Source of the DNA: Advenella kashmirensis WT001 | Lineage (GTDB): Bacteria > Pseudomonadota > Gammaproteobacteria > Burkholderiales > Burkholderiaceae_B | Assembly (NCBI RefSeq): GCF_000219915.2 | Contig: NC_017964.1 | Span: forward strand, 1-64,000 | DNA length: 64,000 bases | Direction: 5' to 3' | Shown: piece after piece, positions 1 to 64,000 of the stretch | How the letters are laid out: the number at the start of each line of letters is the position of its first letter | Numbering within the stretch: position 1 is the stretch's first letter | Notes under the pieces: model-generated | Databases searched by the model: none | What the model was told of the DNA's origin: nothing | The model's input: the letters and a program-made list of their open reading frames with translations, nothing else | Position numbers and translations under genes: made by a program

Positions 1-435
1 AACCGGCCCCAGAGTCTTTTCCAGCGGTTTTACGTATCGCAGTGCCTGAAATCTTAAAAGATACTAGAAGGCAGCGGCTGAAAAATGCGTTCATCACGCA
101 TCAACTATGCCGTCCGCTAAACATCAGGCACGTATCGCAATTTTGTAAAGCCTTATATTTCATCAAATTTTTTGTGAATAGTCAATGGTTTAGGTGGGTT
201 TTCCAATAATATTTGCCTTTGTGTTGTCAGGTGTCTGCTGGCGGGGCGCCTCGATCTGCAAAAAATGGCGGTTAGATAATGGAAGATTGCCACAAATGAT
301 GCGTTATTGTCTGAATTTACGACGTTTTTTGCGGGAAAGCGCCGGTTGCTGTGGAAACTTTGAAACAGCCGGGCTGCCTGTGGATAACTTTGTCCGAATC
401 AGGGTAAAATAGGATGTTTTCAGATTGACGTCGAT
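1..435. other. oriC: Probable chromosomal origin region upstream of dnaA
   Basis: This non-coding stretch lies directly before dnaA, where many bacterial origins lie. It holds one perfect DnaA box (TGTGGATAA, 379-387) and a second, degenerate one (TGTGGAAAC, 350-358). Both are followed by the same ACTTTG tail, about 29 bp apart. A weaker match (TGTGAATAG, 173-181) lies next to an AT-rich stretch (about 141-190) that could be the unwinding element. The window begins here, so part of the origin may lie upstream. The call rests on position plus one perfect box; the other boxes are suggestive only. Confidence 0.55.
379..387 (-). promoter_or_regulatory. Perfect DnaA box
   Basis: TGTGGATAA is the exact complement of the consensus TTATCCACA. 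It sits 49 bp before the dnaA start, so it could serve replication initiation, dnaA autoregulation, or both. Confidence 0.7.
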
Positions 436-1968
436 ATGCAAGAGTTTTGGCAATCCTGCGTGCATTCCCTGGCCCAGGAACTCCCCCCCGAACAGATGAA
501 GGCATGGGTGCACCCCTTGTCTTTTCTCAGTTTTGATGAAGAACTGGGCGAAGTTCGCGTGTCCGCGCCAAACGCCATCAAACAGAACTGGGCGCGCACC
601 AACTATACCCAGCGCATCCAGGAACTGGCCAGCAACTGGTTCAATCGGCCTGGTATCCGGGTCATCTTCCAGGTCGCACGGCGCGACCACCACGTCTCCC
701 AGGTGCATGGCCCGGCGGTAGCGCCGCCTGCTGGCATGCCTGCTGGTCCAGCGACTGGCACTCCGGCGCCCCGTGAATACACCAACGGCGCGGCCGCCCC
801 GCTCAATGGCCATGGCGCCAGCGCAGCCCTGCATGCGGCAACCCGCACGACAACGGCGGTTGAGCCGGCAGCAACAGGCAAAGAGCCTGTGGTCATTATC
901 GAAACCGTCGGACAGGCGCCTGAAGACCACGTATACAAACGCTCGCATATGAATGCGAACCTGACGTTCGAAAGCCTGGTCATTGGTAAATCCAACCAGC
1001 TCGCCAATGCCGCTTCTGCGCAAATTGTTGAAAACCCCGGCGTCTCTTCGTATAACCCGTTTTTTCTGTATGGCAGCACCGGTCTGGGCAAGACGCACCT
1101 GATGCACGCCATCGGTAACGCGCTATTTAAGGCCGGCAAGGTCAGCCGCGTTCGTTATATCCATGCAGACCAGTATTATTCCGACATGGTCAAATCGTTC
1201 CAGACCAATACTTTTGACGATTTGAAACGGTATTATCATTCGCTGGACCTGCTGCTGATCGATGACATCCAGTTTTTTCGCAAGAAAGAGCGTACGCAGG
1301 AAGAGTTCTTTCTGCTCTACGAAACCATGGTGCAGCGCGGCCGGCAAATCGTGATTACTTCCGATACTTATCCGCGCGAATTGCAGGACATCAACAGCCG
1401 GCTCACGTCGCGTTTTGATTCGGGCCTCACGGTCCAGATCGAGCCGCCCGAGCTGGAAATGCGGGTAGCCATCCTGTTGCGCAAGGCCGAAGAGAAAACC
1501 TCCATTGTCCTGAAGGAAGAAGCGGCGTTTTTCATAGCAAAGCATTTGCGCAGTAATGTCCGGGAGCTGGAGGGCGCGTTGTCCCGGGTGTCGGCATACG
1601 CCGGCTTTCATGGCGTGAAAATTATTACGGTCGAATTTTGCAAGGAAGCGCTCAAGGATCTGCTGTCGGTATCAATCGGCCAGATTACCATCGAGAACAT
1701 CCAGAAAACGGTGGCCGACTTTTACAAGCTGAAGGTCCAGGAAATGTACTCGAAACGTCGACCGGCTAATATTGCCATGGCTCGGCAGATTGCCATGTAC
1801 CTGGCCAAGGAATTAACGCAGAAAAGCCTGCCGGAAATTGGAGATTCGTTCGGCGGCAGAGATCACACAACGGTGCTGCATGCAGTTCGCAAGATTACGG
1901 AACAGCGTGCCAAGAACGCCGAGTTGAATCACCAGTTACACGTATTGGAACAAACCTTAAAAGGATAA
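436..1968 (+). CDS. dnaA: Chromosomal replication initiator protein DnaA
   Basis: A 510-residue DnaA, the cytoplasmic AAA+ ATPase that binds DnaA boxes and opens the origin. The N-terminal DnaB-interaction domain (about 1-85) is followed by a low-complexity Ala/Pro/Thr-rich linker (about 90-150). The AAA+ core carries Walker A GSTGLGKT at 213-220 and Walker B LLLIDDIQFF near 273-282. The C-terminal DNA-binding domain carries the DnaA signature GGRDHTTVLHAV near 473-484. The ATG at 436 gives the expected N-terminus (MQEFWQSCV). dnaN starts two bases after the stop codon, so the two are probably cotranscribed. The frame is intact. Confidence 0.98.
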   Translation: MQEFWQSCVHSLAQELPPEQMKAWVHPLSFLSFDEELGEVRVSAPNAIKQNWARTNYTQRIQELASNWFNRPGIRVIFQVARRDHHVSQVHGPAVAPPAGMPAGPATGTPAPREYTNGAAAPLNGHGASAALHAATRTTTAVEPAATGKEPVVIIETVGQAPEDHVYKRSHMNANLTFESLVIGKSNQLANAASAQIVENPGVSSYNPFFLYGSTGLGKTHLMHAIGNALFKAGKVSRVRYIHADQYYSDMVKSFQTNTFDDLKRYYHSLDLLLIDDIQFFRKKERTQEEFFLLYETMVQRGRQIVITSDTYPRELQDINSRLTSRFDSGLTVQIEPPELEMRVAILLRKAEEKTSIVLKEEAAFFIAKHLRSNVRELEGALSRVSAYAGFHGVKIITVEFCKEALKDLLSVSIGQITIENIQKTVADFYKLKVQEMYSKRRPANIAMARQIAMYLAKELTQKSLPEIGDSFGGRDHTTVLHAVRKITEQRAKNAELNHQLHVLEQTLKG

Positions 1969-1970
1969 TC

Positions 1971-3080
1971 ATGCAACTGTTACAAGCGAATCGCGATGCG
2001 CTGCTCAAACCGCTGCAAACGGTCGCCGGGATTGTAGAGCGCCGGCACACGATGCCGATCCTGGCAAATATTCTGTTGCGTAAAGAGGGGAATAAAATTG
2101 CGTTTGTGGCAACTGACCTAGAGGTCCAGATCACCACGCATGCCGACTTCGGCGTGGGTGACGATGTGGAGTCTACAACGGTTGCCGCACGCAAGCTGCT
2201 TGACTTTGTACGCGCACTGCCCGCGGCCAATGAAGTCAAACTCAAGCTGCAGGACGGCAAACTGGGTATTCAGTCTGGTCGAAGCCGGCTGGAGCTGCAA
2301 ACCCTGAGCGGGTCCGAGTACCCGACCGTATCTGTACCCGAGAGCTGGAACGTGTCTTTCACAATGCCGCAAAAGGCATTGCGCAAGCTGTTCGGCATGG
2401 TGCACTTTTCCATGGCGCAGCAGGACATCCGTTATTACCTGAATGGTACGCTCATGGTGTTCGAGCCTGGCATGGTGCGCGCCGTAGCCACTGACGGTCA
2501 CCGTCTGGCCCATGCCGCTGAAGATATTGAAGGCATTCAGTCTTCCAGCGAAGTTATCCTGCCGCGCAAAACCGTTCTTGAAGTGCAGCGTCTGCTGGAC
2601 GATAGCGACGAGCCCGTCAATATTGATGTGTCGGCTAGTCAGATCCGTTTCACTTTCGGTGACATTGAATTGATTTCCAAGCTTGTCGAAGGCAAGTTCC
2701 CCGATTTCAAACGTGTTATCCCTACTGATTACACACGTCATTTCAACGTTAACCGCGAAGCGCTGCAAAGCAGTTTGCACATTGCATCCATTCTGATGAC
2801 CGATAAGCTCAAAGGCATCAAGCTGAATCTGGAAAACAATCTGCTGCAAATGAAATATATCAATGCAGATCAGGAAAATGCCCAGGACGAAATCGAGATT
2901 GATTACAGCTTTGAGCCGCTTAGCGTTGGCTTTAATGTGACCTATCTGCAGGACGTGCTTTCCATGGCGAAAACAGACGAAGTAATCTGGTCGGTCAAGC
3001 CTGATGTCAACGCCTCGGCGCTGATTACCCTGCCCGATGAAAAGCACTTCAAATACGTTGTCATGCCAATGCGTATCTAA
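1971..3080 (+). CDS. dnaN: DNA polymerase III beta subunit (sliding clamp)
   Basis: A 369-residue beta clamp, the usual length. It forms a ring that tethers DNA polymerase III to DNA. It opens with MQLLQANRDALLKPLQTVAGIVERRHTMPILANIL, of which the stretch ending in RRHTMPILANIL is typical of the family, and closes with the canonical PMRI C-terminus (VVMPMRI). It starts two bases after dnaA and is followed by a 178-bp gap before gyrB. The arrangement dnaA-dnaN-gyrB (no recF between) is common in Burkholderiales. Confidence 0.98.
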   Translation: MQLLQANRDALLKPLQTVAGIVERRHTMPILANILLRKEGNKIAFVATDLEVQITTHADFGVGDDVESTTVAARKLLDFVRALPAANEVKLKLQDGKLGIQSGRSRLELQTLSGSEYPTVSVPESWNVSFTMPQKALRKLFGMVHFSMAQQDIRYYLNGTLMVFEPGMVRAVATDGHRLAHAAEDIEGIQSSSEVILPRKTVLEVQRLLDDSDEPVNIDVSASQIRFTFGDIELISKLVEGKFPDFKRVIPTDYTRHFNVNREALQSSLHIASILMTDKLKGIKLNLENNLLQMKYINADQENAQDEIEIDYSFEPLSVGFNVTYLQDVLSMAKTDEVIWSVKPDVNASALITLPDEKHFKYVVMPMRI

Positions 3081-3189
3081 AATCGTGACAGCCGGCCCAA
3101 TCTTTGCCCTGCAAAGGGATGGCCGGTTATTGTTCACAGCGGGGTGCAACCGCGACACGTGCCGGCAAATTATTTTTAATTTCAGTTGA

Positions 3190-5708
<2,519 letters not shown>

Positions 5709-5719
5709 GTGTTGTCGAG

Positions 5720-5779
5720 TCTCACAATTAGTGAAATCGTCTCACAATTGATGCAATTGGAATCTCACAATTAGTGAGA
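5720..5779 (+). repeat. Left-end array of three 17-bp sites
   Basis: Three direct copies of TCTCACAATT followed by AGTGAAA, GATGCAA and AGTGAGA start at 5720, 5740 and 5763, that is 20 and 23 bp apart. The same 20/23 spacing recurs in the relic at 7855-7914. They look like binding sites for a transposase or a similar multimeric protein. Confidence 0.75.
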
Positions 5780-5801
5780 ATATTCGGACACTAGAGCATT
5801 T

Positions 5802-5850
5802 AATAAAACAATAGGCAAATATCTTAGAAATATTTGCCTATTGTTTTATT
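5802..5850. terminator. Perfect 21-bp stem-loop, bidirectional terminator
   Basis: Left arm 5802-5822 and right arm 5830-5850 are exact reverse complements around a 7-nt loop. The arms end in AATAAAA/TTTTATT, so both strands have a U-rich 3' side. It lies downstream of gyrB (+) and of the DMT exporter gene (-), separating the cassette operon from gyrB transcription. Confidence 0.75.
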
Positions 5851-6051
5851 ATCTTTAACGTTTGCGAGTTTATTTGAGGCGAAAACGGTCAGGTGGTTGA
5901 CTCACGTGCTTATCGATATAAGCCGTATCGTAATTTGAGTAGCGACTTTACGTTGGATTATGCCCACATTTTTTTCATCAATGTAGTCATATGTACGACT
6001 TCTTAGATTTTTGTTCCGTAGGCGCTTCGCAGTTACGGCATTTAGGTATTG

Positions 6052-6972
6052 TCAAGTGGCAAAGGTCTTAGTAGTTTTTATAGGTAATGTAATTACGAAT
6101 AAACAGCCGATAACTAAAATTACCCCTATCCATCCCATAACAGCCAGACGTTCACCAACAATGAATACCGCTAGCATTGCTGCCACCGCAGGCTCTATCA
6201 AGGTTATTGTGGTCGCGGTACTGGCAGGTATGCGGGCTAAGCCGTACCCGAAACATACATATCCGATGAACATAGGCACTGTTGCCATATAGGCACCGAC
6301 AGCAAAATTCTCGACGGATTCCAAAAGTGGCGCCCCTGTTATCAGTAATACTGGCATAAGCAAAATACCGCCAATACCAAATGTTGAACCCATGGCAGCT
6401 TGTGATGAAATCCCAGTTTGCATCATACGCCACGCGGTCCATGAGTAAAGAGCATAAGTAAATCCTGCAACCAGGCCGAGCAAAACGCCTAGTATTCCTA
6501 AAGATGAAGGGTCTACTTCACCATGCCCCTTTGCCTTCGCGAAGCAAATAAGTAACATCCCAGCCAAACCCAACGCAGCCCCAGATATCCATCGTTTAGA
6601 TAGACGTAAACCATCCATACGGTTTTCAATGAGGGCGGATAAAAGAGGGGCAGAACCAATTGTGATTACCGTTCCTATCGTTACACCAGCAAACCGCATC
6701 GAAGCGTAGAAGGCGAGTGGGTATATCGCAACTGCTAGCGCACCGAAAATCAAAAGCCGCCATTGTTCAAGCAACCGTGCACGACTTTTTTCTATTGCGC
6801 GATAGGCGATGGCCGCTTGCAGCAACCCTCCAATACCCATTGCAACAGAGCCTATCGCAGCAGGACTCACATTTGGTGCAAACGATGCTGCCGTTCCCGT
6901 TGTTCCCCACAGGAAAGCAGCAATCAAAACACCCACTATGCCCAAGGCACTATTGTTAGCATGAAAACTCAT
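6052..6972 (-). CDS. EamA/DMT-superfamily membrane exporter
   Basis: A 306-residue inner-membrane protein with about ten hydrophobic segments arranged as two EamA repeats. The first begins IVGVLIAAFLWGTTGTAASF and the second ILGVLLGLVAGFTYALYSWT, with the usual late IEPAVAAMLAVFIVGERL motif. Members of this drug/metabolite transporter superfamily export amino acids, metabolites or drugs; the substrate here cannot be read from sequence. Its start codon overlaps the stop of the upstream tetR gene by one base (TAATG), so the two are translationally coupled. It is cargo of the 5713-7840 element and has lower GC than the chromosome around it. Confidence 0.88.
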   Translation of the reverse strand: MSFHANNSALGIVGVLIAAFLWGTTGTAASFAPNVSPAAIGSVAMGIGGLLQAAIAYRAIEKSRARLLEQWRLLIFGALAVAIYPLAFYASMRFAGVTIGTVITIGSAPLLSALIENRMDGLRLSKRWISGAALGLAGMLLICFAKAKGHGEVDPSSLGILGVLLGLVAGFTYALYSWTAWRMMQTGISSQAAMGSTFGIGGILLMPVLLITGAPLLESVENFAVGAYMATVPMFIGYVCFGYGLARIPASTATTITLIEPAVAAMLAVFIVGERLAVMGWIGVILVIGCLFVITLPIKTTKTFAT

Positions 6973-7571
6973 TATGACTTCAACATCGTAATTGCTATTT
7001 GTATGGCTTGGGTTAAGCGCATACTGTTACCCTCAAGCCCAGCTCTAGAAATAGAGCCTTCAAGTAGAAACGAAAAATGTGTAGCCAACTGCGTGGCTTG
7101 CTCCGCATTTCCTTGGAAATAGACAATCAAATGCGATTTTAAAATCTCTTCAACCTGCTCTTTATGCCTCCGAACAGCCTCTCGCCCTGGAGCTCCCACA
7201 GGTAGCTCCGCAGCGGCATTTAACAAACCACATCCACGGAAACCTTTCTCATATGCGAACTCGGCATGATCTTGGTAAGCCAAAAAAACACTGATTATTT
7301 TGTCCTGAACCGTATCGGCCTTTATAAGGCGCAACTGATACAGCTCCAACCACTCCGCATGCCTAGCTTCAATGTAAGTTGCGATTAACTCAGCTTTCGA
7401 TGAAAAATTGTTGTAGAGACTCTTTTTGGCAACACCTGCTCTTTCTACAATATGATCGATGCCAGAAGCCGCGAGTCCATCGTTATAGAAAAGAATAGAA
7501 GCTGCTTCGAGCAATCGTGCCTTCGCGCTTCTCTGAGAATCTTTATCTTGAGTCATAGTAGGTGTTTGCAT
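6972..7571 (-). CDS. TetR-family regulator of the cassette exporter
   Basis: A 199-residue TetR protein. The N-terminal helix-turn-helix (about 15-62) reads AKARLLEAASILFYNDG, then GIDHIVERAGVAKKSLYNNF, typical of the family; the remainder is a ligand-binding domain with a CGLLNAAAE segment. It is the first gene of a two-gene operon with the DMT exporter. A TAGTAT-N2-ATACTA inverted repeat (7584-7597) lies 12 bp upstream of the start and is the likely operator for autoregulation and control of the exporter. No clear ribosome-binding site is visible; a second ATG is at 7556. Confidence 0.9.
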   Translation of the reverse strand: MQTPTMTQDKDSQRSAKARLLEAASILFYNDGLAASGIDHIVERAGVAKKSLYNNFSSKAELIATYIEARHAEWLELYQLRLIKADTVQDKIISVFLAYQDHAEFAYEKGFRGCGLLNAAAELPVGAPGREAVRRHKEQVEEILKSHLIVYFQGNAEQATQLATHFSFLLEGSISRAGLEGNSMRLTQAIQIAITMLKS

Positions 7572-7583
7572 TAGTAGTTAGAC

Positions 7584-7597
7584 TAGTATACATACTA
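7584..7597. promoter_or_regulatory. Probable TetR operator
   Basis: TAGTAT-AC-ATACTA is a perfect inverted repeat of 6-bp arms just upstream of the tetR start, where an autoregulating repressor would bind. Confidence 0.55.
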
Positions 7598-7709
7598 ATG
7601 CGGCTTTTGAATATCAATTTTAATATTCCATAGAGAATTGGGATATTTCAATGCATTAAATATAGACCCAGAGCATACAAAAAGTGATGTCTTTTTGGTT
7701 CTAAAATAT

Positions 7710-7833
7710 TTGCATTATTTGTGAGACCAACTCCGGAAATTTTCATTAATTATGAGATTTTGAAAAGTGCCTGTCTCACAATTAATGAAAAAAGCCTTTA
7801 AAATCAAGCAAACTATTTTCACCAATTGTGAGA
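7710..7833. repeat. Right-end array of four 17-bp sites
   Basis: Copies related to TCTCACAATTAATGAAA occur at 7817-7833, 7741-7757 and 7710-7726 on the minus strand and at 7774-7790 on the plus strand. The outermost is part of the right terminal inverted repeat. The array differs in spacing and in one orientation from the left end, so the two ends are asymmetric, as in Tn7-like elements. Confidence 0.7.
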
Positions 7834-7840
7834 CTCGACA

Positions 7841-7848
7841 GTAGGTGT
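7841..7848 (+). repeat. Right copy of 8-bp target site duplication
   Basis: GTAGGTGT, identical to 5705-5712, begins immediately after the terminal CTCGACA of the element. Its last base also begins the TGT of the second element's end. Confidence 0.8.
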
Positions 7849-7914
7849 GTAGGTTCTCATAATTAGCGAAAAATTCTCACAATTAATGAAAATCGATTCT
7901 CATAATTAGTGAAA
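7848..7914 (+). mobile_element. Solo left end of a second, related element
   Basis: TGTAGGT is followed by TCTCATAATTAGCGAAA (7855-7871), TCTCACAATTAATGAAA (7875-7891) and TCTCATAATTAGTGAAA (7898-7914). The three sites are spaced 20 and 23 bp apart, exactly as in the left end at 5713-5779, and the first follows the TGT tip by the same distance. The sequence has diverged by several bases, so it is a different copy. No right end is seen before the terminator at 7942. It is best read as a relic left by an earlier insertion at the same place. Confidence 0.65.
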
Positions 7915-7941
7915 AAAATTTGTAGCGATACAGATTGCCAA

Positions 7942-7974
7942 ACAGGCTCCGAAGTTTTATCGGAGCCTGTTTTT
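7942..7974 (+). terminator. Rho-independent terminator, original gyrB terminator
   Basis: ACAGGCTCCGA (7942-7952) pairs with TCGGAGCCTGT (7960-7970) around a 7-nt loop, and the run ends in five Ts. Before the mobile insertions this would have sat about 100 bp or less past the gyrB stop. Confidence 0.85.
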
Positions 7975-8140
7975 ATTTGCGCGCAGGGTATCTTTCCTTT
8001 CAAGGATTCGCAACATTTTTACTAGGGTATGTGCAGCAGCATTTCTGGTGGCGTTCGCAGTACCGCCTAAAACCTGTTTGATATGCAGGCGATCAAAGCG
8101 AACCCTCGGGCGCAGCATCTATATAAACCTTCATATCGGA

Positions 8141-11100
8141 TTATCCTTTATCGCATGTTGGATCATTGGCAAAGGTTGATGCGCCATGTTGGACCAGCTT
8201 GCGTCCGGACAGTTTACGCAAGGCGACGTAGAACACGGGGGTCAGAAACAGGCCGAACAACGTGACACCCAACATGCCGGCGAACACCGTGACGCCAGTC
8301 GCTGCGCGAATTTCTGCGCCGGCACCGTGGGAGAACAGCAATGGAACGGTGCCAGCGATGAAGGCAATGGAGGTCATGACTATCGGACGCAGCCGCAGGT
8401 GGCAGGCCTCCAGCGCCGCCTCGATGATACCTCTGCCCTGCATTTCCAGCTCACGAGCAAACTCAACGATCAGGATCGCATTCTTGCATGCCAGGCCTAT
8501 CAGCACAACCAGGCCGACCTGTACGAATACATTGTTGTCGCCACCGGTCAGCCACACGCCGAACAGCGCGGACAACAGACACATTGGCACGATCAGGATC
8601 ACGGCCAGCGGTAGCGTCCAACTCTCGTATAACGCGGCAAGCACCAGGAACACCAGCAGCACGGCGACCGGGAATACCACTAATGCCGCCTTGCCTTGCG
8701 TGGCCTGTTGGTAGCTAAGATCCGTCCATTCGATTTGCATGCCAGGCGGCAGCACCTTTTGCGCCAATTCGGCGATTTTGCCCATCACCTCATTCGAAGA
8801 CAACACGCGCGGATCAGCGCCACCGGCCAGGTCGGCGGCCGGATAGCCATTGAAGCGCAGCACCGGATCGGGTCCGAAGGTCTGTTTGATCTTCACCACG
8901 CTACCAATCGGCACCATCTCGCCGCGGTCATTGCGGGTGCGCAGATTGGCGATATCTTCAATATCGTCGCGGAACTCGGCGTCAGCCTGTGCGATTACCT
9001 GCCAGGTGCGGCCGAACTGGTTGAAATCATTGACGTAGGCCGACCCGAGATAGGTCTGTAAGGTGTCGAATACGCTGGTCAATGGCACACCCTGCGCCTT
9101 GGCCTTGACGCGATCCACTTCAGCATCAAACTGTGGCACGTTGGCCCGATAGCTGCTAGCCGGATAGGTCATGCCAGGCGTCTGCGAAATCGCGCCTTGC
9201 AGCGCCCCCATGACGTTTTGCAGGGCGCCGTATCCCATGCCTGCGCGGTCTTCAACGTACAAGGAATAGCCTGCGCCATTGCCAAGCCCCAGGATCGGCG
9301 GTGGCAAGATTGAGAACGTGACGCCTTCCTGCAATGCAGAAATCTTCTGGTTGATTTCAGCATTGATTTGCGCGGCACTGCGTTTGCGTTCAGAAAACGG
9401 CTTCAGGACAGGGAAAGTCGCTCCCGTATTCGGTGAATTCGTGTTCTGCAATGGGTTCAAGCCCGGAAATGTCACCGTATGCGCCACGCCCTCTGTGTTC
9501 ATGGCGATGTCGACAACCTTTCTGAGCAGCGCGTCGGTGCGTTCGAGCGATGCGCCTGCTGGCAGGATGACACCGGTGACAAGATAGCCTTTGTCCTGGT
9601 CGGGTACGAAGCCGCCTGGTACCGCCTTGAACATCACGCCGGTACCGAGCAACAACAACGCATACACCAGGAATACCGCGCCGCGCCTGCCCAGCACGCG
9701 AGATACAGCGCCTGATATTGAGCAGCACTCTTTTGGAAGAACCGGTTGAACGGACGAAATAGCCAGCCGAACAAGCGGTCGATCACGCGCGACGGGGCAT
9801 CTTTTGGGGCATCGTGCGGCTTGAGCAACAGCGCAGCCAGGGCAGGAGACAGGGTCAGGGAGTTGACCGCCGAGATCAACGTGGAGATGGCGATGGTGGT
9901 GGCGAACTGCTTGTAGAACTCGCCGGTCACCCCCGAGAGGAACGCCATGGGCACGAATACCGCGCACAGCACCAGTGCAATGGCGACGATCGGACCGGAA
10001 ACCTCCGTCATCGCCTGATGCGCGGCGGCCATCGGGGTCAGCCCTTGCTCTATGTTGCGCTCGACGTTCTCGACCACGACGATGGCGTCGTCGACCACGA
10101 TGCCGATCGCGAGCACCAGTCCGAACAGGCTCAGGGTGTTGATCGAGAAGCCCAGCAGGTACAGCCCCGCGAAGGTGCCAACGACCGACACCGGCACCGC
10201 AACCAACGGGATGATCGAGGCGCGCCAGGTCTGCAGGAACAGGATGACCACCAACACGACCAGCAGTACTGCCTCCAGCAGCGTGCTGACGACTGCCTTG
10301 ATCGAGTCGCGCACAAAGATGGTGGTGTCATACACCGACTCATAGCTGACGCCGGGTGGGAATCCCTTCTGGATCTCATCCATCGTGGTAATCACCTGGT
10401 TTCGGATGTCCAGCACATTGGCGCCGGGTGTCTGGAATATTGGCAACGCCACGGTGTTCTTGCCGTCCAATTGTGCGCGCAAGCTATAGTCGTTTGCGCC
10501 AAGCTCCAGACGAGCCACATCGCGCAGGCGCACAATCTGGCCGTCGCGACCGCTCTTGAGCACGATATCGCCGAATTCCTCGATGGTGCTCAATCGTCCC
10601 TTCGCATTAATCAAGCTCAGAAATTGACTATTGGGCATCGGTTCGGCGCCAATCTGGCCAGCTGACACTTGCACGTTCTGCTCGCGCATTGCCGTGACGA
10701 CGTCGCTTGCGGTCAGGTTGCGGGCGGCAATCTTTCCAGGATCGAGCCAGGCTCGCATCGCGTAGTCGCCGCCGCCAAACACCCCGACGTCGCCGACACC
10801 GGGAATCCGTGCAAGCGTGTCCTTGACATGCAAGCGCGCGTAATTGCGTAGATACTGCGAATCGTAGCGGTCATCCGGCGAGACGAGATTAACAACCATC
10901 AGGAATGTCGGTGACTGCTTTTGTACGGTCACGCCCTGGCGGCGCACGTCTTCGGGCAGACGCGCTTGCGCCTGGGCAACGCGGTTTTGCACACGCACGG
11001 TGGCATCGTCGGCATTAGTGCCAGGCGAAACGTCACAGTCATCTGCAGCACGCCATCAGAGCCGGCGACCGACTTCGAGTACATCATGCCTTCCACGCCG

Positions 11101-11315
11101 TTGATCGCTTCTTCCAGGGGGGCGGACACGGTTTCGGCAATGACCTTGGGGTTGGCGCCCGGATACACGGTGCGCACCACCACTGACGGTGGCACGACGT
11201 TAGGGTATTCGTCAGCCGGCAGGATCGGGATCGTAATCAGGCCGGCGGCGAAAATCACGATAGACAGGACCGCAGCGAAGATCGGGCGGTTGATGAAAAA
11301 CTTTGAAAAATCCAT
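8141..11315 (-). CDS. RND multidrug efflux pump, inner-membrane subunit (AcrB/MexB type), frameshifted
   Basis: A HAE1-family RND transporter of about 1058 residues after repair. The N-terminus MDFSKFFINRPIFAAVLSI is typical, followed by a periplasmic domain, then transmembrane blocks including VLAIGIVVDDAIVVVENVER, the conserved TM4 Asp-pair segment that carries the proton relay. The C-terminal half has VFVQVGLVVLIGLACKNAILIVEFA and a matching final bundle. Two one-base deletions break the frame, near 11030 (after VTFR) and near 9712 (after AAQYQ). It follows the fusion-protein gene by 13 bp. No outer-membrane channel gene is present, so the pump probably uses a channel encoded elsewhere. 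Confidence 0.92.
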
Positions 11316-11328
11316 GGCGCCGATTTCC

Positions 11329-12518
11329 TCAGTTATTCGCTATGTTCGCTGCGATCGGCTGCATCGGCACGGCTTTCGCAGCAACCGGAAGGCCCGGCAT
11401 GTACACTTTATCCACGCCGTCGATGATCACCTTGTCGCCAGGGGCGAGGCCGCTTTCGACAATGCGCAGGCCGTTGGCCTTGCGGCCAAGCTTGACGTCG
11501 TGGCGCTGGGCCTTACCGTTCTCATCAACAACCCACACGTATTTGCGATCCTGGTCGGTCAACACCGCCTTGTCGTTGATCAGCAGCGCATCGAACTGCC
11601 CGCTACCGAGCAGGCGCACGCGTGCAAACAGGCCGGGAGTGAGAGCCCCGTCTTTGTTGTCCAGTACGGCACGCATACGAATAGTGCCGGTATTGCTGTC
11701 GATCTGGTTGTCAAGAAAGTCTACGGTACCGCGATGCGGGAATCCATCTTCGTCCGATAAGCCGACCTGTACGGGCAATTTGCCGTCCAGATCGCTACCA
11801 CGCCGACCGTTGCGCGCCATTTGCGCATAACGCAGGAACGCACTTTCATCGGCGTTGAAATACACGTATACCTTTTCCTGCGAGACCAGCGTGGTCAGTA
11901 CACTGCCTGCATCGTCGGCGCTAACCAGATTGCCGGCTGTGACTTCGGCCCTGCCTGCAAGGCCCGAAATCGGTGCGCGCACTTGTGTCCACTCAACGTC
12001 CAGAAGTGCGGCATTCACGGCAGCCTGCGCCGCCTGCGCATCCGTTTGTGCGACTGCGGCGGCAGTGCGTCGTTGTTCGTACATCTCGGTGGACACGGCC
12101 CGCTGAGCGACCAGCATCTGCGCCCGCTTGGCTTCGCTGGCACTTTGGCTGGCACGAGCGCGGGCGCGCGCCAGTTGGGCTTGGGCCTGTGCCAGGACAG
12201 TGCGGTAGCTGCGCGCATCGATGACGAACAGCACATCGCCCTTGTGCACCTGGCTACCTTCGGTGTAGGCGACGCGCTCAATGTAGCCGGAGACGCGCGG
12301 GCGCAGTTTAACGGTTTCAACCGCATTAATACGGCCGTTGTAGTCGTCCACAGTCTGACCTCTTGCAGTGCTACTTGGGCGACGCTGACTGAGGGAGGTG
12401 GCATGGACGCCGTTTTGGGCTGGTCACTGCAGCCAGTCAACATCATAACGGTCATGGCACTGACAACCCAGGCGGCCAATATTGGCCGCTTACGGTAAGA
12501 CATAATGAAGGAATACAT
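11329..12518 (-). CDS. RND efflux membrane fusion protein (AcrA/MexA type), frameshifted
   Basis: A periplasmic adaptor of about 396 residues. The N-terminus has a lipoprotein signal with a lipobox near LTGC-SD, predicting a lipid-anchored protein. The barrel-sandwich segment VSGYIERVAYTEGSQVHKGD, an Ala/Gln-rich helical hairpin (about 95-165) and the beta-barrel segment follow. A one-base deletion near 12345 (TGGGAC read as TGGAC) separates the signal region from the body. ATG 12518 is used; ATG 12503 is equally possible because neither has a clear ribosome-binding site. It is cotranscribed with the pump gene and divergent from a LysR gene. Confidence 0.9.
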
Positions 12519-12807
12519 TGAAGGTGCTTCTGTTGAAAATGAAAGGAAAAATTAAAACGGGGGACGTGGATCACAACGGCAAAGCCGCGTGTCGCTCGGC
12601 GCTGAGCGCAGAATTCATTTCGGTCTGGCGAGCTCAAATGCCACTTGAAATACAATATAGTCTTAACCGTAAAATTGATAAATAGTGAAGAATGCGATAG
12701 ACTGTTGACTGCAAAGACAACAATTGCTGCGAATTAATCAAGCCATTCCAGCGTGTCGGGTTCATCCCGATCTGTTGGTTGATACCTACAGTTAAAAGCC
12801 ACCTACC

Positions 12808-13755
12808 ATGACTACGAGCACATTAATAGATCTACCAGAAATGAGATTATTCGCTGCGGTTGTAACCGATGGCTCCTTCACGGCGGCCGCGGATCGACTT
12901 GGCACGGATAAGGCACGCGTTAGCCGCATCGTCCGGCGTATGGAAGAAAAACTCGGCGCGCAGCTTCTTACCCGATCGACACGTCGTCTTAGCGTTACCG
13001 AGGTCGGGCGCGACTATTTCGAACGCGCCATGTGCATCCTGACTGCCGCTGAGGCAGCCCAGGCTTCGGTAGCGCAGCAGTCCAGAGAGCCAAAAGGATT
13101 GATCAAAATCACGGCGGGCGCTGAGTTCGGGACGATGGTCGTGGACGAATGGATTGCGGCGTTTCTGCGGCAGTCACCGAAGGTGACGGTGGAGGCGGAA
13201 TACACCAGCCGCCTGGTCGACATCATTCATGAAGGATTTGATATCGCGATTCGTGTCGGTACGCTCGACGATTCAGGGCTTTCTGCGCGCAAGCTCGGCG
13301 AGATGGTTTTCGGGCTGTATGCAGCCCCTAATTATCTGAACCGCGCACCGGCGTTATCCACCGTTAGCGATCTGAAGCATCACGATCTGATCATGACGAA
13401 GGCGCGTGGCCGCTCGAACTGGACCCTTGTCAATGGACCAAACACAGAGAGGATCACGGCGTCCCCGCGCTGTGCGGTCAATAGTACGATCTCTGCGAGA
13501 AACCTGGCGCTTGCAGGCCTTGGGATCGCGCAGTTGCCTCGTTTCATGGCCGAGCCGTATCTGACCGATGGCACGTTGTCGTGGGTACTTCCTGATTGGG
13601 CAGATGCACCCGCGCCGGTTCACGCCGTATTCGCATCAAGCCGGTATATGGATCCCAAAGTACGCAGTTTTGTGGATCTTATTCTGAGCACGTTCAAATG
13701 CGGATACTGTAGTTCACAGAAAATGACGGACCGACAGGAGCAGATTGCAGCTTAG
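12808..13755 (+). CDS. LysR-family regulator, divergent from the RND pump
   Basis: A 315-residue LysR protein. The winged helix-turn-helix is near 10-68 (MRLFAAVVTDGSFTAAADRL, RVSRIVRRMEEKLGAQLL) and the effector domain includes VTVEAEYTSRLVDIIHEGFDIAIRVG, the form seen in the CrgA/AaeR-like subgroup. Its position head to head with the pump genes, across a 289-bp gap, makes it the likely regulator of the pump. The C-terminal 20 or so residues (CGYCSSQKMTDRQEQIAA) extend beyond the family's usual end. Confidence 0.92.
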   Translation: MTTSTLIDLPEMRLFAAVVTDGSFTAAADRLGTDKARVSRIVRRMEEKLGAQLLTRSTRRLSVTEVGRDYFERAMCILTAAEAAQASVAQQSREPKGLIKITAGAEFGTMVVDEWIAAFLRQSPKVTVEAEYTSRLVDIIHEGFDIAIRVGTLDDSGLSARKLGEMVFGLYAAPNYLNRAPALSTVSDLKHHDLIMTKARGRSNWTLVNGPNTERITASPRCAVNSTISARNLALAGLGIAQLPRFMAEPYLTDGTLSWVLPDWADAPAPVHAVFASSRYMDPKVRSFVDLILSTFKCGYCSSQKMTDRQEQIAA

Positions 13756-13782
13756 AAACTTACCACTGCACCCATCGAATTA

Positions 13783-14382
13783 TCAACTGATTTCTTTCTC
13801 ACTCCGTGCAAGCAGGGTTCGTTGAATGAAATCGTCAATGTCTTCTTGCGCCTCTTTTAACAGTCCTTCAGAAGGAAGCGTAAAAAGGTGTTCGCTGTAG
13901 CCAAATAGAAGTGCGTCCAATTGGCGTGCTACGCGCTGTGCATCAACGCTGCAGAACACGCGTTCGTTCATTCCAGATACGATGATATCGGTCAGGACTT
14001 GATGCCAGCGGTCCAGGAACGATTCCATCAGCTCTGAGTAGGCCTTGTTATGGGTCGATAGCAGCCACAAGGAACTGTAAAGTTTTCTGGTAGGGTCCGG
14101 TGCTTCGGACACAATGCCATCAATAAACTCCTGTAGTTTTTGGCGCGCGGGCATTGGTGCGATGATAGATTGGAACTCGTCCAGTTCATCATGCATAAAG
14201 CCCGATATTGCTTCAATGGACAGCGATTGCCAGTCTTTAAAATAATGATAAATATGGCTGCGAGCAACGCCTAAGCGGTCTGTCAGGTCACGCGTAGTGA
14301 CTTTCTCTATACCTTTTTCCATAAACAGGTCAATAACGGCCTTAAGAATCTTTTCTTTCATTAACTCAGATTTAGCTTTCAA
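13783..14382 (-). CDS. TetR-family regulator
   Basis: A 199-residue TetR protein with helix-turn-helix MKEKILKAVIDLFMEKG, TRDLTDRLGVARSHIYHYF, and a C-terminal sensor domain. The reading frame is open further upstream to 14487, but a TTG at 14382 has an AGGA ribosome-binding site about 8 nt before it, while longer starts would run through the operators. ATG 14361 is the alternative. Twin TTGAGC-N4-GCTCAA palindromes sit between this gene and the divergent ABC membrane gene, indicating that it represses both itself and that gene. Confidence 0.88.
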   Translation of the reverse strand: MKAKSELMKEKILKAVIDLFMEKGIEKVTTRDLTDRLGVARSHIYHYFKDWQSLSIEAISGFMHDELDEFQSIIAPMPARQKLQEFIDGIVSEAPDPTRKLYSSLWLLSTHNKAYSELMESFLDRWHQVLTDIIVSGMNERVFCSVDAQRVARQLDALLFGYSEHLFTLPSEGLLKEAQEDIDDFIQRTLLARSEKEIS

Positions 14383-14401
14383 TTTTGGATTCCTGTTGAC
14401 T

Positions 14402-14417
14402 TTGAGCGATTGCTCAA
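14402..14417. promoter_or_regulatory. TetR operator 1
   Basis: TTGAGC-GATT-GCTCAA, a perfect inverted repeat with 6-bp arms, 20 bp upstream of the tetR start. An identical pair of arms recurs at 14436-14451. Confidence 0.72.
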
Positions 14418-14435
14418 TTACTATACATCTCAATA

Positions 14436-14451
14436 TTGAGCGCGTGCTCAA
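14436..14451. promoter_or_regulatory. TetR operator 2
   Basis: TTGAGC-GCGT-GCTCAA has the same arms as operator 1 with a different 4-bp spacer, 34 bp away, and ends 24 bp before the ABC membrane gene. Two copies with conserved arms and variable spacer are strong evidence for a real binding site. Confidence 0.72.
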
Positions 14452-14475
14452 TTTAATATTAACAGAAATATCATA

Positions 14476-15380
14476 ATGAATCCCCAAACTGCCTCGGCGC
14501 GATCAGCGACCGGGAATGCCTCCAATACCTTGAAGTTACTGGCCAGTCGGCATCGTAAAAAGTTAGCAATTACGTTTTTTCTGGTTGTTGCAGAGAACGT
14601 TACGTATCTGATGTACCCGATTTTAGCCGGAGTAGCCATTAATGCCATGCTGTCAGGCCAGACATTGAATGCTGTGCTTTACGGTGTGATGATTTTATTT
14701 ATCTGGCTGCTCGGTGCTGCGCGCCGCAGTCTGGATACACGCACTTTCGCCAGAATATACGCCGGTCTGGCGGTCTCGGTCGTGCTTGCGCAACGTCAAA
14801 ATAACCTCAATCACTCTACCGTTGCTGCGCGAGTAGCCTTTCCAGGGAGTTTGTGGATTTTTTCGAGTTGCACTTGCCTATGCTTTTTACATCGCTGGTC
14901 TCCATGCTTGGAGCGGCCGTGATGTTGCTGCTTATTGAACTCTGGGCGGGTATCGGGTGTTTGGTCATACTGGTGTTTCTTGCATGCTTTCTTTCCGGCT
15001 ATACAAGAAAAAATGAAGTGCTGTTTAACAAGCTCAATAATCGTCTGGAAAAAGAGGTTGATTTCGTAAACAGGGCGACAACGCTATCGTTGGAACGACA
15101 TTACTCGACCCTGGCAAAATTGCGCATACGGCTTTCCGACCGCGAAGCACTGGGTTATTTGTCAATCGGCGCGCTTGTGGCTTTGCTCTTTAGCTTGACT
15201 ATTGCATGGATGACTCAGTCAGAGGAAATCAGCGCCGGACATATCTATTCGGTGATGACCTATATGTGGATGTTTGCTACGAGCCTGGATGATGGTCCCA
15301 AACTCCTGGAGAAATATTCGCAACTTAAAGATATAGGTAGGCGAGTGAGTACAGAGACTGGCCTTGATGCCAATCGTTGA
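14476..15380 (+). CDS. ABC-type six-transmembrane domain protein without ATPase domain, frameshifted
   Basis: About 301 residues after repair. It resembles the membrane half of an ABC exporter: hydrophobic segments near 30-50 (ITFFLVVAENVTYLMYPILAG), 65-85, and two further hairpins, with LEKEVDFVNRATTLSLERHY in the cytoplasmic loop region. No Walker A or signature motif follows; the gene ends after the last membrane segment, so an ATPase would have to come from another locus or the protein has another role. A one-base deletion near 14840 (AARVA to SREFVDFFELHLP) breaks the frame. The twin TetR operators overlap its promoter region. Confidence 0.75.
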
Positions 15381-15423
15381 TTTACGCCCCCGTAACAGGC
15401 TGGTGATATTTTCTGAGGAATTT

Positions 15424-15450
15424 TGTCACAATAGCAAGCGATGAACCGTC
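15424..15450 (+). promoter_or_regulatory. ECF41-type promoter upstream of its own sigma gene
   Basis: TGTCACA (15424-15430), 16 bp, then CGTC (15447-15450) matches the -35/-10 pattern described for ECF41 sigma factors. It ends 37 bp before the sigma gene start, so the sigma factor probably drives its own transcription. Confidence 0.68.
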
Positions 15451-15487
15451 AATAAGGTATTGCTACTACTGTAGGGGGGAGTGGAAC

Positions 15488-16425
15488 ATGGTTTCCAGGT
15501 ATCGACCAGGGCAATTGCACGCAGGATCAAGCACGGCGTTGGAACCTGACACGACATATTTGCACTTTTTTGAGCAGGAGCGCCCGCGTCTGCTTGGCAT
15601 TGCATACCGGATTCTAGGCTCTCGCGCGGAGGCAGAAGACGCGGTGCAGGACACCTTCCTGCGCTGGCAGGCGCTGGATATCGAGGGCATCGAGTCTCCG
15701 GGTGCCTGGTTGACCACCGCCTGCACACGGCGCGCGATCGATCTTCTGCGCGCCTCATATCGCAGCCGTGTCGATTATGTGGGCAACTGGCTGCCAGAAC
15801 CGGTTCACACGTTCACGGACAATAGTGTAGAGGCGCAAATGGAGCTCTCCTCATCACTATCGACCGCCTTTTTACTCATGCTGGAACGGCTAACCCCGAA
15901 GGAACGAGCTGCATACCTGCTCTACGAGATATTTGACATGTCCTACGCCGACGTCGCTCGGCGCTCGAGGTCAATGAGCCGGCCTGTCGCAAGTTGGTAT
16001 CGCGGGCCAAATCGCGGATTGGCGACGACCAGGTGAGGTATCGGCCTGCGGTGGCACGGCAGGAAGCACTTCTCTCTGCTTTCGAAAATGCGATCCGCAC
16101 CGGAGATCCTCGCTCTCTGGCCGCGACGCTGGCGAGCGACGTGCGCCTGACCGCCGATGGCGGAGGGAAGGCGGCTGCTGTGATGGAGATCCTGGAGGGC
16201 GAGGCAGTACTACGGTTCCTCACGGACTATCTGCTAAGGTGGTGGCCTGCCTACCAATGGGAATTGGCCGAACTGAACGGATCGAAAGGGCTTGTCTTAA
16301 GAGAGCAAGACAGCATCGTTGCCATTGTTTCTTTCGCTTTCGATCATACCGACCACATTACGGATATTTTCATTGTACGCAACCCAGACAAGCTGGCAGG
16401 TTTTGACGCGGTTAAACTGCATTGA
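15488..16425 (+). CDS. ECF41-group RNA polymerase sigma factor with C-terminal SnoaL-like domain, frameshifted
   Basis: About 312 residues after repair. The sigma-2 region includes RPRLLGIAYRILGSRAEAED AV... and W-rich AVQDTFLRWQ; the sigma-4 region includes LTPKERAAYLLYEIFDMSY. Three hallmarks of the ECF41 group are present: WLPEP in the linker, DGGGK in the C-terminal extension and NPDKL near the end. In this group the fused SnoaL-like domain replaces a separate anti-sigma factor. A one-base deletion near 15960 separates YADVAR from ALEVNEPACRKLVSRAK. The start at 15488 is set by a strong G-rich ribosome-binding site. Promoters of the matching type precede this gene and the next. Confidence 0.9.
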
Positions 16426-16482
16426 AGGCAAAGGCTATTGAATAAAGAGGGCTACCTGTCGGTGTCATTCTATTGAGCATTT

Positions 16483-16519
16483 ATCCCGGTAAAGACATGT
16501 CTTGCACCGGGATTTTTTT
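16483..16519 (+). terminator. Rho-independent terminator after the sigma gene
   Basis: ATCCCGGT (16483-16490) pairs with ACCGGGAT (16506-16513), with a further short AAGACATGTCTT palindrome in the loop, followed by seven Ts. The downstream monooxygenase therefore needs its own promoter. Confidence 0.85.
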
Positions 16520-16566
16520 GCCTGGCAGGAAAGCGCTGCAGTTTTGTTCAAAATAAATCCGGAACG

Positions 16567-16593
16567 CGTCACAGATGCCTCTGTTCAAACGTC
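16567..16593 (+). promoter_or_regulatory. ECF41-type promoter upstream of the monooxygenase gene
   Basis: CGTCACA (16567-16573), 16 bp, then CGTC (16590-16593). This differs by one base from the promoter of the sigma gene and has the same spacing. It lies between a strong terminator and the next gene, as expected for a promoter of that gene. Confidence 0.65.
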
Positions 16594-16656
16594 ATAAGGG
16601 TATGGGAATGTTCCCAATATCTGCAGCGCGTCGCTGCAACGTTTCAGGAGAATATC

Positions 16657-16971
16657 ATGAGCAAAAAAGCATTTTATGTTCGACACCATGCAAAACCCGG
16701 CAAGCGCGAAGAAGTAAAGCTTATCTGGGAGAAATATGCCCGTGCCTATGTGGAAGAAATGAAAGGGCAGATTTATTATGTCTATGGCTTCGACGACACC
16801 GATCCCGACGTGATCGTTGCCTATCAGTTATCTGACGGTGAGGCCACTTCGGCGGATTTTGTCAAACAGCCGTGGTTTGCGGATTACCAGCGAGAGACCG
16901 CAGCGTTGCTGGCCGCTCCCAGCGAGCTTCGGTCAATCACGCCCCAATGGATCAAGGGAGACACGGTCTGA
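16657..16971 (+). CDS. Antibiotic biosynthesis monooxygenase (ABM) family protein, likely ECF41 target
   Basis: A 104-residue small alpha/beta protein of the dimeric ABM or putative quinol monooxygenase type, beginning KAFYVRHHAKPGKREEVKLIWEKY and carrying the DTDPDVIVAYQLSDGEA strand-turn. A CAGGAG ribosome-binding site precedes ATG 16657. Members oxidise aromatic or quinol substrates without cofactor or act in stress defence; the substrate here is unknown. The ECF41-type promoter before it and its place next to the sigma gene suggest it is the regulated output, a place filled in studied systems by carboxymuconolactone decarboxylase or oxidoreductase-type genes. Confidence 0.82.
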   Translation: MSKKAFYVRHHAKPGKREEVKLIWEKYARAYVEEMKGQIYYVYGFDDTDPDVIVAYQLSDGEATSADFVKQPWFADYQRETAALLAAPSELRSITPQWIKGDTV

Positions 16972-17033
16972 TTATTGGCAGCCGCCCGGCGGAAAGTGGC
17001 TCGTCTGGCGGCCCGCAATTTCGGACGACAAAG

Positions 17034-17435
17034 TCAGCCGGCTTCAGGGATGCCGTCCAGACAAAGCCACTGATGCCGGCGTTGGGGCAAGTGCAGCATT
17101 TGCGGGGCTGGGAAACCCGGCTCTTCAAGGCAGCCAACAGACAGGGAAATCGCATCCTTGAGCCCCTGGGCGGTCATGAAGATGACGGACCCGCAAGTTG
17201 TACAAAAATGCTGTTCCAGCCATCCTCCGGATGGCCCGGTTCTACGCCAGGATTTGATTTCGCCTTTTTTGCTCACGATCGCCGCTTGCGGGTAAATCGC
17301 ACGGTAAGAGAAGGCTGTGCCGGTGCAGCGCTGGCACTCGGTGCAGGCGCAGGCATAGACCCGCCTTGGTTCACCGGTACAGATGAGCTCTACCTTCCTG
17401 CAGGAGCAAGTCGCTCTGTGTATTGAACTAGACAT
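17034..17435 (-). CDS. GFA-family zinc protein
   Basis: A 133-residue member of the GFA (glutathione-dependent formaldehyde-activating enzyme-like) family. Zinc ligands appear as CSCRKVEL near the start, ACTECQRCTG in the middle and HFCTTCGS near 77-83, the typical CxC-CxxCxxC-CxxC arrangement. Only a few members have proven enzymatic activity, so no reaction is claimed. The second ATG (17435) is preferred because GGAG lies 8 nt before it; the first is at 17441. It converges with the monooxygenase gene and is divergent from the hxlR-lysE pair. Confidence 0.88.
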   Translation of the reverse strand: MSSSIHRATCSCRKVELICTGEPRRVYACACTECQRCTGTAFSYRAIYPQAAIVSKKGEIKSWRRTGPSGGWLEQHFCTTCGSVIFMTAQGLKDAISLSVGCLEEPGFPAPQMLHLPQRRHQWLCLDGIPEAG

Positions 17436-17565
17436 TCGCATTTCTCCGTGGCCGCTGTAAGATTTACTGCTTGGACGCGCGCAATGCCATGTTATAAAAT
17501 TGCTTCAGGTTTGAGAAGTACGCACCTTGCGGTAAGGGTCCAAAAACGGCCAGGAGTCCAACAAT

Positions 17566-17907
17566 ATGAGAAGCACGGCACCGGATGATTGCGGGTTTGC
17601 TACGGCGCTGCAGGCGATTGGCGGGAAGTGGAAAACGTCGTTGCTGTGGCCTTTGCATTTGCGCCCGCATCGCTTCGCCGAACTGCGGCGGTTGCTGCCC
17701 GGAATCAGCGAGAAAGTCCTCGCACAGCAATTGCGGCAGATGCAAGCTGACGGTTTGATCAGCCGACATGACTATGGGGAAGTGCCACCACGAGTCGAAT
17801 ACTCGATTACGCCTCTTGGGGCCAGCCTGAACGATGCCGTAACGGCAATGTCGAACTGGGGCAAACAGCATGAGCGCTGGAAAGCGCAACAATCAATTTT
17901 ATTGTAG
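17566..17907 (+). CDS. HxlR-family transcriptional regulator
   Basis: A 113-residue winged-helix protein with the family core GGKWKTSLLWPL, RFAELRRLLPGISEKVLAQQLRQMQADGLISR and the wing VEYSITPLG. HxlR proteins often sense redox or electrophile stress; a single Cys (C9) before the core would fit but does not prove that. The LysE exporter gene begins 19 bp downstream, so the regulator probably controls it. Confidence 0.92.
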   Translation: MRSTAPDDCGFATALQAIGGKWKTSLLWPLHLRPHRFAELRRLLPGISEKVLAQQLRQMQADGLISRHDYGEVPPRVEYSITPLGASLNDAVTAMSNWGKQHERWKAQQSILL

Positions 17908-17926
17908 CTACCTGGATTACACACTT

Positions 17927-18549
17927 ATGGACTACCTATCGCAATTGCTCACTCTCTCTGGCATCATTCTGCTGGCATGCGCTAGCCTGGGCCTGATTTT
18001 GTCGCGGTAACTTCGCATGCCTTGAGTAACCGGCGTTCGGGCGTTTTCGTTGGTTTAGGCATCGCCAGTGCGGTGGTTGTTTGGGCAACGTTGGCCATTC
18101 TTGGATTTGGCCTGCTCATCAAAGAGTTATTCTGGCTGTACGAAGCTATCCGCATGGCAGGGGCCATATATCTGGTCTACCTGGGCAGTCGTATGCTGAT
18201 TGGTGTTTTCAAAGGGAAGTATGACCAACAGAACCTGGCGGGCGTGTCCACGCAGGGAGCGGGGCAGTCATGGCGCATCGGTTTCCTTGTTGGCATTACC
18301 AACCCCAAAACGGCTACCTTTTTTGCTACCTTGTTCGTGACCTTGCTGCCTGTTGGTGCGCCGCCTCTGATCTATATTGCTGTTGTTGCGCTGGTGGGCA
18401 GCATTACCAGCCTGTGGCTTTGCCTGTTGGCGTCCGTATTCTCAATCGGCCGCGTCCGATCCATTTACGCCGGCATCCGTCGTCCCGTCGATGCCCTGAT
18501 GGGCGCCGCCCTGGTTGGTCTGGGCGTGAGAATGGCAACAAGCCGCTGA
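17927..18549 (+). CDS. LysE/RhtB-family exporter, frameshifted
   Basis: About 207 residues after repair, the usual size for RhtB-type amino acid or metabolite exporters in the inner membrane. The start is ATG 17927 (MDYLSQLLTLSGIILLACAS). The family's PGPD motif appears only if one C is restored near 17993 (ggccctgat for ggcctgat); reading then continues FVAVTSHALSNRRSGVFVGLG. Later landmarks are YLVYLGSRML and FLVGITNPKTATFFATLF. It follows hxlR closely and ends at TGA 18549. Substrate unknown. Confidence 0.88.
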
Positions 18550-18998
18550 TGGTGTTTGCCTGCGGATTCTTAAACCTGGATCCGGGGCGCTGGAGCGATG
18601 GCTGTCGCGCCCGGGGGAAGCGCTTTTCGAGGCTGCGCTGAATGCCCCCAGGGCTGACATTGCGTTGCGTTCACTGAGCTTCCTGTTGCAAGACCAATGG
18701 CTGGCCTCGTTGCTTGCAGTGCATGCATTTCATCACGGTTGAAAAAATATACAGACAATGCATCACTTTTGGAAAAGTGGCGCCAGCAACTGCGACCGAT
18801 GTTGTCCATGGCTCATTTTTTCAGTGGAGCCCAAATAACACGGATCGCTTTGAGCGCGGCTACGATGGTCGTAGCGCCCACACAGTTGCTTTCAAGAAGC
18901 GTTCTGTCATTCCTCCGTCAAATTTTGCTTCTATTGCGGATCGATAGAACAAATAGTTGAAGAAACGGGCGTTTTCCTGCTCTAAGGATAATGTTCTG
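18550..18998. other. Gap of about 450 bp with a possible gene remnant
   Basis: No complete gene is visible. On the plus strand, frame 18548-18742 is open without a good start codon and has a coding-like composition (SGALERWLSRPGEALFEAAL, then SLSFLLQDQWLASLLAVHAF), so it may be the tail of a decayed gene. I do not recognise the family. The rest (18743-18998) shows nothing I can support. Confidence 0.3.
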
Positions 18999-20224
18999 CT
19001 ATTTTCTTACGAGAGGACAAGCGCTATCACTGATAGGCTGGAAGGCCTCATCGGCAGGGACTGTTGCGAGCAATTTGTAATAGTCCCATGCGCGTTGAGA
19101 ATCCTCTGGTTTTTTAACTTCGACCAGATACATGTCATGCATGACCTGACCATCTTCTCGAACACGTCCATTCTCGATATTCATATCGTTAACAGGGAGC
19201 TCTCGCATCTTGGCTGCGACTGCAACTGCTTCGTCTGTTTTGGCGCCTCCACCGCCTTTAAGTAGTGCAGTACTGAAGAGTAGACACCCGCCTGCGTCAT
19301 TGTTGGCATCGCCTTTTGGTGCTTGAAAAACGTTTCCGACCAAGTGCGGGACTTTGGCGTGCGATCCCAATAGAACGCGCTCATGAACTGGAGTCCTTGA
19401 GCGGCTTGTAGTCCCATGCTATGTACGTCAGTGATGAATACACTGGGTGCGGCAAGGCTCTGTTTCGGCGTGATGCCGAACTCAGCCGCCTGCTTTACCA
19501 TCGATGTCATATCGCTGCCGGCAGCCGCAGCAACGATCAATTTCGCATTGGAGACTTGTGCTTGCAAGAGATAGGAGCTCAGGTCGAACGAGTTTAAAGG
19601 AAAACGCAATTCTCCTAGCACCTTGCCACCGTTTTCGCTAGTGGCTTTGCGCACGTCATTGGCAAAAGCATGACCAAATGCATAGTCCACCGTTAGCAAG
19701 TAAACGGAATTGAGGCCCCGGCGGTTCATCAGGCGTGCCAGGCCGTAACCGTTGCTATAGCTATTGTAGACCCATTGAGTGGAAAATGGACTGCAGGCTT
19801 TTCCGGTAAAATCCGAAGACCCTGCCGCAATCAGTGTGATTTTTTTTCGTTCATTGGCCAACGCTTGCACGGCAAAACCGACACTTGAGTTTGAAAAATC
19901 GGCAATAGCATCTACTCCTTCCCGATCGAACCAGGCACGTGCGATACCTGCCCCTATATCTGCCTTGTTCCTGTGATCCGCCCAAACAAGCTCAATTTTC
20001 TTGCCAAGAATATTTCCCCCAAACTCCTCTATTGCAAGGCGAGCTGCTTGCACGGATCCTGTGCCGGACAAATCTGCATACAGTCCTGATTGGTCGTTCA
20101 GGATGCCGATTTTTACGACATCTCCAGACACTTGCGCACTAGCGGGAATCATAACTAAAACAAGTGTTAGGCTGGCAATTACAGTTGTGATTTTTCGAGT
20201 AAATTGGTATGAATTAAAATTCAT
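18999..20224 (-). CDS. Periplasmic branched-chain amino acid type ABC substrate-binding protein, frameshifted
   Basis: About 408 residues after repair, a LivK/UrtA-like type I periplasmic binding protein. A signal peptide (ITTVIASLTLVLVMIPASAQ) is followed by VVKIGILNDQSGLYADLSGTGS, the typical N-terminal strand, and GKKIELVWADHRNKADIG. ATG 20224 is chosen for its AAGGAG site; the frame is open to 20275. A one-base deletion near 19245 splits the C-terminal 80 residues (TDEAVAVAAKMRELPVNDM onward). No permease or ATPase genes are adjacent. It lies downstream of the alcohol dehydrogenase and cupin genes on the same strand, which suggests it captures a substrate of that pathway. Confidence 0.88.
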
Positions 20225-20540
20225 GTTCGCTCCTTTGGCTATAGAAAAGTAACGGCAGGTATTGATTCGAAGCATTCTTCATGGATACTCAATTGAATCT
20301 GCCTCTCTACACAAGTAGATAAGATAAGAAGATTACTTTCGATCAATTATTCTTGTGACACGCCATCACGAGGGTGCATGGTCCGTCTCTGCCCTATCCG
20401 GCTTATCAGCACTGATTGGTAAAAAATGAAAACTAATAAAAATTATCGCAATGGCTCACACGGGCTTAGCCCATTGTGGTCATCTTATTGTTGTCGTTTG
20501 AGAGGCAGTAAGGGCTATCGCGATAACTGCCTCTTGAATA
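20225..20540. other. Intergenic region with stem-loop after the cupin gene
   Basis: No gene is seen. AGAGGCAGT (20501-20509) pairs perfectly with ACTGCCTCT (20526-20534) just past the cupin stop codon on the minus strand. No T-run follows, so a terminator is possible but unproven. The remaining sequence presumably holds the promoter of the binding-protein gene. Confidence 0.4.
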
Positions 20541-20999
20541 CTAGAGGTCAATACGTTCTGACTCGACCGTTTTTCGTTTCGCCATATTGAAACGTTTGTC
20601 ATAAATTACTTTTCCACCAGTGGTAGGGCCGGGGTACTGGACTATGAACATCAGTCCGCCAGATTCGGTGTGTAATTCTGGTTCACAGTGTGGATCCCCA
20701 TGCTGTAGTACGGTGCCGGGACCGCATTTAACGCCGCCAATGGTAAATTCGCCTTCCAGGATATACCAAACCTGAGCGAAGTCGTGACGATGCCAGGGAT
20801 GATATGCGCCCGGTTCAAGACGGAGTAAACCGGCGTTAGGCAAAGTAGGATCTTCTTCGGTCGGATGACTGAGCATTTTTCCGGTTTCGCCCGGCCAGCG
20901 AATAGTCTCCCATTCAATATCATCAATATGCATAATTCGTGGCGGCGGATCGTCTGTAGCACGACTATCCTGTGTATGGTTTTGTTTATCCTCGGTCAT
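20541..20999 (-). CDS. Cupin-domain protein
   Basis: A 152-residue single-domain cupin. Motif 1 is seen as HPWHRHDFAQVWYILEGEF (metal-binding His-x-His and Glu) and motif 2 as GTVLQHGDPHCEPELHTESGG. Proteins like this can be metal-dependent dioxygenases, isomerases or binding proteins; the reaction is not evident. ATG 20999 (MTEDKQNH) has a TGGAGG site 5 nt upstream; an in-frame ATG at 21011 overlaps that site. It lies between the iron alcohol dehydrogenase and the solute-binding protein genes on the same strand. Confidence 0.85.
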   Translation of the reverse strand: MTEDKQNHTQDSRATDDPPPRIMHIDDIEWETIRWPGETGKMLSHPTEEDPTLPNAGLLRLEPGAYHPWHRHDFAQVWYILEGEFTIGGVKCGPGTVLQHGDPHCEPELHTESGGLMFIVQYPGPTTGGKVIYDKRFNMAKRKTVESERIDL

Positions 21000-21340
21000 A
21001 TTGGCCTCCAATATAGTTGGAAATTACGGTTATCACTGCACTAGGTTGATGTAAAAGTCGTCCCTTGCTTTCGATGTTGCCATTTTTTTCCTACAAAATG
21101 GCTCTTTTGCCAGCGGTACTGAGCTTTAAACATCAAAGGATTGCACGGTTAAATTGCGAGCTTTTGAGCAGCGCGCTATAGGCAGCAGATGAAAAGCAGG
21201 CTGAAAAATCCGGTCTGCATTTGCAATTAAGACATTTAGCTCGCGCAACTGCAAAAAAAATTCTTAAACTCTAATATTATTTCAATTGTGATTACGGAAT
21301 TACACTTCTGTTTCTCCCTGATCCCAGTCCGACATAGTGT
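21000..21340. other. Intergenic gap without recognised features
   Basis: This 341-bp AT-rich stretch lies between the alcohol dehydrogenase and cupin genes. I see no gene, strong hairpin or clear repeat in it. Confidence 0.5.
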
Positions 21341-22480
21341 CTAAAATGCTGCCTCAAGCATTCCCATGTAATCTTCTCTGGTCGCTTCCCGCGGATTGGT
21401 TTTATGGCTGTGGTCGGCAAGCGCGCCATTGATAATGTTGGGAAACAATTCTCGCGTCACCCCAAGTTGCGCCAAGGTTGTAGGCAAGCCAAGCCGTTTG
21501 GTCAAATTCAGAACCTCACTGGCCACCGAGCTTGCGCTTGCCAGTCCTATTGCTGCGGCTATTCGATCCAGTTTCCTTTCCTGCACCATTGTTGTCGCGG
21601 GTGTATTGAATTGGATAACTGAAGGCAAAAAGATAGCGTTCAGTGTCCCGTGGTGCAGTTGCGGATTGATACCGCCAAGAGAGTGACTAAGACTATGGAC
21701 ACAGCCCAGGCCTTTTTGAAACGCCAGTGCACCCTGCATGCTTGCGCTCATCATGTTCAGACGCGCGTCCCGATCTTCAGGGTTGCTGGTTGCTTGTTCG
21801 ATATGGCTCCACGCTCTGTTTAATCCGTCCAGTGCAATACCGTCAGCAGGCGGATTAAATAGCGGAGACATAAACGTCTCAAGGCAGTGTGCAATGGCAT
21901 CCATGCCGGTGGCAGCCGTCAGTTGTACTGGCAGCTTCACTGTTAGTTCCGGGTCGCAGATTGCCGTCTTGGGAACAATGAAAGGCGAAATAATCCCCAC
22001 TTTTCTGCCATCGTCCAGAATCAGAATCGCACCTCTGCCCACTTCGCTGCCCGTGCCCGCCGTGGTTGGAATGGCGATTACAGGGGCTGTGGCCGATGTG
22101 ATTTTGCTAAGCCCGCCTTCAATAACGGCAAAGGTCTTAAGTGGCCCTTCGTGCGTTGCGCATACTGCAACGCCCTTGGCCAGGTCGATTGAAGATCCGC
22201 CGCCTATCGCTATGATCCCATCGCATTCATTTTCTATATAAATCGCAACAGCCTTGCGCACGGCTTTTTCATTCGGATTGGAAGGGGTCTCGTCGAAAAC
22301 AGGTATCTTGTCTGCATGACCCAAAAAGCGCATAGCGACCTCCAGCAGGCCAGCAGATCGGATGCCCTGGTCTGTGACAACCATCGGGCGCCTGATCCCG
22401 ATGCGATCGCATTCCGCTTGTAATAAACGCACAGCGCCGAAGTCAAACTGGATATGAGTGAGATATTGTATGAGTGCCAT
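21341..22480 (-). CDS. Iron-containing (group III) alcohol dehydrogenase
   Basis: A 379-residue NAD(P)-dependent dehydrogenase of the iron-activated family. The nucleotide-binding GGGSSIDLAKG (about 94-104), TTAGTGSEVG (about 140-149) and the iron-site segments TGMDAIAHCLETF and GCVHSLSHSLGG, which supply Asp and three His ligands, are all present. Family members include 4-hydroxybutyrate dehydrogenases, maleylacetate reductases and lactaldehyde reductases; the sequence does not decide between them. A LysR gene is divergently transcribed 166 bp away and is the likely regulator. Confidence 0.92.
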   Translation of the reverse strand: MALIQYLTHIQFDFGAVRLLQAECDRIGIRRPMVVTDQGIRSAGLLEVAMRFLGHADKIPVFDETPSNPNEKAVRKAVAIYIENECDGIIAIGGGSSIDLAKGVAVCATHEGPLKTFAVIEGGLSKITSATAPVIAIPTTAGTGSEVGRGAILILDDGRKVGIISPFIVPKTAICDPELTVKLPVQLTAATGMDAIAHCLETFMSPLFNPPADGIALDGLNRAWSHIEQATSNPEDRDARLNMMSASMQGALAFQKGLGCVHSLSHSLGGINPQLHHGTLNAIFLPSVIQFNTPATTMVQERKLDRIAAAIGLASASSVASEVLNLTKRLGLPTTLAQLGVTRELFPNIINGALADHSHKTNPREATREDYMGMLEAAF

Positions 22481-22646
22481 CTGAATTAATAAAAAGTTAT
22501 AATGAAAATCAATATGGACAGTGTGCTTGTGTGACCATGTCCCCGTTTGTTCATTGTTTTATGTAGGTTTTTTGGCCATTGTATGTGTGATGTTGATATG
22601 CGATGTATTGAAAATTATTCATACAAATATAACTTTTAGCTAACCC

Positions 22647-23567
22647 ATGACGCCTACTTTGTCCTCTATTGCATCCAGGCTGCATATCAGGCATCTTCGC
22701 TTGTTGATCGCCATTTCCGAACATGGCTCTTTGCTGGGGGCGGCAAATGAGGTGGCAATCAGCCAGCCAGGCGCGAGCAAGGCGCTACATGAAATTGAAA
22801 CGACATTTGGGGCTGCGCTTTTCAATAGAACCAACCGTGGCCTGCAGGCCAATGATCTGGGCTTATGCGTATTGAAGTACGCCCGTATGATCTATACCGA
22901 CCTTGGTCATTTGCGAAACGAACTGGATGCAATTCAGAAAGGGGACGGCGGCAGGGTAGCTGTTGGCTGCATCATGGGCGCAATACCGTTACTTACCGAT
23001 GCCGTTGCCGATCTCATGCAAACGCATCCAGGCATGTCAGTGGAGATTGTTGAGGACACCAGCGCCGAACTGCTGAGCCTCATCGACGCCGGCCGGCTTG
23101 ATATGGCGATATGTCGCACGTCGGTCAGCAAAACGCCGGACATTTATGAGAGCGAGCATCTGCAGTCTGAAGAATTAAGTGTCATTGCCAATTGTGATAA
23201 TCCGTTTGCGCGTAGTGATCGCTTGACGCTTGAAGAACTGGCGCAATGTAAATGGATTGTGTACCGTGCCAATATGCCCATGAGACTCTTGCTTGAGCGT
23301 GAGTTTTACAATGCCGGGATTCGATTTCCTGCGAATTTGCTGGAAACAACTTCCCCATTTGCAACTTTAGCTTTATTGATGAGAAATCCGTCTTTTGTCG
23401 CGCTGGCTTCCACAGATGTCGCTTCGTTCTTTGCGCGCAATAATCTGGTCAGGGTACTGCCGTTTGAGTTCACGTTACGCAGTGAACCATATGAGCTGGC
23501 TTATCGACGGGGCGCGCTGTTGTCTATTGGTGCCAAGTTAATGAGAAATTGTCTGCTGCCTCAATAA
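22647..23567 (+). CDS. LysR-family regulator, divergent from the iron alcohol dehydrogenase
   Basis: A 306-residue LysR protein with N-terminal HTH (IRHLRLLIAISEHGSLLGAA, ISQPGASKALHEIETTFGAALFNR) and effector domain with VAVGCIMGAIPLLTDAV and DMAICRTS. The GalR/CbhR-like form of the HTH is often linked to aromatic or acid catabolism, but the inducer is unknown. Its position suggests control of the alcohol dehydrogenase, cupin and binding-protein genes. Confidence 0.92.
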   Translation: MTPTLSSIASRLHIRHLRLLIAISEHGSLLGAANEVAISQPGASKALHEIETTFGAALFNRTNRGLQANDLGLCVLKYARMIYTDLGHLRNELDAIQKGDGGRVAVGCIMGAIPLLTDAVADLMQTHPGMSVEIVEDTSAELLSLIDAGRLDMAICRTSVSKTPDIYESEHLQSEELSVIANCDNPFARSDRLTLEELAQCKWIVYRANMPMRLLLEREFYNAGIRFPANLLETTSPFATLALLMRNPSFVALASTDVASFFARNNLVRVLPFEFTLRSEPYELAYRRGALLSIGAKLMRNCLLPQ

Positions 23568-23610
23568 TCACGCGCTTTCGTACGTTTGACAAGCATACCA
23601 TCGGGTTTGG

Positions 23611-24516
23611 CTAGCCAAGGGACGCGGGCTTTGGCGTCTGTTCGAAACACGCGATCAGCAATTCGGTCAGGACCCGTACCTTTCTTTCCGGATGTCGACC
23701 TGGCGGGCGGATGACATATGCTGCCGCAGGTGGGGGCGGATAACGTGTCATGACCGGCACCAGCGCGCCGCTGGCCACGTGTTCACGGGTGACGGCATCT
23801 GGGATCCAGGCAATTCCCAGTCCCGCCAGTGCAGCGGCGGCCAATGCGGTGGCATTGTCTGCCTTGAAGCGCCCTTGCGGACGAGTCGTGATGATTTTGT
23901 CGCCATCCAGAAACTGCCAGGCTTCCGTGCCTTGCATAAGACCCTGATGGCTGGCCAGGTCATCAGGCGTTTCAGGGGAGCCGTAGGCTTGGATATAGTC
24001 CGGGCTCGCCACCAGCTTCCCATAGATTGATCCGATGCGTCTTGCGATCAGCTCGGAGTCCTGAAGGTAACCAATTCGAATCGCGCAATCAAAACCCTCT
24101 GATATGAGATCGACAAAGCGATCACTATAGGATGCATGCACGTGAAGCTGGGGATGTAGTTGCGCCATGCGTGCAAGTACGGGAGCAAGGTGCGTGGAGC
24201 CGAAAGAGATGGGCACTGCCACACGCAAGCGGCCGCATAGCTCGCCGGCAGGCAGGATCGTTTCCCGGGCTACGTCGATCTCGGCACAGGCTCTGGCGGC
24301 ATAGTCCCGGAAGGTGGCACCGGCTTCGGTGAGCGCCGCGCCGCGGGTAGTTCGCGCTAGAAGCAGTACGCCCAGTTCCTCCTCAAGCCGCAAGAGCCGC
24401 CGGCTGACAATTGACTTGGACACACCGAGCCGGCGCGCAGCGGGCGAAACGCCCCCGGCATCAGCAACTTCAACGAATGTTCGCAGCTCTTGGATGTCCA
24501 CTTTTGCGTTCCTCAT
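23611..24516 (-). CDS. LysR-family regulator, divergent from the isochorismatase-like gene
   Basis: A 301-residue LysR protein. HTH: VDIQELRTFVEVADAGGVSPAARRLGVSKSIVSRRLLRLEEELG. Effector domain: RLRVAVPISFGSTHLAPVLA and HASYSDRFVDLISEGFDCAIRIG. The frame is open to 24618 but ATG 24516 (MRNAKVDIQ) places the HTH at the normal distance from the start. It faces the hydrolase at 24645 across about 130 bp and probably regulates it. Confidence 0.9.
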   Translation of the reverse strand: MRNAKVDIQELRTFVEVADAGGVSPAARRLGVSKSIVSRRLLRLEEELGVLLLARTTRGAALTEAGATFRDYAARACAEIDVARETILPAGELCGRLRVAVPISFGSTHLAPVLARMAQLHPQLHVHASYSDRFVDLISEGFDCAIRIGYLQDSELIARRIGSIYGKLVASPDYIQAYGSPETPDDLASHQGLMQGTEAWQFLDGDKIITTRPQGRFKADNATALAAAALAGLGIAWIPDAVTREHVASGALVPVMTRYPPPPAAAYVIRPPGRHPERKVRVLTELLIACFEQTPKPASLG

Positions 24517-24644
24517 TTTGCGACACAGCGTCGTATAAAGCAAGACTACCGTATCTGCCGCAGGAATGCCAGAATTTGCCCAGGTAGCGTCACAGCCGGC
24601 GCATGCCTTCTCACCCATTCCAATTCATACTCAAGGATAGATTC

Positions 24645-25298
24645 ATGACATTTCGTAATGGCCTTGCCTCTTTGCTTCGTCCCGAAGATTCCGTGCTTGT
24701 TCTGATCGACCACCAACCTTATCAGCTCACAAACCTGAATAGCCACGATCCGCACATGGTCGTTAATAATGCGACGGCGCTGGCAAAAACGGCCAAAGCC
24801 TTCGGCGTTCCCACCATACTAACGAGCGTGATTGCTGATCGCGGCGGGCTCATTTTTCCGCAAATCACAGATGTGTTTCCTGGTCAGGCAGTGATTGACC
24901 GTACGTTCATCAACACCTGGGAGGACAAAAAAGTGGTCGACGCCGTGACGGCGACCGGCCGCAAGCAACTGATCATTGCCGGTCTGTGGACCGAAATCTG
25001 CGTGGCGATGCCGGCTATCCAGGCGGCTGGTGAAGGCTGGGATGTCACGGTCGTGACCGACGCTTCCGGCGGCGTTTCAGTGGAGGCGCATGAGGTAGCG
25101 ATCCAGCGCATGATCGCAGGCGGCGTGAACATGATGACCTGGCTGGCAGTGGCCTCCGAATGGCAGCGCGACTGGGCTCGCACCGAGCACGCCGCTGAAC
25201 TGACCGAGGTGCTGGTTCAGCATGTTGCCGGTAGCGGCATTGCATTTTTGTGGGAGCAACAATTGCTGAACACGCCTGTGCCGAAGGTAGCGGGTTGA
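24645..25298 (+). CDS. Isochorismatase-like cysteine hydrolase (YcaC type)
   Basis: A 217-residue cytoplasmic hydrolase of the isochorismatase-like family. The catalytic Asp lies in VLVLIDHQPYQ (D22) and the nucleophile Cys in LWTEICVAMPA (C119), followed by the VTDASGG loop. YcaC-like members have no firmly known substrate, although amide hydrolysis is typical for the fold. ATG 24645 is preferred over the earlier in-frame codon at 24603 because an AAGGA site precedes it. Confidence 0.88.
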   Translation: MTFRNGLASLLRPEDSVLVLIDHQPYQLTNLNSHDPHMVVNNATALAKTAKAFGVPTILTSVIADRGGLIFPQITDVFPGQAVIDRTFINTWEDKKVVDAVTATGRKQLIIAGLWTEICVAMPAIQAAGEGWDVTVVTDASGGVSVEAHEVAIQRMIAGGVNMMTWLAVASEWQRDWARTEHAAELTEVLVQHVAGSGIAFLWEQQLLNTPVPKVAG

Positions 25299-25315
25299 TG
25301 TAAATTGCTATCTGC

Positions 25316-25894
25316 CTATCCCGCGTTCTTGCGCGCGCGATGGGCAGCGGCTTTCATTCTGTTGCCACACGCGGCCATGCTGCACCAGCGCCGCCGATGC
25401 GACTTGGTCAAGTCGTGGAAAAACAATGTGCAGTCATGCGCCTCGCATTCCCGTACAAGTTGCAGATCTTCATTCGAGAGCAAGTGCACGAGCGCTTGTG
25501 CAACAGGTTCAAGCAAGCTGGCTGCATTCATGCTCTGACGTCGCTTGACGATCCTGAATGTGTTGCTGGCTTTGTCCCACTCGAGTTCGTTTGTTGGGCG
25601 GCCCGCTTCCAATACCTGGTTGATGACGGCGGGATCGGCCGAGCTTCCTGTTTTAGCGGCGAGGATCACCGTTTTGGCATTGTCCCTGAGCGCGAGAGCG
25701 AGCTGCAGCAGACCGGGGGGTGCACTGTTGCTGCCGTCGGGCAGTAGCCCGGCAAGCCTGAGCCATTCGATCACGCTGTGATCGTCCTCAAAGCAATCGC
25801 AGTGCCGGGGTCCCACGCCGTACTCGGTGTTGATAAAGTCGAGCGCAAGATTATTGGCTATAAACAAGGGTGTTCCGCTAGTGACAGAAGACAT
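25316..25894 (-). CDS. CGNR zinc-finger / ABATE-domain protein, probable stress regulator
   Basis: A 192-residue protein with an N-terminal ABATE-like domain (NNLALDFINTEYG) and a C-terminal CGNR zinc finger: CEAHDCTLFFHDLTKSHRRRWCSMAACGNRMKAAAHRAR, with four Cys for zinc and the CGNR motif. Such proteins are thought to be DNA-binding regulators. It converges with the isochorismatase-like gene and is divergent from the alpha/beta hydrolase at 25988, which it may control. Confidence 0.85.
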   Translation of the reverse strand: MSSVTSGTPLFIANNLALDFINTEYGVGPRHCDCFEDDHSVIEWLRLAGLLPDGSNSAPPGLLQLALALRDNAKTVILAAKTGSSADPAVINQVLEAGRPTNELEWDKASNTFRIVKRRQSMNAASLLEPVAQALVHLLSNEDLQLVRECEAHDCTLFFHDLTKSHRRRWCSMAACGNRMKAAAHRARKNAG

Positions 25895-25987
25895 GATACG
25901 AGTAACCGGTAATTTATATGTTGACAGGATACTCTAATCGCTGATAACCTTCAATAATCATTTTTACAGGTTACTAAAGGGTCGGTC

Positions 25988-26943
25988 ATGATATCCACCA
26001 AATCAATTGCAGCGTCGGCCGGAGTAGCCGCCGCTTTGCTCACAGGACAAGCGCAGGCCGCAGACGAGCGTGTTTCGGCAAACCAACGGGTTCATTACCG
26101 CTACGAGCAGGTTGGCGATGTAAGGGTTTTTTACCGCGAAGCTGGTGATCCTGCTGCGCCGGCCATCCTGCTGCTGCATGGTTTCGCGGCCTCATCGTAT
26201 ATGTGGCGCGACCTTATTCCTGCGCTGGCAGACCGGTACCACGTTATCGCGCCAGACTTGCCCGGGTTTGGTTTCACCGAATCTCCTGAGCGTGGCAAGT
26301 ATGAATATTCATTTGCCAATATCACAAAAACGATTGAGCAGTTCACCACGCAGCTCAAGCTTGACCGCTACTCCCTGGCGGTTCACGACTATGGTGCGCC
26401 TGTGGGCTGGCGTCTGGCACTGGCGCATCCCGCCCGTGTGACTGCGATTATTTCGCAAAATGGAAATGCCTATGAAGAGGGTCTGGCCAAGGGCTGGGAG
26501 CCGATCCGGAAGTATTGGCAAGCGCTACCCAGGAAAACCGTAAGGCGCTGGCCGATTTTCCGACGCCGGCCTCAATCAAGTGGCAATATGTGGAGGGGGT
26601 AAGCGATGTCAGCCTCCTGGCGCCGGACGGCTATACGCTCGAAGGCACATTCATTTCTCGCCCTGGTATGGCAGACATACAGCTGGACCTGCTGTTGAAC
26701 TATGCATCCAACGTAGAGAAATATCCCGAGCTCCAGGCCTACTTTCGCCAATATCAACCAGCGTTGCTGGCGGTCTGGGGAAAGAACGACCCGTTTTTCC
26801 TGCCGGCCGGCGCCCTGGCATGGAAGCGCGATATCCCTGAAGCGGACATTCGTTTCTATGATACCGGTCATTTTGCCCTGGAAACCCATGGCAAAGAAAT
26901 CATCCCCGTCATCCGTGCATTTCTGGACAAAAATGTGAAGTGA
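25988..26943 (+). CDS. Exported alpha/beta hydrolase (haloalkane dehalogenase / epoxide hydrolase-like), frameshifted
   Basis: About 318 residues after repair. A signal peptide ([18 protein letters not shown]) predicts export. The fold is marked by [19 protein letters not shown] (oxyanion hole), [14 protein letters not shown] and the nucleophile elbow [10 protein letters not shown] with Asp134. Asp in place of Ser is typical of haloalkane dehalogenases and epoxide hydrolases. The catalytic His is in [11 protein letters not shown] near the end. A one-base deletion near 26520 (KYWQ to [13 protein letters not shown]) breaks the frame. A terminator follows at 26986. The natural substrate is unknown. 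Confidence 0.88.
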
Positions 26944-26985
26944 CGGAGAGGATGGCAGGCGGATCCACAACGGGGCGGTGCTGCC

Positions 26986-27015
26986 GTGATCCGCAGCGAG
27001 ATGCGGATCACTTTT
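26986..27015. terminator. Terminator between the hydrolase and glutathione transferase genes
   Basis: GTGATCCGCA (26986-26995) pairs perfectly with TGCGGATCAC (27002-27011) around a 6-nt loop, followed by TTTT on the plus strand. It lies between convergent genes. Confidence 0.82.
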
Positions 27016-27045
27016 GCCACAGCCCTTTCCTTTTAACGCAACCAG

Positions 27046-27741
27046 CTAGACGGCCGTCACCTCCAGGCCGCGTTGCACTGCCGGGCGTGCAAGGCCACGG
27101 TCAAGCCACGCTTGCACATGCGCAAAACGGTCGAAGCCGACGAGCTCGCGCGCCTCGTAAAAGCCGATCAGATTGCGCACCCAGCCGAGCAGCGAAATAT
27201 CGGCAATGCTGTAGTCGGCACCCATCACCCAGTCGCGGCCAGACAGCCTTTGGTCCAGCACGCCGAGCAACCGCGCCGATTCGGTGACATAGCGTGTCAG
27301 CGGGCGTTTGTCCTCGTATTCTTTACCAGCAAATTTATGGAAAAAGCCCAGTTGGCCGAACATGGGCCCCACGCCGCCCATTTGCCACATCAGCCACTGA
27401 ATTGTTTCGTAACGGGCGGCGGGATCAGCCGAGATAAATTGTCCTGTCTTGTCGGCAAGATAGAGCAGGATCGCACCTGATTCGAATAGTGCTAGCGGCT
27501 TGCCGTCAGGCCCGTTGGGATCATAGATCGCGGGAATCTTGCCATTGGGGTTAAGCGCAAGAAATGCAGGATCGTGGCTTTCGTTTGCCGAAATATCGAT
27601 CCGGTGCGGCTCATAGGCCAGCCCCGTTTCTTCAAGCATGATGCCGACCTTCACGCCATTGGGTGTCGGAGTAGAAAAAAGTTGCAGTCGATCGGGGTGC
27701 TGCGCCGGCCAGCGCGTGAAAATGGGATGCTTGAGTGTCAT
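27046..27741 (-). CDS. Glutathione S-transferase-like protein (Nu / YfcG type)
   Basis: A 231-residue GST. The N-terminal thioredoxin-fold domain has LQLFSTPTPNGVKVGIMLEE, NPNGKIPAIYDPNG and FESGAILLYLADKTG. The C-terminal helical domain has YSIADISLLGWVRNL. The TPNG and ESGAILLYLA signature fits disulfide-bond oxidoreductases of the YfcG/YghU class, which use Thr/Asn instead of a catalytic Tyr. Its function is probably detoxification or thiol redox control; the substrate is unknown. Confidence 0.9.
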   Translation of the reverse strand: MTLKHPIFTRWPAQHPDRLQLFSTPTPNGVKVGIMLEETGLAYEPHRIDISANESHDPAFLALNPNGKIPAIYDPNGPDGKPLALFESGAILLYLADKTGQFISADPAARYETIQWLMWQMGGVGPMFGQLGFFHKFAGKEYEDKRPLTRYVTESARLLGVLDQRLSGRDWVMGADYSIADISLLGWVRNLIGFYEARELVGFDRFAHVQAWLDRGLARPAVQRGLEVTAV

Positions 27742-27975
27742 TTATTCTCCAGGTTATTGTATTGATAATCACAGATGTCGAAGCGGTACAGGATCCAGCA
27801 GATGTGGCCAGAGACTCGATCAGGCTCGTGATATGGCAAACGATCTTGCCTTTGCAAGGCACCCGGTGCGTCATGCGTCAGACAATTGCTTGCGAGATAA
27901 AGGCCGGTCTTGGTAGTCGTTGGCCTTTTTTTAAAAGTGAGATGAACCTTAGCAGATTGCGATAGATCTTTGGAC

Positions 27976-28335
27976 TTATCCGGGTGATCCACCCGAGTCA
28001 AACCAAATGCTGTCGTCGGCCAGAATGGCGGTTACAACAGCTTTGGCGCGACTGCGGGTATCGGGGCGTTCGGTCAGGCACATATGTTGTGTTTCTATAT
28101 GAACCAGGTAATCTACGACTTGTTGCGCAGGCGCACCGTTTCTAAGTGCGTTTGCGGCAGAAACAAGGTAAGCATCATACTCGTCTGCAAAAGGCAGGTT
28201 TCTGTCCGAATACCATTGCTGCTTGCTTTCCGCTGTACCGAGCAGGCTGATTGGATCCCACAGCGTCCAGCCAATATCGCGCAGCTTGGACAAATCGATA
28301 GTCTGGTACGACGAGTCTGTATCTGATGGGTTCAT
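27976..28335 (-). CDS. Conserved hypothetical protein (DUF1871-like)
   Basis: A 119-residue soluble protein with no signal or membrane segment. LSKLRDIGWTLWDPISLLG, FADEYDAYLVSAANALRNG and VVDYLVHIETQHMCL resemble small proteins of the DUF1871-type family, whose function is not known. It is a single gene between the GST and LysR genes. The family assignment is by memory of pattern and is tentative. Confidence 0.6.
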   Translation of the reverse strand: MNPSDTDSSYQTIDLSKLRDIGWTLWDPISLLGTAESKQQWYSDRNLPFADEYDAYLVSAANALRNGAPAQQVVDYLVHIETQHMCLTERPDTRSRAKAVVTAILADDSIWFDSGGSPG

Positions 28336-28476
28336 ACGCGTATATACCGGTTATGGCCTGGCTTTGAGTTTAAGCCGTACTCCCCTGGCCTGCAAATCGA
28401 ATCTGCGGCTACGCGTATTTTTTTGCAGGATTACGGCCCGTGATAGAACTGCGTTGTTCAACGTATGTGAGCAGAA

Positions 28477-29361
28477 TCAAGTGGCGGCTTCCTGGGTTAT
28501 CCAGTCCATAAATGCACGAATCTCAGGTCTTTGGGAGGCACCGGGTCTGCTCACCATATAGTACGCAAATCGCGCTGGCCAGGGCCTATCCAGCACTTGC
28601 ACCAGGCGTCCTGCTGCGATCTCTTCTTGCGCATATGTTTCTGGAACCAGGGCCAGGCCCTGGCCAGCCTCTGCTGCCCGGATAAGCAGAAAATCGTCCT
28701 CGAAAGCATTACCCCGTTGCATGCGGGCATCTTCGTTGACGCCGTGGGCACGTAACCAGAGTGGCCAGTCGGCACGATCGGAATCGTGTAGCAGAGGGTA
28801 GTGCAGGCAATCAGCCGGATCACTTAATGTCTGATGCGATGCGAGCAGGCCTGGCGAGGCTACCGGCACCAACACGGGCGCCATCAATGGCGTGACGTCC
28901 AGTCCTGGATAGTCTCCCAGCCCATGCCGCAAGGCGATATCTACGCGATCATGGCGCAAGTCTACCAAGGTGGAGCTGGCTTCAACACGAACTTCAATGT
29001 GGGGGTAGCGTTGTTTGAACCTGCCAAGCCGAGGCACCAGCCAGGATGCTGCAAAGCTTGCCACTGTGCTAATGACCAGCGTCTGACGGCTCTTGATTGT
29101 TTCCAGGGCATCCATCGCGCTGTCAATCTGTGAAAACGCATTGCCAAGCAGGGCATGAACACTGGCGCCGGCCTCTGTCAGGCGCATGCCCTGGCGTTCG
29201 CGTTCAAGTAATCTGACCCCGAGCCTGTCTTCCAATAAACCGATCTGCTGGCTGACAGCGCCGGGTGTGACATGCAGTGCGACGGCCGCTGCTTTAATGC
29301 TGCCGCGCCGGCCGACTTCAACGAAGGCACGCAGTGCTTTGAGGGGAGGGGTGTTAGTCAA
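28477..29361 (-). CDS. LysR-family regulator (GcvA-like), divergent from GST-monooxygenase pair
   Basis: A 294-residue LysR protein of the GcvA subgroup: PPLKALRAFVEVGRRGSIKAAAVALHVTPGAVSQQIGLLEDRLGVRL at the N-terminus, and later LVISTVASFAASWLVPRLGRF and DVDIALRHG-like DRVDIALRHGLGDYPG. It stands head to head with the GST gene at 29483 (121-bp gap) and probably controls that operon. Confidence 0.92.
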   Translation of the reverse strand: MTNTPPLKALRAFVEVGRRGSIKAAAVALHVTPGAVSQQIGLLEDRLGVRLLERERQGMRLTEAGASVHALLGNAFSQIDSAMDALETIKSRQTLVISTVASFAASWLVPRLGRFKQRYPHIEVRVEASSTLVDLRHDRVDIALRHGLGDYPGLDVTPLMAPVLVPVASPGLLASHQTLSDPADCLHYPLLHDSDRADWPLWLRAHGVNEDARMQRGNAFEDDFLLIRAAEAGQGLALVPETYAQEEIAAGRLVQVLDRPWPARFAYYMVSRPGASQRPEIRAFMDWITQEAAT

Positions 29362-29482
29362 AATTAGTTTTTCTAAATATAAAAGGGAGATTTTATCGCT
29401 TTACCAGAGTGGATCTAAGAGAGAAACTGTTGGTAGTTTAATCAGTTTTTATATCATTAGTAAATCTAAATAAAGGGATAGC

Positions 29483-30106
29483 ATGTTGCATCTTTATACC
29501 GACAGTTCACCCAACGGCTTTAAGGCGACAATCGCGCTTGAGGAAATGTCGCTGCCATATCGCCTGCATCACGTGCGAATCGAGACCGGTGATAACAGAA
29601 AGCCGGATTTTCTTGCGCTCAATCCGCATGGCCGGATTCCTGTTCTTGTTGACGATGAGACCCAGGTCGTGCTGTTTGAATCGGCAGCTATTCTTCTATA
29701 TCTGGCCGAACAAACCGGACAGTTACTTCCCGCTGATATCCAAGGGCGTTGGGAAACCATCAAGTGGCTGCAGTTTCATGCATCCAGCGTGGGACCGATC
29801 ATTGGTCAGCGCGTACATTTCGAGCTGGCCGAAACAGTGCCCAATCCAGCCGCGATTGAGCACTACCGGCGCCTGACGGAGCGTGCTTTTGCCGTTCTTG
29901 ATCGCCAGCTCGCACAGAACCGCTATCTGGCGGGCAATACCTATTCCATTGCGGATATCGCAAATTTCGGCTGGACACATATTGCACGCATCATTCATTT
30001 CGATTTTAGCCATCACCTTCACCTGAGTGGCTGGCATGAACGCGTGGCGGATCGGCCTGCCGTGCGCAGAGGCACCACCCTGCCTGCGCCGGCAACTGGC
30101 GCCTGA
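29483..30106 (+). CDS. Glutathione S-transferase-like protein
   Basis: A 207-residue GST related to the one at 27046: LHLYTDSSPNGFKATIALEEM, NPHGRIPVLVDDET, FESAAILLYLAEQTGQLLP and SIADIANFGWTHIA. SPNG/ESAAILLYL places it in the same YfcG-like class. It is the first gene of an operon with a flavin monooxygenase, a pairing seen in catabolism of sulfur or aryl-ether compounds, but the substrate is not identifiable here. Confidence 0.9.
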   Translation: MLHLYTDSSPNGFKATIALEEMSLPYRLHHVRIETGDNRKPDFLALNPHGRIPVLVDDETQVVLFESAAILLYLAEQTGQLLPADIQGRWETIKWLQFHASSVGPIIGQRVHFELAETVPNPAAIEHYRRLTERAFAVLDRQLAQNRYLAGNTYSIADIANFGWTHIARIIHFDFSHHLHLSGWHERVADRPAVRRGTTLPAPATGA

Positions 30107-30124
30107 CGAACGTGGAGAATGGCG

Positions 30125-31162
30125 ATGAATACCACTGCATTGATTCAACATGCCTTCGGGGCACCTTATTCAGCGTTCTACGCACATCCCGGCTATCGAC
30201 GGATGTTCGCACCGGATCGCCTGACCCTTGGCATTTTCCTACCGATCCGATTCTATGAGGGAGACATAAGCGTTTTTGCCGGTCAAACGGATTTGGTCAC
30301 GCAGATTGACCGATGGAATTTTGCCGCGATATGGGTACGTGACGTGCCCTTATTCGACCCGTCTTTCGGGGATGCCGCGCAGGTGCTCGATCCCTTTACC
30401 TATCTGGCGTTTCTGGCCGCGCGCACGGAAAACGTCGCATTAGCCACCGGCAGCACGATCTTTTCATTGCGACACCCTATTGATCTGGCCAAGGCCTCTG
30501 CGACGATCGACCAGTTGTCCGGCGGTCGCCTGGTGCTGGGCATAGCCTCGGGTGATCGGCCTATCGAGTTTCCCGCTTATGGCCTGGCACACGATCAGCG
30601 TGCAGAACGTTTTGCGCAGGCGGTAACGTACTTTCGCCAGCTCATGCGGCCAGGATATCTGGAGATTGATTCTCCATTGGGTCGTTTCAGTCAGGCAGAG
30701 TTTTTGCCTAAACCGGTATCCGGCATGATTCCCTTGATTGTGACTGGTTCGTCTGGACAATCACTTTCTTGGATCGCCGAACATGCCGATGGGTGGCTGA
30801 CCTACCCGAATGCCACCCATACGCCCAGCGGACCGTTGCGGCTGGCCGAGAAAATACGCGCGTGGCGCGACCTGATTCCCGATGTGGGATTCAGGCCGCA
30901 TATGACCAATGAATGGCTGGATCTGAGCGATGACCCTAATTACCCACGCACGCCGTTACGTGGTGGATTCATATTGCGCACAGGACGAAAGGGCTTGGTT
31001 TCGCTGCTGCAGGAGTGGCAGGCGGCAGGGGTTAATCACGCCGCACTGGGCATTCAATTCTCCCGGAGGCCGCCGGCGGAGGTGGTCCAGGAGCTGGCAG
31101 AAGAAGTGCTCCCATTCTTTGCCTCGCACCAGGGACCGTCGCCTGCTTTGTCTGCTTGGTAA
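30125..31162 (+). CDS. Luciferase-like (LLM class) flavin-dependent oxidoreductase
   Basis: A 345-residue TIM-barrel FMN enzyme of the bacterial luciferase family. RLTLGIFLPIRFYEG is the typical first strand. FAAIWVRDVPLFDP, TENVALATGSTIFSLRHPIDLAKASATIDQLSGGRLVLGIASGD and the C-terminal ALGIQFS follow. Members are two-component monooxygenases or F420/FMN oxidoreductases. ATG 30125 is used because GGAG lies 7 nt upstream; ATG 30119 is alternative. It begins 18 bp after the GST gene. Confidence 0.88.
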   Translation: MNTTALIQHAFGAPYSAFYAHPGYRRMFAPDRLTLGIFLPIRFYEGDISVFAGQTDLVTQIDRWNFAAIWVRDVPLFDPSFGDAAQVLDPFTYLAFLAARTENVALATGSTIFSLRHPIDLAKASATIDQLSGGRLVLGIASGDRPIEFPAYGLAHDQRAERFAQAVTYFRQLMRPGYLEIDSPLGRFSQAEFLPKPVSGMIPLIVTGSSGQSLSWIAEHADGWLTYPNATHTPSGPLRLAEKIRAWRDLIPDVGFRPHMTNEWLDLSDDPNYPRTPLRGGFILRTGRKGLVSLLQEWQAAGVNHAALGIQFSRRPPAEVVQELAEEVLPFFASHQGPSPALSAW

Positions 31163-31506
31163 GCGTACGAGCCGCCTGTCAGGCCCGCGGGATGGGCTGC
31201 AGTATGTAACAGCCATCGCGTTTTGCTGGGCGGACCGTCTCAGGTATGCTCATTGCCCTCGGTTCTGGTATCTACGTATTCTGCGCAAGATGGGCTAAGG
31301 ACAGTGTCCCGGCCAGTGTGTGTCTGCAGCAGTGGCGACAGCCCATTTTCGACCCTCTGCTGCTACAATTGCTCCTTCCTTTCGCCGTTTCCGCCGTCTT
31401 GCCATCAGGCAAGCTGCCCGTCCGGCTCATCGCCCCGTCATCCTTGATCTCATCCCGGTCAGTCTCGGCTGGGGTTTTTGTTCCCGAAAATGAAGACCTA
31501 CCCTCA

Positions 31507-33179
31507 ATGATTATTCTCAAGAACGTGACCTTGCGTCGCGGCAGCAAAGTATTGCTCGACAAAACCTCCGTCACACTCAATCCCGGGGAAAAGGTGGGTC
31601 TGGTCGGCCGCAACGGCGCGGGCAAGTCTTCATTATTCGCGGTGCTCAATGGCACGCTGCACGAGGATGGCGGCGAGTTTTCCATCCCATCGCAGTGGCG
31701 TATGTCACAAGTGGCGCAGGACATGCCGGAAACCGAGCAGAGCGCAACGGACTTTGTGGTGGAGGGTGACACGATCCTGCTAGCCGCGCAAAACGAAGTT
31801 ACGGCATCCGAGGCCAGTGATGACGGCATGCGCATGGCGCACGCGTATATGGCCTTGCACGACGCCGGCGCTCACGATGCCGCTGCCCGTGCGCAGGCCC
31901 TTATTCTGGGACTGGGCTTTAGCGTGGCTGAACTTGACCGACCGGTAAACAGCTTTTCGGGTGGCTGGCGCATGCGCCTGCAGCTGGCTCGCGCACTTAT
32001 GTGCCCGTCGGACCTGCTGTTGCTTGATGAACCGACCAATCACCTGGATCTGGACGCCTGGTGTGGCTGGAAGCGTGGCTCAAAAACTATGCAGGCACCA
32101 TGGTTGTAATCAGCCATGACCGCGAGTTTCTGGATGCGATCACCAACGTGACGCTGCATATCGACAATGGCACACTGGTGCGCTACGGTGGCAATTACAG
32201 CAAGTTTGAAGACATGCGTGCCGAACAAATGTTGCTGCAACAGGCAGCGCACGCCAAGCAACAGGAAAAGGTTGCGCATCTGCAAAAATTCATTGACCGC
32301 TTCAAGGCAAAAGCCAGCAAAGCCAAGCAGGCGCAAAGCCGCGTCAAGGCACTTGAGCGCATGGAAAAAATTGCACCTGTATTGGCTGACGCCGAGTTTC
32401 AGTTCGAGTTTAAAGAACCGCTTAGCATGCCCAACCCCATGCTGGCAATGACCGATGGCAGCTTTGGCTACCCTGTGCCGGAAGACGCACCGGCCGGTGC
32501 AGCGCCTACGGTCATCGTGCAGAATGTTAATCGTACTGTTCTGGCCGGGCAGCGTATCGGCATTCTTGGCGCCAATGGACAAGGCAAGTCTACGCTGGTT
32601 AAAACCATAGCCGGTGCCTTGGCGCCGATCGCCGGCGAAATCATCCCGGGCAAAGGCCTGAATATCGGCTATTTTTCGCAGCAGGAACTGGATGTCCTGC
32701 GACCGGCCGAGACCCCGCTTGAACACATGATACGCCTGGTGCGCGACACGCCGGCCAGCATGCGCCCCAGCGCCATGGATTGTCGTGAACAGGGGCTGCG
32801 CAATTTTCTGGGCACCTTTAATTTTAGTGGTGATATGGTCAAGCAGTCTGTCGGCAGCATGAGCGGCGGGGAGAAAGCGCGCCTGGTGTTGTGCATGATC
32901 GTCTGGCAGCGTCCCAATTTTCTGCTGCTGGATGAACCGACCAACCACCTGGATCTGGCCACACGCGAAGCCCTGAGCGTCGCGCTGAACGAATTCGAAG
33001 GTTCGGCGATGCTGGTCAGCCACGACCGCGCGTTGTTGCGTTCGGTCTGCGATGAATTCTGGCTGGTGTCGCGCGGCGGCATGACAGATTTTGACGGCGA
33101 CCTGGACGATTACCAGGTATATCTACTGGAAGAGGCCAAGCGTCAGCGGGAAGCGGCGAGCGGCAGAAAGGTTGCTTGA
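31507..33179 (+). CDS. ABC-F family ATPase, frameshifted
   Basis: About 557 residues after repair. Two nucleotide-binding domains without membrane segments define ABC-F proteins, which act on ribosomes. Domain 1 has VGLVGRNGAGKSSLF (Walker A), FSGGWRMRLQLARAL (signature) and LLLLDEPTNHLDLDA. A charged linker (AKQQEKVAHLQKFIDRFKAKASKAKQAQSRVKALERM) separates it from domain 2 with IGILGANGQGKSTL, SMSGGEKARLVL and LLLDEPTNHLDL. The frame breaks near 32058, where one G is missing before TGGTGTGG. ATG 31507 starts at MIILKNVTLRRG; the open frame further upstream has no coding sign. YheS-like, but the exact subfamily is uncertain. Confidence 0.92.
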
Positions 33180-33372
33180 GCGATAAGGTGAGGGGGCGGT
33201 TGTTGTGCCGTTGGTGCAGTTGGAACGGAGATTGAGTCGTTAGCTGGCGATAACGAGCGTTGCAATATAGGGCAGCTCGCTCATTCTCCATTTGCGGATG
33301 CAGTGACTGGCCAGGATAAGGGAAGATCATATAAAATATAAAATCTGATTTCCTGACAAGTGGTGAGTTTTG

Positions 33373-34062
33373 ATGAATGCTCCAAAGATAGGCCTCGAAC
33401 GCCAGAATCTGACTGCTCGCATAAGTGGGCAACTAGCGGAAGAGTTGATGGCCGGAGATTTTATGCCTGGGCAACCACTGGTCTTAAGAGAGGTTGCAGA
33501 GAGATTTGGAGTCAGCCAGACTCCGGTTCGCGAAGCGCTATTGCAATTAGTCTCCGAAGGTGCTTTAGCGATGTCTCCAAGCAAATCAATCTTTGTGCCT
33601 GAAGTCTCGAGAGCATTGGTCAACGAGCTTAGGGAGCTACGGATTCTACTGGAATGTTATGCCGCACGTAGCGCTAGCCAACGCATCACTCCTGCAATGA
33701 TTACCAAATTGAAGCAGATCCATGGCCGCATGAGGACTGCAATGCAGGAGCGAAAAACTCGGGAAATACTCGTGCTCAACAAGCAATTTCATATGACGTT
33801 GTACACGCAGGCTGATATGCCGACGACCGTGGTGATGATCCGTCAGCTCTGGATGCGCATGTCACCTTACTTGAATTATCTTTACAAACCCAATTTCCCA
33901 GATCCCAACCTGGTGAAAGACGGACATCCGCATGAGGTGGTCATCGAGGGGCTGGAGAAAGCAGACCCTGATCTTGTGCAGAAGGGCGTAGAGCAAGATT
34001 TGCGCTACTTGCAACAGCATTTGGCTGATAACTTGGATGCCATTTTTCCTTCCGACATGTAG
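33373..34062 (+). CDS. GntR-family regulator (FadR subfamily)
   Basis: A 229-residue protein with winged HTH AEELMAGDFMPGQPLVLREVAERFGVSQTPVREALLQLVSEGAL and an all-helical FCD domain with ELRILLECYAARSA, LNKQFHMTLY and the metal-binding His near DGHPHEVVIEGL. It precedes a catabolic cluster on the same strand (34351-41120) and is the likely repressor: a 23-bp palindrome lies before the first gene, and a related AT-rich stretch (33328-33351) lies before this gene. The in-frame TTG at 33370 is an alternative start. Confidence 0.9.
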   Translation: MNAPKIGLERQNLTARISGQLAEELMAGDFMPGQPLVLREVAERFGVSQTPVREALLQLVSEGALAMSPSKSIFVPEVSRALVNELRELRILLECYAARSASQRITPAMITKLKQIHGRMRTAMQERKTREILVLNKQFHMTLYTQADMPTTVVMIRQLWMRMSPYLNYLYKPNFPDPNLVKDGHPHEVVIEGLEKADPDLVQKGVEQDLRYLQQHLADNLDAIFPSDM

Positions 34063-34284
34063 AAAATGAAGCAACGGCTGGTAGTCAGGCGCCGACGTCC
34101 GAGTTACGCCTGTGGTAATGCCGTGCCACAGCAGATGGCCACCTGCCAACATAATTTTAAAGCTTCCTCCTCTGGCAACCAGGCCAGTGGACCCGTAGAA
34201 GACATTTGACGCTATCGTCTACGAATTCTGGATAGTCCAAGTTTGGCACCTTCCAATACCACCATATGCTGTTTTTCTGTCTGG

Positions 34285-34313
34285 TTGACACTTTCAAACA
34301 AATTTTATAAACT
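34285..34313 (+). promoter_or_regulatory. Probable promoter of the SDR-Bug-dehydrogenase cluster
   Basis: A consensus -35 TTGACA (34285-34290) is followed after 17 bp by TAAACT (34308-34313) as a -10. The operator palindrome begins at the next base, so a bound repressor would block initiation. Confidence 0.5.
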
Positions 34314-34336
34314 ACATTTTATATTTTATAAAATGT
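34314..34336. promoter_or_regulatory. Probable GntR operator
   Basis: ACATTTTATA, a 3-bp TTT centre, then TATAAAATGT: a perfect 10-3-10 palindrome just downstream of the predicted -10 and 14 bp before the first gene of the cluster. Confidence 0.6.
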
Positions 34337-34350
34337 AAAAAATAAAGAAA

Positions 34351-35063
34351 ATGAGACAATCCCAGGAACGGACAGTGCTTATCACGGGTGCCAGCCATGG
34401 TATCGGGCTGGCCATTGCGCACAAAATGGCTAGCGTCGGCTGGCAAGTGATAGGCATTGCACGAGGTGGGGATCGTGAGAGCTTTCCTGGGACATTGATG
34501 GCATGCGATTTGTCTAATATTGGCCAGACGCACACCGTGTTGCATCTGATCTCGCAGAATCATCATATTGATGGAATCGTCAATAATGTGGGCATTGCAT
34601 GTCCCCAGCCTTGGAAAGTGTGGATTTGATCACGCTGACCCAAGTGTTCGATCTGAATGTTCGTGTGGCGGTACAAGTCACCCAGCACTTCATTCCCCAA
34701 ATGAGAGCCCGCCGGTTTGGTCGCATTATCAATATCTCCAGTCGCGTTGTGAACGGGACAGCCGGACGCACCGCCTATGCTGCTGCCAAAAGTGCTCTGC
34801 TGGGATGCACTAACACCTGGGCCGTTGAGTTAGCCGACAGTGACATTACAGTCAACGCAATACTGCCAGGTCCGATAGAAACTGCCATGTTTCGCAAAGC
34901 CCGGCCTGTTGGTAGCGCTGAAGAAGCGAAAATGCTGGCCACCATTTTGCTGAACCGATTCGGCACACCGGAGGACGTAGCCGAAGCTGCGGCATACCTG
35001 CTGTCTGACGGTGCTGCCTATGTGACAGGGCAGCATCTGGGCCTTGATGGAGGGCGCCGATGA
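34351..35063 (+). CDS. Short-chain dehydrogenase/reductase, frameshifted
   Basis: About 237 residues after repair. The NAD(P)-binding motif is TVLITGASHGIGLAIAHKM; NNVG marks the structural motif. The catalytic Ser lies in IINISSRV and the YAAAK (YxxxK) pair follows, then ITVNAILPGPIETAM and the C-terminal GQHLGLDGGRR. A one-base deletion near 34610 shifts QPLESVDL out of frame. It is the first gene of the GntR-linked cluster and is followed 43 bp later by a second SDR. Substrate unknown. Confidence 0.88.
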
Positions 35064-35106
35064 GCATCGGCGCTTTAATTTTCCACTTTTAAAACAAGGA
35101 CAAACA

Positions 35107-35865
35107 ATGCAATTGAATGATTCGCCACGTGTGGCACTAGTGACAGGAGCAGCTGGCGGCATTGGATTGGCTGTCGCTCGCCGCTTCTCCGAGATGGGCT
35201 TGCGGATTTGCGTGTGGGACGCACACGCCATGCAGGCGGATTCTGTCAATGCAGATACGCGCAACATATTGGTTCAAAAAATCGATGTCACTGACTATCG
35301 GGCAGTTACGTTAGCGTTGGCAGAAATCAGAGAGACATGGGGGGCAATCTCCATTCTGGTTAACAATGCGGGTATTTCGCCCAAGTCTGCCGATGGTAAG
35401 GGTGCAGGCGTACTGCAAGTCGAACCAGAGCAATGGCGTCACGTTGTGGAGGTCAATCTGACCGCCCCCATGATGCTGATTCAGCAAGTGGCGCCAGACA
35501 TGATTGCACAACGCTGGGGGCGCGTCATCAACATTGCTTCGCAGGCTGCCAGGACAAGAGCCAGCGTTCCGGGTGTGGCCTATGTTTGCTCCAAGACTGC
35601 AGTCCTTGGATTGAGCCGATATGCGGCCGATGAGCTGGGTCCGCTCGGCGTTACCGTCAATACGCTGGCGCCGGGCAGGATTACTTCGCCGATGACCGAC
35701 GTAGTAAAGCCCGAGGTCAATGCCGCATTTGTCGAAAGAACACCTGTACGGCGCTTGGGGACTCCTGAAGACGTCGCGACCGCAGCATCCTTCTATATCA
35801 CGGAACAAGCCAGTTTTCTGAACGGTACTGTTCTGGATGTAAATGGTGGTCTTTATATGCCATGA
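35107..35865 (+). CDS. Short-chain dehydrogenase/reductase (FabG-like)
   Basis: A 252-residue classical SDR: VALVTGAAGGIGLAVARRF (cofactor site), NNAG, VINIASQAAR (catalytic Ser), YVCSKTAVLGL (YxxxK), and VTVNTLAPGRI. Its length and motifs match 3-oxoacyl-ACP reductase-like enzymes, but within a catabolic cluster it more likely oxidises a secondary alcohol of the substrate. ATG 35107 has an AAGGA ribosome-binding site; the frame is open upstream to 35044. The frame is intact. Confidence 0.9.
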   Translation: MQLNDSPRVALVTGAAGGIGLAVARRFSEMGLRICVWDAHAMQADSVNADTRNILVQKIDVTDYRAVTLALAEIRETWGAISILVNNAGISPKSADGKGAGVLQVEPEQWRHVVEVNLTAPMMLIQQVAPDMIAQRWGRVINIASQAARTRASVPGVAYVCSKTAVLGLSRYAADELGPLGVTVNTLAPGRITSPMTDVVKPEVNAAFVERTPVRRLGTPEDVATAASFYITEQASFLNGTVLDVNGGLYMP

Positions 35866-35929
35866 GGACTCCAGTGAAAAATTAAAAAAGATAGGACAAC
35901 AAAACCCAAAAAACGAGGAGATGAACGAT

Positions 35930-36892
35930 ATGGTCAAAACTATTTCAGCTTATTTTTTTATTACAGCAGGCCTGCTGACGCATGCTTCCGTGCTGCATGC
36001 GCAGACGTATCCTGCGCGTACGATTGAAATGACCGTACCGTACGGTGCCGGTGGCACCACCGATGCGGTGAGCAGACGCCTGGCTAGTTACCTGGAGAAA
36101 GAGCTGGGTCAGCCTGTCGTGGTGGTCAATAAGCCGGGAGCACAGGGCACACTACAGGCAGCGCATCTTGCCCGAGCCAAATCAGATGGCTACACCATTG
36201 GTATCCTGGGGTACACGGCAATTACATATACCTCGCAACTGATGCAGGTGCCCTATGAAAGAAATGACTTCGAGATGATCGGCGCCATCGGTAGCACCAG
36301 CTATGGCATTGTGGTGTCCGCCGAGTCGCCGATCAGGAACGTCGATGATCTGGTTGTTGCAGCGAAAAAGCCCGAAGGCGTGGCATACGGGATTACTGGT
36401 GCGCCCAATAACCTGCCTATACTGCGTCTGGCGAAAATGACCGGCGGTGTGTTCGAACAGGTGTTATATAAATCTGGGATGGAAGCGGTAACGGCTGCTG
36501 CAGGCAAGCATGTACAAATGGCATTGCAGAACCCGCCCGACTTTGCTCCCTTGGTCAAATCAGGATCGCTCAGACTGATTGCCTCTGCAAGCGCGAAGCG
36601 ATTGGCTGCCTTTCCTGAGGTGCCTACCATGCGTGAACAAGGCTACGATATTTCGACAATTGGATTGCTGGGCATTGCCGCACCTAAAGGGATACCCGAT
36701 GAGGCACGCCAGAAGTTGGAGGCTGCTGTCATGAAATCGGTCAATGATCCAGAGTACATCAAATTCATAGAAGGAATTCATGGTATGCAAGCAACGCCGA
36801 TGGCGGGTGCTGCATTCAGGAAAACGGTAGATGAAGGCTATGAGGCGATGGGACGCATGATCAAGGAACATGATATTGCCCGTATCAATTGA
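35930..36892 (+). CDS. Bug/TctC-family periplasmic solute-binding protein
   Basis: A 320-residue Bug protein. A signal peptide (SAYFFITAGLLTHASVLHAQ) is followed by the family landmarks YPARTIEMTVPYGAGGTTDAVSR, VVVVNKPGAQGTLQAA and LVVAAKKPEG. Bug proteins capture carboxylates in the periplasm, normally for a TctAB membrane pair that is absent here. It is clearly paralogous to the protein at 40161 (shared APNNL, LYKSG, IKEH/IKEA-RI ends), suggesting duplication within the cluster. The start at 35930 follows GAGGAG by 9 nt. Confidence 0.92.
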   Translation: MVKTISAYFFITAGLLTHASVLHAQTYPARTIEMTVPYGAGGTTDAVSRRLASYLEKELGQPVVVVNKPGAQGTLQAAHLARAKSDGYTIGILGYTAITYTSQLMQVPYERNDFEMIGAIGSTSYGIVVSAESPIRNVDDLVVAAKKPEGVAYGITGAPNNLPILRLAKMTGGVFEQVLYKSGMEAVTAAAGKHVQMALQNPPDFAPLVKSGSLRLIASASAKRLAAFPEVPTMREQGYDISTIGLLGIAAPKGIPDEARQKLEAAVMKSVNDPEYIKFIEGIHGMQATPMAGAAFRKTVDEGYEAMGRMIKEHDIARIN

Positions 36893-37083
36893 TCTTCAGA
36901 AATTTATACGTGCGTCTTTATCACAACAACATAATGTCTTTACCTGGATTCTCAGGATCAAATTTGACAATTAACAGGATGCGTCTTGGATGAACTATTC
37001 AAATATCCAGACTTGTCTCGAAGTGTAGTGCAGTAGTCTGCAATATTTTGGAACTACACATAATAGAAACGGAGATAAAGTTA

Positions 37084-38124
37084 ATGCTAGCAGTCAGAAA
37101 AACGAGTCCGGTGCATGGAGTATCGCTGGATGATATTCCAGAACCCGATAGTCCCGCTTCTGGGGAGGTCATCGTCGCGGTAGTTGCAGTCGGCATTTGT
37201 GGATCTGATGTTCATGTCTATGAATGGACATCGGGATATGAATTTATGCGTTCTCGATTGCCGGTTGTATTGGGACACGAGTTTTCAGGAAAGATCGCAG
37301 CTGTAGGAGACGACGTGGTCGGCCTACGAGTGGGTGATTCGGTGGTTGTGATGCCGGGCATCAGTTGCATGCGTTGCGTGACCTGCGCGCGTGGCACACC
37401 GCATTTGTGCCCGAACAAAGAGACGTTGGGGCTGACTCGGGACGGTGCATTTGCCAGTCATGTACGTGTGCCCGCATCGGGTTGCATACCTATTCCAGCG
37501 GAAACGGATTTGTCGCTGGCGGCGCTGACCGAACCACTGTGTGTGGGCGACAACGCCTGCGACGTAGGGCAAGTAACTGCTGGCGACACTGTAGTCGTGC
37601 TTGGGCCCGGAACCATCGGACAGGCAATTGTGCGCGCGGCACGTTGGAGGGGGGCCAGTCGTGTCATTGCTGTCGGCATGAACGACGCTGCCAGGCTTGA
37701 GGTTGCACAAGCAATGGGCGCAACGCATTGCATTGATCTGGCAGACGGCATCTCTTTGCAGCAAGGTATTCATCGTATTACAGGTGGCAAACCTGCTGAC
37801 GTTGTGATTGAAGCTACTGGACACGCATCCAGCATCACGGAAGGGCTCCAGATTTTGCGTAAAGGTGGCATTCTTGCTGCTGCAGGTATACACGCCCAGC
37901 GTGCATCCTTCGATTTGACGGAGATGATCCGCAACAAGCAGCAAATACGTGGTGCGCATGGTTCGCGCCGCCAGAATTGGGAGCGCATAATCGATCGCAT
38001 CGTTCACGAACCGGAATCAGTACGGCCCATGATATCTATGGAGTTGAAAATTAATGATGCGGAGCAAGGCTTCCGCCAGTGTCTTGCGCGCTCGGTGTCC
38101 AAGGTTATTCTACGGCCAGACTAA
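37084..38124 (+). CDS. Zinc-dependent alcohol dehydrogenase (MDR superfamily)
   Basis: A 346-residue medium-chain dehydrogenase. The catalytic zinc ligands lie in GICGSDVH and GHEFSG; four structural-zinc Cys occur in SCMRCVTCARGTPHLC. The NAD-binding region is VVVLGPGTIGQAIVRAARWRGA. It resembles sorbitol, threonine or other polyol dehydrogenases. ATG 37084 has a GGAG site 9 nt upstream. In the cluster it may oxidise an alcohol intermediate, with the ThDP enzyme acting on the resulting keto compound; that order is inference. Confidence 0.9.
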   Translation: MLAVRKTSPVHGVSLDDIPEPDSPASGEVIVAVVAVGICGSDVHVYEWTSGYEFMRSRLPVVLGHEFSGKIAAVGDDVVGLRVGDSVVVMPGISCMRCVTCARGTPHLCPNKETLGLTRDGAFASHVRVPASGCIPIPAETDLSLAALTEPLCVGDNACDVGQVTAGDTVVVLGPGTIGQAIVRAARWRGASRVIAVGMNDAARLEVAQAMGATHCIDLADGISLQQGIHRITGGKPADVVIEATGHASSITEGLQILRKGGILAAAGIHAQRASFDLTEMIRNKQQIRGAHGSRRQNWERIIDRIVHEPESVRPMISMELKINDAEQGFRQCLARSVSKVILRPD

Positions 38125-38174
38125 TTTTTTTCTATATCTGGATTATATCAATATCAATTTTTGAGACTGCATTT

Positions 38175-39908
38175 ATGAATACTGAAATCAAGACACCCTT
38201 AAGTACCCCAGGTTTCATCGCAAAGGGCAAGAACATTGTTGCGCATACTCTTGCGCGTGGTCTGAAACGCCATGGCGTAGAAGTGATATTCGGCCAAAGC
38301 CTGCCGAGCTTATTGCATCTGGCATGTGAAGAAATCGGCATCCAACAAATCGCGTATCGAACTGAGAACGCTGGCGGCTATATGGCAGATGGATATTCTC
38401 GCATAAGTGGCACGCCTACTATTGTGACTGCCCAGAATGGCCCGGCGGCAACATTGCTTGTTGCTCCTCTAGCCGAAGCCATGAAAGCCTCGATCCCCGT
38501 CATTGCACTAGTTCAGGAGGTTGCGCGAAATCAGACCGATAAAAATGCATTCCAGGAGTTCGATCATGTCAAATTATTTGACAGTTGTGCTAAATGGGTT
38601 AGAACATTGAGCGTCGCTGAGCGTGCAGAGGATTATTTGGACCAGGCGTTCATGGCTGCGTGTTCCGGCAGACCTGGGCCTGCCGTCTTGCTTTTGCCGG
38701 CTGATGTGCTTGCTGAGGACGGTCCGATTTCGACACGCAAAGCGAGTTTGGGGAGGTATCCTCTGGACCGCAGCGTGGCAGCGCCCGATCTTGTGTCAAA
38801 AGCGGCAGAATTAATCGCTGTATCAGAGCGCCCTATCATCATTGCCGGTGGTGGAATACACAGTTCGCAAGCGGCCGAAGCGTTAGCGCAGCTGCAGCAA
38901 TTAGCGCATTTGCCAGTAGCAACAACAAACATGGGTAAAGGCGCTGTCGATGAAAACCATCCGCTGTCGTTGGGCGTTGTCGCTAATGCTCTGGGGCCTA
39001 ATAGCCTGACAAAAAGCCAAGCCGGGTTTGTCAAAAATGCCGACACTATTTTGCTGATCGGTAACAGAACAAACCAGAATGGGACCGAGAGCTGGACACT
39101 GTATCCACAGGGTGCCAACTATATCCATATAGACATAGACGGTAATGAAATTGGACGGAACTACGAAGCGCTTCGGTTAAAAGGCGATGCGCAACTAACT
39201 ATTCAGGCATTGACCGCTGAATTGGGTAAGTGTGATCTGCAAAAGCGGATTGCTGCCAGGCCCGTGCTGGAAAAGCAAATTGCTGCGAACAAAGCGTTTG
39301 ACCTTCAAGCGTCTACTGCCGTACGCACTAGCGAACAAACGCCTATTCGTCCCGAGCGTTTAATGCACGAATTGCAACAAGTGCTTAAGTCAACTGATAT
39401 TGTCGTGGCCGATGCCAGCTATTCCTCCATCTGGATTACCAATTACCTGACTGCAGCACGGGTTGGTCAACGTTTTCTGACCCCACGGGGATTAGCGGGG
39501 TTGGGCTGGGGGTTCCCGATGGCATTGGGTGCAAAAGTGGCTCAGCCCGAAGTTGATGTCTATGCGGTGGTGGGCGATGGTGGTTTTGGCCATGTGTGGT
39601 CAGAGCTGGAGACGGCAATTCGGATGAACATCAAGGTGACGCTGTTTGTCATCAACAATGGCATTCTGGGTTTTCAGAAGCATGCGGAAAATAAGAAGTA
39701 CGGCGACCATACATCGGCCGTGAATTTCGCGCAGGTCAATCATGCGGCAGTAGCGCAGGCTTGCGGCTGCCTGGGAATTCGCGTTACTGAACCTGATGAA
39801 TTGCAGCAAGCGATCAAACAGGCCAAGGCGTCGGATAAGACCGTTTTGATTGAAGTGATTTGCGATCAGAATGCATTTCCGCCGTTAACTTTCTATTCCG
39901 CGGAATGA
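38175..39908 (+). CDS. Thiamine diphosphate-dependent enzyme (acetolactate synthase-like)
   Basis: A 577-residue ThDP enzyme with the three-domain layout of acetolactate synthase and keto-acid decarboxylases. The N-terminal domain supplies the catalytic Glu in YRTENAGGYMADGYSR. A central domain (about 200-350) follows. The C-terminal cofactor domain has YAVVGDGGFGHVWSELETA...NN, the GDG-N ThDP/metal motif. It may ligate or decarboxylate a 2-keto acid; true ALS function is unlikely in this context, with no small subunit and a catabolic neighbourhood. ATG 38175 is used; an earlier in-frame start at 38079 overlaps the dehydrogenase gene. Confidence 0.88.
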   Translation: MNTEIKTPLSTPGFIAKGKNIVAHTLARGLKRHGVEVIFGQSLPSLLHLACEEIGIQQIAYRTENAGGYMADGYSRISGTPTIVTAQNGPAATLLVAPLAEAMKASIPVIALVQEVARNQTDKNAFQEFDHVKLFDSCAKWVRTLSVAERAEDYLDQAFMAACSGRPGPAVLLLPADVLAEDGPISTRKASLGRYPLDRSVAAPDLVSKAAELIAVSERPIIIAGGGIHSSQAAEALAQLQQLAHLPVATTNMGKGAVDENHPLSLGVVANALGPNSLTKSQAGFVKNADTILLIGNRTNQNGTESWTLYPQGANYIHIDIDGNEIGRNYEALRLKGDAQLTIQALTAELGKCDLQKRIAARPVLEKQIAANKAFDLQASTAVRTSEQTPIRPERLMHELQQVLKSTDIVVADASYSSIWITNYLTAARVGQRFLTPRGLAGLGWGFPMALGAKVAQPEVDVYAVVGDGGFGHVWSELETAIRMNIKVTLFVINNGILGFQKHAENKKYGDHTSAVNFAQVNHAAVAQACGCLGIRVTEPDELQQAIKQAKASDKTVLIEVICDQNAFPPLTFYSAE

Positions 39909-39945
39909 TACGGAAAATTGCATTCATGGCTGGCGTTGCCATTTA

Positions 39946-39975
39946 CAGCCATCGGTAGTTAGGGTCCGATGGCTG
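39946..39975. terminator. Stem-loop after the ThDP gene
   Basis: CAGCCATCGG pairs perfectly with CCGATGGCTG around a 10-nt loop, 38 bp past the stop codon. There is no T-run, so it may be an mRNA 3' stabiliser or partial terminator. Confidence 0.4.
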
Positions 39976-40160
39976 CGGCGAAAGGAGCGTCCGCCATGAG
40001 TCAAGCATCTGGATCGTGCGCTTGTGCAGCAACTGCTGTCACGGTGTAGGTGAGGTGCTTTGAAGTAGGGTCGGTTTTACCAATACTAGGAACAGCGCCG
40101 TTATCGACAATAAATGTCGCAGGTGGCATACGTTATTTCAGAGTCCACAGGGAAAAGGTA

Positions 40161-41120
40161 ATGAGACAATATATAAGCAAGTTCGGTATTTTAATAGGGC
40201 TAACATTGGGTGTGTCCGGAATGACTGCCGCGGAGTCGTTTCCAGAGGCACCGATAAGTCTGGTTGTCAATTATGGAGCGGGAGGTGCGACGGACGTCGC
40301 ATCGCGACACCTGGCTAGCGGCATGGAGAAATATCTGAGCCAGCCTGTCGTTGTTGTTAATAAGCCGGGGGCGTTGGGAACGATGGGACCTGCTTTCCTG
40401 GCACGACAAAAAAATGATGGGTATACCTACGGCCTAGTCACCTATAGTACTGTGGCCATTGCTCCACATCTGATGAACGTTCCGTATACAATCGACGACT
40501 TTGCGTTTGTAGCCGGTTTCGGTCGGTTCCGGTATGGCGTTGCGGTCCGTGCTGATTCACCATATAAGAGTGTCCAGGATCTGGTGACTGCCGCGAAAAA
40601 AAGCAATGGTCTTTTTTTTGGAGCGCCATCAGCACCTAACAATCTGGCCATGTTTGCGTTGGCAAAGGTGACAGGAGCAAAGTTTGAGCAAATTCTATAT
40701 AAGTCAGGCTCAGAAACTGTAACTGGGTTACTGAGTGGACAGGTGGACGTCATTGTTCAGAATCCGTCTGACATCATCCCTCAAATAAAAGCAGGGAAAT
40801 TGCGAATGATCGCGTCTGCAAGCCCTGTTCGCTGGCCAGAATTGCCCGATGTGCTAACTCTCAAGGAGCAGGGGTTCTCTGTTGAAATCGACTCGTGGCT
40901 TGGCGTCGCAACGCCAAAGGGTACTCCCTCGTCGCGTGTCAAGGTACTTGAAGCGGCGGCATTAGCTGCGATGAAAGATCCTCAGGTTGATAAGAATTTC
41001 AAAGCGATTGGCATTGATCCAGTAGGTTTGACGGGGGCTGAGTATAGGAAGGCATTGGAAGAAGGCAGTAAAGTTATGGGCAAGGCAATAAAGGAGGCTA
41101 ATCTGCCAAGAATAGATTAA
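40161..41120 (+). CDS. Bug/TctC-family periplasmic solute-binding protein, paralogue of 35930
   Basis: A 319-residue Bug protein with signal peptide (FGILIGLTLGVSGMTAAES), then FPEAPISLVVNYGAGGATDVASR and VVVVNKPGALGTMG. Many positions, including APNNLAMFALAK, LYKSGSETVTG and the C-terminal KVMGKAIKEANLPRID, mirror the protein at 35930. ATG 40161 follows an AAAGG site. It is 252 bp after the ThDP gene and may be a separate unit. Probably binds a related carboxylate. Confidence 0.92.
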   Translation: MRQYISKFGILIGLTLGVSGMTAAESFPEAPISLVVNYGAGGATDVASRHLASGMEKYLSQPVVVVNKPGALGTMGPAFLARQKNDGYTYGLVTYSTVAIAPHLMNVPYTIDDFAFVAGFGRFRYGVAVRADSPYKSVQDLVTAAKKSNGLFFGAPSAPNNLAMFALAKVTGAKFEQILYKSGSETVTGLLSGQVDVIVQNPSDIIPQIKAGKLRMIASASPVRWPELPDVLTLKEQGFSVEIDSWLGVATPKGTPSSRVKVLEAAALAAMKDPQVDKNFKAIGIDPVGLTGAEYRKALEEGSKVMGKAIKEANLPRID

Positions 41121-41369
41121 GCCACATCATCAGTATAAGTGGCGTTCACACCTAGATTGCGTCTTTATTTCGTGTCGAAATTTTGGTGCTAAGCCCTATT
41201 GCGGCGACGCCAAAATGCGCAATAGTGGTACGGGACAGGAGAGATACACTTCAGATTCGATTGCTAAATAGATTGCTTGCGCGCCAACACATCGCTTGAT
41301 TAAAAGTTAAACTAACCAGAACTGTACCGCACCAAGCCAGCCAATCTCATTCATTGTGAAACACAGCAC

Positions 41370-42713
41370 GTGAACGCCTTCCCATTTTCAGAAACAGACC
41401 CCATTGTCTACGCCGGCCCGCCACCCAAATCGTCCGATGTCGTGATCATTGGGGGCGGCATAATTGGTATTACAACTGCCATTTACCTTGCCGAGCGCAA
41501 GGTGGCGGTAACCGTGCTGGAAAAAGGCCGCGTGGCAGCCGAGCAGTCGTCGCGCAACTGGGGCTGGATTCGCAAGCAGGGCAGGGATGAGGACGAGCTG
41601 CCTATCATGATCGAAGCAGCCCGGCTATGGCCACAACTGGTGCAGGAATGCGCAGAGGATATCGGGCTTCGGCAAACCGGCGTGACTTACCTGGCCAGTT
41701 CTGACAAGGAAATGGCCGAATTCGACGCGTTCATAAAAATTGCCGCGGCACACGACATGGATACACGGATGGTCGGCGCAGGTGAAGTCTCCGAGCAGAT
41801 CAAAGGCATGTCGGGTACATTCAAGGGCGCAATGATCACGCCTTCGGATATGCGGGCTGAGCCGTCGCTGGCTGTTCCTGCGTTGGCCAGGCTTGCTCGT
41901 CGCAAGGGCGTGACAATCGTTGAGAACTGCGCAGCCAGGGCGCTTGAAACTGCGGCCGGCCGCATTGCCGGGGTGTGGAGCGAGCAGGGGTATATCGCAA
42001 CATCATCCGTCCTGCTGGCGGGGGGCGCATGGTCGTCGCTCTTTTTGAAAAAACACGGCATTACAATTCCACAACTGGCAGTCAAGGCAACGGTGGCGGC
42101 AACGCAGCCAATTCCTGAGTTTCACGCTGGCGCTGCCGTTGAAAAACACATCGCTTTTCGCCGCAGGCTGGATGGTGGCTATACGCTCGCCCCTGCCGGC
42201 AGCCACCGGCTTTATCTTGGGCCCGATAGCTTGCGGCACGTTACGAAATATATTCCCGCCTTGAAAGCCGACCCTCTGGGAACGCGTTATGCGCTCCGGC
42301 GCCCGCGGGGTATCCAGATGCTGGAGGACTCCCCGTGACTGGACGCCCGACACGCCAAGTCCTTTTGAAAGCATGCGGTACTTAATCCAGCGCCCGATGC
42401 GTTGGACCTTCGTTCAATCGAGCGCGGGTTCAAGCGGCTTTTTCCTCAGATGGAGCCTGTTCGTTTCCAAAAGAGTTGGGCCGGCATGATTGACCTTATG
42501 CCCGATACGGTTCCCATTGTTGATTGCGTGCCTACGCATCCCGGTCTCGTTGTTGCAACAGGGATGAGTGGTCATGGATTTGGGATCGGGCCTGGCATGG
42601 GTCGCGTCGTTGCGGATCTGATCCAGGGCAACGACGTGGGGCATAAGCTGCATCGCTTTCGGTTTTCCCGTTTTACCGACGGGAGCCCGATTAGGTTGGG
42701 CACGTCGCTTTAG
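41370..42713 (+). CDS. FAD-dependent amino acid oxidase/dehydrogenase (DadA-like), doubly frameshifted
   Basis: About 447 residues after repair. The FAD-binding motif is DVVIIGGGIIGITTAIYLAERKVAVTVLEKG, followed by AEQSSRNWGWIRKQGRD, typical of DAO-superfamily dehydrogenases. The C-terminal FAD region reads TVPIVDCVPTHPGLVVATGMSGHGFGIGPGMGRVVADLI. The frame shifts near 42335 (one extra base before CCCCGTGACTGG) and back near 42377 (one G lost in ATGCGG-TACTT), between them reading PRDWTPDTPSPFESM. The two errors cancel, so the ends share a frame. Likely oxidises a D-amino acid or secondary amine. No clear operon partner. Confidence 0.87.
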
Positions 42714-42847
42714 GAAACGGCAGAGATGAGTTGTTCTAGAGAACCGGAATAGGCTTCATCACGACTGTGTTTCAAGGACCGTAGACGGCAGCGCCGCGCG
42801 CTCCCATTGCTGTGTTAATTCACGATGTAGAAACAACCTGGTTGGAT

Positions 42848-43351
42848 TCAATTTGTCGATCCACTGTCTGATTCGTCTGAATCACGGCCTAGTTGAGCGT
42901 AATTTAAGGGGAGCACAGTCGTAGACTTCATTTTTTCCATCGCAAACGATGAGGTCACGTCAAAAATCTCGATTGTTCTGGTCAGGCGCTGGTAAACCGC
43001 GTCGTATGTTGCTATATCCGGAACGACAATTTTCAGTAAATAATCTACGGTGCCGTTCATGCGATAAAAGTCTACAATTTCGGGTATGGCCTGTACGACT
43101 GCGCTGAATTTTTCATACCAATCACGATTGTGTTTATTGGTTTTGATGAAAACGAAAACGGTAACGTTCAGGTTGAGCAGATTTGGATTGAGCAGCGCCA
43201 CTTTACCCATGATATGGCCGCTGGCCTCCAGTCTTTGGATTCTTCGCCAGCAAGGGGTTTGCGAAAGATTTACCCGATCCGCGATTTCGTTAATAGATAC
43301 TGTTGAATCCTTTTGCAGAATGTCTAAAATAAGCAGATCAGTTTTGTCCAA
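42848..43351 (-). CDS. Lrp/AsnC-family regulator
   Basis: A 167-residue feast/famine protein: HTH MDKTDLLILDILQKDSTVSINEIADRVNLSQTPCWRRIQRLEASG, then a RAM-type effector domain with EIVDFYRMNGTVDYLLKIVVPD. Such regulators commonly sense amino acids. It lies between a DadA-like oxidase and a cysteine-dioxygenase-like gene, which fits control of amino-acid oxidation. It and the dioxygenase-like gene are on the same strand, with a 62-bp gap. Confidence 0.92.
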   Translation of the reverse strand: MDKTDLLILDILQKDSTVSINEIADRVNLSQTPCWRRIQRLEASGHIMGKVALLNPNLLNLNVTVFVFIKTNKHNRDWYEKFSAVVQAIPEIVDFYRMNGTVDYLLKIVVPDIATYDAVYQRLTRTIEIFDVTSSFAMEKMKSTTVLPLNYAQLGRDSDESDSGSTN

Positions 43352-43413
43352 AATTTTTCCTGTGTCGTTTGTGATCGGTCACCTCGATTTAATTATTCTA
43401 ACCGACCGAGCTT

Positions 43414-43941
43414 TCATGCATTGGGCATCAGGTAATTGACATGTGTACTAATACGTTGACTATCAACGCCATATATATGCAGCGACACCGCAACTTCAGC
43501 GCTCTGGTTGACCAACTGATGAATATCGGCAAGCCCCGCCGGCGCCGAAACAACATCTCCTGCTTGACGAAGGATTTCGCCGCACTTTTCAGCGCGTCGG
43601 GCCTCTGCGTTCCATTTATAGTGATGTTCTTTGAGTTGACCTTGTAATACCTTGTAGGTGCACCAGGTTCTATGGCCATGTACCGGACTCTGCTGCCCCG
43701 GGTGCCAGACCAGCAGCATGGCCGAATATCGACCCAGCTCGTCTGCATAAACCAGATGACGTGTGTACGTGCTGGAAGGCAAGGCCAGCGCACTTGGCGG
43801 TAACAAAGGCAAAAGCTGTTCGGCTTCGTCCAGTAAGAGGGAAATACCATTTAAAAGCCGTTTCTGATTGGCTTGCATTACGCCGTCAATATCGACAGAC
43901 ATTCTGTTCAATACGGTCTGGGCGTGAAGAGAGTTAAGCAT
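43414..43941 (-). CDS. Cysteine dioxygenase-like cupin protein
   Basis: A 175-residue cupin related to type I cysteine/thiol dioxygenases. SPVHGHRTWCTYKVLQGQLKEHHYKW carries the two His iron ligands (HGH) and a nearby Cys; the third His is in DIHQLVNQS. This is the short bacterial form. Substrate could be cysteine, 3-mercaptopropionate or another small thiol. It precedes the lrp gene on the same strand, so the Lrp protein may respond to the same compound. Confidence 0.82.
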   Translation of the reverse strand: MLNSLHAQTVLNRMSVDIDGVMQANQKRLLNGISLLLDEAEQLLPLLPPSALALPSSTYTRHLVYADELGRYSAMLLVWHPGQQSPVHGHRTWCTYKVLQGQLKEHHYKWNAEARRAEKCGEILRQAGDVVSAPAGLADIHQLVNQSAEVAVSLHIYGVDSQRISTHVNYLMPNA

Positions 43942-44303
43942 TTTCGTCCTACATTTATTTTGCCAATGCTATAAATTATAGGAATATATAACTGGAATTA
44001 ATTTGCTTATATTTAATGATAATAAGTGATTATTAGAATTATTTTCCCAACAATAGGAGTTTTGGTAGCTCGTCTTTTTGGTAACTCGTCGATGAGGGCG
44101 CTCCGAGGCATTGGACAAGGAAAAAACGGCGCCAAAAAATGATGGTATAAAAAGATGGCAATTGAAATGACAATGAAACCCCGCTGTTGCCCGAAGTCAC
44201 GGCAATTTTGCAGGAAACACTTCGTCGGGATCACGTGGACTGGCGGCGTTTCTGTCATTGGCACAACAGTATAGGGGTCAGCAGGCAGGTTGATTCCCCG
44301 CGA
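43942..44303. other. AT-rich intergenic gap of about 360 bp
   Basis: No recognised gene lies here. The stretch 43960-44050 is very AT-rich and presumably holds the promoter of the dioxygenase-like gene. An 83-codon open frame on the minus strand (44013-44264) has no ribosome-binding site and no family resemblance that I can see. Confidence 0.45.
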
Positions 44304-44810
44304 TTACGTTTCTGACCCGTCTTCGTATTGAACCAGGATATGCCATTCGGCATAAACCGATGGCCGCGATGCGTTCTCTGCGTTTACCGTTACGTCCCAG
44401 GTGCAGCGGGCATGTGCGGGTTTTGTTTCGGCAACTTGTGTCAATGCAAAACGGGCCGAGACGTGCGATCCCGCCACAACCGGAGCGGTGAAGCGGATTT
44501 TGTCGAAACCATAGTTCAATGCCATGACGGCGCCGGGAAAGGCGATGCAGCTTGTCTGCCAGTAGGTCAGCAGCGACAGGACGAGAAATCCATGTGCAAT
44601 GGTGTTCTGGTACGGTGAATACGCCATCGCTCGCGCCGGGTCCACATGGATCCATTGATGGTCGTGCGTTGCCTGCGCAAATCGATTAATCATCTCCTGA
44701 TCAATCAGCAGCGGTGCCGATGTGATGGCCGGCTGCCCGACAAATTGAGTAAGCGCGGCAACGCAATCGAACTCCTGTATGGTACTGGTACGGGTAGGGG
44801 CGGTTGTCAT
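44304..44810 (-). CDS. MaoC-like hydratase
   Basis: A 168-residue single hot-dog protein with the MaoC dehydratase signature: DQEMINRFAQATHDHQWIHVDPARA followed by NTIAHGFLVLSLL, which supply the catalytic Asp/His. It would hydrate an enoyl-CoA with R stereochemistry. It is the last gene of the Bug-CoA-transferase-SDR operon. ATG 44810 is used; the frame is open to 44831. Confidence 0.9.
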   Translation of the reverse strand: MTTAPTRTSTIQEFDCVAALTQFVGQPAITSAPLLIDQEMINRFAQATHDHQWIHVDPARAMAYSPYQNTIAHGFLVLSLLTYWQTSCIAFPGAVMALNYGFDKIRFTAPVVAGSHVSARFALTQVAETKPAHARCTWDVTVNAENASRPSVYAEWHILVQYEDGSET

Positions 44811-44931
44811 GGCAAGAATATAAGTGAGCACAGCGCCGTGGGTGTGCTGTGCAGGTTGTGATGCAGGCGACAGTCGGGCTCTCTGCGGGTTGGACCAATG
44901 GTGTGTCTTTTTCTATATGGGCAAAGCCTGA

Positions 44932-45852
44932 CTACGCAGTTTGCGTATCCGGCCCGCGAGTCTGGCGGTATGCCTGCGCCTTGGCAACTTCGTGGCGTAA
45001 CTGGTCGAATCCAGTGCCAGGCACCACTTCGTTCTGGCGATCGGCAATGTCTTCAAACCGATCCAGCAGCACGTTGGCCGAGCGTTCGCTCTCGTCCAGA
45101 TATATGCCATGTGTCATGGTGATGTTTGCCTGTTCAACGCTACCGGCGCCTGCCATCAGAATGGTACGGTTGGGGGCGTTCTCTGCAACGAGCGCAACCA
45201 GGGCCGGGCTGACCGATGCAGGGGACAGCATATCCAGTGTTTGCTGCTCCAGCAGCCCCTCTGTCATGGCCGTGGCTGCCGTGGGGGCAAGGCAGTTCAC
45301 ATGCACGCCATTGCGTTCGCCTTCCTGCGCCAGGGTCTGCATCAGGCCGACCAGCGCCATTTTGGCAGCACCGTAGTTGGCCTGCCCGAAATTACCGTAA
45401 AGCCCCGAAGAAGAAGTCGTCATCACGATACGGCCATAGTTCTGAGCACGCATCCTGTTCCACACGGCGTGGGTGCAGTGCACCGACCCCATCAGGTGCA
45501 CCTCCAGCACCAGCCGGAAATCCTCCAGAGTCATCTTGGCAAAGCTTTTGTCACGCAGGATGCCCGCATTATTCACCAGAATATCCACACGACCCCACTG
45601 CGCTATTGCCTGTTCGACCATCGCCTGAACCTGTTCTGGATCAGTGACATCGGCGCCATGAGCGATCGCTTCTCCGCCGGCCGCGGCAATGGCCTGGACA
45701 ACGGCTTGCGCATCCGAATTTGGCTGATCTGCGCCCATGTCGTTGACCAGGACCCGGGCGCCGTGGCGGGCCAGTTCGAGTGCGTGGGAACGACCAAGAC
45801 CGCGGCCTGCGCCGGTCACGATGGCAATGCGGTTGTGTAGAAGAGGTGTCAT
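44932..45852 (-). CDS. SDR-family 3-hydroxyacyl-CoA dehydrogenase-like protein
   Basis: A 306-residue SDR of the HSD17B4-like branch. NRIAIVTGAGRGLGRSHALELARHGARVLVNDMGAD, NNAGILRDKSF, IVMTTSSSGLYGNFGQANYGAAKMALVGLM and VNCLAPTAATAMTE match the dehydrogenase domain of multifunctional beta-oxidation proteins. With the adjacent MaoC hydratase it would form the hydratase/dehydrogenase pair of an R-specific beta-oxidation step. It starts 24 bp after the CoA-transferase gene. Confidence 0.9.
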   Translation of the reverse strand: MTPLLHNRIAIVTGAGRGLGRSHALELARHGARVLVNDMGADQPNSDAQAVVQAIAAAGGEAIAHGADVTDPEQVQAMVEQAIAQWGRVDILVNNAGILRDKSFAKMTLEDFRLVLEVHLMGSVHCTHAVWNRMRAQNYGRIVMTTSSSGLYGNFGQANYGAAKMALVGLMQTLAQEGERNGVHVNCLAPTAATAMTEGLLEQQTLDMLSPASVSPALVALVAENAPNRTILMAGAGSVEQANITMTHGIYLDESERSANVLLDRFEDIADRQNEVVPGTGFDQLRHEVAKAQAYRQTRGPDTQTA

Positions 45853-45876
45853 GGGGTCTCCGTGTTATACAAATGT

Positions 45877-47132
45877 TCAGGGGGGCATGGATGCAGCCAT
45901 TTCGGCATCGGTCCGGATGACCCCGGCACGTTCAAGCTGTGCGATGGTGTCCTCGCTCAGGCCCGCTCGCGCCAATATAGAATGGGTATTCTGGCCCAGG
46001 CCAGGGGCACCGTCAACCGTGGGCTGCCCATCCTGCTCGAAAACAAAGCCTATGCCGCGGGTACGCACCTGGCTGTTGCCCTGATGGAACCAATGGTCTG
46101 GAAGATCGACGCAATCGGTGGTATCTGCCTCGTGAAGAAATTCTTCGAGCTTTCTGACCTTGGCTGCCGGGACACCGGCGTCGCTCAGCATCGCTTCCAG
46201 TTGCACTGCGCTGCGGGTCGAAAAAGCCGTTTTCAGACGCGTCACAACATATTCATTGTCATTAGGCACGACAAATCCGCTGGGGGCGTTGAAGGCAACA
46301 AGGTCCAGTGCGCGCGCATCTTCACACAAATCCTCAACGCCAATCACAGCTGTGAGTTTGCGAAACTGTGCGGGGGTGTTGGCGGCAACGGCCAGCCAGC
46401 CGTCCGAGCAACGATATGTATCTGCAGCCGGGCTGCCGGTATATCCGCGGTTGCCCACACGTCGAGTCGGCGTCCCATCGCTCAGATAAGCGCAACTATT
46501 GGGGTACATGAGCATCAGCGAGGCCTGGATCATGGATGCATCGATGTACTGACCGGTGCCCTCGCGCGCCTGCGGTGTAGCGACGAGACAATAGAGAGCG
46601 CAGCCAGTATACCGACGGCCACATCAATAACAGGAAAGCCAACCTTGATGGGGGGCGCGTCGTCTCCTTCCCCCGACATCATCATCATACCGGTCAGGGC
46701 CTGAACGACGTGATCATAAGCGCCACGTTGCGCCCAGGCACCCTGTTGTCCGAAGCCCGAGATGGAGCAGTACACGATGTCAGGCCTGACTCGCCTGATG
46801 CTGGCATAGTCCAGGCCATACCGGGCGACAACGCCGGGACGGAAATTTTCTATGAAGACGTCAGCCGATGCCGCCAGTGTGCGCAGCAGATCGGCGCCCT
46901 GTTGTGTCCGGATATCCAGCGCCAGGGATTGTTTGCCGGCGTTGATGGCGGCAAATCCAGTGGGGGTGTCGGTGTCCGTTGCGGCCTTCATTGAGCGCAG
47001 CACTTCACCGGCCAGCGGGGGTTCCACTTTGATGACTTCTGCGCCCAGCTGTGCCAGATAAAATGAAGCAAGGGGCCCGGCGATGACATGCGACAGATCC
47101 AGGACTCGGACGCCTTCTAACGGTTTGGACAT
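45877..47132 (-). CDS. Family III CoA-transferase (CaiB/BaiF type), frameshifted
   Basis: About 418 residues after repair. KPLEGVRVLDLSHVIAGPLASFYLAQLGAEVIKVEPP is the family N-terminus; AGKQSLALDIRTQQG, ISGFGQQGAWAQRGAYDH and GFPVIDVAVG follow, with the likely catalytic Asp170. The C-terminal half (GTGQYID... from about 46570 on) includes RVGNRGYTGSPAADTYRCSDG. One base is missing near 46570. It would activate a carboxylic acid by transferring CoA. It follows the Bug gene by 12 bp. Confidence 0.92.
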
Positions 47133-47144
47133 GTATAACTCCGG

Positions 47145-48125
47145 TCAGCCGACGGTCACGCCGGCAAGCTTGATGATATTTACCCATTTCTGATATTCGC
47201 TGCGCACAAATGCGGCATCGGCTTGCGGGCTGGCGCTATGCTCTACGTTAATCCCGCCAGCAGCAAACTGGCGCCTGACGGCCTCGTCCGCGAGCGCCTT
47301 CGTGGTCGCGCTGTAAAGCGTATCGACCGCTTGCTTTGGGGCGTTTTTGGGTAGCCAGAAATCAAACCAGAATTCTTGTATCGCCAAATCACTATGCAAA
47401 ACATCGTGCAGGGTGGGGACGCCAGGCAGCTCGGCCAACGGCTCCCTGCTTGTCACAGCCAGCGCGCGCAGCTTGCCTCCTTTGGCTTGCGGAATGGCCG
47501 TGCCTGCGATGGTGAACGCAAATTCGGTATCACCGCGCAGCAGTGACAGCGGAATTTCCACTGAGCCTTTGAATGGCACATGCGTTGCCTTGGCTTTGAG
47601 CAAAGACACGAAGGTGGCACCGCCAAGGTGGGCAGCCGAGCCCACGCCGCCGGAGCCATAATTCATTTTCCCGGGATTAGCCGTTAAAGCCGCAATCAGA
47701 TCCTGCACGTTGCGGTAGGGCGAACTGGCCGCCACGACCAGCACGCTGGGCGATGTGCCCATAATGGTGACGGGAATGAAATCATTGAGAGGATCAAAGT
47801 TCAGTTTGGGCTGCAATATCTTCTGAATCAAATGAGAATTGGAACCCATCAGTACGGTGTAGCCGTCGGCGGGTGCATGGGCAACATACTGGGCAGCCAG
47901 TACACCGCCAGCCCCGACTTTATTTTCCACCACGACGGGCTGCCCCAGCGTGACGCTCAGAGCCGGGCCGAACTGCCGCATCATGATGTCAGGTCCGCCA
48001 CCGGCTGGGTAGGGGACAACGACGCGGACAGCTCTTGAAGGATAGGTGTCCGCTGCCTGAGATGCGGCGGTCTTGACCAACAGGCCGGCGCCCAGGGCGC
48101 CAAGGCAAAATTTCCGGCGATGCAT
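47145..48125 (-). CDS. Bug/TctC-family periplasmic solute-binding protein
   Basis: A 326-residue Bug protein, first in the CoA-transferase operon. MHRRKFCLGALGAGLLVKTAASQA is a twin-Arg-like signal; YPSRAVRVVVPYPAGGGPDIMMRQ and VVVENKVGAGGVLAAQYV are family landmarks. ATG 48125 has an AAGGAG site 6 nt upstream. It probably captures the carboxylate that the operon then activates. A LysR gene diverges 120 bp upstream. Confidence 0.92.
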   Translation of the reverse strand: MHRRKFCLGALGAGLLVKTAASQAADTYPSRAVRVVVPYPAGGGPDIMMRQFGPALSVTLGQPVVVENKVGAGGVLAAQYVAHAPADGYTVLMGSNSHLIQKILQPKLNFDPLNDFIPVTIMGTSPSVLVVAASSPYRNVQDLIAALTANPGKMNYGSGGVGSAAHLGGATFVSLLKAKATHVPFKGSVEIPLSLLRGDTEFAFTIAGTAIPQAKGGKLRALAVTSREPLAELPGVPTLHDVLHSDLAIQEFWFDFWLPKNAPKQAVDTLYSATTKALADEAVRRQFAAGGINVEHSASPQADAAFVRSEYQKWVNIIKLAGVTVG

Positions 48126-48245
48126 GCTTGTCTCCTTATAATGCATCAAGCGTAGACGATCGCAGTGAATAGAAAAAGTGATATATTTTCATATAGCGAT
48201 AACCTTCTGTTTGATGCTGTTGGATAATATTTCTGGACAACAATA

Positions 48246-49169
48246 TTGATCGAACCTGACTATCTGGTCGCCAAACTGCGCTTTCGGCACTTGCGTTTGC
48301 TGACGGAAGTACAAACCCGCGGCAGTTTGCGGGCGGCAGCGCAGGCGCTCAGCCTGACGCAACCGGCATTGAGCAAGGCGCTGACGGAAATCGAGAGTGC
48401 CTTTGGCTTTGCCCTGTTCTTACGCACAGCGCGCGGCTTGACGCCAACAGCGCAGGGCGAAGTGGTGCTGCGCGGGGCCACGATGCTTCTGCACGAACTA
48501 TCACACCTTCGTACAGAGGCCATCCAGGCCGAGCGCTTTGCAACCAAAATTCGTATCGGCGCACCGCCATTCGTGGCGCAAACCTATCTGCCTAGCGTAA
48601 TTGCCAAGCTAGTAAAGGGCGAAGCGGCCGTTCGGGTGCACGTGCTTGAAGAAAGAGTGCCGGCCTTGATTGGTGCCCTCCAGCGAGGGGAGCTGGATGC
48701 GCTCATCACCACGTTTCCCCAGCAAACGCTGGCCAGCGAAGCTGAGGCTTTCGAATACATTAAGCTGTTCGAGGTGCAGTTCGCCGTAGTTGCAGCCGTG
48801 GGACATCCACTGGTCCGTTCGCGGCGCCTGGACTGGGCTCGTTTGGCAAAGGAACAATGGGTGATGCCTGTAGAAGGCTCCATGGGGCGCAAGCTGATCG
48901 AAGACTGCTTTACCCACGCAGGCTTGCCTGCGCCTGTGCCGGTGATCGAATCGACCAGCCCGACCACCAGCTTGCAATTTGTCTCTGCTGGTCTGGGCAT
49001 TGGTATCGTGCCCGATGTTGCGCTTCTTCATCACAGCACGTTGCAGACCGGACCCGTCAGGCAGTTGCGCGTGGCGCCCGAACCCCATTCGAGCTCCGTA
49101 GCATTGATCAGTCGTGCCGGTGCGATCAATCCCCGGGTGGCTTTGCTCAAAGCGGCGCTGGAGTTGTAG
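48246..49169 (+). CDS. LysR-family regulator of the Bug-CoA-transferase operon
   Basis: A 307-residue LysR protein starting at TTG 48246. HTH: LRFRHLRLLTEVQTRGSLRAAAQALSLTQPALSKALTEIESAFG. Effector domain: TKIRIGAPPFVAQTYLPSVIA, VHVLEERVPALIGALQRGELDALI. It diverges from the Bug gene, across an AT-rich gap (48171-48205) likely to hold the shared operator. Role in that operon is inferred from position. Confidence 0.9.
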   Translation: MIEPDYLVAKLRFRHLRLLTEVQTRGSLRAAAQALSLTQPALSKALTEIESAFGFALFLRTARGLTPTAQGEVVLRGATMLLHELSHLRTEAIQAERFATKIRIGAPPFVAQTYLPSVIAKLVKGEAAVRVHVLEERVPALIGALQRGELDALITTFPQQTLASEAEAFEYIKLFEVQFAVVAAVGHPLVRSRRLDWARLAKEQWVMPVEGSMGRKLIEDCFTHAGLPAPVPVIESTSPTTSLQFVSAGLGIGIVPDVALLHHSTLQTGPVRQLRVAPEPHSSSVALISRAGAINPRVALLKAALEL

Positions 49170-49370
49170 GTCGTACGGGGGAGATATAAGGTATTTGAAT
49201 CGGTTGTAAAGGCAGCGCTCAGCTGGTCTACCTTTCCAGGCAGAGTGAATGGCCTCGCCTGAATACCAATGCGATCTTCAGCCCCGGATTTGTCTGCGAC
49301 GAACAATGGCGCAACGACAGGGCCTTCAGCGGATTTGGCAGGGGGAGAAGCGGTTGCCAGTGGGTTATTT

Positions 49371-50051
49371 CTAGGCGTTTTTCCCGGTTCGCTGTTGATA
49401 AATATAATTGCCGGCTTCAGTGATATCCATTCTGATACTTTGGGACACGTGTTTTGCATCGCGTTTTTTCAGAAAATCCACCGCTGCCCGGTGATGGTCC
49501 TGCTGCTTCAGATTCGGGACGTAATCGGGCAGCACGGCATTGAGTGCCGGGCCGCAGCGTAACCAGAGGATTTCGGTTATGTCCTGCACGACGTCCATCT
49601 TCGCGTGTTCGTAAAGCGAAAAATGAAAGCTCCTATGCAATTCAAGATACTTGCTCTTACTGTCGCTATCAATGCAGTTGCCCATTTGATTGACGATGTC
49701 TTCAAGCCTTTCAATATCGCTGTCCTTGATATGAGCAACAGCGGCGTAGGCCAGCTTTGACTCAAGCTCGGCACGCAGGAACATAAGCTGCCTGATCTGA
49801 TCGCTGTTCAGCTGTGGGACAGAGGCGCCACCCTTTTGCCCTCCGGGGCCGCGATCCAGGACACGTTCGGCTATCAGGTGATTCACCGCATCCCTCACAG
49901 GAGTCAGGCTGATTCCCAGTTTCCCCGCCACATCTCTCAGAATAAGCCGCTCTCCAGGCTTGAACGCACCGGAAAGCAATGCGTTCTTCATGGCGAGATA
50001 AGCAAGATCAGATAAATTATTTTTCTCAAGCGGCAAGAGCGGAGCAAACAT
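49371..50051 (-). CDS. GntR-family regulator (FadR subfamily)
   Basis: A 226-residue GntR/FCD protein. HTH: AMKNALLSGAFKPGERLILRDVAGKLGISLTPVRDAVNHLIAERVL; helical domain: LRAELESKLAYAAVA, LHRSFHFSLYEHAKMD, DHHRAAVDFL with metal-binding His. ATG 50051 is preferred for the usual distance to the HTH; an in-frame ATG at 50108 would add 19 residues, and neither has a clear ribosome-binding site. A perfect 16-bp palindrome (50125-50140) lies between it and the divergent Bug-led operon. Confidence 0.9.
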   Translation of the reverse strand: MFAPLLPLEKNNLSDLAYLAMKNALLSGAFKPGERLILRDVAGKLGISLTPVRDAVNHLIAERVLDRGPGGQKGGASVPQLNSDQIRQLMFLRAELESKLAYAAVAHIKDSDIERLEDIVNQMGNCIDSDSKSKYLELHRSFHFSLYEHAKMDVVQDITEILWLRCGPALNAVLPDYVPNLKQQDHHRAAVDFLKKRDAKHVSQSIRMDITEAGNYIYQQRTGKNA

Positions 50052-50124
50052 AGGGACCGGGAATGATTGGAAAGTTGCTGCAATGTTAACCGATTTGTGG
50101 ACAAACATATTTAATTTATTTGTT

Positions 50125-50140
50125 GTTTGTTATAACAAAC
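50125..50140. promoter_or_regulatory. Probable GntR operator
   Basis: GTTTGTTATAACAAAC is a perfect 16-bp palindrome in the shared upstream region of the gntR gene and the Bug gene at 50204. Nearby TTTGTTG and ACAAACAT look like extra half-sites. The match to a GntR-type dyad is by symmetry and position. Confidence 0.6.
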
Positions 50141-50203
50141 TTCGATAGAATTCGGAAATGTGGAAACGACACGACAACAATCCACTCTTTCAGGAGACAA
50201 CTT

Positions 50204-51187
50204 ATGAAACGAATAAACATTGCAGCATGGGTGCTGTCGGCGGTCGCCGCGATCTATGTCCCTGCTGTGGCGGCCGAAGGCTTCCCGCAGAAAGATATAC
50301 AGTTCGTCATTCCATGGAATGCGGGCGGGTCAAATGATATTGCTGCACGACAATTGCAAAAGATCGTTGCCGATCAATCCGGGGTGTCCCTGATTGTGGA
50401 GAATGTACCCGGCGCGACGGGTTCAATCGGAATGACCAAAGTTGCCCGGGCGGCACCCGACGGCTACATGGTCGGCATGGGCACAAGTTCGACCCTTGCC
50501 CAGATCTCGCAAAAACTGACGACACTGACCAATGATCAATTTGTTCCCATTGCAAGAGTCTCGGTTGATCCCTTGATGCTTCTGGTGCCGACCAACAGCG
50601 GGCCGCAGGATCTGAAGGCCTTTCTGGCACACGTAAAGGACAATCCAGGGAAAGTGTCTATCGGCACACCCGGGTCTCATAATTTGAATCACATATTTGC
50701 GCAGATGACTGCACGTGCAGCTCAGGCGCCGTACATCAATGTGCCTTATACCGGTGGCGCCAAGGTGATCGCAGATCTTGCCGGTAAGCAGATCTCCGCA
50801 GCAGTGCTCAAACCATCAGAGAGCAAGCCGCAGATTGACGCGGGGAACGTTAAGCCGATTGCCGTTTTTGCCAACGAGCGGCTGGCTATCATGCCCGATG
50901 TGCCGACGTTCAAGGAAATGGGATATGACGTCTTTCCATACGGACCGCTAGTGCAAATGGCCTATATCGTTGCCCCGGCTAAAACGCCCGAGCCGGTGCG
51001 TACGAAGCTGATTGAATTGTTCTCCAATGCAATAGAAAGTGACCAGTTCAAGACTTTTGCCGATCGCAACGGCGTCATCATCAGTCCGCTCAAGGGCGAT
51101 GGCCTGACCCGGGAAATCAATGCAGTCCAGAAGACGCTGGATAGCGCCAGCGAAAAAGTATTTAACAAAGCGGAAGACAAGAAATGA
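50204..51187 (+). CDS. Bug/TctC-family periplasmic solute-binding protein
   Basis: A 327-residue Bug protein opening a five-gene operon. Signal peptide INIAAWVLSAVAAIYVPAVAA; landmarks FPQKDIQFVIPWNAGGSNDIAARQ and IVENVPGATGSIGMTKVA. ATG 50204 has a CAGGAG site. Its stop overlaps the start of the next gene in ATGA (51184-51187), so they are translationally coupled. It likely captures the acid degraded by the enolase-superfamily enzymes; no membrane subunits are nearby. Confidence 0.92.
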   Translation: MKRINIAAWVLSAVAAIYVPAVAAEGFPQKDIQFVIPWNAGGSNDIAARQLQKIVADQSGVSLIVENVPGATGSIGMTKVARAAPDGYMVGMGTSSTLAQISQKLTTLTNDQFVPIARVSVDPLMLLVPTNSGPQDLKAFLAHVKDNPGKVSIGTPGSHNLNHIFAQMTARAAQAPYINVPYTGGAKVIADLAGKQISAAVLKPSESKPQIDAGNVKPIAVFANERLAIMPDVPTFKEMGYDVFPYGPLVQMAYIVAPAKTPEPVRTKLIELFSNAIESDQFKTFADRNGVIISPLKGDGLTREINAVQKTLDSASEKVFNKAEDKK

Positions 51188-52322
51188 GTGTAATCAAAAA
51201 GGTAACTTGCCATGTTGTCAGCGCGCCGATCGCACGGCCCTTTACGTCGTCGCGGGGCTGGCTTTATAAAACGCGCGGCTCGTGCATCGTTGAAATAGAA
51301 ACGCAGGACGGTACGATCGGCTGGGGTGAATGCTATGGCCCCTCGCAGGTCGCACGCAGTTTTATCGATACGCAATTTGCGCCACGTATTATTGGCCGCG
51401 ATGCGTTTGACGTAGAAGTGATATGGGAAGACCTTTATAACCGAATCAAAGACTATGGCGCCAAAGGCATGGCAATAGCAGCGATGAGCGGTATTGATAT
51501 CGCGCTTTGGGATATTATCGGTAAAATCTGCGGCAAGCCGGTACACAAGCTGATCGGCGGCGCTTTCCGCGACACGGTGACCGCTTATGCCACTGGACTA
51601 TATTTTATCGATATGGATCGATTGGTCGAAGAGGCGGTCGAGGAAGCCCTGGAGTATAAGCATGGCGGCTTTTCCGCTATCAAGATGAAAATCGGTCTTG
51701 GCTCGCCCAAGCTTGATCTGGCTCGGGTTGAAGCCGTGCGTAAGGCAATTGGCGACGACATCCGGTTGATGGTCGATGCCAACCACTGTTTCACGGTTCC
51801 TGCAGCAATCAGGCTGGGAAGAGAACTGGAGAAACTGGACGTGGAATGGTTTGAAGAACCTATTTCTCCAGAAGACCTTGACGGCTATGTTCAGGTGACA
51901 CAAGCCCTGGATATGGCCGTAGCCGGCGGGGAGAACGAGTACACGCGGTGGGGGTTCCGGGATATTGTCAGTCGCAAGGCAATGGATATCATCCAGCCCG
52001 ATATATGCGCTGCCGGTGGTTTTAGCGAGTGCAGGAAAATTGCCGCTTTGGCTACCGCCCACGGGGTAGAGTGCGTGCCCATGCATGGGGGTCTGTTATT
52101 GGCGTGGCTGCTACGCTGCACTTCATCGCGGCACTGCCGGATCAGCCTCCAAGTTTCAGGCCGATGCCACCCCTTTTTGAATTCGAGCAATGCGAAAATC
52201 CGTTTCGGGATCATCTGGCTACTGAGCCCATCGTATTGCGTAACGGCTCGGTCTCTATCCCGACCAAACCAGGCCTTGGCATCGACATTGACCGTAGCAT
52301 TCTTGAAAAATACGCGGTTTGA
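51184..52322 (+). CDS. Mandelate racemase/muconate lactonizing enzyme family protein (enolase superfamily), frameshifted
   Basis: About 379 residues after repair. The capping domain is N-terminal. The barrel has K167-M-K169 as the KxK base motif, metal ligands D198, E224 and E250 (VDANHCF, WFEEPISPED, GGENEYTRWGF) and, after repair, the catalytic His in VPHAWGS. This KxK...H set is that of mandelate racemase-subgroup acid-sugar dehydratases or racemases. One C is missing near 52082, which turns VPHAWGS into VPMHGG and sends reading into a false 25-residue longer tail. Exact substrate unknown. Confidence 0.9.
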
Positions 52323-52327
52323 ACAGC

Positions 52328-53232
52328 ATGCGGTTTATCACATTTGAGCACGCTGGTCGTGCCCGCGCAGGTGTCATCATAACGCGGAGGCGGGACCAGG
52401 ACGCAGTTGACTATGTTGTGGATGGAGCGCATCCACTCAGGCCTGCGGTACTGCAGGACCGGCAACCGACCATACTGGACTGGATCAGCTACGGTCTGCA
52501 GGCCCTGGCGCGCGGCTGGCGTCCGAGTTGATCAACGATCAGTGCCTGTTGCCCCTGTCAGCAGTGAAAATCCTGGCGCCGCTATCCAATCCAGGGAAGA
52601 TTGTGGGCGCCGCCTTCAACTATCGTGACGGATTGTTGCAAACCAAACGGGCGCCACCGGAGCAGCCGGTCATCTTTATTAAATCGGCCAGCACCATTAT
52701 CGGGCCGGAAGATATGATCCGGATCAATCCGGCCAACCACGTTACCTATGAAGCAGAACTGGCCGTGATTATTGGCAAACAGGCGTTGAAAATAGACCGC
52801 AGCGAAGTGTCAGACTATATCTGTGGCTATACTATTTTCAACGATGTCAGCGTGACAAATTATGTCAAACATGATGGCGGTTTCGTGCGAGGAAAAAACC
52901 AGAGGACATCCGGACCGATGGGACCCTGGATACTCCCGGCCGACGCCATCGCCGACCCGCATGACTTGGCCATCACGCTTGATGCCGATGGCACGCGCCT
53001 GCAGGATTCAAATACCAGCCAGATGCTGTTTCGCATTGACGAGCTTGTTGAGTTTATCTCAGCGCAAATGCCTTTGGAACCCGGCGACGTTATTGCGACC
53101 GGCACGCCTGCAGGGGTTGCTGCCAATCATGAACCGCCCGCTTGGTTGGTTCCGGGAATGTGTCTGTCCATCAGCATAGAAAAATTGGGCGTGCTGCGTA
53201 ACGAAGTAGAAAGGGAGCATCACGATGCCTGA
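52328..53232 (+). CDS. Fumarylacetoacetate hydrolase (FAH) family protein, frameshifted
   Basis: About 301 residues after repair. The N-terminal part (MRFITFEHAGRARAGVII) leads into the FAH catalytic domain: IVGAAFNYRDG, FIKSASTIIGPEDMI, YEAELAVIIGK (metal Glu pair), GYTIFNDVSVTNYV, FVRGKNQRTSGPMGPWI and GDVIATGTPAG. These are the metal-binding and catalytic landmarks of 2-keto-3-deoxy-acid or acylpyruvate-type hydrolases. One base is missing near 52510. It follows the enolase-superfamily gene by 5 bp and overlaps the next gene by 8 bp. Confidence 0.9.
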
Positions 53233-54186
53233 AAAAAATAAATATACCGTGTTATTGACAAACGACATTCTGGCAGAGGAAGCGCAGCGGCTTCGGCAGC
53301 ACGCCAACGTCATTGTCGCTCCGCAAACCGATCCTGATACCTTGCGGCATCTGGTGGCCGATGCGGATGCATTGATTGTGCGTGCAAAGCTTCCCGATGA
53401 TATTTTTGATCATCAGACCAGGCTTAAAGGGGTCGTCAGGCATGGCGTGGGCCTGGACATGATACCGATGGATAAAGCGTGCATTCATAAAATACCGGTG
53501 GCCAATATCCCTGGATGCAACACCAGCTCCGTTGTCGAGTATTGCATTGCGGCCATGATGCTTGTCCGACGGCAGGTCGACATGCAGCGCATCCAGAATA
53601 GCGGATCAGACTGGCAGCCCAAGCGGGCGTTGGCGGATCAAATGGGCGAACTGGGCGGATTGACGCTGGGAATTGTAGGCGTTGGCGCAATCGGCAGTAC
53701 GCTGGCCAAGGTAGCGACAGCGCTGGGGATGAAGGTGATCGGTCTATCCAGGCGCAAAGAGAGCTTGCCAGACGGGATTGAGTACGCCGAGAAGCAAGTG
53801 CTTTTTTCGCAGGCCGATATTGTCGTTCTATCGTGCCCCCTGAATGCGGACACGATCGGGCTGGCCGATACGGCTGAGTTCAACAGCATGAAAACGTCTG
53901 GCATAGTCATCAATGTTTCGCGTGGACCGGTCATTAACACAGCCGCATTAATGGATGCATTACGCGATGGAAAAATTGCCGCTGCTGTGCTGGATGTGCA
54001 CGATGTACAACCGGTTAAGCCTGGCATTTACCCAGCCGAACAGAAAAACTTGTATCTAACGCCTCATATCGCTGGCATTACAACAGCCAGCATGAAAAGA
54101 ATGAGCCAGGGGTCGGTTGACGAAGTCCTGCGCTTGTTACAGGGCATCGATTTGCCAATCTGGTTAATCCAGAAATCTATAACTAA
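53225..54186 (+). CDS. D-2-hydroxyacid dehydrogenase, frameshifted near the end
   Basis: About 320 residues after repair. NAD site: GLTLGIVGVGAIGSTLAKVA; catalytic Arg in INVSRGPVINTAALMDAL; His in LTPHIAGITT. The frame as read runs to 54256 with a non-family tail. Restoring one base near 54160 gives LVNPEIYN and a stop at 54184-54186, before the next gene, which is the more likely end. It probably oxidises or reduces a 2-hydroxy/2-keto acid in the pathway. Start ATG 53225 overlaps the FAH gene. Confidence 0.9.
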
Positions 54187-54206
54187 TTCATTTGCAAAGG
54201 TTCGAG

Positions 54207-55349
54207 ATGAAAATTTCCAGTATTCAGGCCCATCCTATTTCCTTTCCTGTTCCTGAAGACAAATCCGTGCGCTTGGGCATAGGCAGAAGTGTAAAACGCG
54301 ACGCCGTGCTGCTGCGTGTACAAACAGACGAAGGACTAACAGGATGGGGCGAAGCGCATCATGGCCGATGCCCCGGCGCCATCGCGCGGCTCATTGACAC
54401 CACGCTGGCGGAGTTGGTCGTGGGAATGGATCCGATGGATGTCTCGGGAGTATGGTCAAAAGTGCATAAAATGCAAATATCCAGCCACGGTATGGGCGCT
54501 GCTGCTGCACTGGCGCTAAGCGGGCTCGACTTGGCGCTATGGGATATTCGATGTCAGGTTGCGGGATTGCCCTTGCATACTCTTATCGGCGGTAAACAAA
54601 AACCCATCAAGGCATATGCGGGGGGCATATCCCTGGGCTGGCAGGCTCCCGAGGCGCTTGCCGACGAGGCTGCGGGCTATGTCAGCCAGGGTTACCGGGC
54701 ATTGAAGCTTCGGGTGGGAGACAATATCGAACGCGATATCGCCCGCGTGACTGCAGTGCGCAAGGGCGTGGGCGACCAAATTGATATATTGGTAGACGCC
54801 AATACCAATTACACACTGGACGATGTACGTCGCGTCATGCCCTTCTATGACGACCTTAAGGTAGGCTGGCTTGAAGAGCCGTTCCCTGCCCATGATCTAG
54901 GGTTATACCGCCGCGCGTCGCAACTTGGACGAACCCCGCTGGCCGCAGGTGAAAACCACTACACCCGTTATGAGTTTGAGCCGATACTTGAAGCTCAAGT
55001 GCTGGGTTTTGTACAACCGGATCTGTCCAAGGCAGGCGGGATTACCGAATCACTAAAAATAGCCGCGATGGCCAGTAGTCACCGTTTAAGCGTGAATCCC
55101 CATACCTCTGCCACGGCCATAAACATGGCCACTTCAATCAGCTATATGTGCGCAATTGACAATCCTGGCTATTTTGAGGCTGATCTTACTGCTTACAATC
55201 CATTCCGTGATCAGCTCACCGATAAACCGCCTTATGTGCTGGATGCCGAGGGCTGCGTGACCGCCGGCGATGGCGTAGGTATCGGATTGGTCATTGACGA
55301 AAAATTTGTTGCTGCCCATCCCCTGATAGACGGACCATGTTATGTCTAG
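54207..55349 (+). CDS. Second mandelate racemase/muconate lactonizing enzyme family protein
   Basis: A 380-residue intact enolase-superfamily protein. K167-L-R169 takes the KxK position, metal ligands are D197, E223 and E249 (VDANTNY, WLEEPFPAHD, AGENHYTRYEF), and the His is in NPHTSAT (H299). It differs from the upstream homologue in lacking the second Lys of KxK (Arg here), a variant seen in some acid-sugar dehydratases, so the two may act on different stereoisomers. ATG 54207 is preferred over the in-frame 54192. Confidence 0.9.
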   Translation: MKISSIQAHPISFPVPEDKSVRLGIGRSVKRDAVLLRVQTDEGLTGWGEAHHGRCPGAIARLIDTTLAELVVGMDPMDVSGVWSKVHKMQISSHGMGAAAALALSGLDLALWDIRCQVAGLPLHTLIGGKQKPIKAYAGGISLGWQAPEALADEAAGYVSQGYRALKLRVGDNIERDIARVTAVRKGVGDQIDILVDANTNYTLDDVRRVMPFYDDLKVGWLEEPFPAHDLGLYRRASQLGRTPLAAGENHYTRYEFEPILEAQVLGFVQPDLSKAGGITESLKIAAMASSHRLSVNPHTSATAINMATSISYMCAIDNPGYFEADLTAYNPFRDQLTDKPPYVLDAEGCVTAGDGVGIGLVIDEKFVAAHPLIDGPCYV

Positions 55350-55631
55350 TCGGTCATTTAGGTGAGAAAAGAAATGATATATAAGATAAGAGACTTCTAA
55401 ACTTCGGTGATCATTGTGCGGTCTCACTGTTCATATCTCTTTTTGATGAAATAGAGAGTGCGAACATATGAACTATATGCTTGGCAACACATCTTGCGCG
55501 GCGGCGTCGATCAGATTCGTAGAATGACAGATTATCAATGAGCATTTTTAAAAAAGACGAAGGCATGCGGTGGCAATGTCTATCCTGACTAGATAGAACC
55601 AAAAGTGCGGACTTCGCTTGCCCTCGGTCCC

Positions 55632-56678
55632 TTACACGCTCCACGCCGCCTTGGTCGCCAGCGCACATTCATGCATCACCGTTAACGCACGTTGTGTCGT
55701 ATCAACGCCCATCACGAACGGATTGGGCTCGCCCTTTTTCATTTGCGCCAGTTTGACATCGGCCAGGTCCATGCCGCTGTGGTTGGACAAGAACACGTCA
55801 ATGTTCTGTTTGCTTGCCATATCACGCACCCGGTCAGTCGCGTCAATATACGCCTGCAGGCGTTCCATGCGGTTGGGCTGCTTGCCAAAGTTGAATGACG
55901 TGCCACCCCACAGGAAGGCGCGGTGGCTTTGGCTGCCGTTTTTTACGTCAAACGCCACTGAGATCGTGCCCATGGTATGGCCCGGTGTCATCACGATGTC
56001 GACCGTGGTGTCGCCCAGTGTCAGCTTGGCGCCGTCTTCTACGACTACATCTCGCTTGGGTGGACGCCCCCAGCTGGGCACTTCGAACTCCAGCTTGGTT
56101 TCCATCATGGTCCAGTCAGCTTCGCTGGCAATGATTTTCGGCTGAAAATGCTCTACCAGGTAATTGGCGCCGCCGTAGTGGTCGCCATGGCCGTGCGTGA
56201 TGACGACCATCTTGATCTGTGCAGGGTCCAGCCCCAGCTTGCGCATGCCGGCGACGATCACATTTTCGGCATCATCAGCATTGTTCATTGCATCGATCAG
56301 GATGATGCCGTCGGATGTGGTAATGGCCCAGGCACTTACCCATTTGCCGCCAACGAAATACAGGTTATCGAAAGCCTGACCTGGCGGGGGCGCGGGTTGC
56401 GCCATGAGTTCTTCGATCGATGGGCCTTTTTTGGCGCTGGCCGGCAATGCCACGTTACCCAGCTTCAGTAACTGTTTGAGATCGCTGCCGGCTGCAGTAC
56501 GCGCTGCAGCCAGGTGGCGCTGCACATCAGGCGACTGGGCTGCAGCAGGCGAAATGTTTAACGCATAGGTTGCGCAGCAGGCGCATCCGGCCGCCAGAAA
56601 GTAACGTCTGCCAGACGATGCGACCGCATCATCGCTGGTGTTGTCACTGTTGTTAATCCATGACCTGAATAGCCGCAT
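55632..56678 (-). CDS. Metallo-beta-lactamase fold hydrolase with export signal
   Basis: A 348-residue MBL-fold protein. The N-terminus has a twin-Arg motif (SGRRYFLAAGCACCATYALNI) suggesting Tat export. Zinc ligands lie in VVITHGHGDHYGGANYLV (HxHxDH), MTPGHTMGTIS and near SNHSGMD. The HxHxDH plus single late His layout fits subclass B3-like or general MBL hydrolases; it is longer than typical B3 lactamases (about 290). Whether it cleaves beta-lactams cannot be read from sequence. Isolated gene. Confidence 0.85.
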   Translation of the reverse strand: MRLFRSWINNSDNTSDDAVASSGRRYFLAAGCACCATYALNISPAAAQSPDVQRHLAAARTAAGSDLKQLLKLGNVALPASAKKGPSIEELMAQPAPPPGQAFDNLYFVGGKWVSAWAITTSDGIILIDAMNNADDAENVIVAGMRKLGLDPAQIKMVVITHGHGDHYGGANYLVEHFQPKIIASEADWTMMETKLEFEVPSWGRPPKRDVVVEDGAKLTLGDTTVDIVMTPGHTMGTISVAFDVKNGSQSHRAFLWGGTSFNFGKQPNRMERLQAYIDATDRVRDMASKQNIDVFLSNHSGMDLADVKLAQMKKGEPNPFVMGVDTTQRALTVMHECALATKAAWSV

Positions 56679-56973
56679 TAGAGTCTCCTGTTATTAGTGT
56701 TTGAGCTAACGTGCTGCACGACGCAGGCTTGCGGCGCCAGTCAATTATAGACAGATCACGGCCGCTCATGAAGCTACGTTAAATTTTTCAACGTCTTGCC
56801 GAATGAAGCATTGGCGCACAAAGGCAGCTAGGACCGCAAACCGGCACCCGCTTTCCGTTGATTAAAATAACGTCAAGGCGATCATCATGCACGTGGCCGC
56901 CCAAGGTTTGGTCGCTATAATGTGTGGATATTTCCAACCCATTCGCAGTTCATAATCTATAGGGATTCATTTG

Positions 56974-58428
56974 ATGAGTAAAGCCGCAATCGTCGCTGGT
57001 GTTGTTATTGCTGCCGGTGCAGTCTGGACCGGATCAAGCTGGTATCTGGGTACGCAGATCCAGCAACGGGTTGACGACTATCTGGTTAAAGCCAACGACT
57101 ATCTGAAAAAAGAAGGCGACGGACGAATGAGTATGGAAGTGGTCAGTTATGACAAGGGCGTTTTCTCGTCCGACGCGGTATATAAACTCAATATGAACTT
57201 GCCGGAAATGTCGGCCCTGCCCAAGGAAGTCCTGCTCAACAGCCATATCGAACACGGGCCGATATCGCTCACCGCCTTGTCGCGGGGTGAATTTGTCACC
57301 GGATATGCAACCGCGTCTACCACGCTGGTCAACGATGAAAAGACCAAGCCACTGTATGACGCGGCTGGCGGTAAAGAGCCTTACGTACAAAACGATAGCA
57401 TTGATTTCTCTGGAAACGTGCATTCCTCCGCCAAATTGGCGGCACTGGATGCGACCTTTGGAGAGGGCACCGTCAAGTCTCAGCCGGTAACGGTAACGTC
57501 GTTCGTAGACAAGGACTTTACCAAGCTTGACATGACGTTCGATCTTCCCGAGGTGAGCCTGACTGACTATGCCAAAGTTGATTTTTCCATGAAGAACGTG
57601 ACGGGGCAGGCCAGTTCCAGCAAAACCGCTTCCGGCCTGTTCGTGGGCCCGGGCAAAATGAGTATCGGCATGCTTGAGATCAAGCCGAAGAACGATAAAA
57701 CAGTGTCAATCGCCGATTTCAAGATCGATGCGAAAACGGAAGAAGTGGATGATTTCCTGAACCTGAACGTCGGCTACGATCTTGGCAAGGTGCTGGTTGA
57801 CAATGTTGATTTTGGCGCCATCAAGTTGAACGTCGCCTTTGAACATCTTGATCGCCAGGCGGTGAATAAATTCAGGCAGCAGGCCGCAACGCTCAATATC
57901 ACGCCAGACAATGTTGAGCAGCAGGGCGAGAAAATTGAACAGTATTACGCAGAACTGTTTACCAATCTGATACGCAACAAACTGCAAGTGCGTGTGTCGC
58001 CTTTTGCGTGGAAAACAGCTGGCGGCGAAGGTTCAATAGAGGCCTCTGCCAATTTTGATGGCACCGGCCAGCCCGATGGAACGACTGTGGAAGATGATCT
58101 GTTTCTGGCCAAGTCGCTCAAGAAGGTGGATTTTGGGCTGAAGGTCGATACCAAGCTGATCCGTGATGTGGTATCTGCCGGTACCCAGATCAGCGGTGTA
58201 AAAGATAAGGATGCGGCCGACAAACAAGGGGATGATCTTGCCAGCATGGCAGGGATGATGGCACAGATGTCAGGCCTCGGCAAACTCGATAACGGTGTGA
58301 TCAGCAGCGATATCGCTTACGATGCAACCGCGAAGCCAGAAGAACAAATCACGCTGAATGCAGAAAAAATGAGCGTGCAGGAACTGGCCGCTAAAGCGGG
58401 TTCTGCCGTCTCTGGTGCACCCCGCTGA
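56974..58428 (+). CDS. DUF945 (YdgA-type) family protein
   Basis: A 484-residue protein with one N-terminal membrane segment (AAIVAGVVIAAGAVWTGSSWY) and a long, charged periplasmic part without Cys-rich or catalytic motifs. LGTQIQQRVDDYL, VVSYDKGVFSSDAVY and the SISDFK-like repeats are family features. The function of YdgA homologues is not established. ATG 56974 follows a TTG in frame (56971). Confidence 0.82.
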   Translation: MSKAAIVAGVVIAAGAVWTGSSWYLGTQIQQRVDDYLVKANDYLKKEGDGRMSMEVVSYDKGVFSSDAVYKLNMNLPEMSALPKEVLLNSHIEHGPISLTALSRGEFVTGYATASTTLVNDEKTKPLYDAAGGKEPYVQNDSIDFSGNVHSSAKLAALDATFGEGTVKSQPVTVTSFVDKDFTKLDMTFDLPEVSLTDYAKVDFSMKNVTGQASSSKTASGLFVGPGKMSIGMLEIKPKNDKTVSIADFKIDAKTEEVDDFLNLNVGYDLGKVLVDNVDFGAIKLNVAFEHLDRQAVNKFRQQAATLNITPDNVEQQGEKIEQYYAELFTNLIRNKLQVRVSPFAWKTAGGEGSIEASANFDGTGQPDGTTVEDDLFLAKSLKKVDFGLKVDTKLIRDVVSAGTQISGVKDKDAADKQGDDLASMAGMMAQMSGLGKLDNGVISSDIAYDATAKPEEQITLNAEKMSVQELAAKAGSAVSGAPR

Positions 58429-58506
58429 TTGACTGTGATTAACCGGGGCCATTCCGGTGATCCGGGGCTGGCTGGATACTAGCCTGCTTTAGGCCCCCAG
58501 ATTGAG

Positions 58507-58536
58507 CCCGTCAAGGTGCTTTCCTCGCCTGACGGG
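58507..58536. terminator. Possible bidirectional stem-loop between DUF945 and ridA genes
   Basis: CCCGTCA (58507-58513) pairs with TGACGGG (58530-58536) just past the ridA stop codon. It lies between convergent genes. The T-run is weak on both strands. Confidence 0.4.
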
Positions 58537-58941
58537 TTATTGGTCCGTCTGCTGCTCCGCCTTTGCAATAACCTTGATCTCGAAGTCAAAGCCGTAGAGC
58601 CAGGTAACGCCCACGGCTGTCAGCGTGGGATAAGGGGCCTGGCCCCAATACTCGGGCACCACTTTCCAGATGGTTTCGAATGTTGCTTGCGGATCGACCA
58701 TAAAGACCGTCACGTCAATCACATCGTCAAAACTGCTGCCTGCCGCCTTCAGAATACCATTCAGGTTTTCAAATGCGCGGCGCACCTGTGCTTCCAGAGC
58801 CGGTTCTGGTGACCCATCTTCCCGGCTGCCGACCTGTCCCGAAACGAACAGGAAGCCATTGGCCCGAATTGCTGGTGAATAGTGATTTTTGTCATACAGT
58901 GCCTGGCGCCCAGGCGGAAAAACGACGTCGCGTTTTGTCAT
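58537..58941 (-). CDS. RidA/YjgF-family protein
   Basis: A 134-residue Rid protein: YSPAIRANGFLFVSGQVG, QVRRAFENLNGILKAAGSSFDDVIDVTVFM and GVTWLYGFDFEIKVIAKAE. The position that carries the catalytic Arg of true RidA (near residue 105) does not match in an obvious way, so it is likely a RidA-like subgroup. ATG 58941 has a GGAGAG site. A LysR gene diverges 139 bp away, with a TGTTTGTA-N3-TACAAACA palindrome between them. Confidence 0.85.
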   Translation of the reverse strand: MTKRDVVFPPGRQALYDKNHYSPAIRANGFLFVSGQVGSREDGSPEPALEAQVRRAFENLNGILKAAGSSFDDVIDVTVFMVDPQATFETIWKVVPEYWGQAPYPTLTAVGVTWLYGFDFEIKVIAKAEQQTDQ

Positions 58942-59040
58942 AGCTTCTCTCCATGAATGAGTCTGGCAGACTCGATATCTACAATGAAGTGATTCTATGG
59001 TTTCCGGTTTTATGGATAAACAGGCGATACTGTCCATCAC

Positions 59041-59059
59041 TGTTTGTAAAATACAAACA
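59041..59059. promoter_or_regulatory. Probable LysR binding site between ridA and lysR
   Basis: TGTTTGTA-AAA-TACAAACA is a perfect 8-3-8 palindrome that includes a T-N11-A type LysR core, 21 bp upstream of the LysR start. Confidence 0.6.
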
Positions 59060-59080
59060 ATCCTATATCTGGGAACACCT

Positions 59081-60007
59081 ATGGACCGATTTGATGCGAT
59101 GTGGGCATTTGCCCGAGTGGTGGAAACCGGTAGCTTTACCAAGGCGGCAGAGACGCTGCATATGAGCCGAACTACCGTCACGCAGTTGGTGCAGCAGCTG
59201 GAGGCGCGCCTGCGTGTCCGCCTGCTTAACCGGACCACACGCAAGGTTAACGTGACCGCCGATGGCGCTGCCTACTACGAGCGCGTGATCAGGCTGCTGG
59301 CCGATATGGACGATGCAGAAACCAGCCTGTCCAGCGCAGCAGCATTGCCGCGGGGGCGGCTGCGAGTTGATGTGCCCAGTCCGTTTGCGCGCATGGTACT
59401 GGTGCCGGCGCTGCCGGCATTCCATGCCCGGTATCCGGACATTCAACTGGATATGGGCGTGAGCGACCGGGTGGTGGATCTGATTGATGACAATGTCGAT
59501 TGTGTTGTCCGTGGCGGCGAACTCACTGATCTGTCCCTGATGGCAAGGCATATAGGTGATTTGCAGCTTGGCATGTATGCCGCGCCGGATTATCTGGCAC
59601 GCTCTGGCGTACCGCAGCATCCCCAGGAGCTGAATACGCCGGATCATCACGTCGTGGCCTTCCTGTGGGCCCGCAGCGGAAAGGCGCTGTCGCCCACCAT
59701 GCGCTATCGCGATGAACGCGTCACCATACAGAGCAAATACATTCTTTCGGTTGACGATGGCAATGCCTACCTGGCTGCCGGTCTGGCCGGCCTGGGGGCG
59801 CTTTGGCTGCCTGATTACATGTCCCGCGAGCATGTGGCAACGGGGCAGTTGATTCCCCTGTTGCAGCAATGGGAGCTGGATCCGATGCCCATGTATGTCG
59901 CTTATCCGCCCAATCGGCATGTTAGTGCGAAGCTGCGCGTGTTTATTGACTGGGTGGCACAACTTATGGAAGTGCACGCGCCCGTCGCGCAACGCAAAGT
60001 GCAATAA
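59081..60007 (+). CDS. LysR-family regulator, divergent from ridA
   Basis: A 308-residue LysR protein: MDRFDAMWAFARVVETGSFTKAAETLHMSRTTVTQLVQQLEARLRVRLLNRTTRKV, effector domain from about residue 90 with LRVDVPSPFARMVLVPAL and MGVSDRVVDLIDDNVDCVVRGG. ATG 59081 gives the family start; the frame is open to 58997. Position and the palindrome suggest that it controls ridA and itself. Confidence 0.92.
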   Translation: MDRFDAMWAFARVVETGSFTKAAETLHMSRTTVTQLVQQLEARLRVRLLNRTTRKVNVTADGAAYYERVIRLLADMDDAETSLSSAAALPRGRLRVDVPSPFARMVLVPALPAFHARYPDIQLDMGVSDRVVDLIDDNVDCVVRGGELTDLSLMARHIGDLQLGMYAAPDYLARSGVPQHPQELNTPDHHVVAFLWARSGKALSPTMRYRDERVTIQSKYILSVDDGNAYLAAGLAGLGALWLPDYMSREHVATGQLIPLLQQWELDPMPMYVAYPPNRHVSAKLRVFIDWVAQLMEVHAPVAQRKVQ

Positions 60008-60086
60008 GCACAGACGCTTTCTGCAAGACACCAACCGGCGCACCTGGTCTTGGCGAGGTGAACAAAAAATTGCTTGAATCATTTTG

Positions 60087-60110
60087 ATATTTCCAATATT
60101 ATTGAAATAT
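60087..60110. promoter_or_regulatory. Probable ArsR operator overlapping the arsR start
   Basis: ATATTTC (60087-60093) and GAAATAT (60104-60110) form an inverted repeat separated by 10 bp. The right arm includes the first two bases of the arsR start codon, so ArsR binding would block both promoter and start. Confidence 0.5.
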
Positions 60111-60444
60111 GGAAACTAAAACTGCTATCGCCGCTCTTGCTGCCCTTGCCCAGGAATCTCGCCTCATGGTGTTTCGGCTGTTGATACAGGCCGGCCCTGC
60201 TGGCATGGCAGCCGGGAAAATCAGTGAGGCCGTGGGCATTCCGCCTTCATCCTTGTCTTTTCATCTGAAGGAACTCTCGCATGCCGGCATGATTGCGTCG
60301 CGGCAGGAGGGCCGGTCTGTCATCTATACGGCAGAGTATGCAAGGGCAGCCAGCCTGGTTGCCTTTCTGACAGAGAACTGCTGCAGTGGACAAGACTGCG
60401 ATTTGTCCTGTGTGCAAACTGAAAATACGACGGTGGCTGAATGA
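60109..60444 (+). CDS. arsR: ArsR-family arsenite-responsive repressor
   Basis: A 111-residue winged-helix repressor: [46 protein letters not shown]. The classical CVC arsenite motif in the recognition helix is absent. Instead four Cys cluster at the C-terminus (C91, C92, C97, C101), close to the CC...C site of Acidithiobacillus ferrooxidans ArsR, so arsenite is probably sensed there. It overlaps arsH in ATGA. Confidence 0.93.
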
Positions 60445-61208
60445 GAACCCGCAGCATTATTGACGTTGATTACCTGCCTGCATTGGACCCGGCCTTCGCA
60501 CTGAGCAGACCTGCTTTGGGCCTGGCGCCAGACACTCCGCCCCTGCGCATCCTGCTGTTGTATGGCTCATTGCGCTCTCGCTCTTTTTCCCGTCTGGCCG
60601 TGGAAGAAGCGGCGCGTATTTTGCAGTTTTTCGGCGCTGAAACCCGGATTTTTGATCCCTCGGATTTACCCTTGCCGGATCAGGTAAAAAATGATGACCA
60701 TCCCGCCGTCAAGGAGTTACGAGAACTCTCAATGTGGTCAGAAGGCCAGGTCTGGTGCAGCCCGGAAAGGCATGGCCAGATCACGGGGATCATGAAGGCA
60801 CAGATAGACCACCTGCCTCTGGAAATGGGCGGCATCAGACCTACCCAGGGGCGCACATTGGCTGTCATGCAGGTATCGGGCGGTTCCCAAAGTTTCAATG
60901 CGGTGAACACCCTGCGTTTGCTTGGCCGATGGATGCGCATGTTCACCATTCCCAATCAGTCCAGCGTGGCCAAAGCCTATCAGGAGTTTGACGAGGACGG
61001 GCGTATGAAGCCCTCGCCATATTACGACCGTATTGTCGATGTTATGGAAGAGCTGCTGCGCTTTACCGCATTGCTGCGCCCGCATCAGGATGCATTGACC
61101 GACCGATATTCCGAACGAAAAGCCAGTGGCCGGGTCATTGACCCTGCCAAAGATCTTTCATCCATTGCCATTAGCCCTCAAATTCAAGCTGAGCGAGAAA
61201 CGTCATGA
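60441..61208 (+). CDS. arsH: ArsH, NADPH-dependent FMN oxidoreductase for organoarsenicals
   Basis: A 255-residue flavodoxin-like protein: [21 protein letters not shown] (FMN phosphate loop), [76 protein letters not shown] are hallmark ArsH segments. ArsH oxidises trivalent organoarsenicals and reduces some quinones. It overlaps arsR and arsC by four bases each. Confidence 0.95.
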
Positions 61209-61708
61209 CCCAGAGAACCTATAACGTGCTTATTCTGTGCACAGGCAATTCCGCCCGTAGCATCATGGCCGAAGCCCTTATCAATACGATGGGGCAGGGA
61301 CGGTTCAATGCCTTCAGTGCAGGTAGTCATCCCACCGGTAAGGTCAATCCCTTTGCTGTCGAAAAAACAGAATCAATCGGCTATCCCGCTGAGAAGTTGC
61401 GCAGTAAAAGCTGGGATGAATTTGCAATGGCTGATTCGCCCATCATGGATTTTGTCATTACCGTATGCGATAACGCCGCAGGCGAGGTCTGCCCCGTCTG
61501 GCCCGGGAAGCCCATTACTGCGCATTGGGGATTTGAGGATCCGGCAGCAGTAGAGGGGTCTGATGAAGAAAAAAGACAGGCGTTTGATAAAGTTTTTCGC
61601 AACATCATGAATCGTGTCCGTCTTTTTGTTAGCCTGCCCTTGCATATTCTGGATCAGACAGCAATCAAGCACGAACTGACCAAAATCGGTACCAGCGAGA
61701 CGGCATGA
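61205..61708 (+). CDS. arsC: Arsenate reductase, low-molecular-weight phosphatase type
   Basis: A 167-residue arsenate reductase. [18 protein letters not shown] carries the nucleophile C12 in the CxGNSxR loop, and [17 protein letters not shown] contains C88 and C95, the pair that relays electrons in thioredoxin-coupled enzymes. Reduces arsenate to arsenite for export by Acr3. Overlaps its neighbours by four bases. Confidence 0.95.
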
Positions 61709-62760
61709 GTGCGTCGACTAAGGCAGAGCCTCGTCCCGCGATCAGTGTTTTTGAGCGCTACCTGACGCTCTGGGTGGCGCTGTGCATTGTGGTCGGCGTG
61801 TTGCTGGGCCAGGGCCTGCCCGATGTCTTTCGCACTATTGGCGCCATGGAAGTGGCCCAGGTCAATCTGCCTGTCGGCGTGCTGATCTGGGTCATGATTA
61901 TCCCGATGCTGGTAAAGATTGACTTTTCTGCCCTGAACCAGGTCACCAAACACTGGCGCGGTATTGGTATTACGCTATTTATAAACTGGGCCGTCAAGCC
62001 GTTTACCATGGCATTTCTCGGTTGGCTTTTTGTGCGGCATGTCTTTGCGCCTTACCTGCCGGCAGACCAGCTTGACAGCTACATTGCCGGGCTGATTCTG
62101 CTGGCCGCCGCGCCGTGTACGGCAATGGTCTTTGTGTGGAGTCGCCTGACCCAGGGTGACCCGTATTTCACGTTATCCCAGGTGGCGCTAAATGACGCAA
62201 TCATGATTGTGGCATTTGCTCCGATTGTGGGTCTGCTGCTCGGCCTGTCTTCCATTACCGTGCCCTGGGATACCTTACTGGTTTCGGTGGTGCTGTATAT
62301 TATCGTGCCGGTTATCCTGGCGCAGGTCTGGCGCCGCTGGCTTCTTAACAGGGGGCAGGCTGCCTACGAACGGGCCATGGACATTATCGGGCCCTGGTCC
62401 ATTGTGGCGCTGTTGTTCACGCTGGTGCTGCTGTTTGCCTTTCAGGGCAAGGCTATTCTGGCGCAGCCGCTGGTCATTGTAATGCTGGCAGTACCGATTC
62501 TGATCCAGGTGTTTTTCAATTCCGGACTGGCGTACTGGCTGAATAAAAAGGCTGGCGAAACCCATGCAGTTGCCTGTCCGTCGGCCCTCATTGGCGCCAG
62601 TAATTTCTTTGAACTGGCGGTTGCGGCGGCCATCAGCCTGTTCGGGTTGCGCTCAGGCGCGGCTTTGGCCACGGTCGTGGGCGTACTGGTCGAGGTACCC
62701 GTCATGCTGTTGGTTGTGCGCATCGTGAACCAGACAAAACACTGGTACGAGCAAAAATAG
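61705..62760 (+). CDS. acr3: ACR3-family arsenite efflux permease
   Basis: A 351-residue ten-helix membrane protein: VPVGVLIWVMIIPMLVKIDF-type second helix (NLPVGVLIWVMIIPMLVKIDF), GLILLAAAPCTAMVFVWSRLTQGD with conserved C138, SQVALNDAIMIVAFAPIV, and SALIGASNFFELAVAAAISLFG. Exports arsenite using the proton motive force. It ends the translationally coupled block arsR-arsH-arsC-acr3. No arsA is present. Confidence 0.95.
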   Translation: MSASTKAEPRPAISVFERYLTLWVALCIVVGVLLGQGLPDVFRTIGAMEVAQVNLPVGVLIWVMIIPMLVKIDFSALNQVTKHWRGIGITLFINWAVKPFTMAFLGWLFVRHVFAPYLPADQLDSYIAGLILLAAAPCTAMVFVWSRLTQGDPYFTLSQVALNDAIMIVAFAPIVGLLLGLSSITVPWDTLLVSVVLYIIVPVILAQVWRRWLLNRGQAAYERAMDIIGPWSIVALLFTLVLLFAFQGKAILAQPLVIVMLAVPILIQVFFNSGLAYWLNKKAGETHAVACPSALIGASNFFELAVAAAISLFGLRSGAALATVVGVLVEVPVMLLVVRIVNQTKHWYEQK

Positions 62761-62774
62761 TGTTAAATTTCCAA

Positions 62775-62806
62775 TCAGCGCGTTGCCCATGTTGGGTACG
62801 CGCTGA
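62775..62806. other. Stem-loop after acr3
   Basis: TCAGCGCGT (62775-62783) and ACGCGCTGA (62798-62806) pair perfectly and an inner CCCA/TGGG extends the stem. No T-run follows, so it may be an mRNA boundary or processing site between acr3 and the MFS gene. Confidence 0.4.
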
Positions 62807-62885
62807 CCGGGTCTGATCAGCTGGTCCGGCCGTCAATCTGATAGCCCGCTGATACCCGCGTGAACGGTAGCAAGGATCCATTCCC

Positions 62886-64000
62886 ATGGCATTAAAACTG
62901 GCCCTCCCTGGACAAACAAGGGAATGGGATCGTCATCTGATGGCGGTTATTGCTTCGCTTGGCCTGACACAAATTATTGGCTACGGCACCCTGTACTATG
63001 CCTTCAGTATTCTTGCGTCCGATATGGCCGCAGATCTGGAGTGGTCGGTTGAATGGGTTTTCGGTGTGCTGTCTGCGGCCCTGCTCGCAGGCGGCTTGAT
63101 GGCGCCCTGGATAGGCATCTGGATAGATCGGTTCGGCGCCGGACGGGTCATGACGCTGGGCTCAGGCCTGGCCGCCCTGGCGCTCATTGCATGCGCAACA
63201 GCCACGAATAATATCGTATTTGTGATTGCCCTGATCGCGGTTGAAATAACCGCGAATTTGGTGCAGTACGCGGCAGCGTTTGCGCTCCTGGTGCAAAAAT
63301 ATCCGCTAACGGCCCAGCGCAGCATTACATACCTGACGCTGATCGGCGGTTTTGCCTCCACTATTTTCTGGCCCATAACAACAGCGTTGCATGCGCAGCT
63401 ATCGTGGCAAAACGTTTATTATATTTTTGCGGCCATCAATCTGCTGGTGTGCCTGCCCATTCACGCCTGGCTGGCGCGTGGTGCCCGCCAAGGCAAAGCC
63501 ACAACGGACACCGAAGTCAAAGTCTTGCCAGCCGACTGGCAGGCCCAGCCCGGCACACCGGCTTTGTATTGATGGTGATTGCGTTTGCGTTGCAATCGCT
63601 GGTGGCATCTGCCATATTGGTGCACATGGTGCCGCTGCTATCGGGCCTGGGGCTGGGCGCAACGGCGGCCTGGTAGGTACGCTCTTTGGCCCCGCCCAGG
63701 TACTCAGTCGGCTCACCAATATGGTGTTTGGCGGGAATCTGTCGCCCGTGACGCTTGCCACCATCGCCTCTGCGCTCATGTGTGCCGCGATTGGCGTGCT
63801 CAACAGCACTGCACCCAGTATTGCCGGGGCGATCACTTTTGCAATTTTATTCGGCCTGGGCAACGGCTTGTTCAGTATCGTTGCAGGCACCTTGCCACTG
63901 GTGCTATTTGGCAGTCAGGGCTATGGCAGATTACAGGGAAAAATCACCTCCGCACGTTTGACCGTTTCGGCCGTTGCGCCGTTCGCCCTGGCCTTCGGAA
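62886..64000 (+). CDS. Major facilitator superfamily transporter after the ars genes, frameshifted, cut by window end
   Basis: An MFS protein running off the window, about 370 residues so far. It begins REWDRHLMAVIASLGLTQIIGYGTLYYAFSILASDMAADLEWS, with the first membrane segments and the loop GIWIDRFGAGRVM between helices 2 and 3. The frame breaks near 63545 (to TGFVLMVIAFALQSLVASAI) and near 63668 (to ALVGTLFGPAQVLSRL), each by one lost base. MFS genes often accompany ars operons. Whether this one exports arsenic compounds is inferred from place only. Confidence 0.85.

Follow-up and report, generated by a model that had tools for sequence, protein, structure and literature searches.

A cargo-only unit behind gyrB of Advenella kashmirensis WT001, probably derived from a Tn7-like transposon family homing to the gyrB 3' end

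Directly behind gyrB of Advenella kashmirensis WT001 lies a short segment that is bounded by repeats and carries a regulator gene and an exporter gene, which raises the question of what kind of mobile element it is and how it came to this position without a transposase of its own. The window analysed here is the whole stretch of 64,000 nucleotides from position 1 to 64,000 of contig NC_017964.1. The ends of the segment, its location, the machinery of its relatives, the stacking of such elements and their hairpins are all read from sequence. They suggest that the unit is very probably a cargo-only offshoot of a Tn7-like transposon family that would home to the 3' end of gyrB.

The unit and the older end beside it

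The mobile unit comprises 2128 bp (positions 5713-7840) downstream of gyrB and starts 4 nt past the gyrB stop. The attachment gene would be gyrB, whose 3' part occupies 4644-5708 on the forward strand, shows 96% identity to residues 438-816 of GyrB of Advenella sp. FME57 (G006) and ends with TAG at 5706-5708. The unit termini, 5713-5736 and 7817-7840, are 24-nt inverted repeats with an identity of 23/24, the terminus TGTCGAGTCTCACAATTAGTGAAA returning as an inverted copy at the other end. A direct repeat, GTAGGTGT, flanks the unit on the forward strand at 5705-5712, where it contains the gyrB TAG, and at 7841-7848. The gyrB-proximal end (5713-5784, forward strand) consists of TGTCGAG and three direct sites at 5720-5736, 5740-5756 and 5763-5779 (all +), and it is 96% identical (70/73) to the end that faces gyrB in the A. 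incenata element. The distal end (7702-7840, forward strand) has four sites, at 7710-7726 (-), 7741-7757 (-), 7774-7790 (+) and 7817-7833 (-), and a terminal CTCGACA; it is 82-91% identical to seven right ends in G001, G007 and G009, some of them partial. The sites have the form TCTCAYAATTARYGAAA, from which those in the unit ends differ by 0-2 mismatches each.

When up to three mismatches were allowed, TCTCAYAATTARYGAAA gave 11 matches in the window, against 0.68 (sd 0.79) by chance and a largest count of 3 in 100 shuffles. Ten of these 11 fall at 5720-7914, and the 11th, at 41345, has three mismatches. In the whole genome, all the matches with 0-1 mismatch (8/8) lie at the unit locus. Six further matches have two mismatches, two of them at the unit locus and four isolated elsewhere, compared with two for the control pattern. 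The sequence at 41345 resembles a very old right end, in a region that is conserved between genomes and lies just upstream of a gene start.

The GC content of the unit is 0.428, compared with 0.534 for the window. Its cargo consists of an EamA/DMT-family exporter gene (6052-6972, reverse strand; PF00892, E 2.8e-33) and a TetR-family regulator gene with a TetR_N domain (6972-7571, reverse strand; PF00440, E 2e-11), and there are no tns genes. The preliminary description had claimed an inverted terminal repeat, an 8-bp direct repeat containing the gyrB stop, asymmetric arrays of 17-bp sites (three left, four right, one of them inverted) and a transposase-free tetR and DMT exporter content of lower GC, and all of this is confirmed. 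Its assignment of Tn7-type multi-site ends at the end of an essential gene also holds, the arrays lying directly behind gyrB.

Two features had been overlooked in it, a third array of sites at 7855, 7875 and 7898 and a broken AraC tail inside the unit. The latter (5870-5993, reverse strand) derives from the 3' part of a gene of the AraC type and resembles the C-terminus of an AraC-family protein in the second element of G007; the DNA at 5742-5993 matches that region at 86%. In G007 this protein (HTH_AraC, HTH_18) is whole, has 308 aa and is encoded by the first gene of the larger second element. The tetR-exporter pair has a 68% chromosomal homologue in G007 (480 kb), away from gyrB. In plasmid homologues of the pair, among the best 20 of 21 records, the gene region is partly shared, at about 63-74% identity, and the ends are not.

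The third array belongs to the left end of an older, different element (7848-7918, forward strand), whose three direct sites at 7855, 7875 and 7898 are all on the forward strand. It matches the end profile with E 9.7e-20, although it is itself among the rows from which that profile was built. A terminator-like hairpin at 7940-7972 (forward strand) belongs to it. The older end shares 78% identity with the left end of the unit; over 143-145 columns, it reaches 93-94% with the ends next to gyrB in G009 and G006. A scan of the window with the end profile found no right end to match it. Judged by these identities, the array at 7848-7918 is a relic of an older element of the FME57/G009 subfamily. 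The left end of the unit is 96% identical to that of A. incenata and 76-83% identical to the other six compared, and the gyrB-side end of the unit therefore comes from the A. incenata subfamily.

A succession of a right end, a few bases and the next left end was also found in G001, G007, G009 and G236. Passages of PMC8649781 describe how insertion beside an existing Tn7-like element gives multiple left and right ends, and our loci likewise have one element inserted next to another at one attachment site. They differ in that the ends here come from two subfamilies, with TnsB 45% identical, and that one stacked unit is cargo-only. The difference in subfamily would explain how a second insertion could occur beside intact TnsB sites despite target immunity.

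Machinery of the relatives and the origin of the unit

In Advenella sp. FME57, gyrB and the left end are followed by genes for TnsA, TnsB, TnsC (TniB) and two TniQ proteins, one of 479 aa and one of 600 aa with HTH_17, as assigned by Pfam. A. incenata (G001; Alcaligenaceae, Burkholderiales) has the same gene order behind gyrB, its TniQ1 scoring below the Pfam cut-off, and the two genomes share 45% identity in TnsB, 22% in TniQ1 and 37% in TniQ2. In Pollutimonas subterranea (G236), the left end starts 3 nt past the gyrB stop and TnsA, TnsB, TnsC, TniQ1 and TniQ2 follow; its TnsB had no Pfam match, yet it is 54% identical to that of FME57. G009 retains tnsA and tnsB, and its tnsC breaks off after some 51 residues, where it is interrupted by a transposase gene of the IS3 type (rve, rve_3 and HTH_21 domains). 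Larger copies with a transposase, which the preliminary description had proposed to look for, thus do exist, with TnsA, TnsB, TnsC and TniQ. So does a likely empty gyrB junction, in that G008 resembles an empty site in which gyrB is followed by its own hairpin.

Since such ends adjoin the TnsA-TnsB-TnsC-TniQ-TniQ set in Advenella and Pollutimonas at the same place, the unit is best read as a transposase-less Tn7-like derivative. Searches of the A. kashmirensis WT001 genome gave no match for TniQ or TnsB, which implies that, as far as these searches reach, the unit cannot move without a helper. As the unit itself has no tns genes either, it is a derivative rather than an autonomous Tn7-like member.

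The termini of Tn7 have the form TGT...ACA. Parts of PMC8649781 describe three TnsB sites at one end of Tn7 and four at the other, and passages there and in PMC2918618 describe a 5-bp duplication and insertion in one orientation just behind an essential gene. The family studied here agrees with Tn7 in the TnsA, TnsB, TnsC and TniQ/TnsD set of the relatives, in the three plus four sites, in the 5-bp duplication of sister elements, in the predicted TnsB-site arrays within inverted, TGT-starting termini of the window unit and in the oriented insertion behind an essential gene. It departs from Tn7 in its homing gene, gyrB instead of glmS, in insertion 2-16 nt past the stop and in the two TniQ proteins of G006, G001 and G236; the window unit further departs in its missing tns genes and its 8-bp repeat.

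Among solved structures, TnsB (E 4e-79) and TnsC (E 4e-20) have their nearest relatives in proteins of I-F3 CASTs, and the TniQ2 model weakly resembles CAST TniQ. The elements are unlike I-F3 CASTs in having gyrB as target and in that Pfam scans found no cas family among nine proteins of G006 and eight of G001. On plasmids, tblastn with TnsB gave at least 30 relatives, with 27-34% identity among the matches listed.

IS21 elements also have multi-site ends, and some members make 8-bp duplications. The end architecture of the unit and its 8-bp repeat would in principle fit an IS21-type element or a non-autonomous derivative of one. We consider this identity highly improbable and rejected it: elements bounded by such ends encode TnsA, TnsB, TnsC and TniQ, and the sole IstB_IS21 match in the genome, at C1:1060-1365, lies inside a gene that we take, by eye, to be dnaA.

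The 8-bp repeat led the preliminary description to set the element apart from Tn7 in a possibly undescribed family, and this claim was not supported. The A. incenata element has GTGTT and that of P. subterranea GATGT on both sides, although in both cases the junctions lie on different contigs and their pairing is assumed, and G009 has GGTGT, the left side having an additional base. The 5-bp duplications in these three sister elements mean that the 8 bp of the window are no reason for a new family, and the relatives carry the Tn7-type genes. It is unlikely that 8 bp is the true target duplication of this lineage, with a cutting geometry unlike that of Tn7. The repeat of the window unit is perfect, and G002 has similar, imperfect flanks of about 8-9 nt on both sides, which would agree with such a geometry, but the A. 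incenata element, with a left end 96% identical to that of the unit, has 5 bp under the assumed pairing, as have P. subterranea and G009. Since every insertion falls on the same few bases, two 5-bp events could come to look like 8 bp through stacking followed by recombination between right ends of similar sequence. In G007, the 1.15-kb element has flanks that do not match each other.

In complete members, TnsB would bind the sites arrayed at the two ends, the element would be excised by TnsA together with TnsB, and TnsC would connect the complex to the target selector. The end of the gyrB coding sequence would most likely be recognised by TniQ2, a large TniQ with a helix-turn-helix, which would direct insertion to 2-16 nt past the gyrB stop with the tnsA-side end facing gyrB. 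This gyrB-facing end would bring its own terminator-like hairpin as a substitute for the gyrB terminator pushed away. The window unit would then have kept both ends and the tetR-exporter pair; it has no tns genes and sits between gyrB and the relic left end of another subfamily.

We find it somewhat more probable than not that the unit was moved in trans by a transposase of the A. incenata type. It is possible, and in our view somewhat doubtful, that there was no jump as a small element, and that a full element at gyrB lost its tns genes in place while the ends and part of the cargo remained. The broken AraC tail adjoins the left end of the unit, as AraC does in the larger second element of G007, and decay in place is seen in relatives, namely the IS3-type transposase gene in tnsC of G009 and, in G003 and the window, relic ends that stand alone; these points agree with loss in place. 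However, the ends of the unit are nearly intact (0-2 mismatches per site and 23/24 at the termini) although the AraC tail is broken, the larger relative in G007 has AraC whole and the left end in a worse state, and the flanking repeat of the unit is perfect, which speaks against loss in place.

Reach of the gyrB site

Within the genus, an end array lies directly behind the gyrB stop in seven of ten genomes; two are free of it (G004 and G008), and the gyrB end of G005 falls outside the data. P. subterranea also has a left-end array behind the stop. Among 268 genomes of the family, 24 contain a left-end-like pattern at up to two mismatches, and the backward control gave none among the rows listed. 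The pattern was placed at the gyrB stop in 11 of the 24, namely the seven of the genus, G236, G163, G241 and, as a right end, G165. Stretches from seven of the remaining 13 (G028, G022, G160, G025, G167, G263 and G217) did not show the pattern at the stop; most of these stretches do not include gyrB. In G165 it is the right end and not the left end that adjoins gyrB, and in G028 no left end is present at gyrB, a right end following about 17 kb behind the gene; these exceptions to a fixed, oriented site are probably due to decay. An array that looks related also lies 16 nt past the gyrB stop of G056, which belongs to another family.

An order-wide search with a TnsB profile (E 1e-60) of 399 genomes drawn from the order found relatives in 25. 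Together with G131 and G113 from the family, they make a set of 27 genomes, and gyrB was located in all 27. Nineteen have a related TnsB on the gyrB contig, and eight do not (G342, G414, G542, G343, G450, G344, G454 and G605). Of these 19, 14 carry TnsB downstream of gyrB and on its strand, at a distance of 1.3-22.7 kb (G131, G113, G315, G633, G421, G598, G423, G381, G388, G537, G513, G496, G293 and G059), and in five it is far from gyrB (G486, G479, G337, G623 and G482). G293 has an additional TnsB on another contig, and G623 has two, both far from gyrB.

The array and hairpin scores used for this set are crude. The site-pair score was weak for several of the 14 (e.g. G633, G113 and G421), and we therefore relied on the terminal motif TGTAGG or TGTCGG and on location. 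A start with this motif within 30 nt of the gyrB stop was found in 13 of the 14 gyrB-sited genomes, the exception being G381 with TGTTGG; the other 13 genomes show it in five cases (G479, G414, G450, G342 and G482).

The literature searched, with supplements and most subscription papers outside its scope, gave no description of gyrB as a Tn7-like attachment site. The main texts of PMC10293859, PMC8649781 and PMC11406308 do not contain the word gyrB, and in the sections of PMC12452197 that mention it, gyrB serves as a marker. The gyrB homing site thus seems to be undescribed and, from the counts given above, widely used in the order. If so, gyrB would be a further safe site for Tn7-type selectors besides glmS, parE, comM and tRNA genes, one broadly used in Burkholderiales, and its 3' side would offer a natural place to land next to a conserved and essential gene. 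Homing to gyrB would also explain large strain-specific islands behind this gene. Two questions become accessible to experiment: do transposon ends bring replacement terminators with them, and do cargo-only satellites make use of transposases from other strains?

The candidate selector and the hairpins

We lean slightly towards a joint reading of the family branch, in which the gyrB 3' end would be the ancestral main homing site of an entire Tn7-like branch in Burkholderiales, read by large TniQ proteins related to those of I-F3 CASTs. The gyrB-side end would act as a repair part restoring gyrB termination, and mutually immunity-blind subfamilies would stack and support transposase-less satellites.

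A TniQ domain together with HTH_17 was found in TniQ2 of G006, G001 and G236, and in all six further TniQ2-like proteins scanned beside gyrB (G381, G496, G388, G513, G131 and G113), the HTH_17 match of G113 lying below the cut-off. By sequence, TniQ2 matches the TniQ of solved complexes over a short stretch. The fold model is of moderate quality (pLDDT 73, pTM 0.53); its best matches are TniQ proteins of I-F3 CASTs, at a TM of about 0.25, followed by partial excisionase/MerR-type domains. The gene parE is a relative of gyrB. A parE-targeting TniQ is described in I-F3 elements in parts of PMC11406308, and according to passages of PMC2918618, TnsD binds the glmS 3' end and directs insertion about 20 bp downstream. 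By analogy with TnsD at glmS, TniQ2 most likely reads the gyrB 3' end.

In a tree of TniQ2-like proteins, the division into gyrB-sited and other elements needs two label changes, a number as low in 4 of 500 label shuffles. A single origin of the gyrB label was recovered in 0% of bootstrap trees, and G496 groups with elements sited elsewhere. The tree has 21 rows, with G542 and G450 unlabelled; G421 (467 aa, under the length cut), G633 and genomes without a long enough or fetched TniQ were left out. Tandem tniQ/tnsD genes as such were counted at 1,048 loci in one survey, as given in the sections of PMC10293859 that deal with them. TniQ2 of this kind is rare: it was found at three loci among GTDB 220 representatives in a pattern scan of limited reach, in 15 proteins at E 1e-10 among 7995 scored candidates sharing most words in a large protein set, and in five of 268 family genomes, two of them distant.

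Just inside its gyrB-proximal end, the window unit has a terminator-like hairpin with 22-bp arms (5801-5851, forward strand). Tn7 is said to lie in the glmS terminator, as Gay et al. reportedly described in 1986. A hairpin with a T-run within 220 nt of the gyrB stop, and hence inside the element, was present in 12 of the 14 gyrB-sited genomes, and among the left ends of the genus and G236 in 10 of 13, those without being element 1 of G007, G003 and G002. In the control, 9 of 13 other genomes also have a hairpin behind gyrB, several of them plainly host terminators without an array. Hairpins being common in control genomes, a hairpin alone is no proof, and the telling feature is its position behind the array. 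A second, cruder hairpin score exceeded the shuffles in only 5 of the 14 (G131, G113, G421, G598 and G496).

The element hairpin would replace the gyrB terminator displaced by the insertion. The stem sequences vary between lineages, and in G009 one stem is present twice, with two left ends at one locus. The hairpin thus travels with the end.

Variable region behind gyrB

The region behind gyrB in the window, up to about 31.35 kb (8000–31350), showed strong differences among the genomes of the genus, and the following segment (about 31354–33160) was common to A. incenata (G001), Advenella sp. FME57 (G006) and three other genomes of the genus (G003, G007 and G009). The stretch 8000–31350 is an island behind gyrB. 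In G003, the same efflux pump operon that the window carries here (pump gene at 8141–11315) has a gyrB-side end on one flank and, on the other, a right end that has decayed. A sequence at 41345–41368 of the window also resembles a decayed right end. It is conserved in G007 and A. incenata, immediately ahead of a gene that by eye looks like an oxidoreductase gene, and reflects either a chance likeness or a very old end.

Elements of other sizes and their cargo

An element at gyrB in G007 (L052:1381–2532) is 1.15 kb long, smaller still than the window unit at 5713–7840, and the sole ORF listed in it (at least 60 aa, overlaps removed) encodes a member of the Tsi6 family, proteins that give immunity to a type VI secretion effector. 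In G009 (L046–L049), about 71 kb lie between a left end at gyrB and a right end. This stretch holds many genes that by eye resemble those for CoA-transferases or substrate-binding proteins, together with two identical-looking transposase genes of the IS3 type. The right end of the FME57 element was not located; past its large TniQ protein, TniQ2, this element encodes, at L073:13236–19345, a restriction-modification protein of the MmeI type and has a gene that resembles a helicase gene, together a likely defence cargo.

Interrupted reading frames

The gyrB gene of the window (3214–5708) is read in two overlapping ORFs (3214–4650 and 4644–5708), whereas that of FME57 is a single frame of 816 aa. 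The split of this essential gene is probably a sequencing or assembly error. Downstream, an efflux pump gene on the minus strand (8141–11315; RND type, named by eye) lies in three overlapping frames, and this split, too, looks like indel errors.
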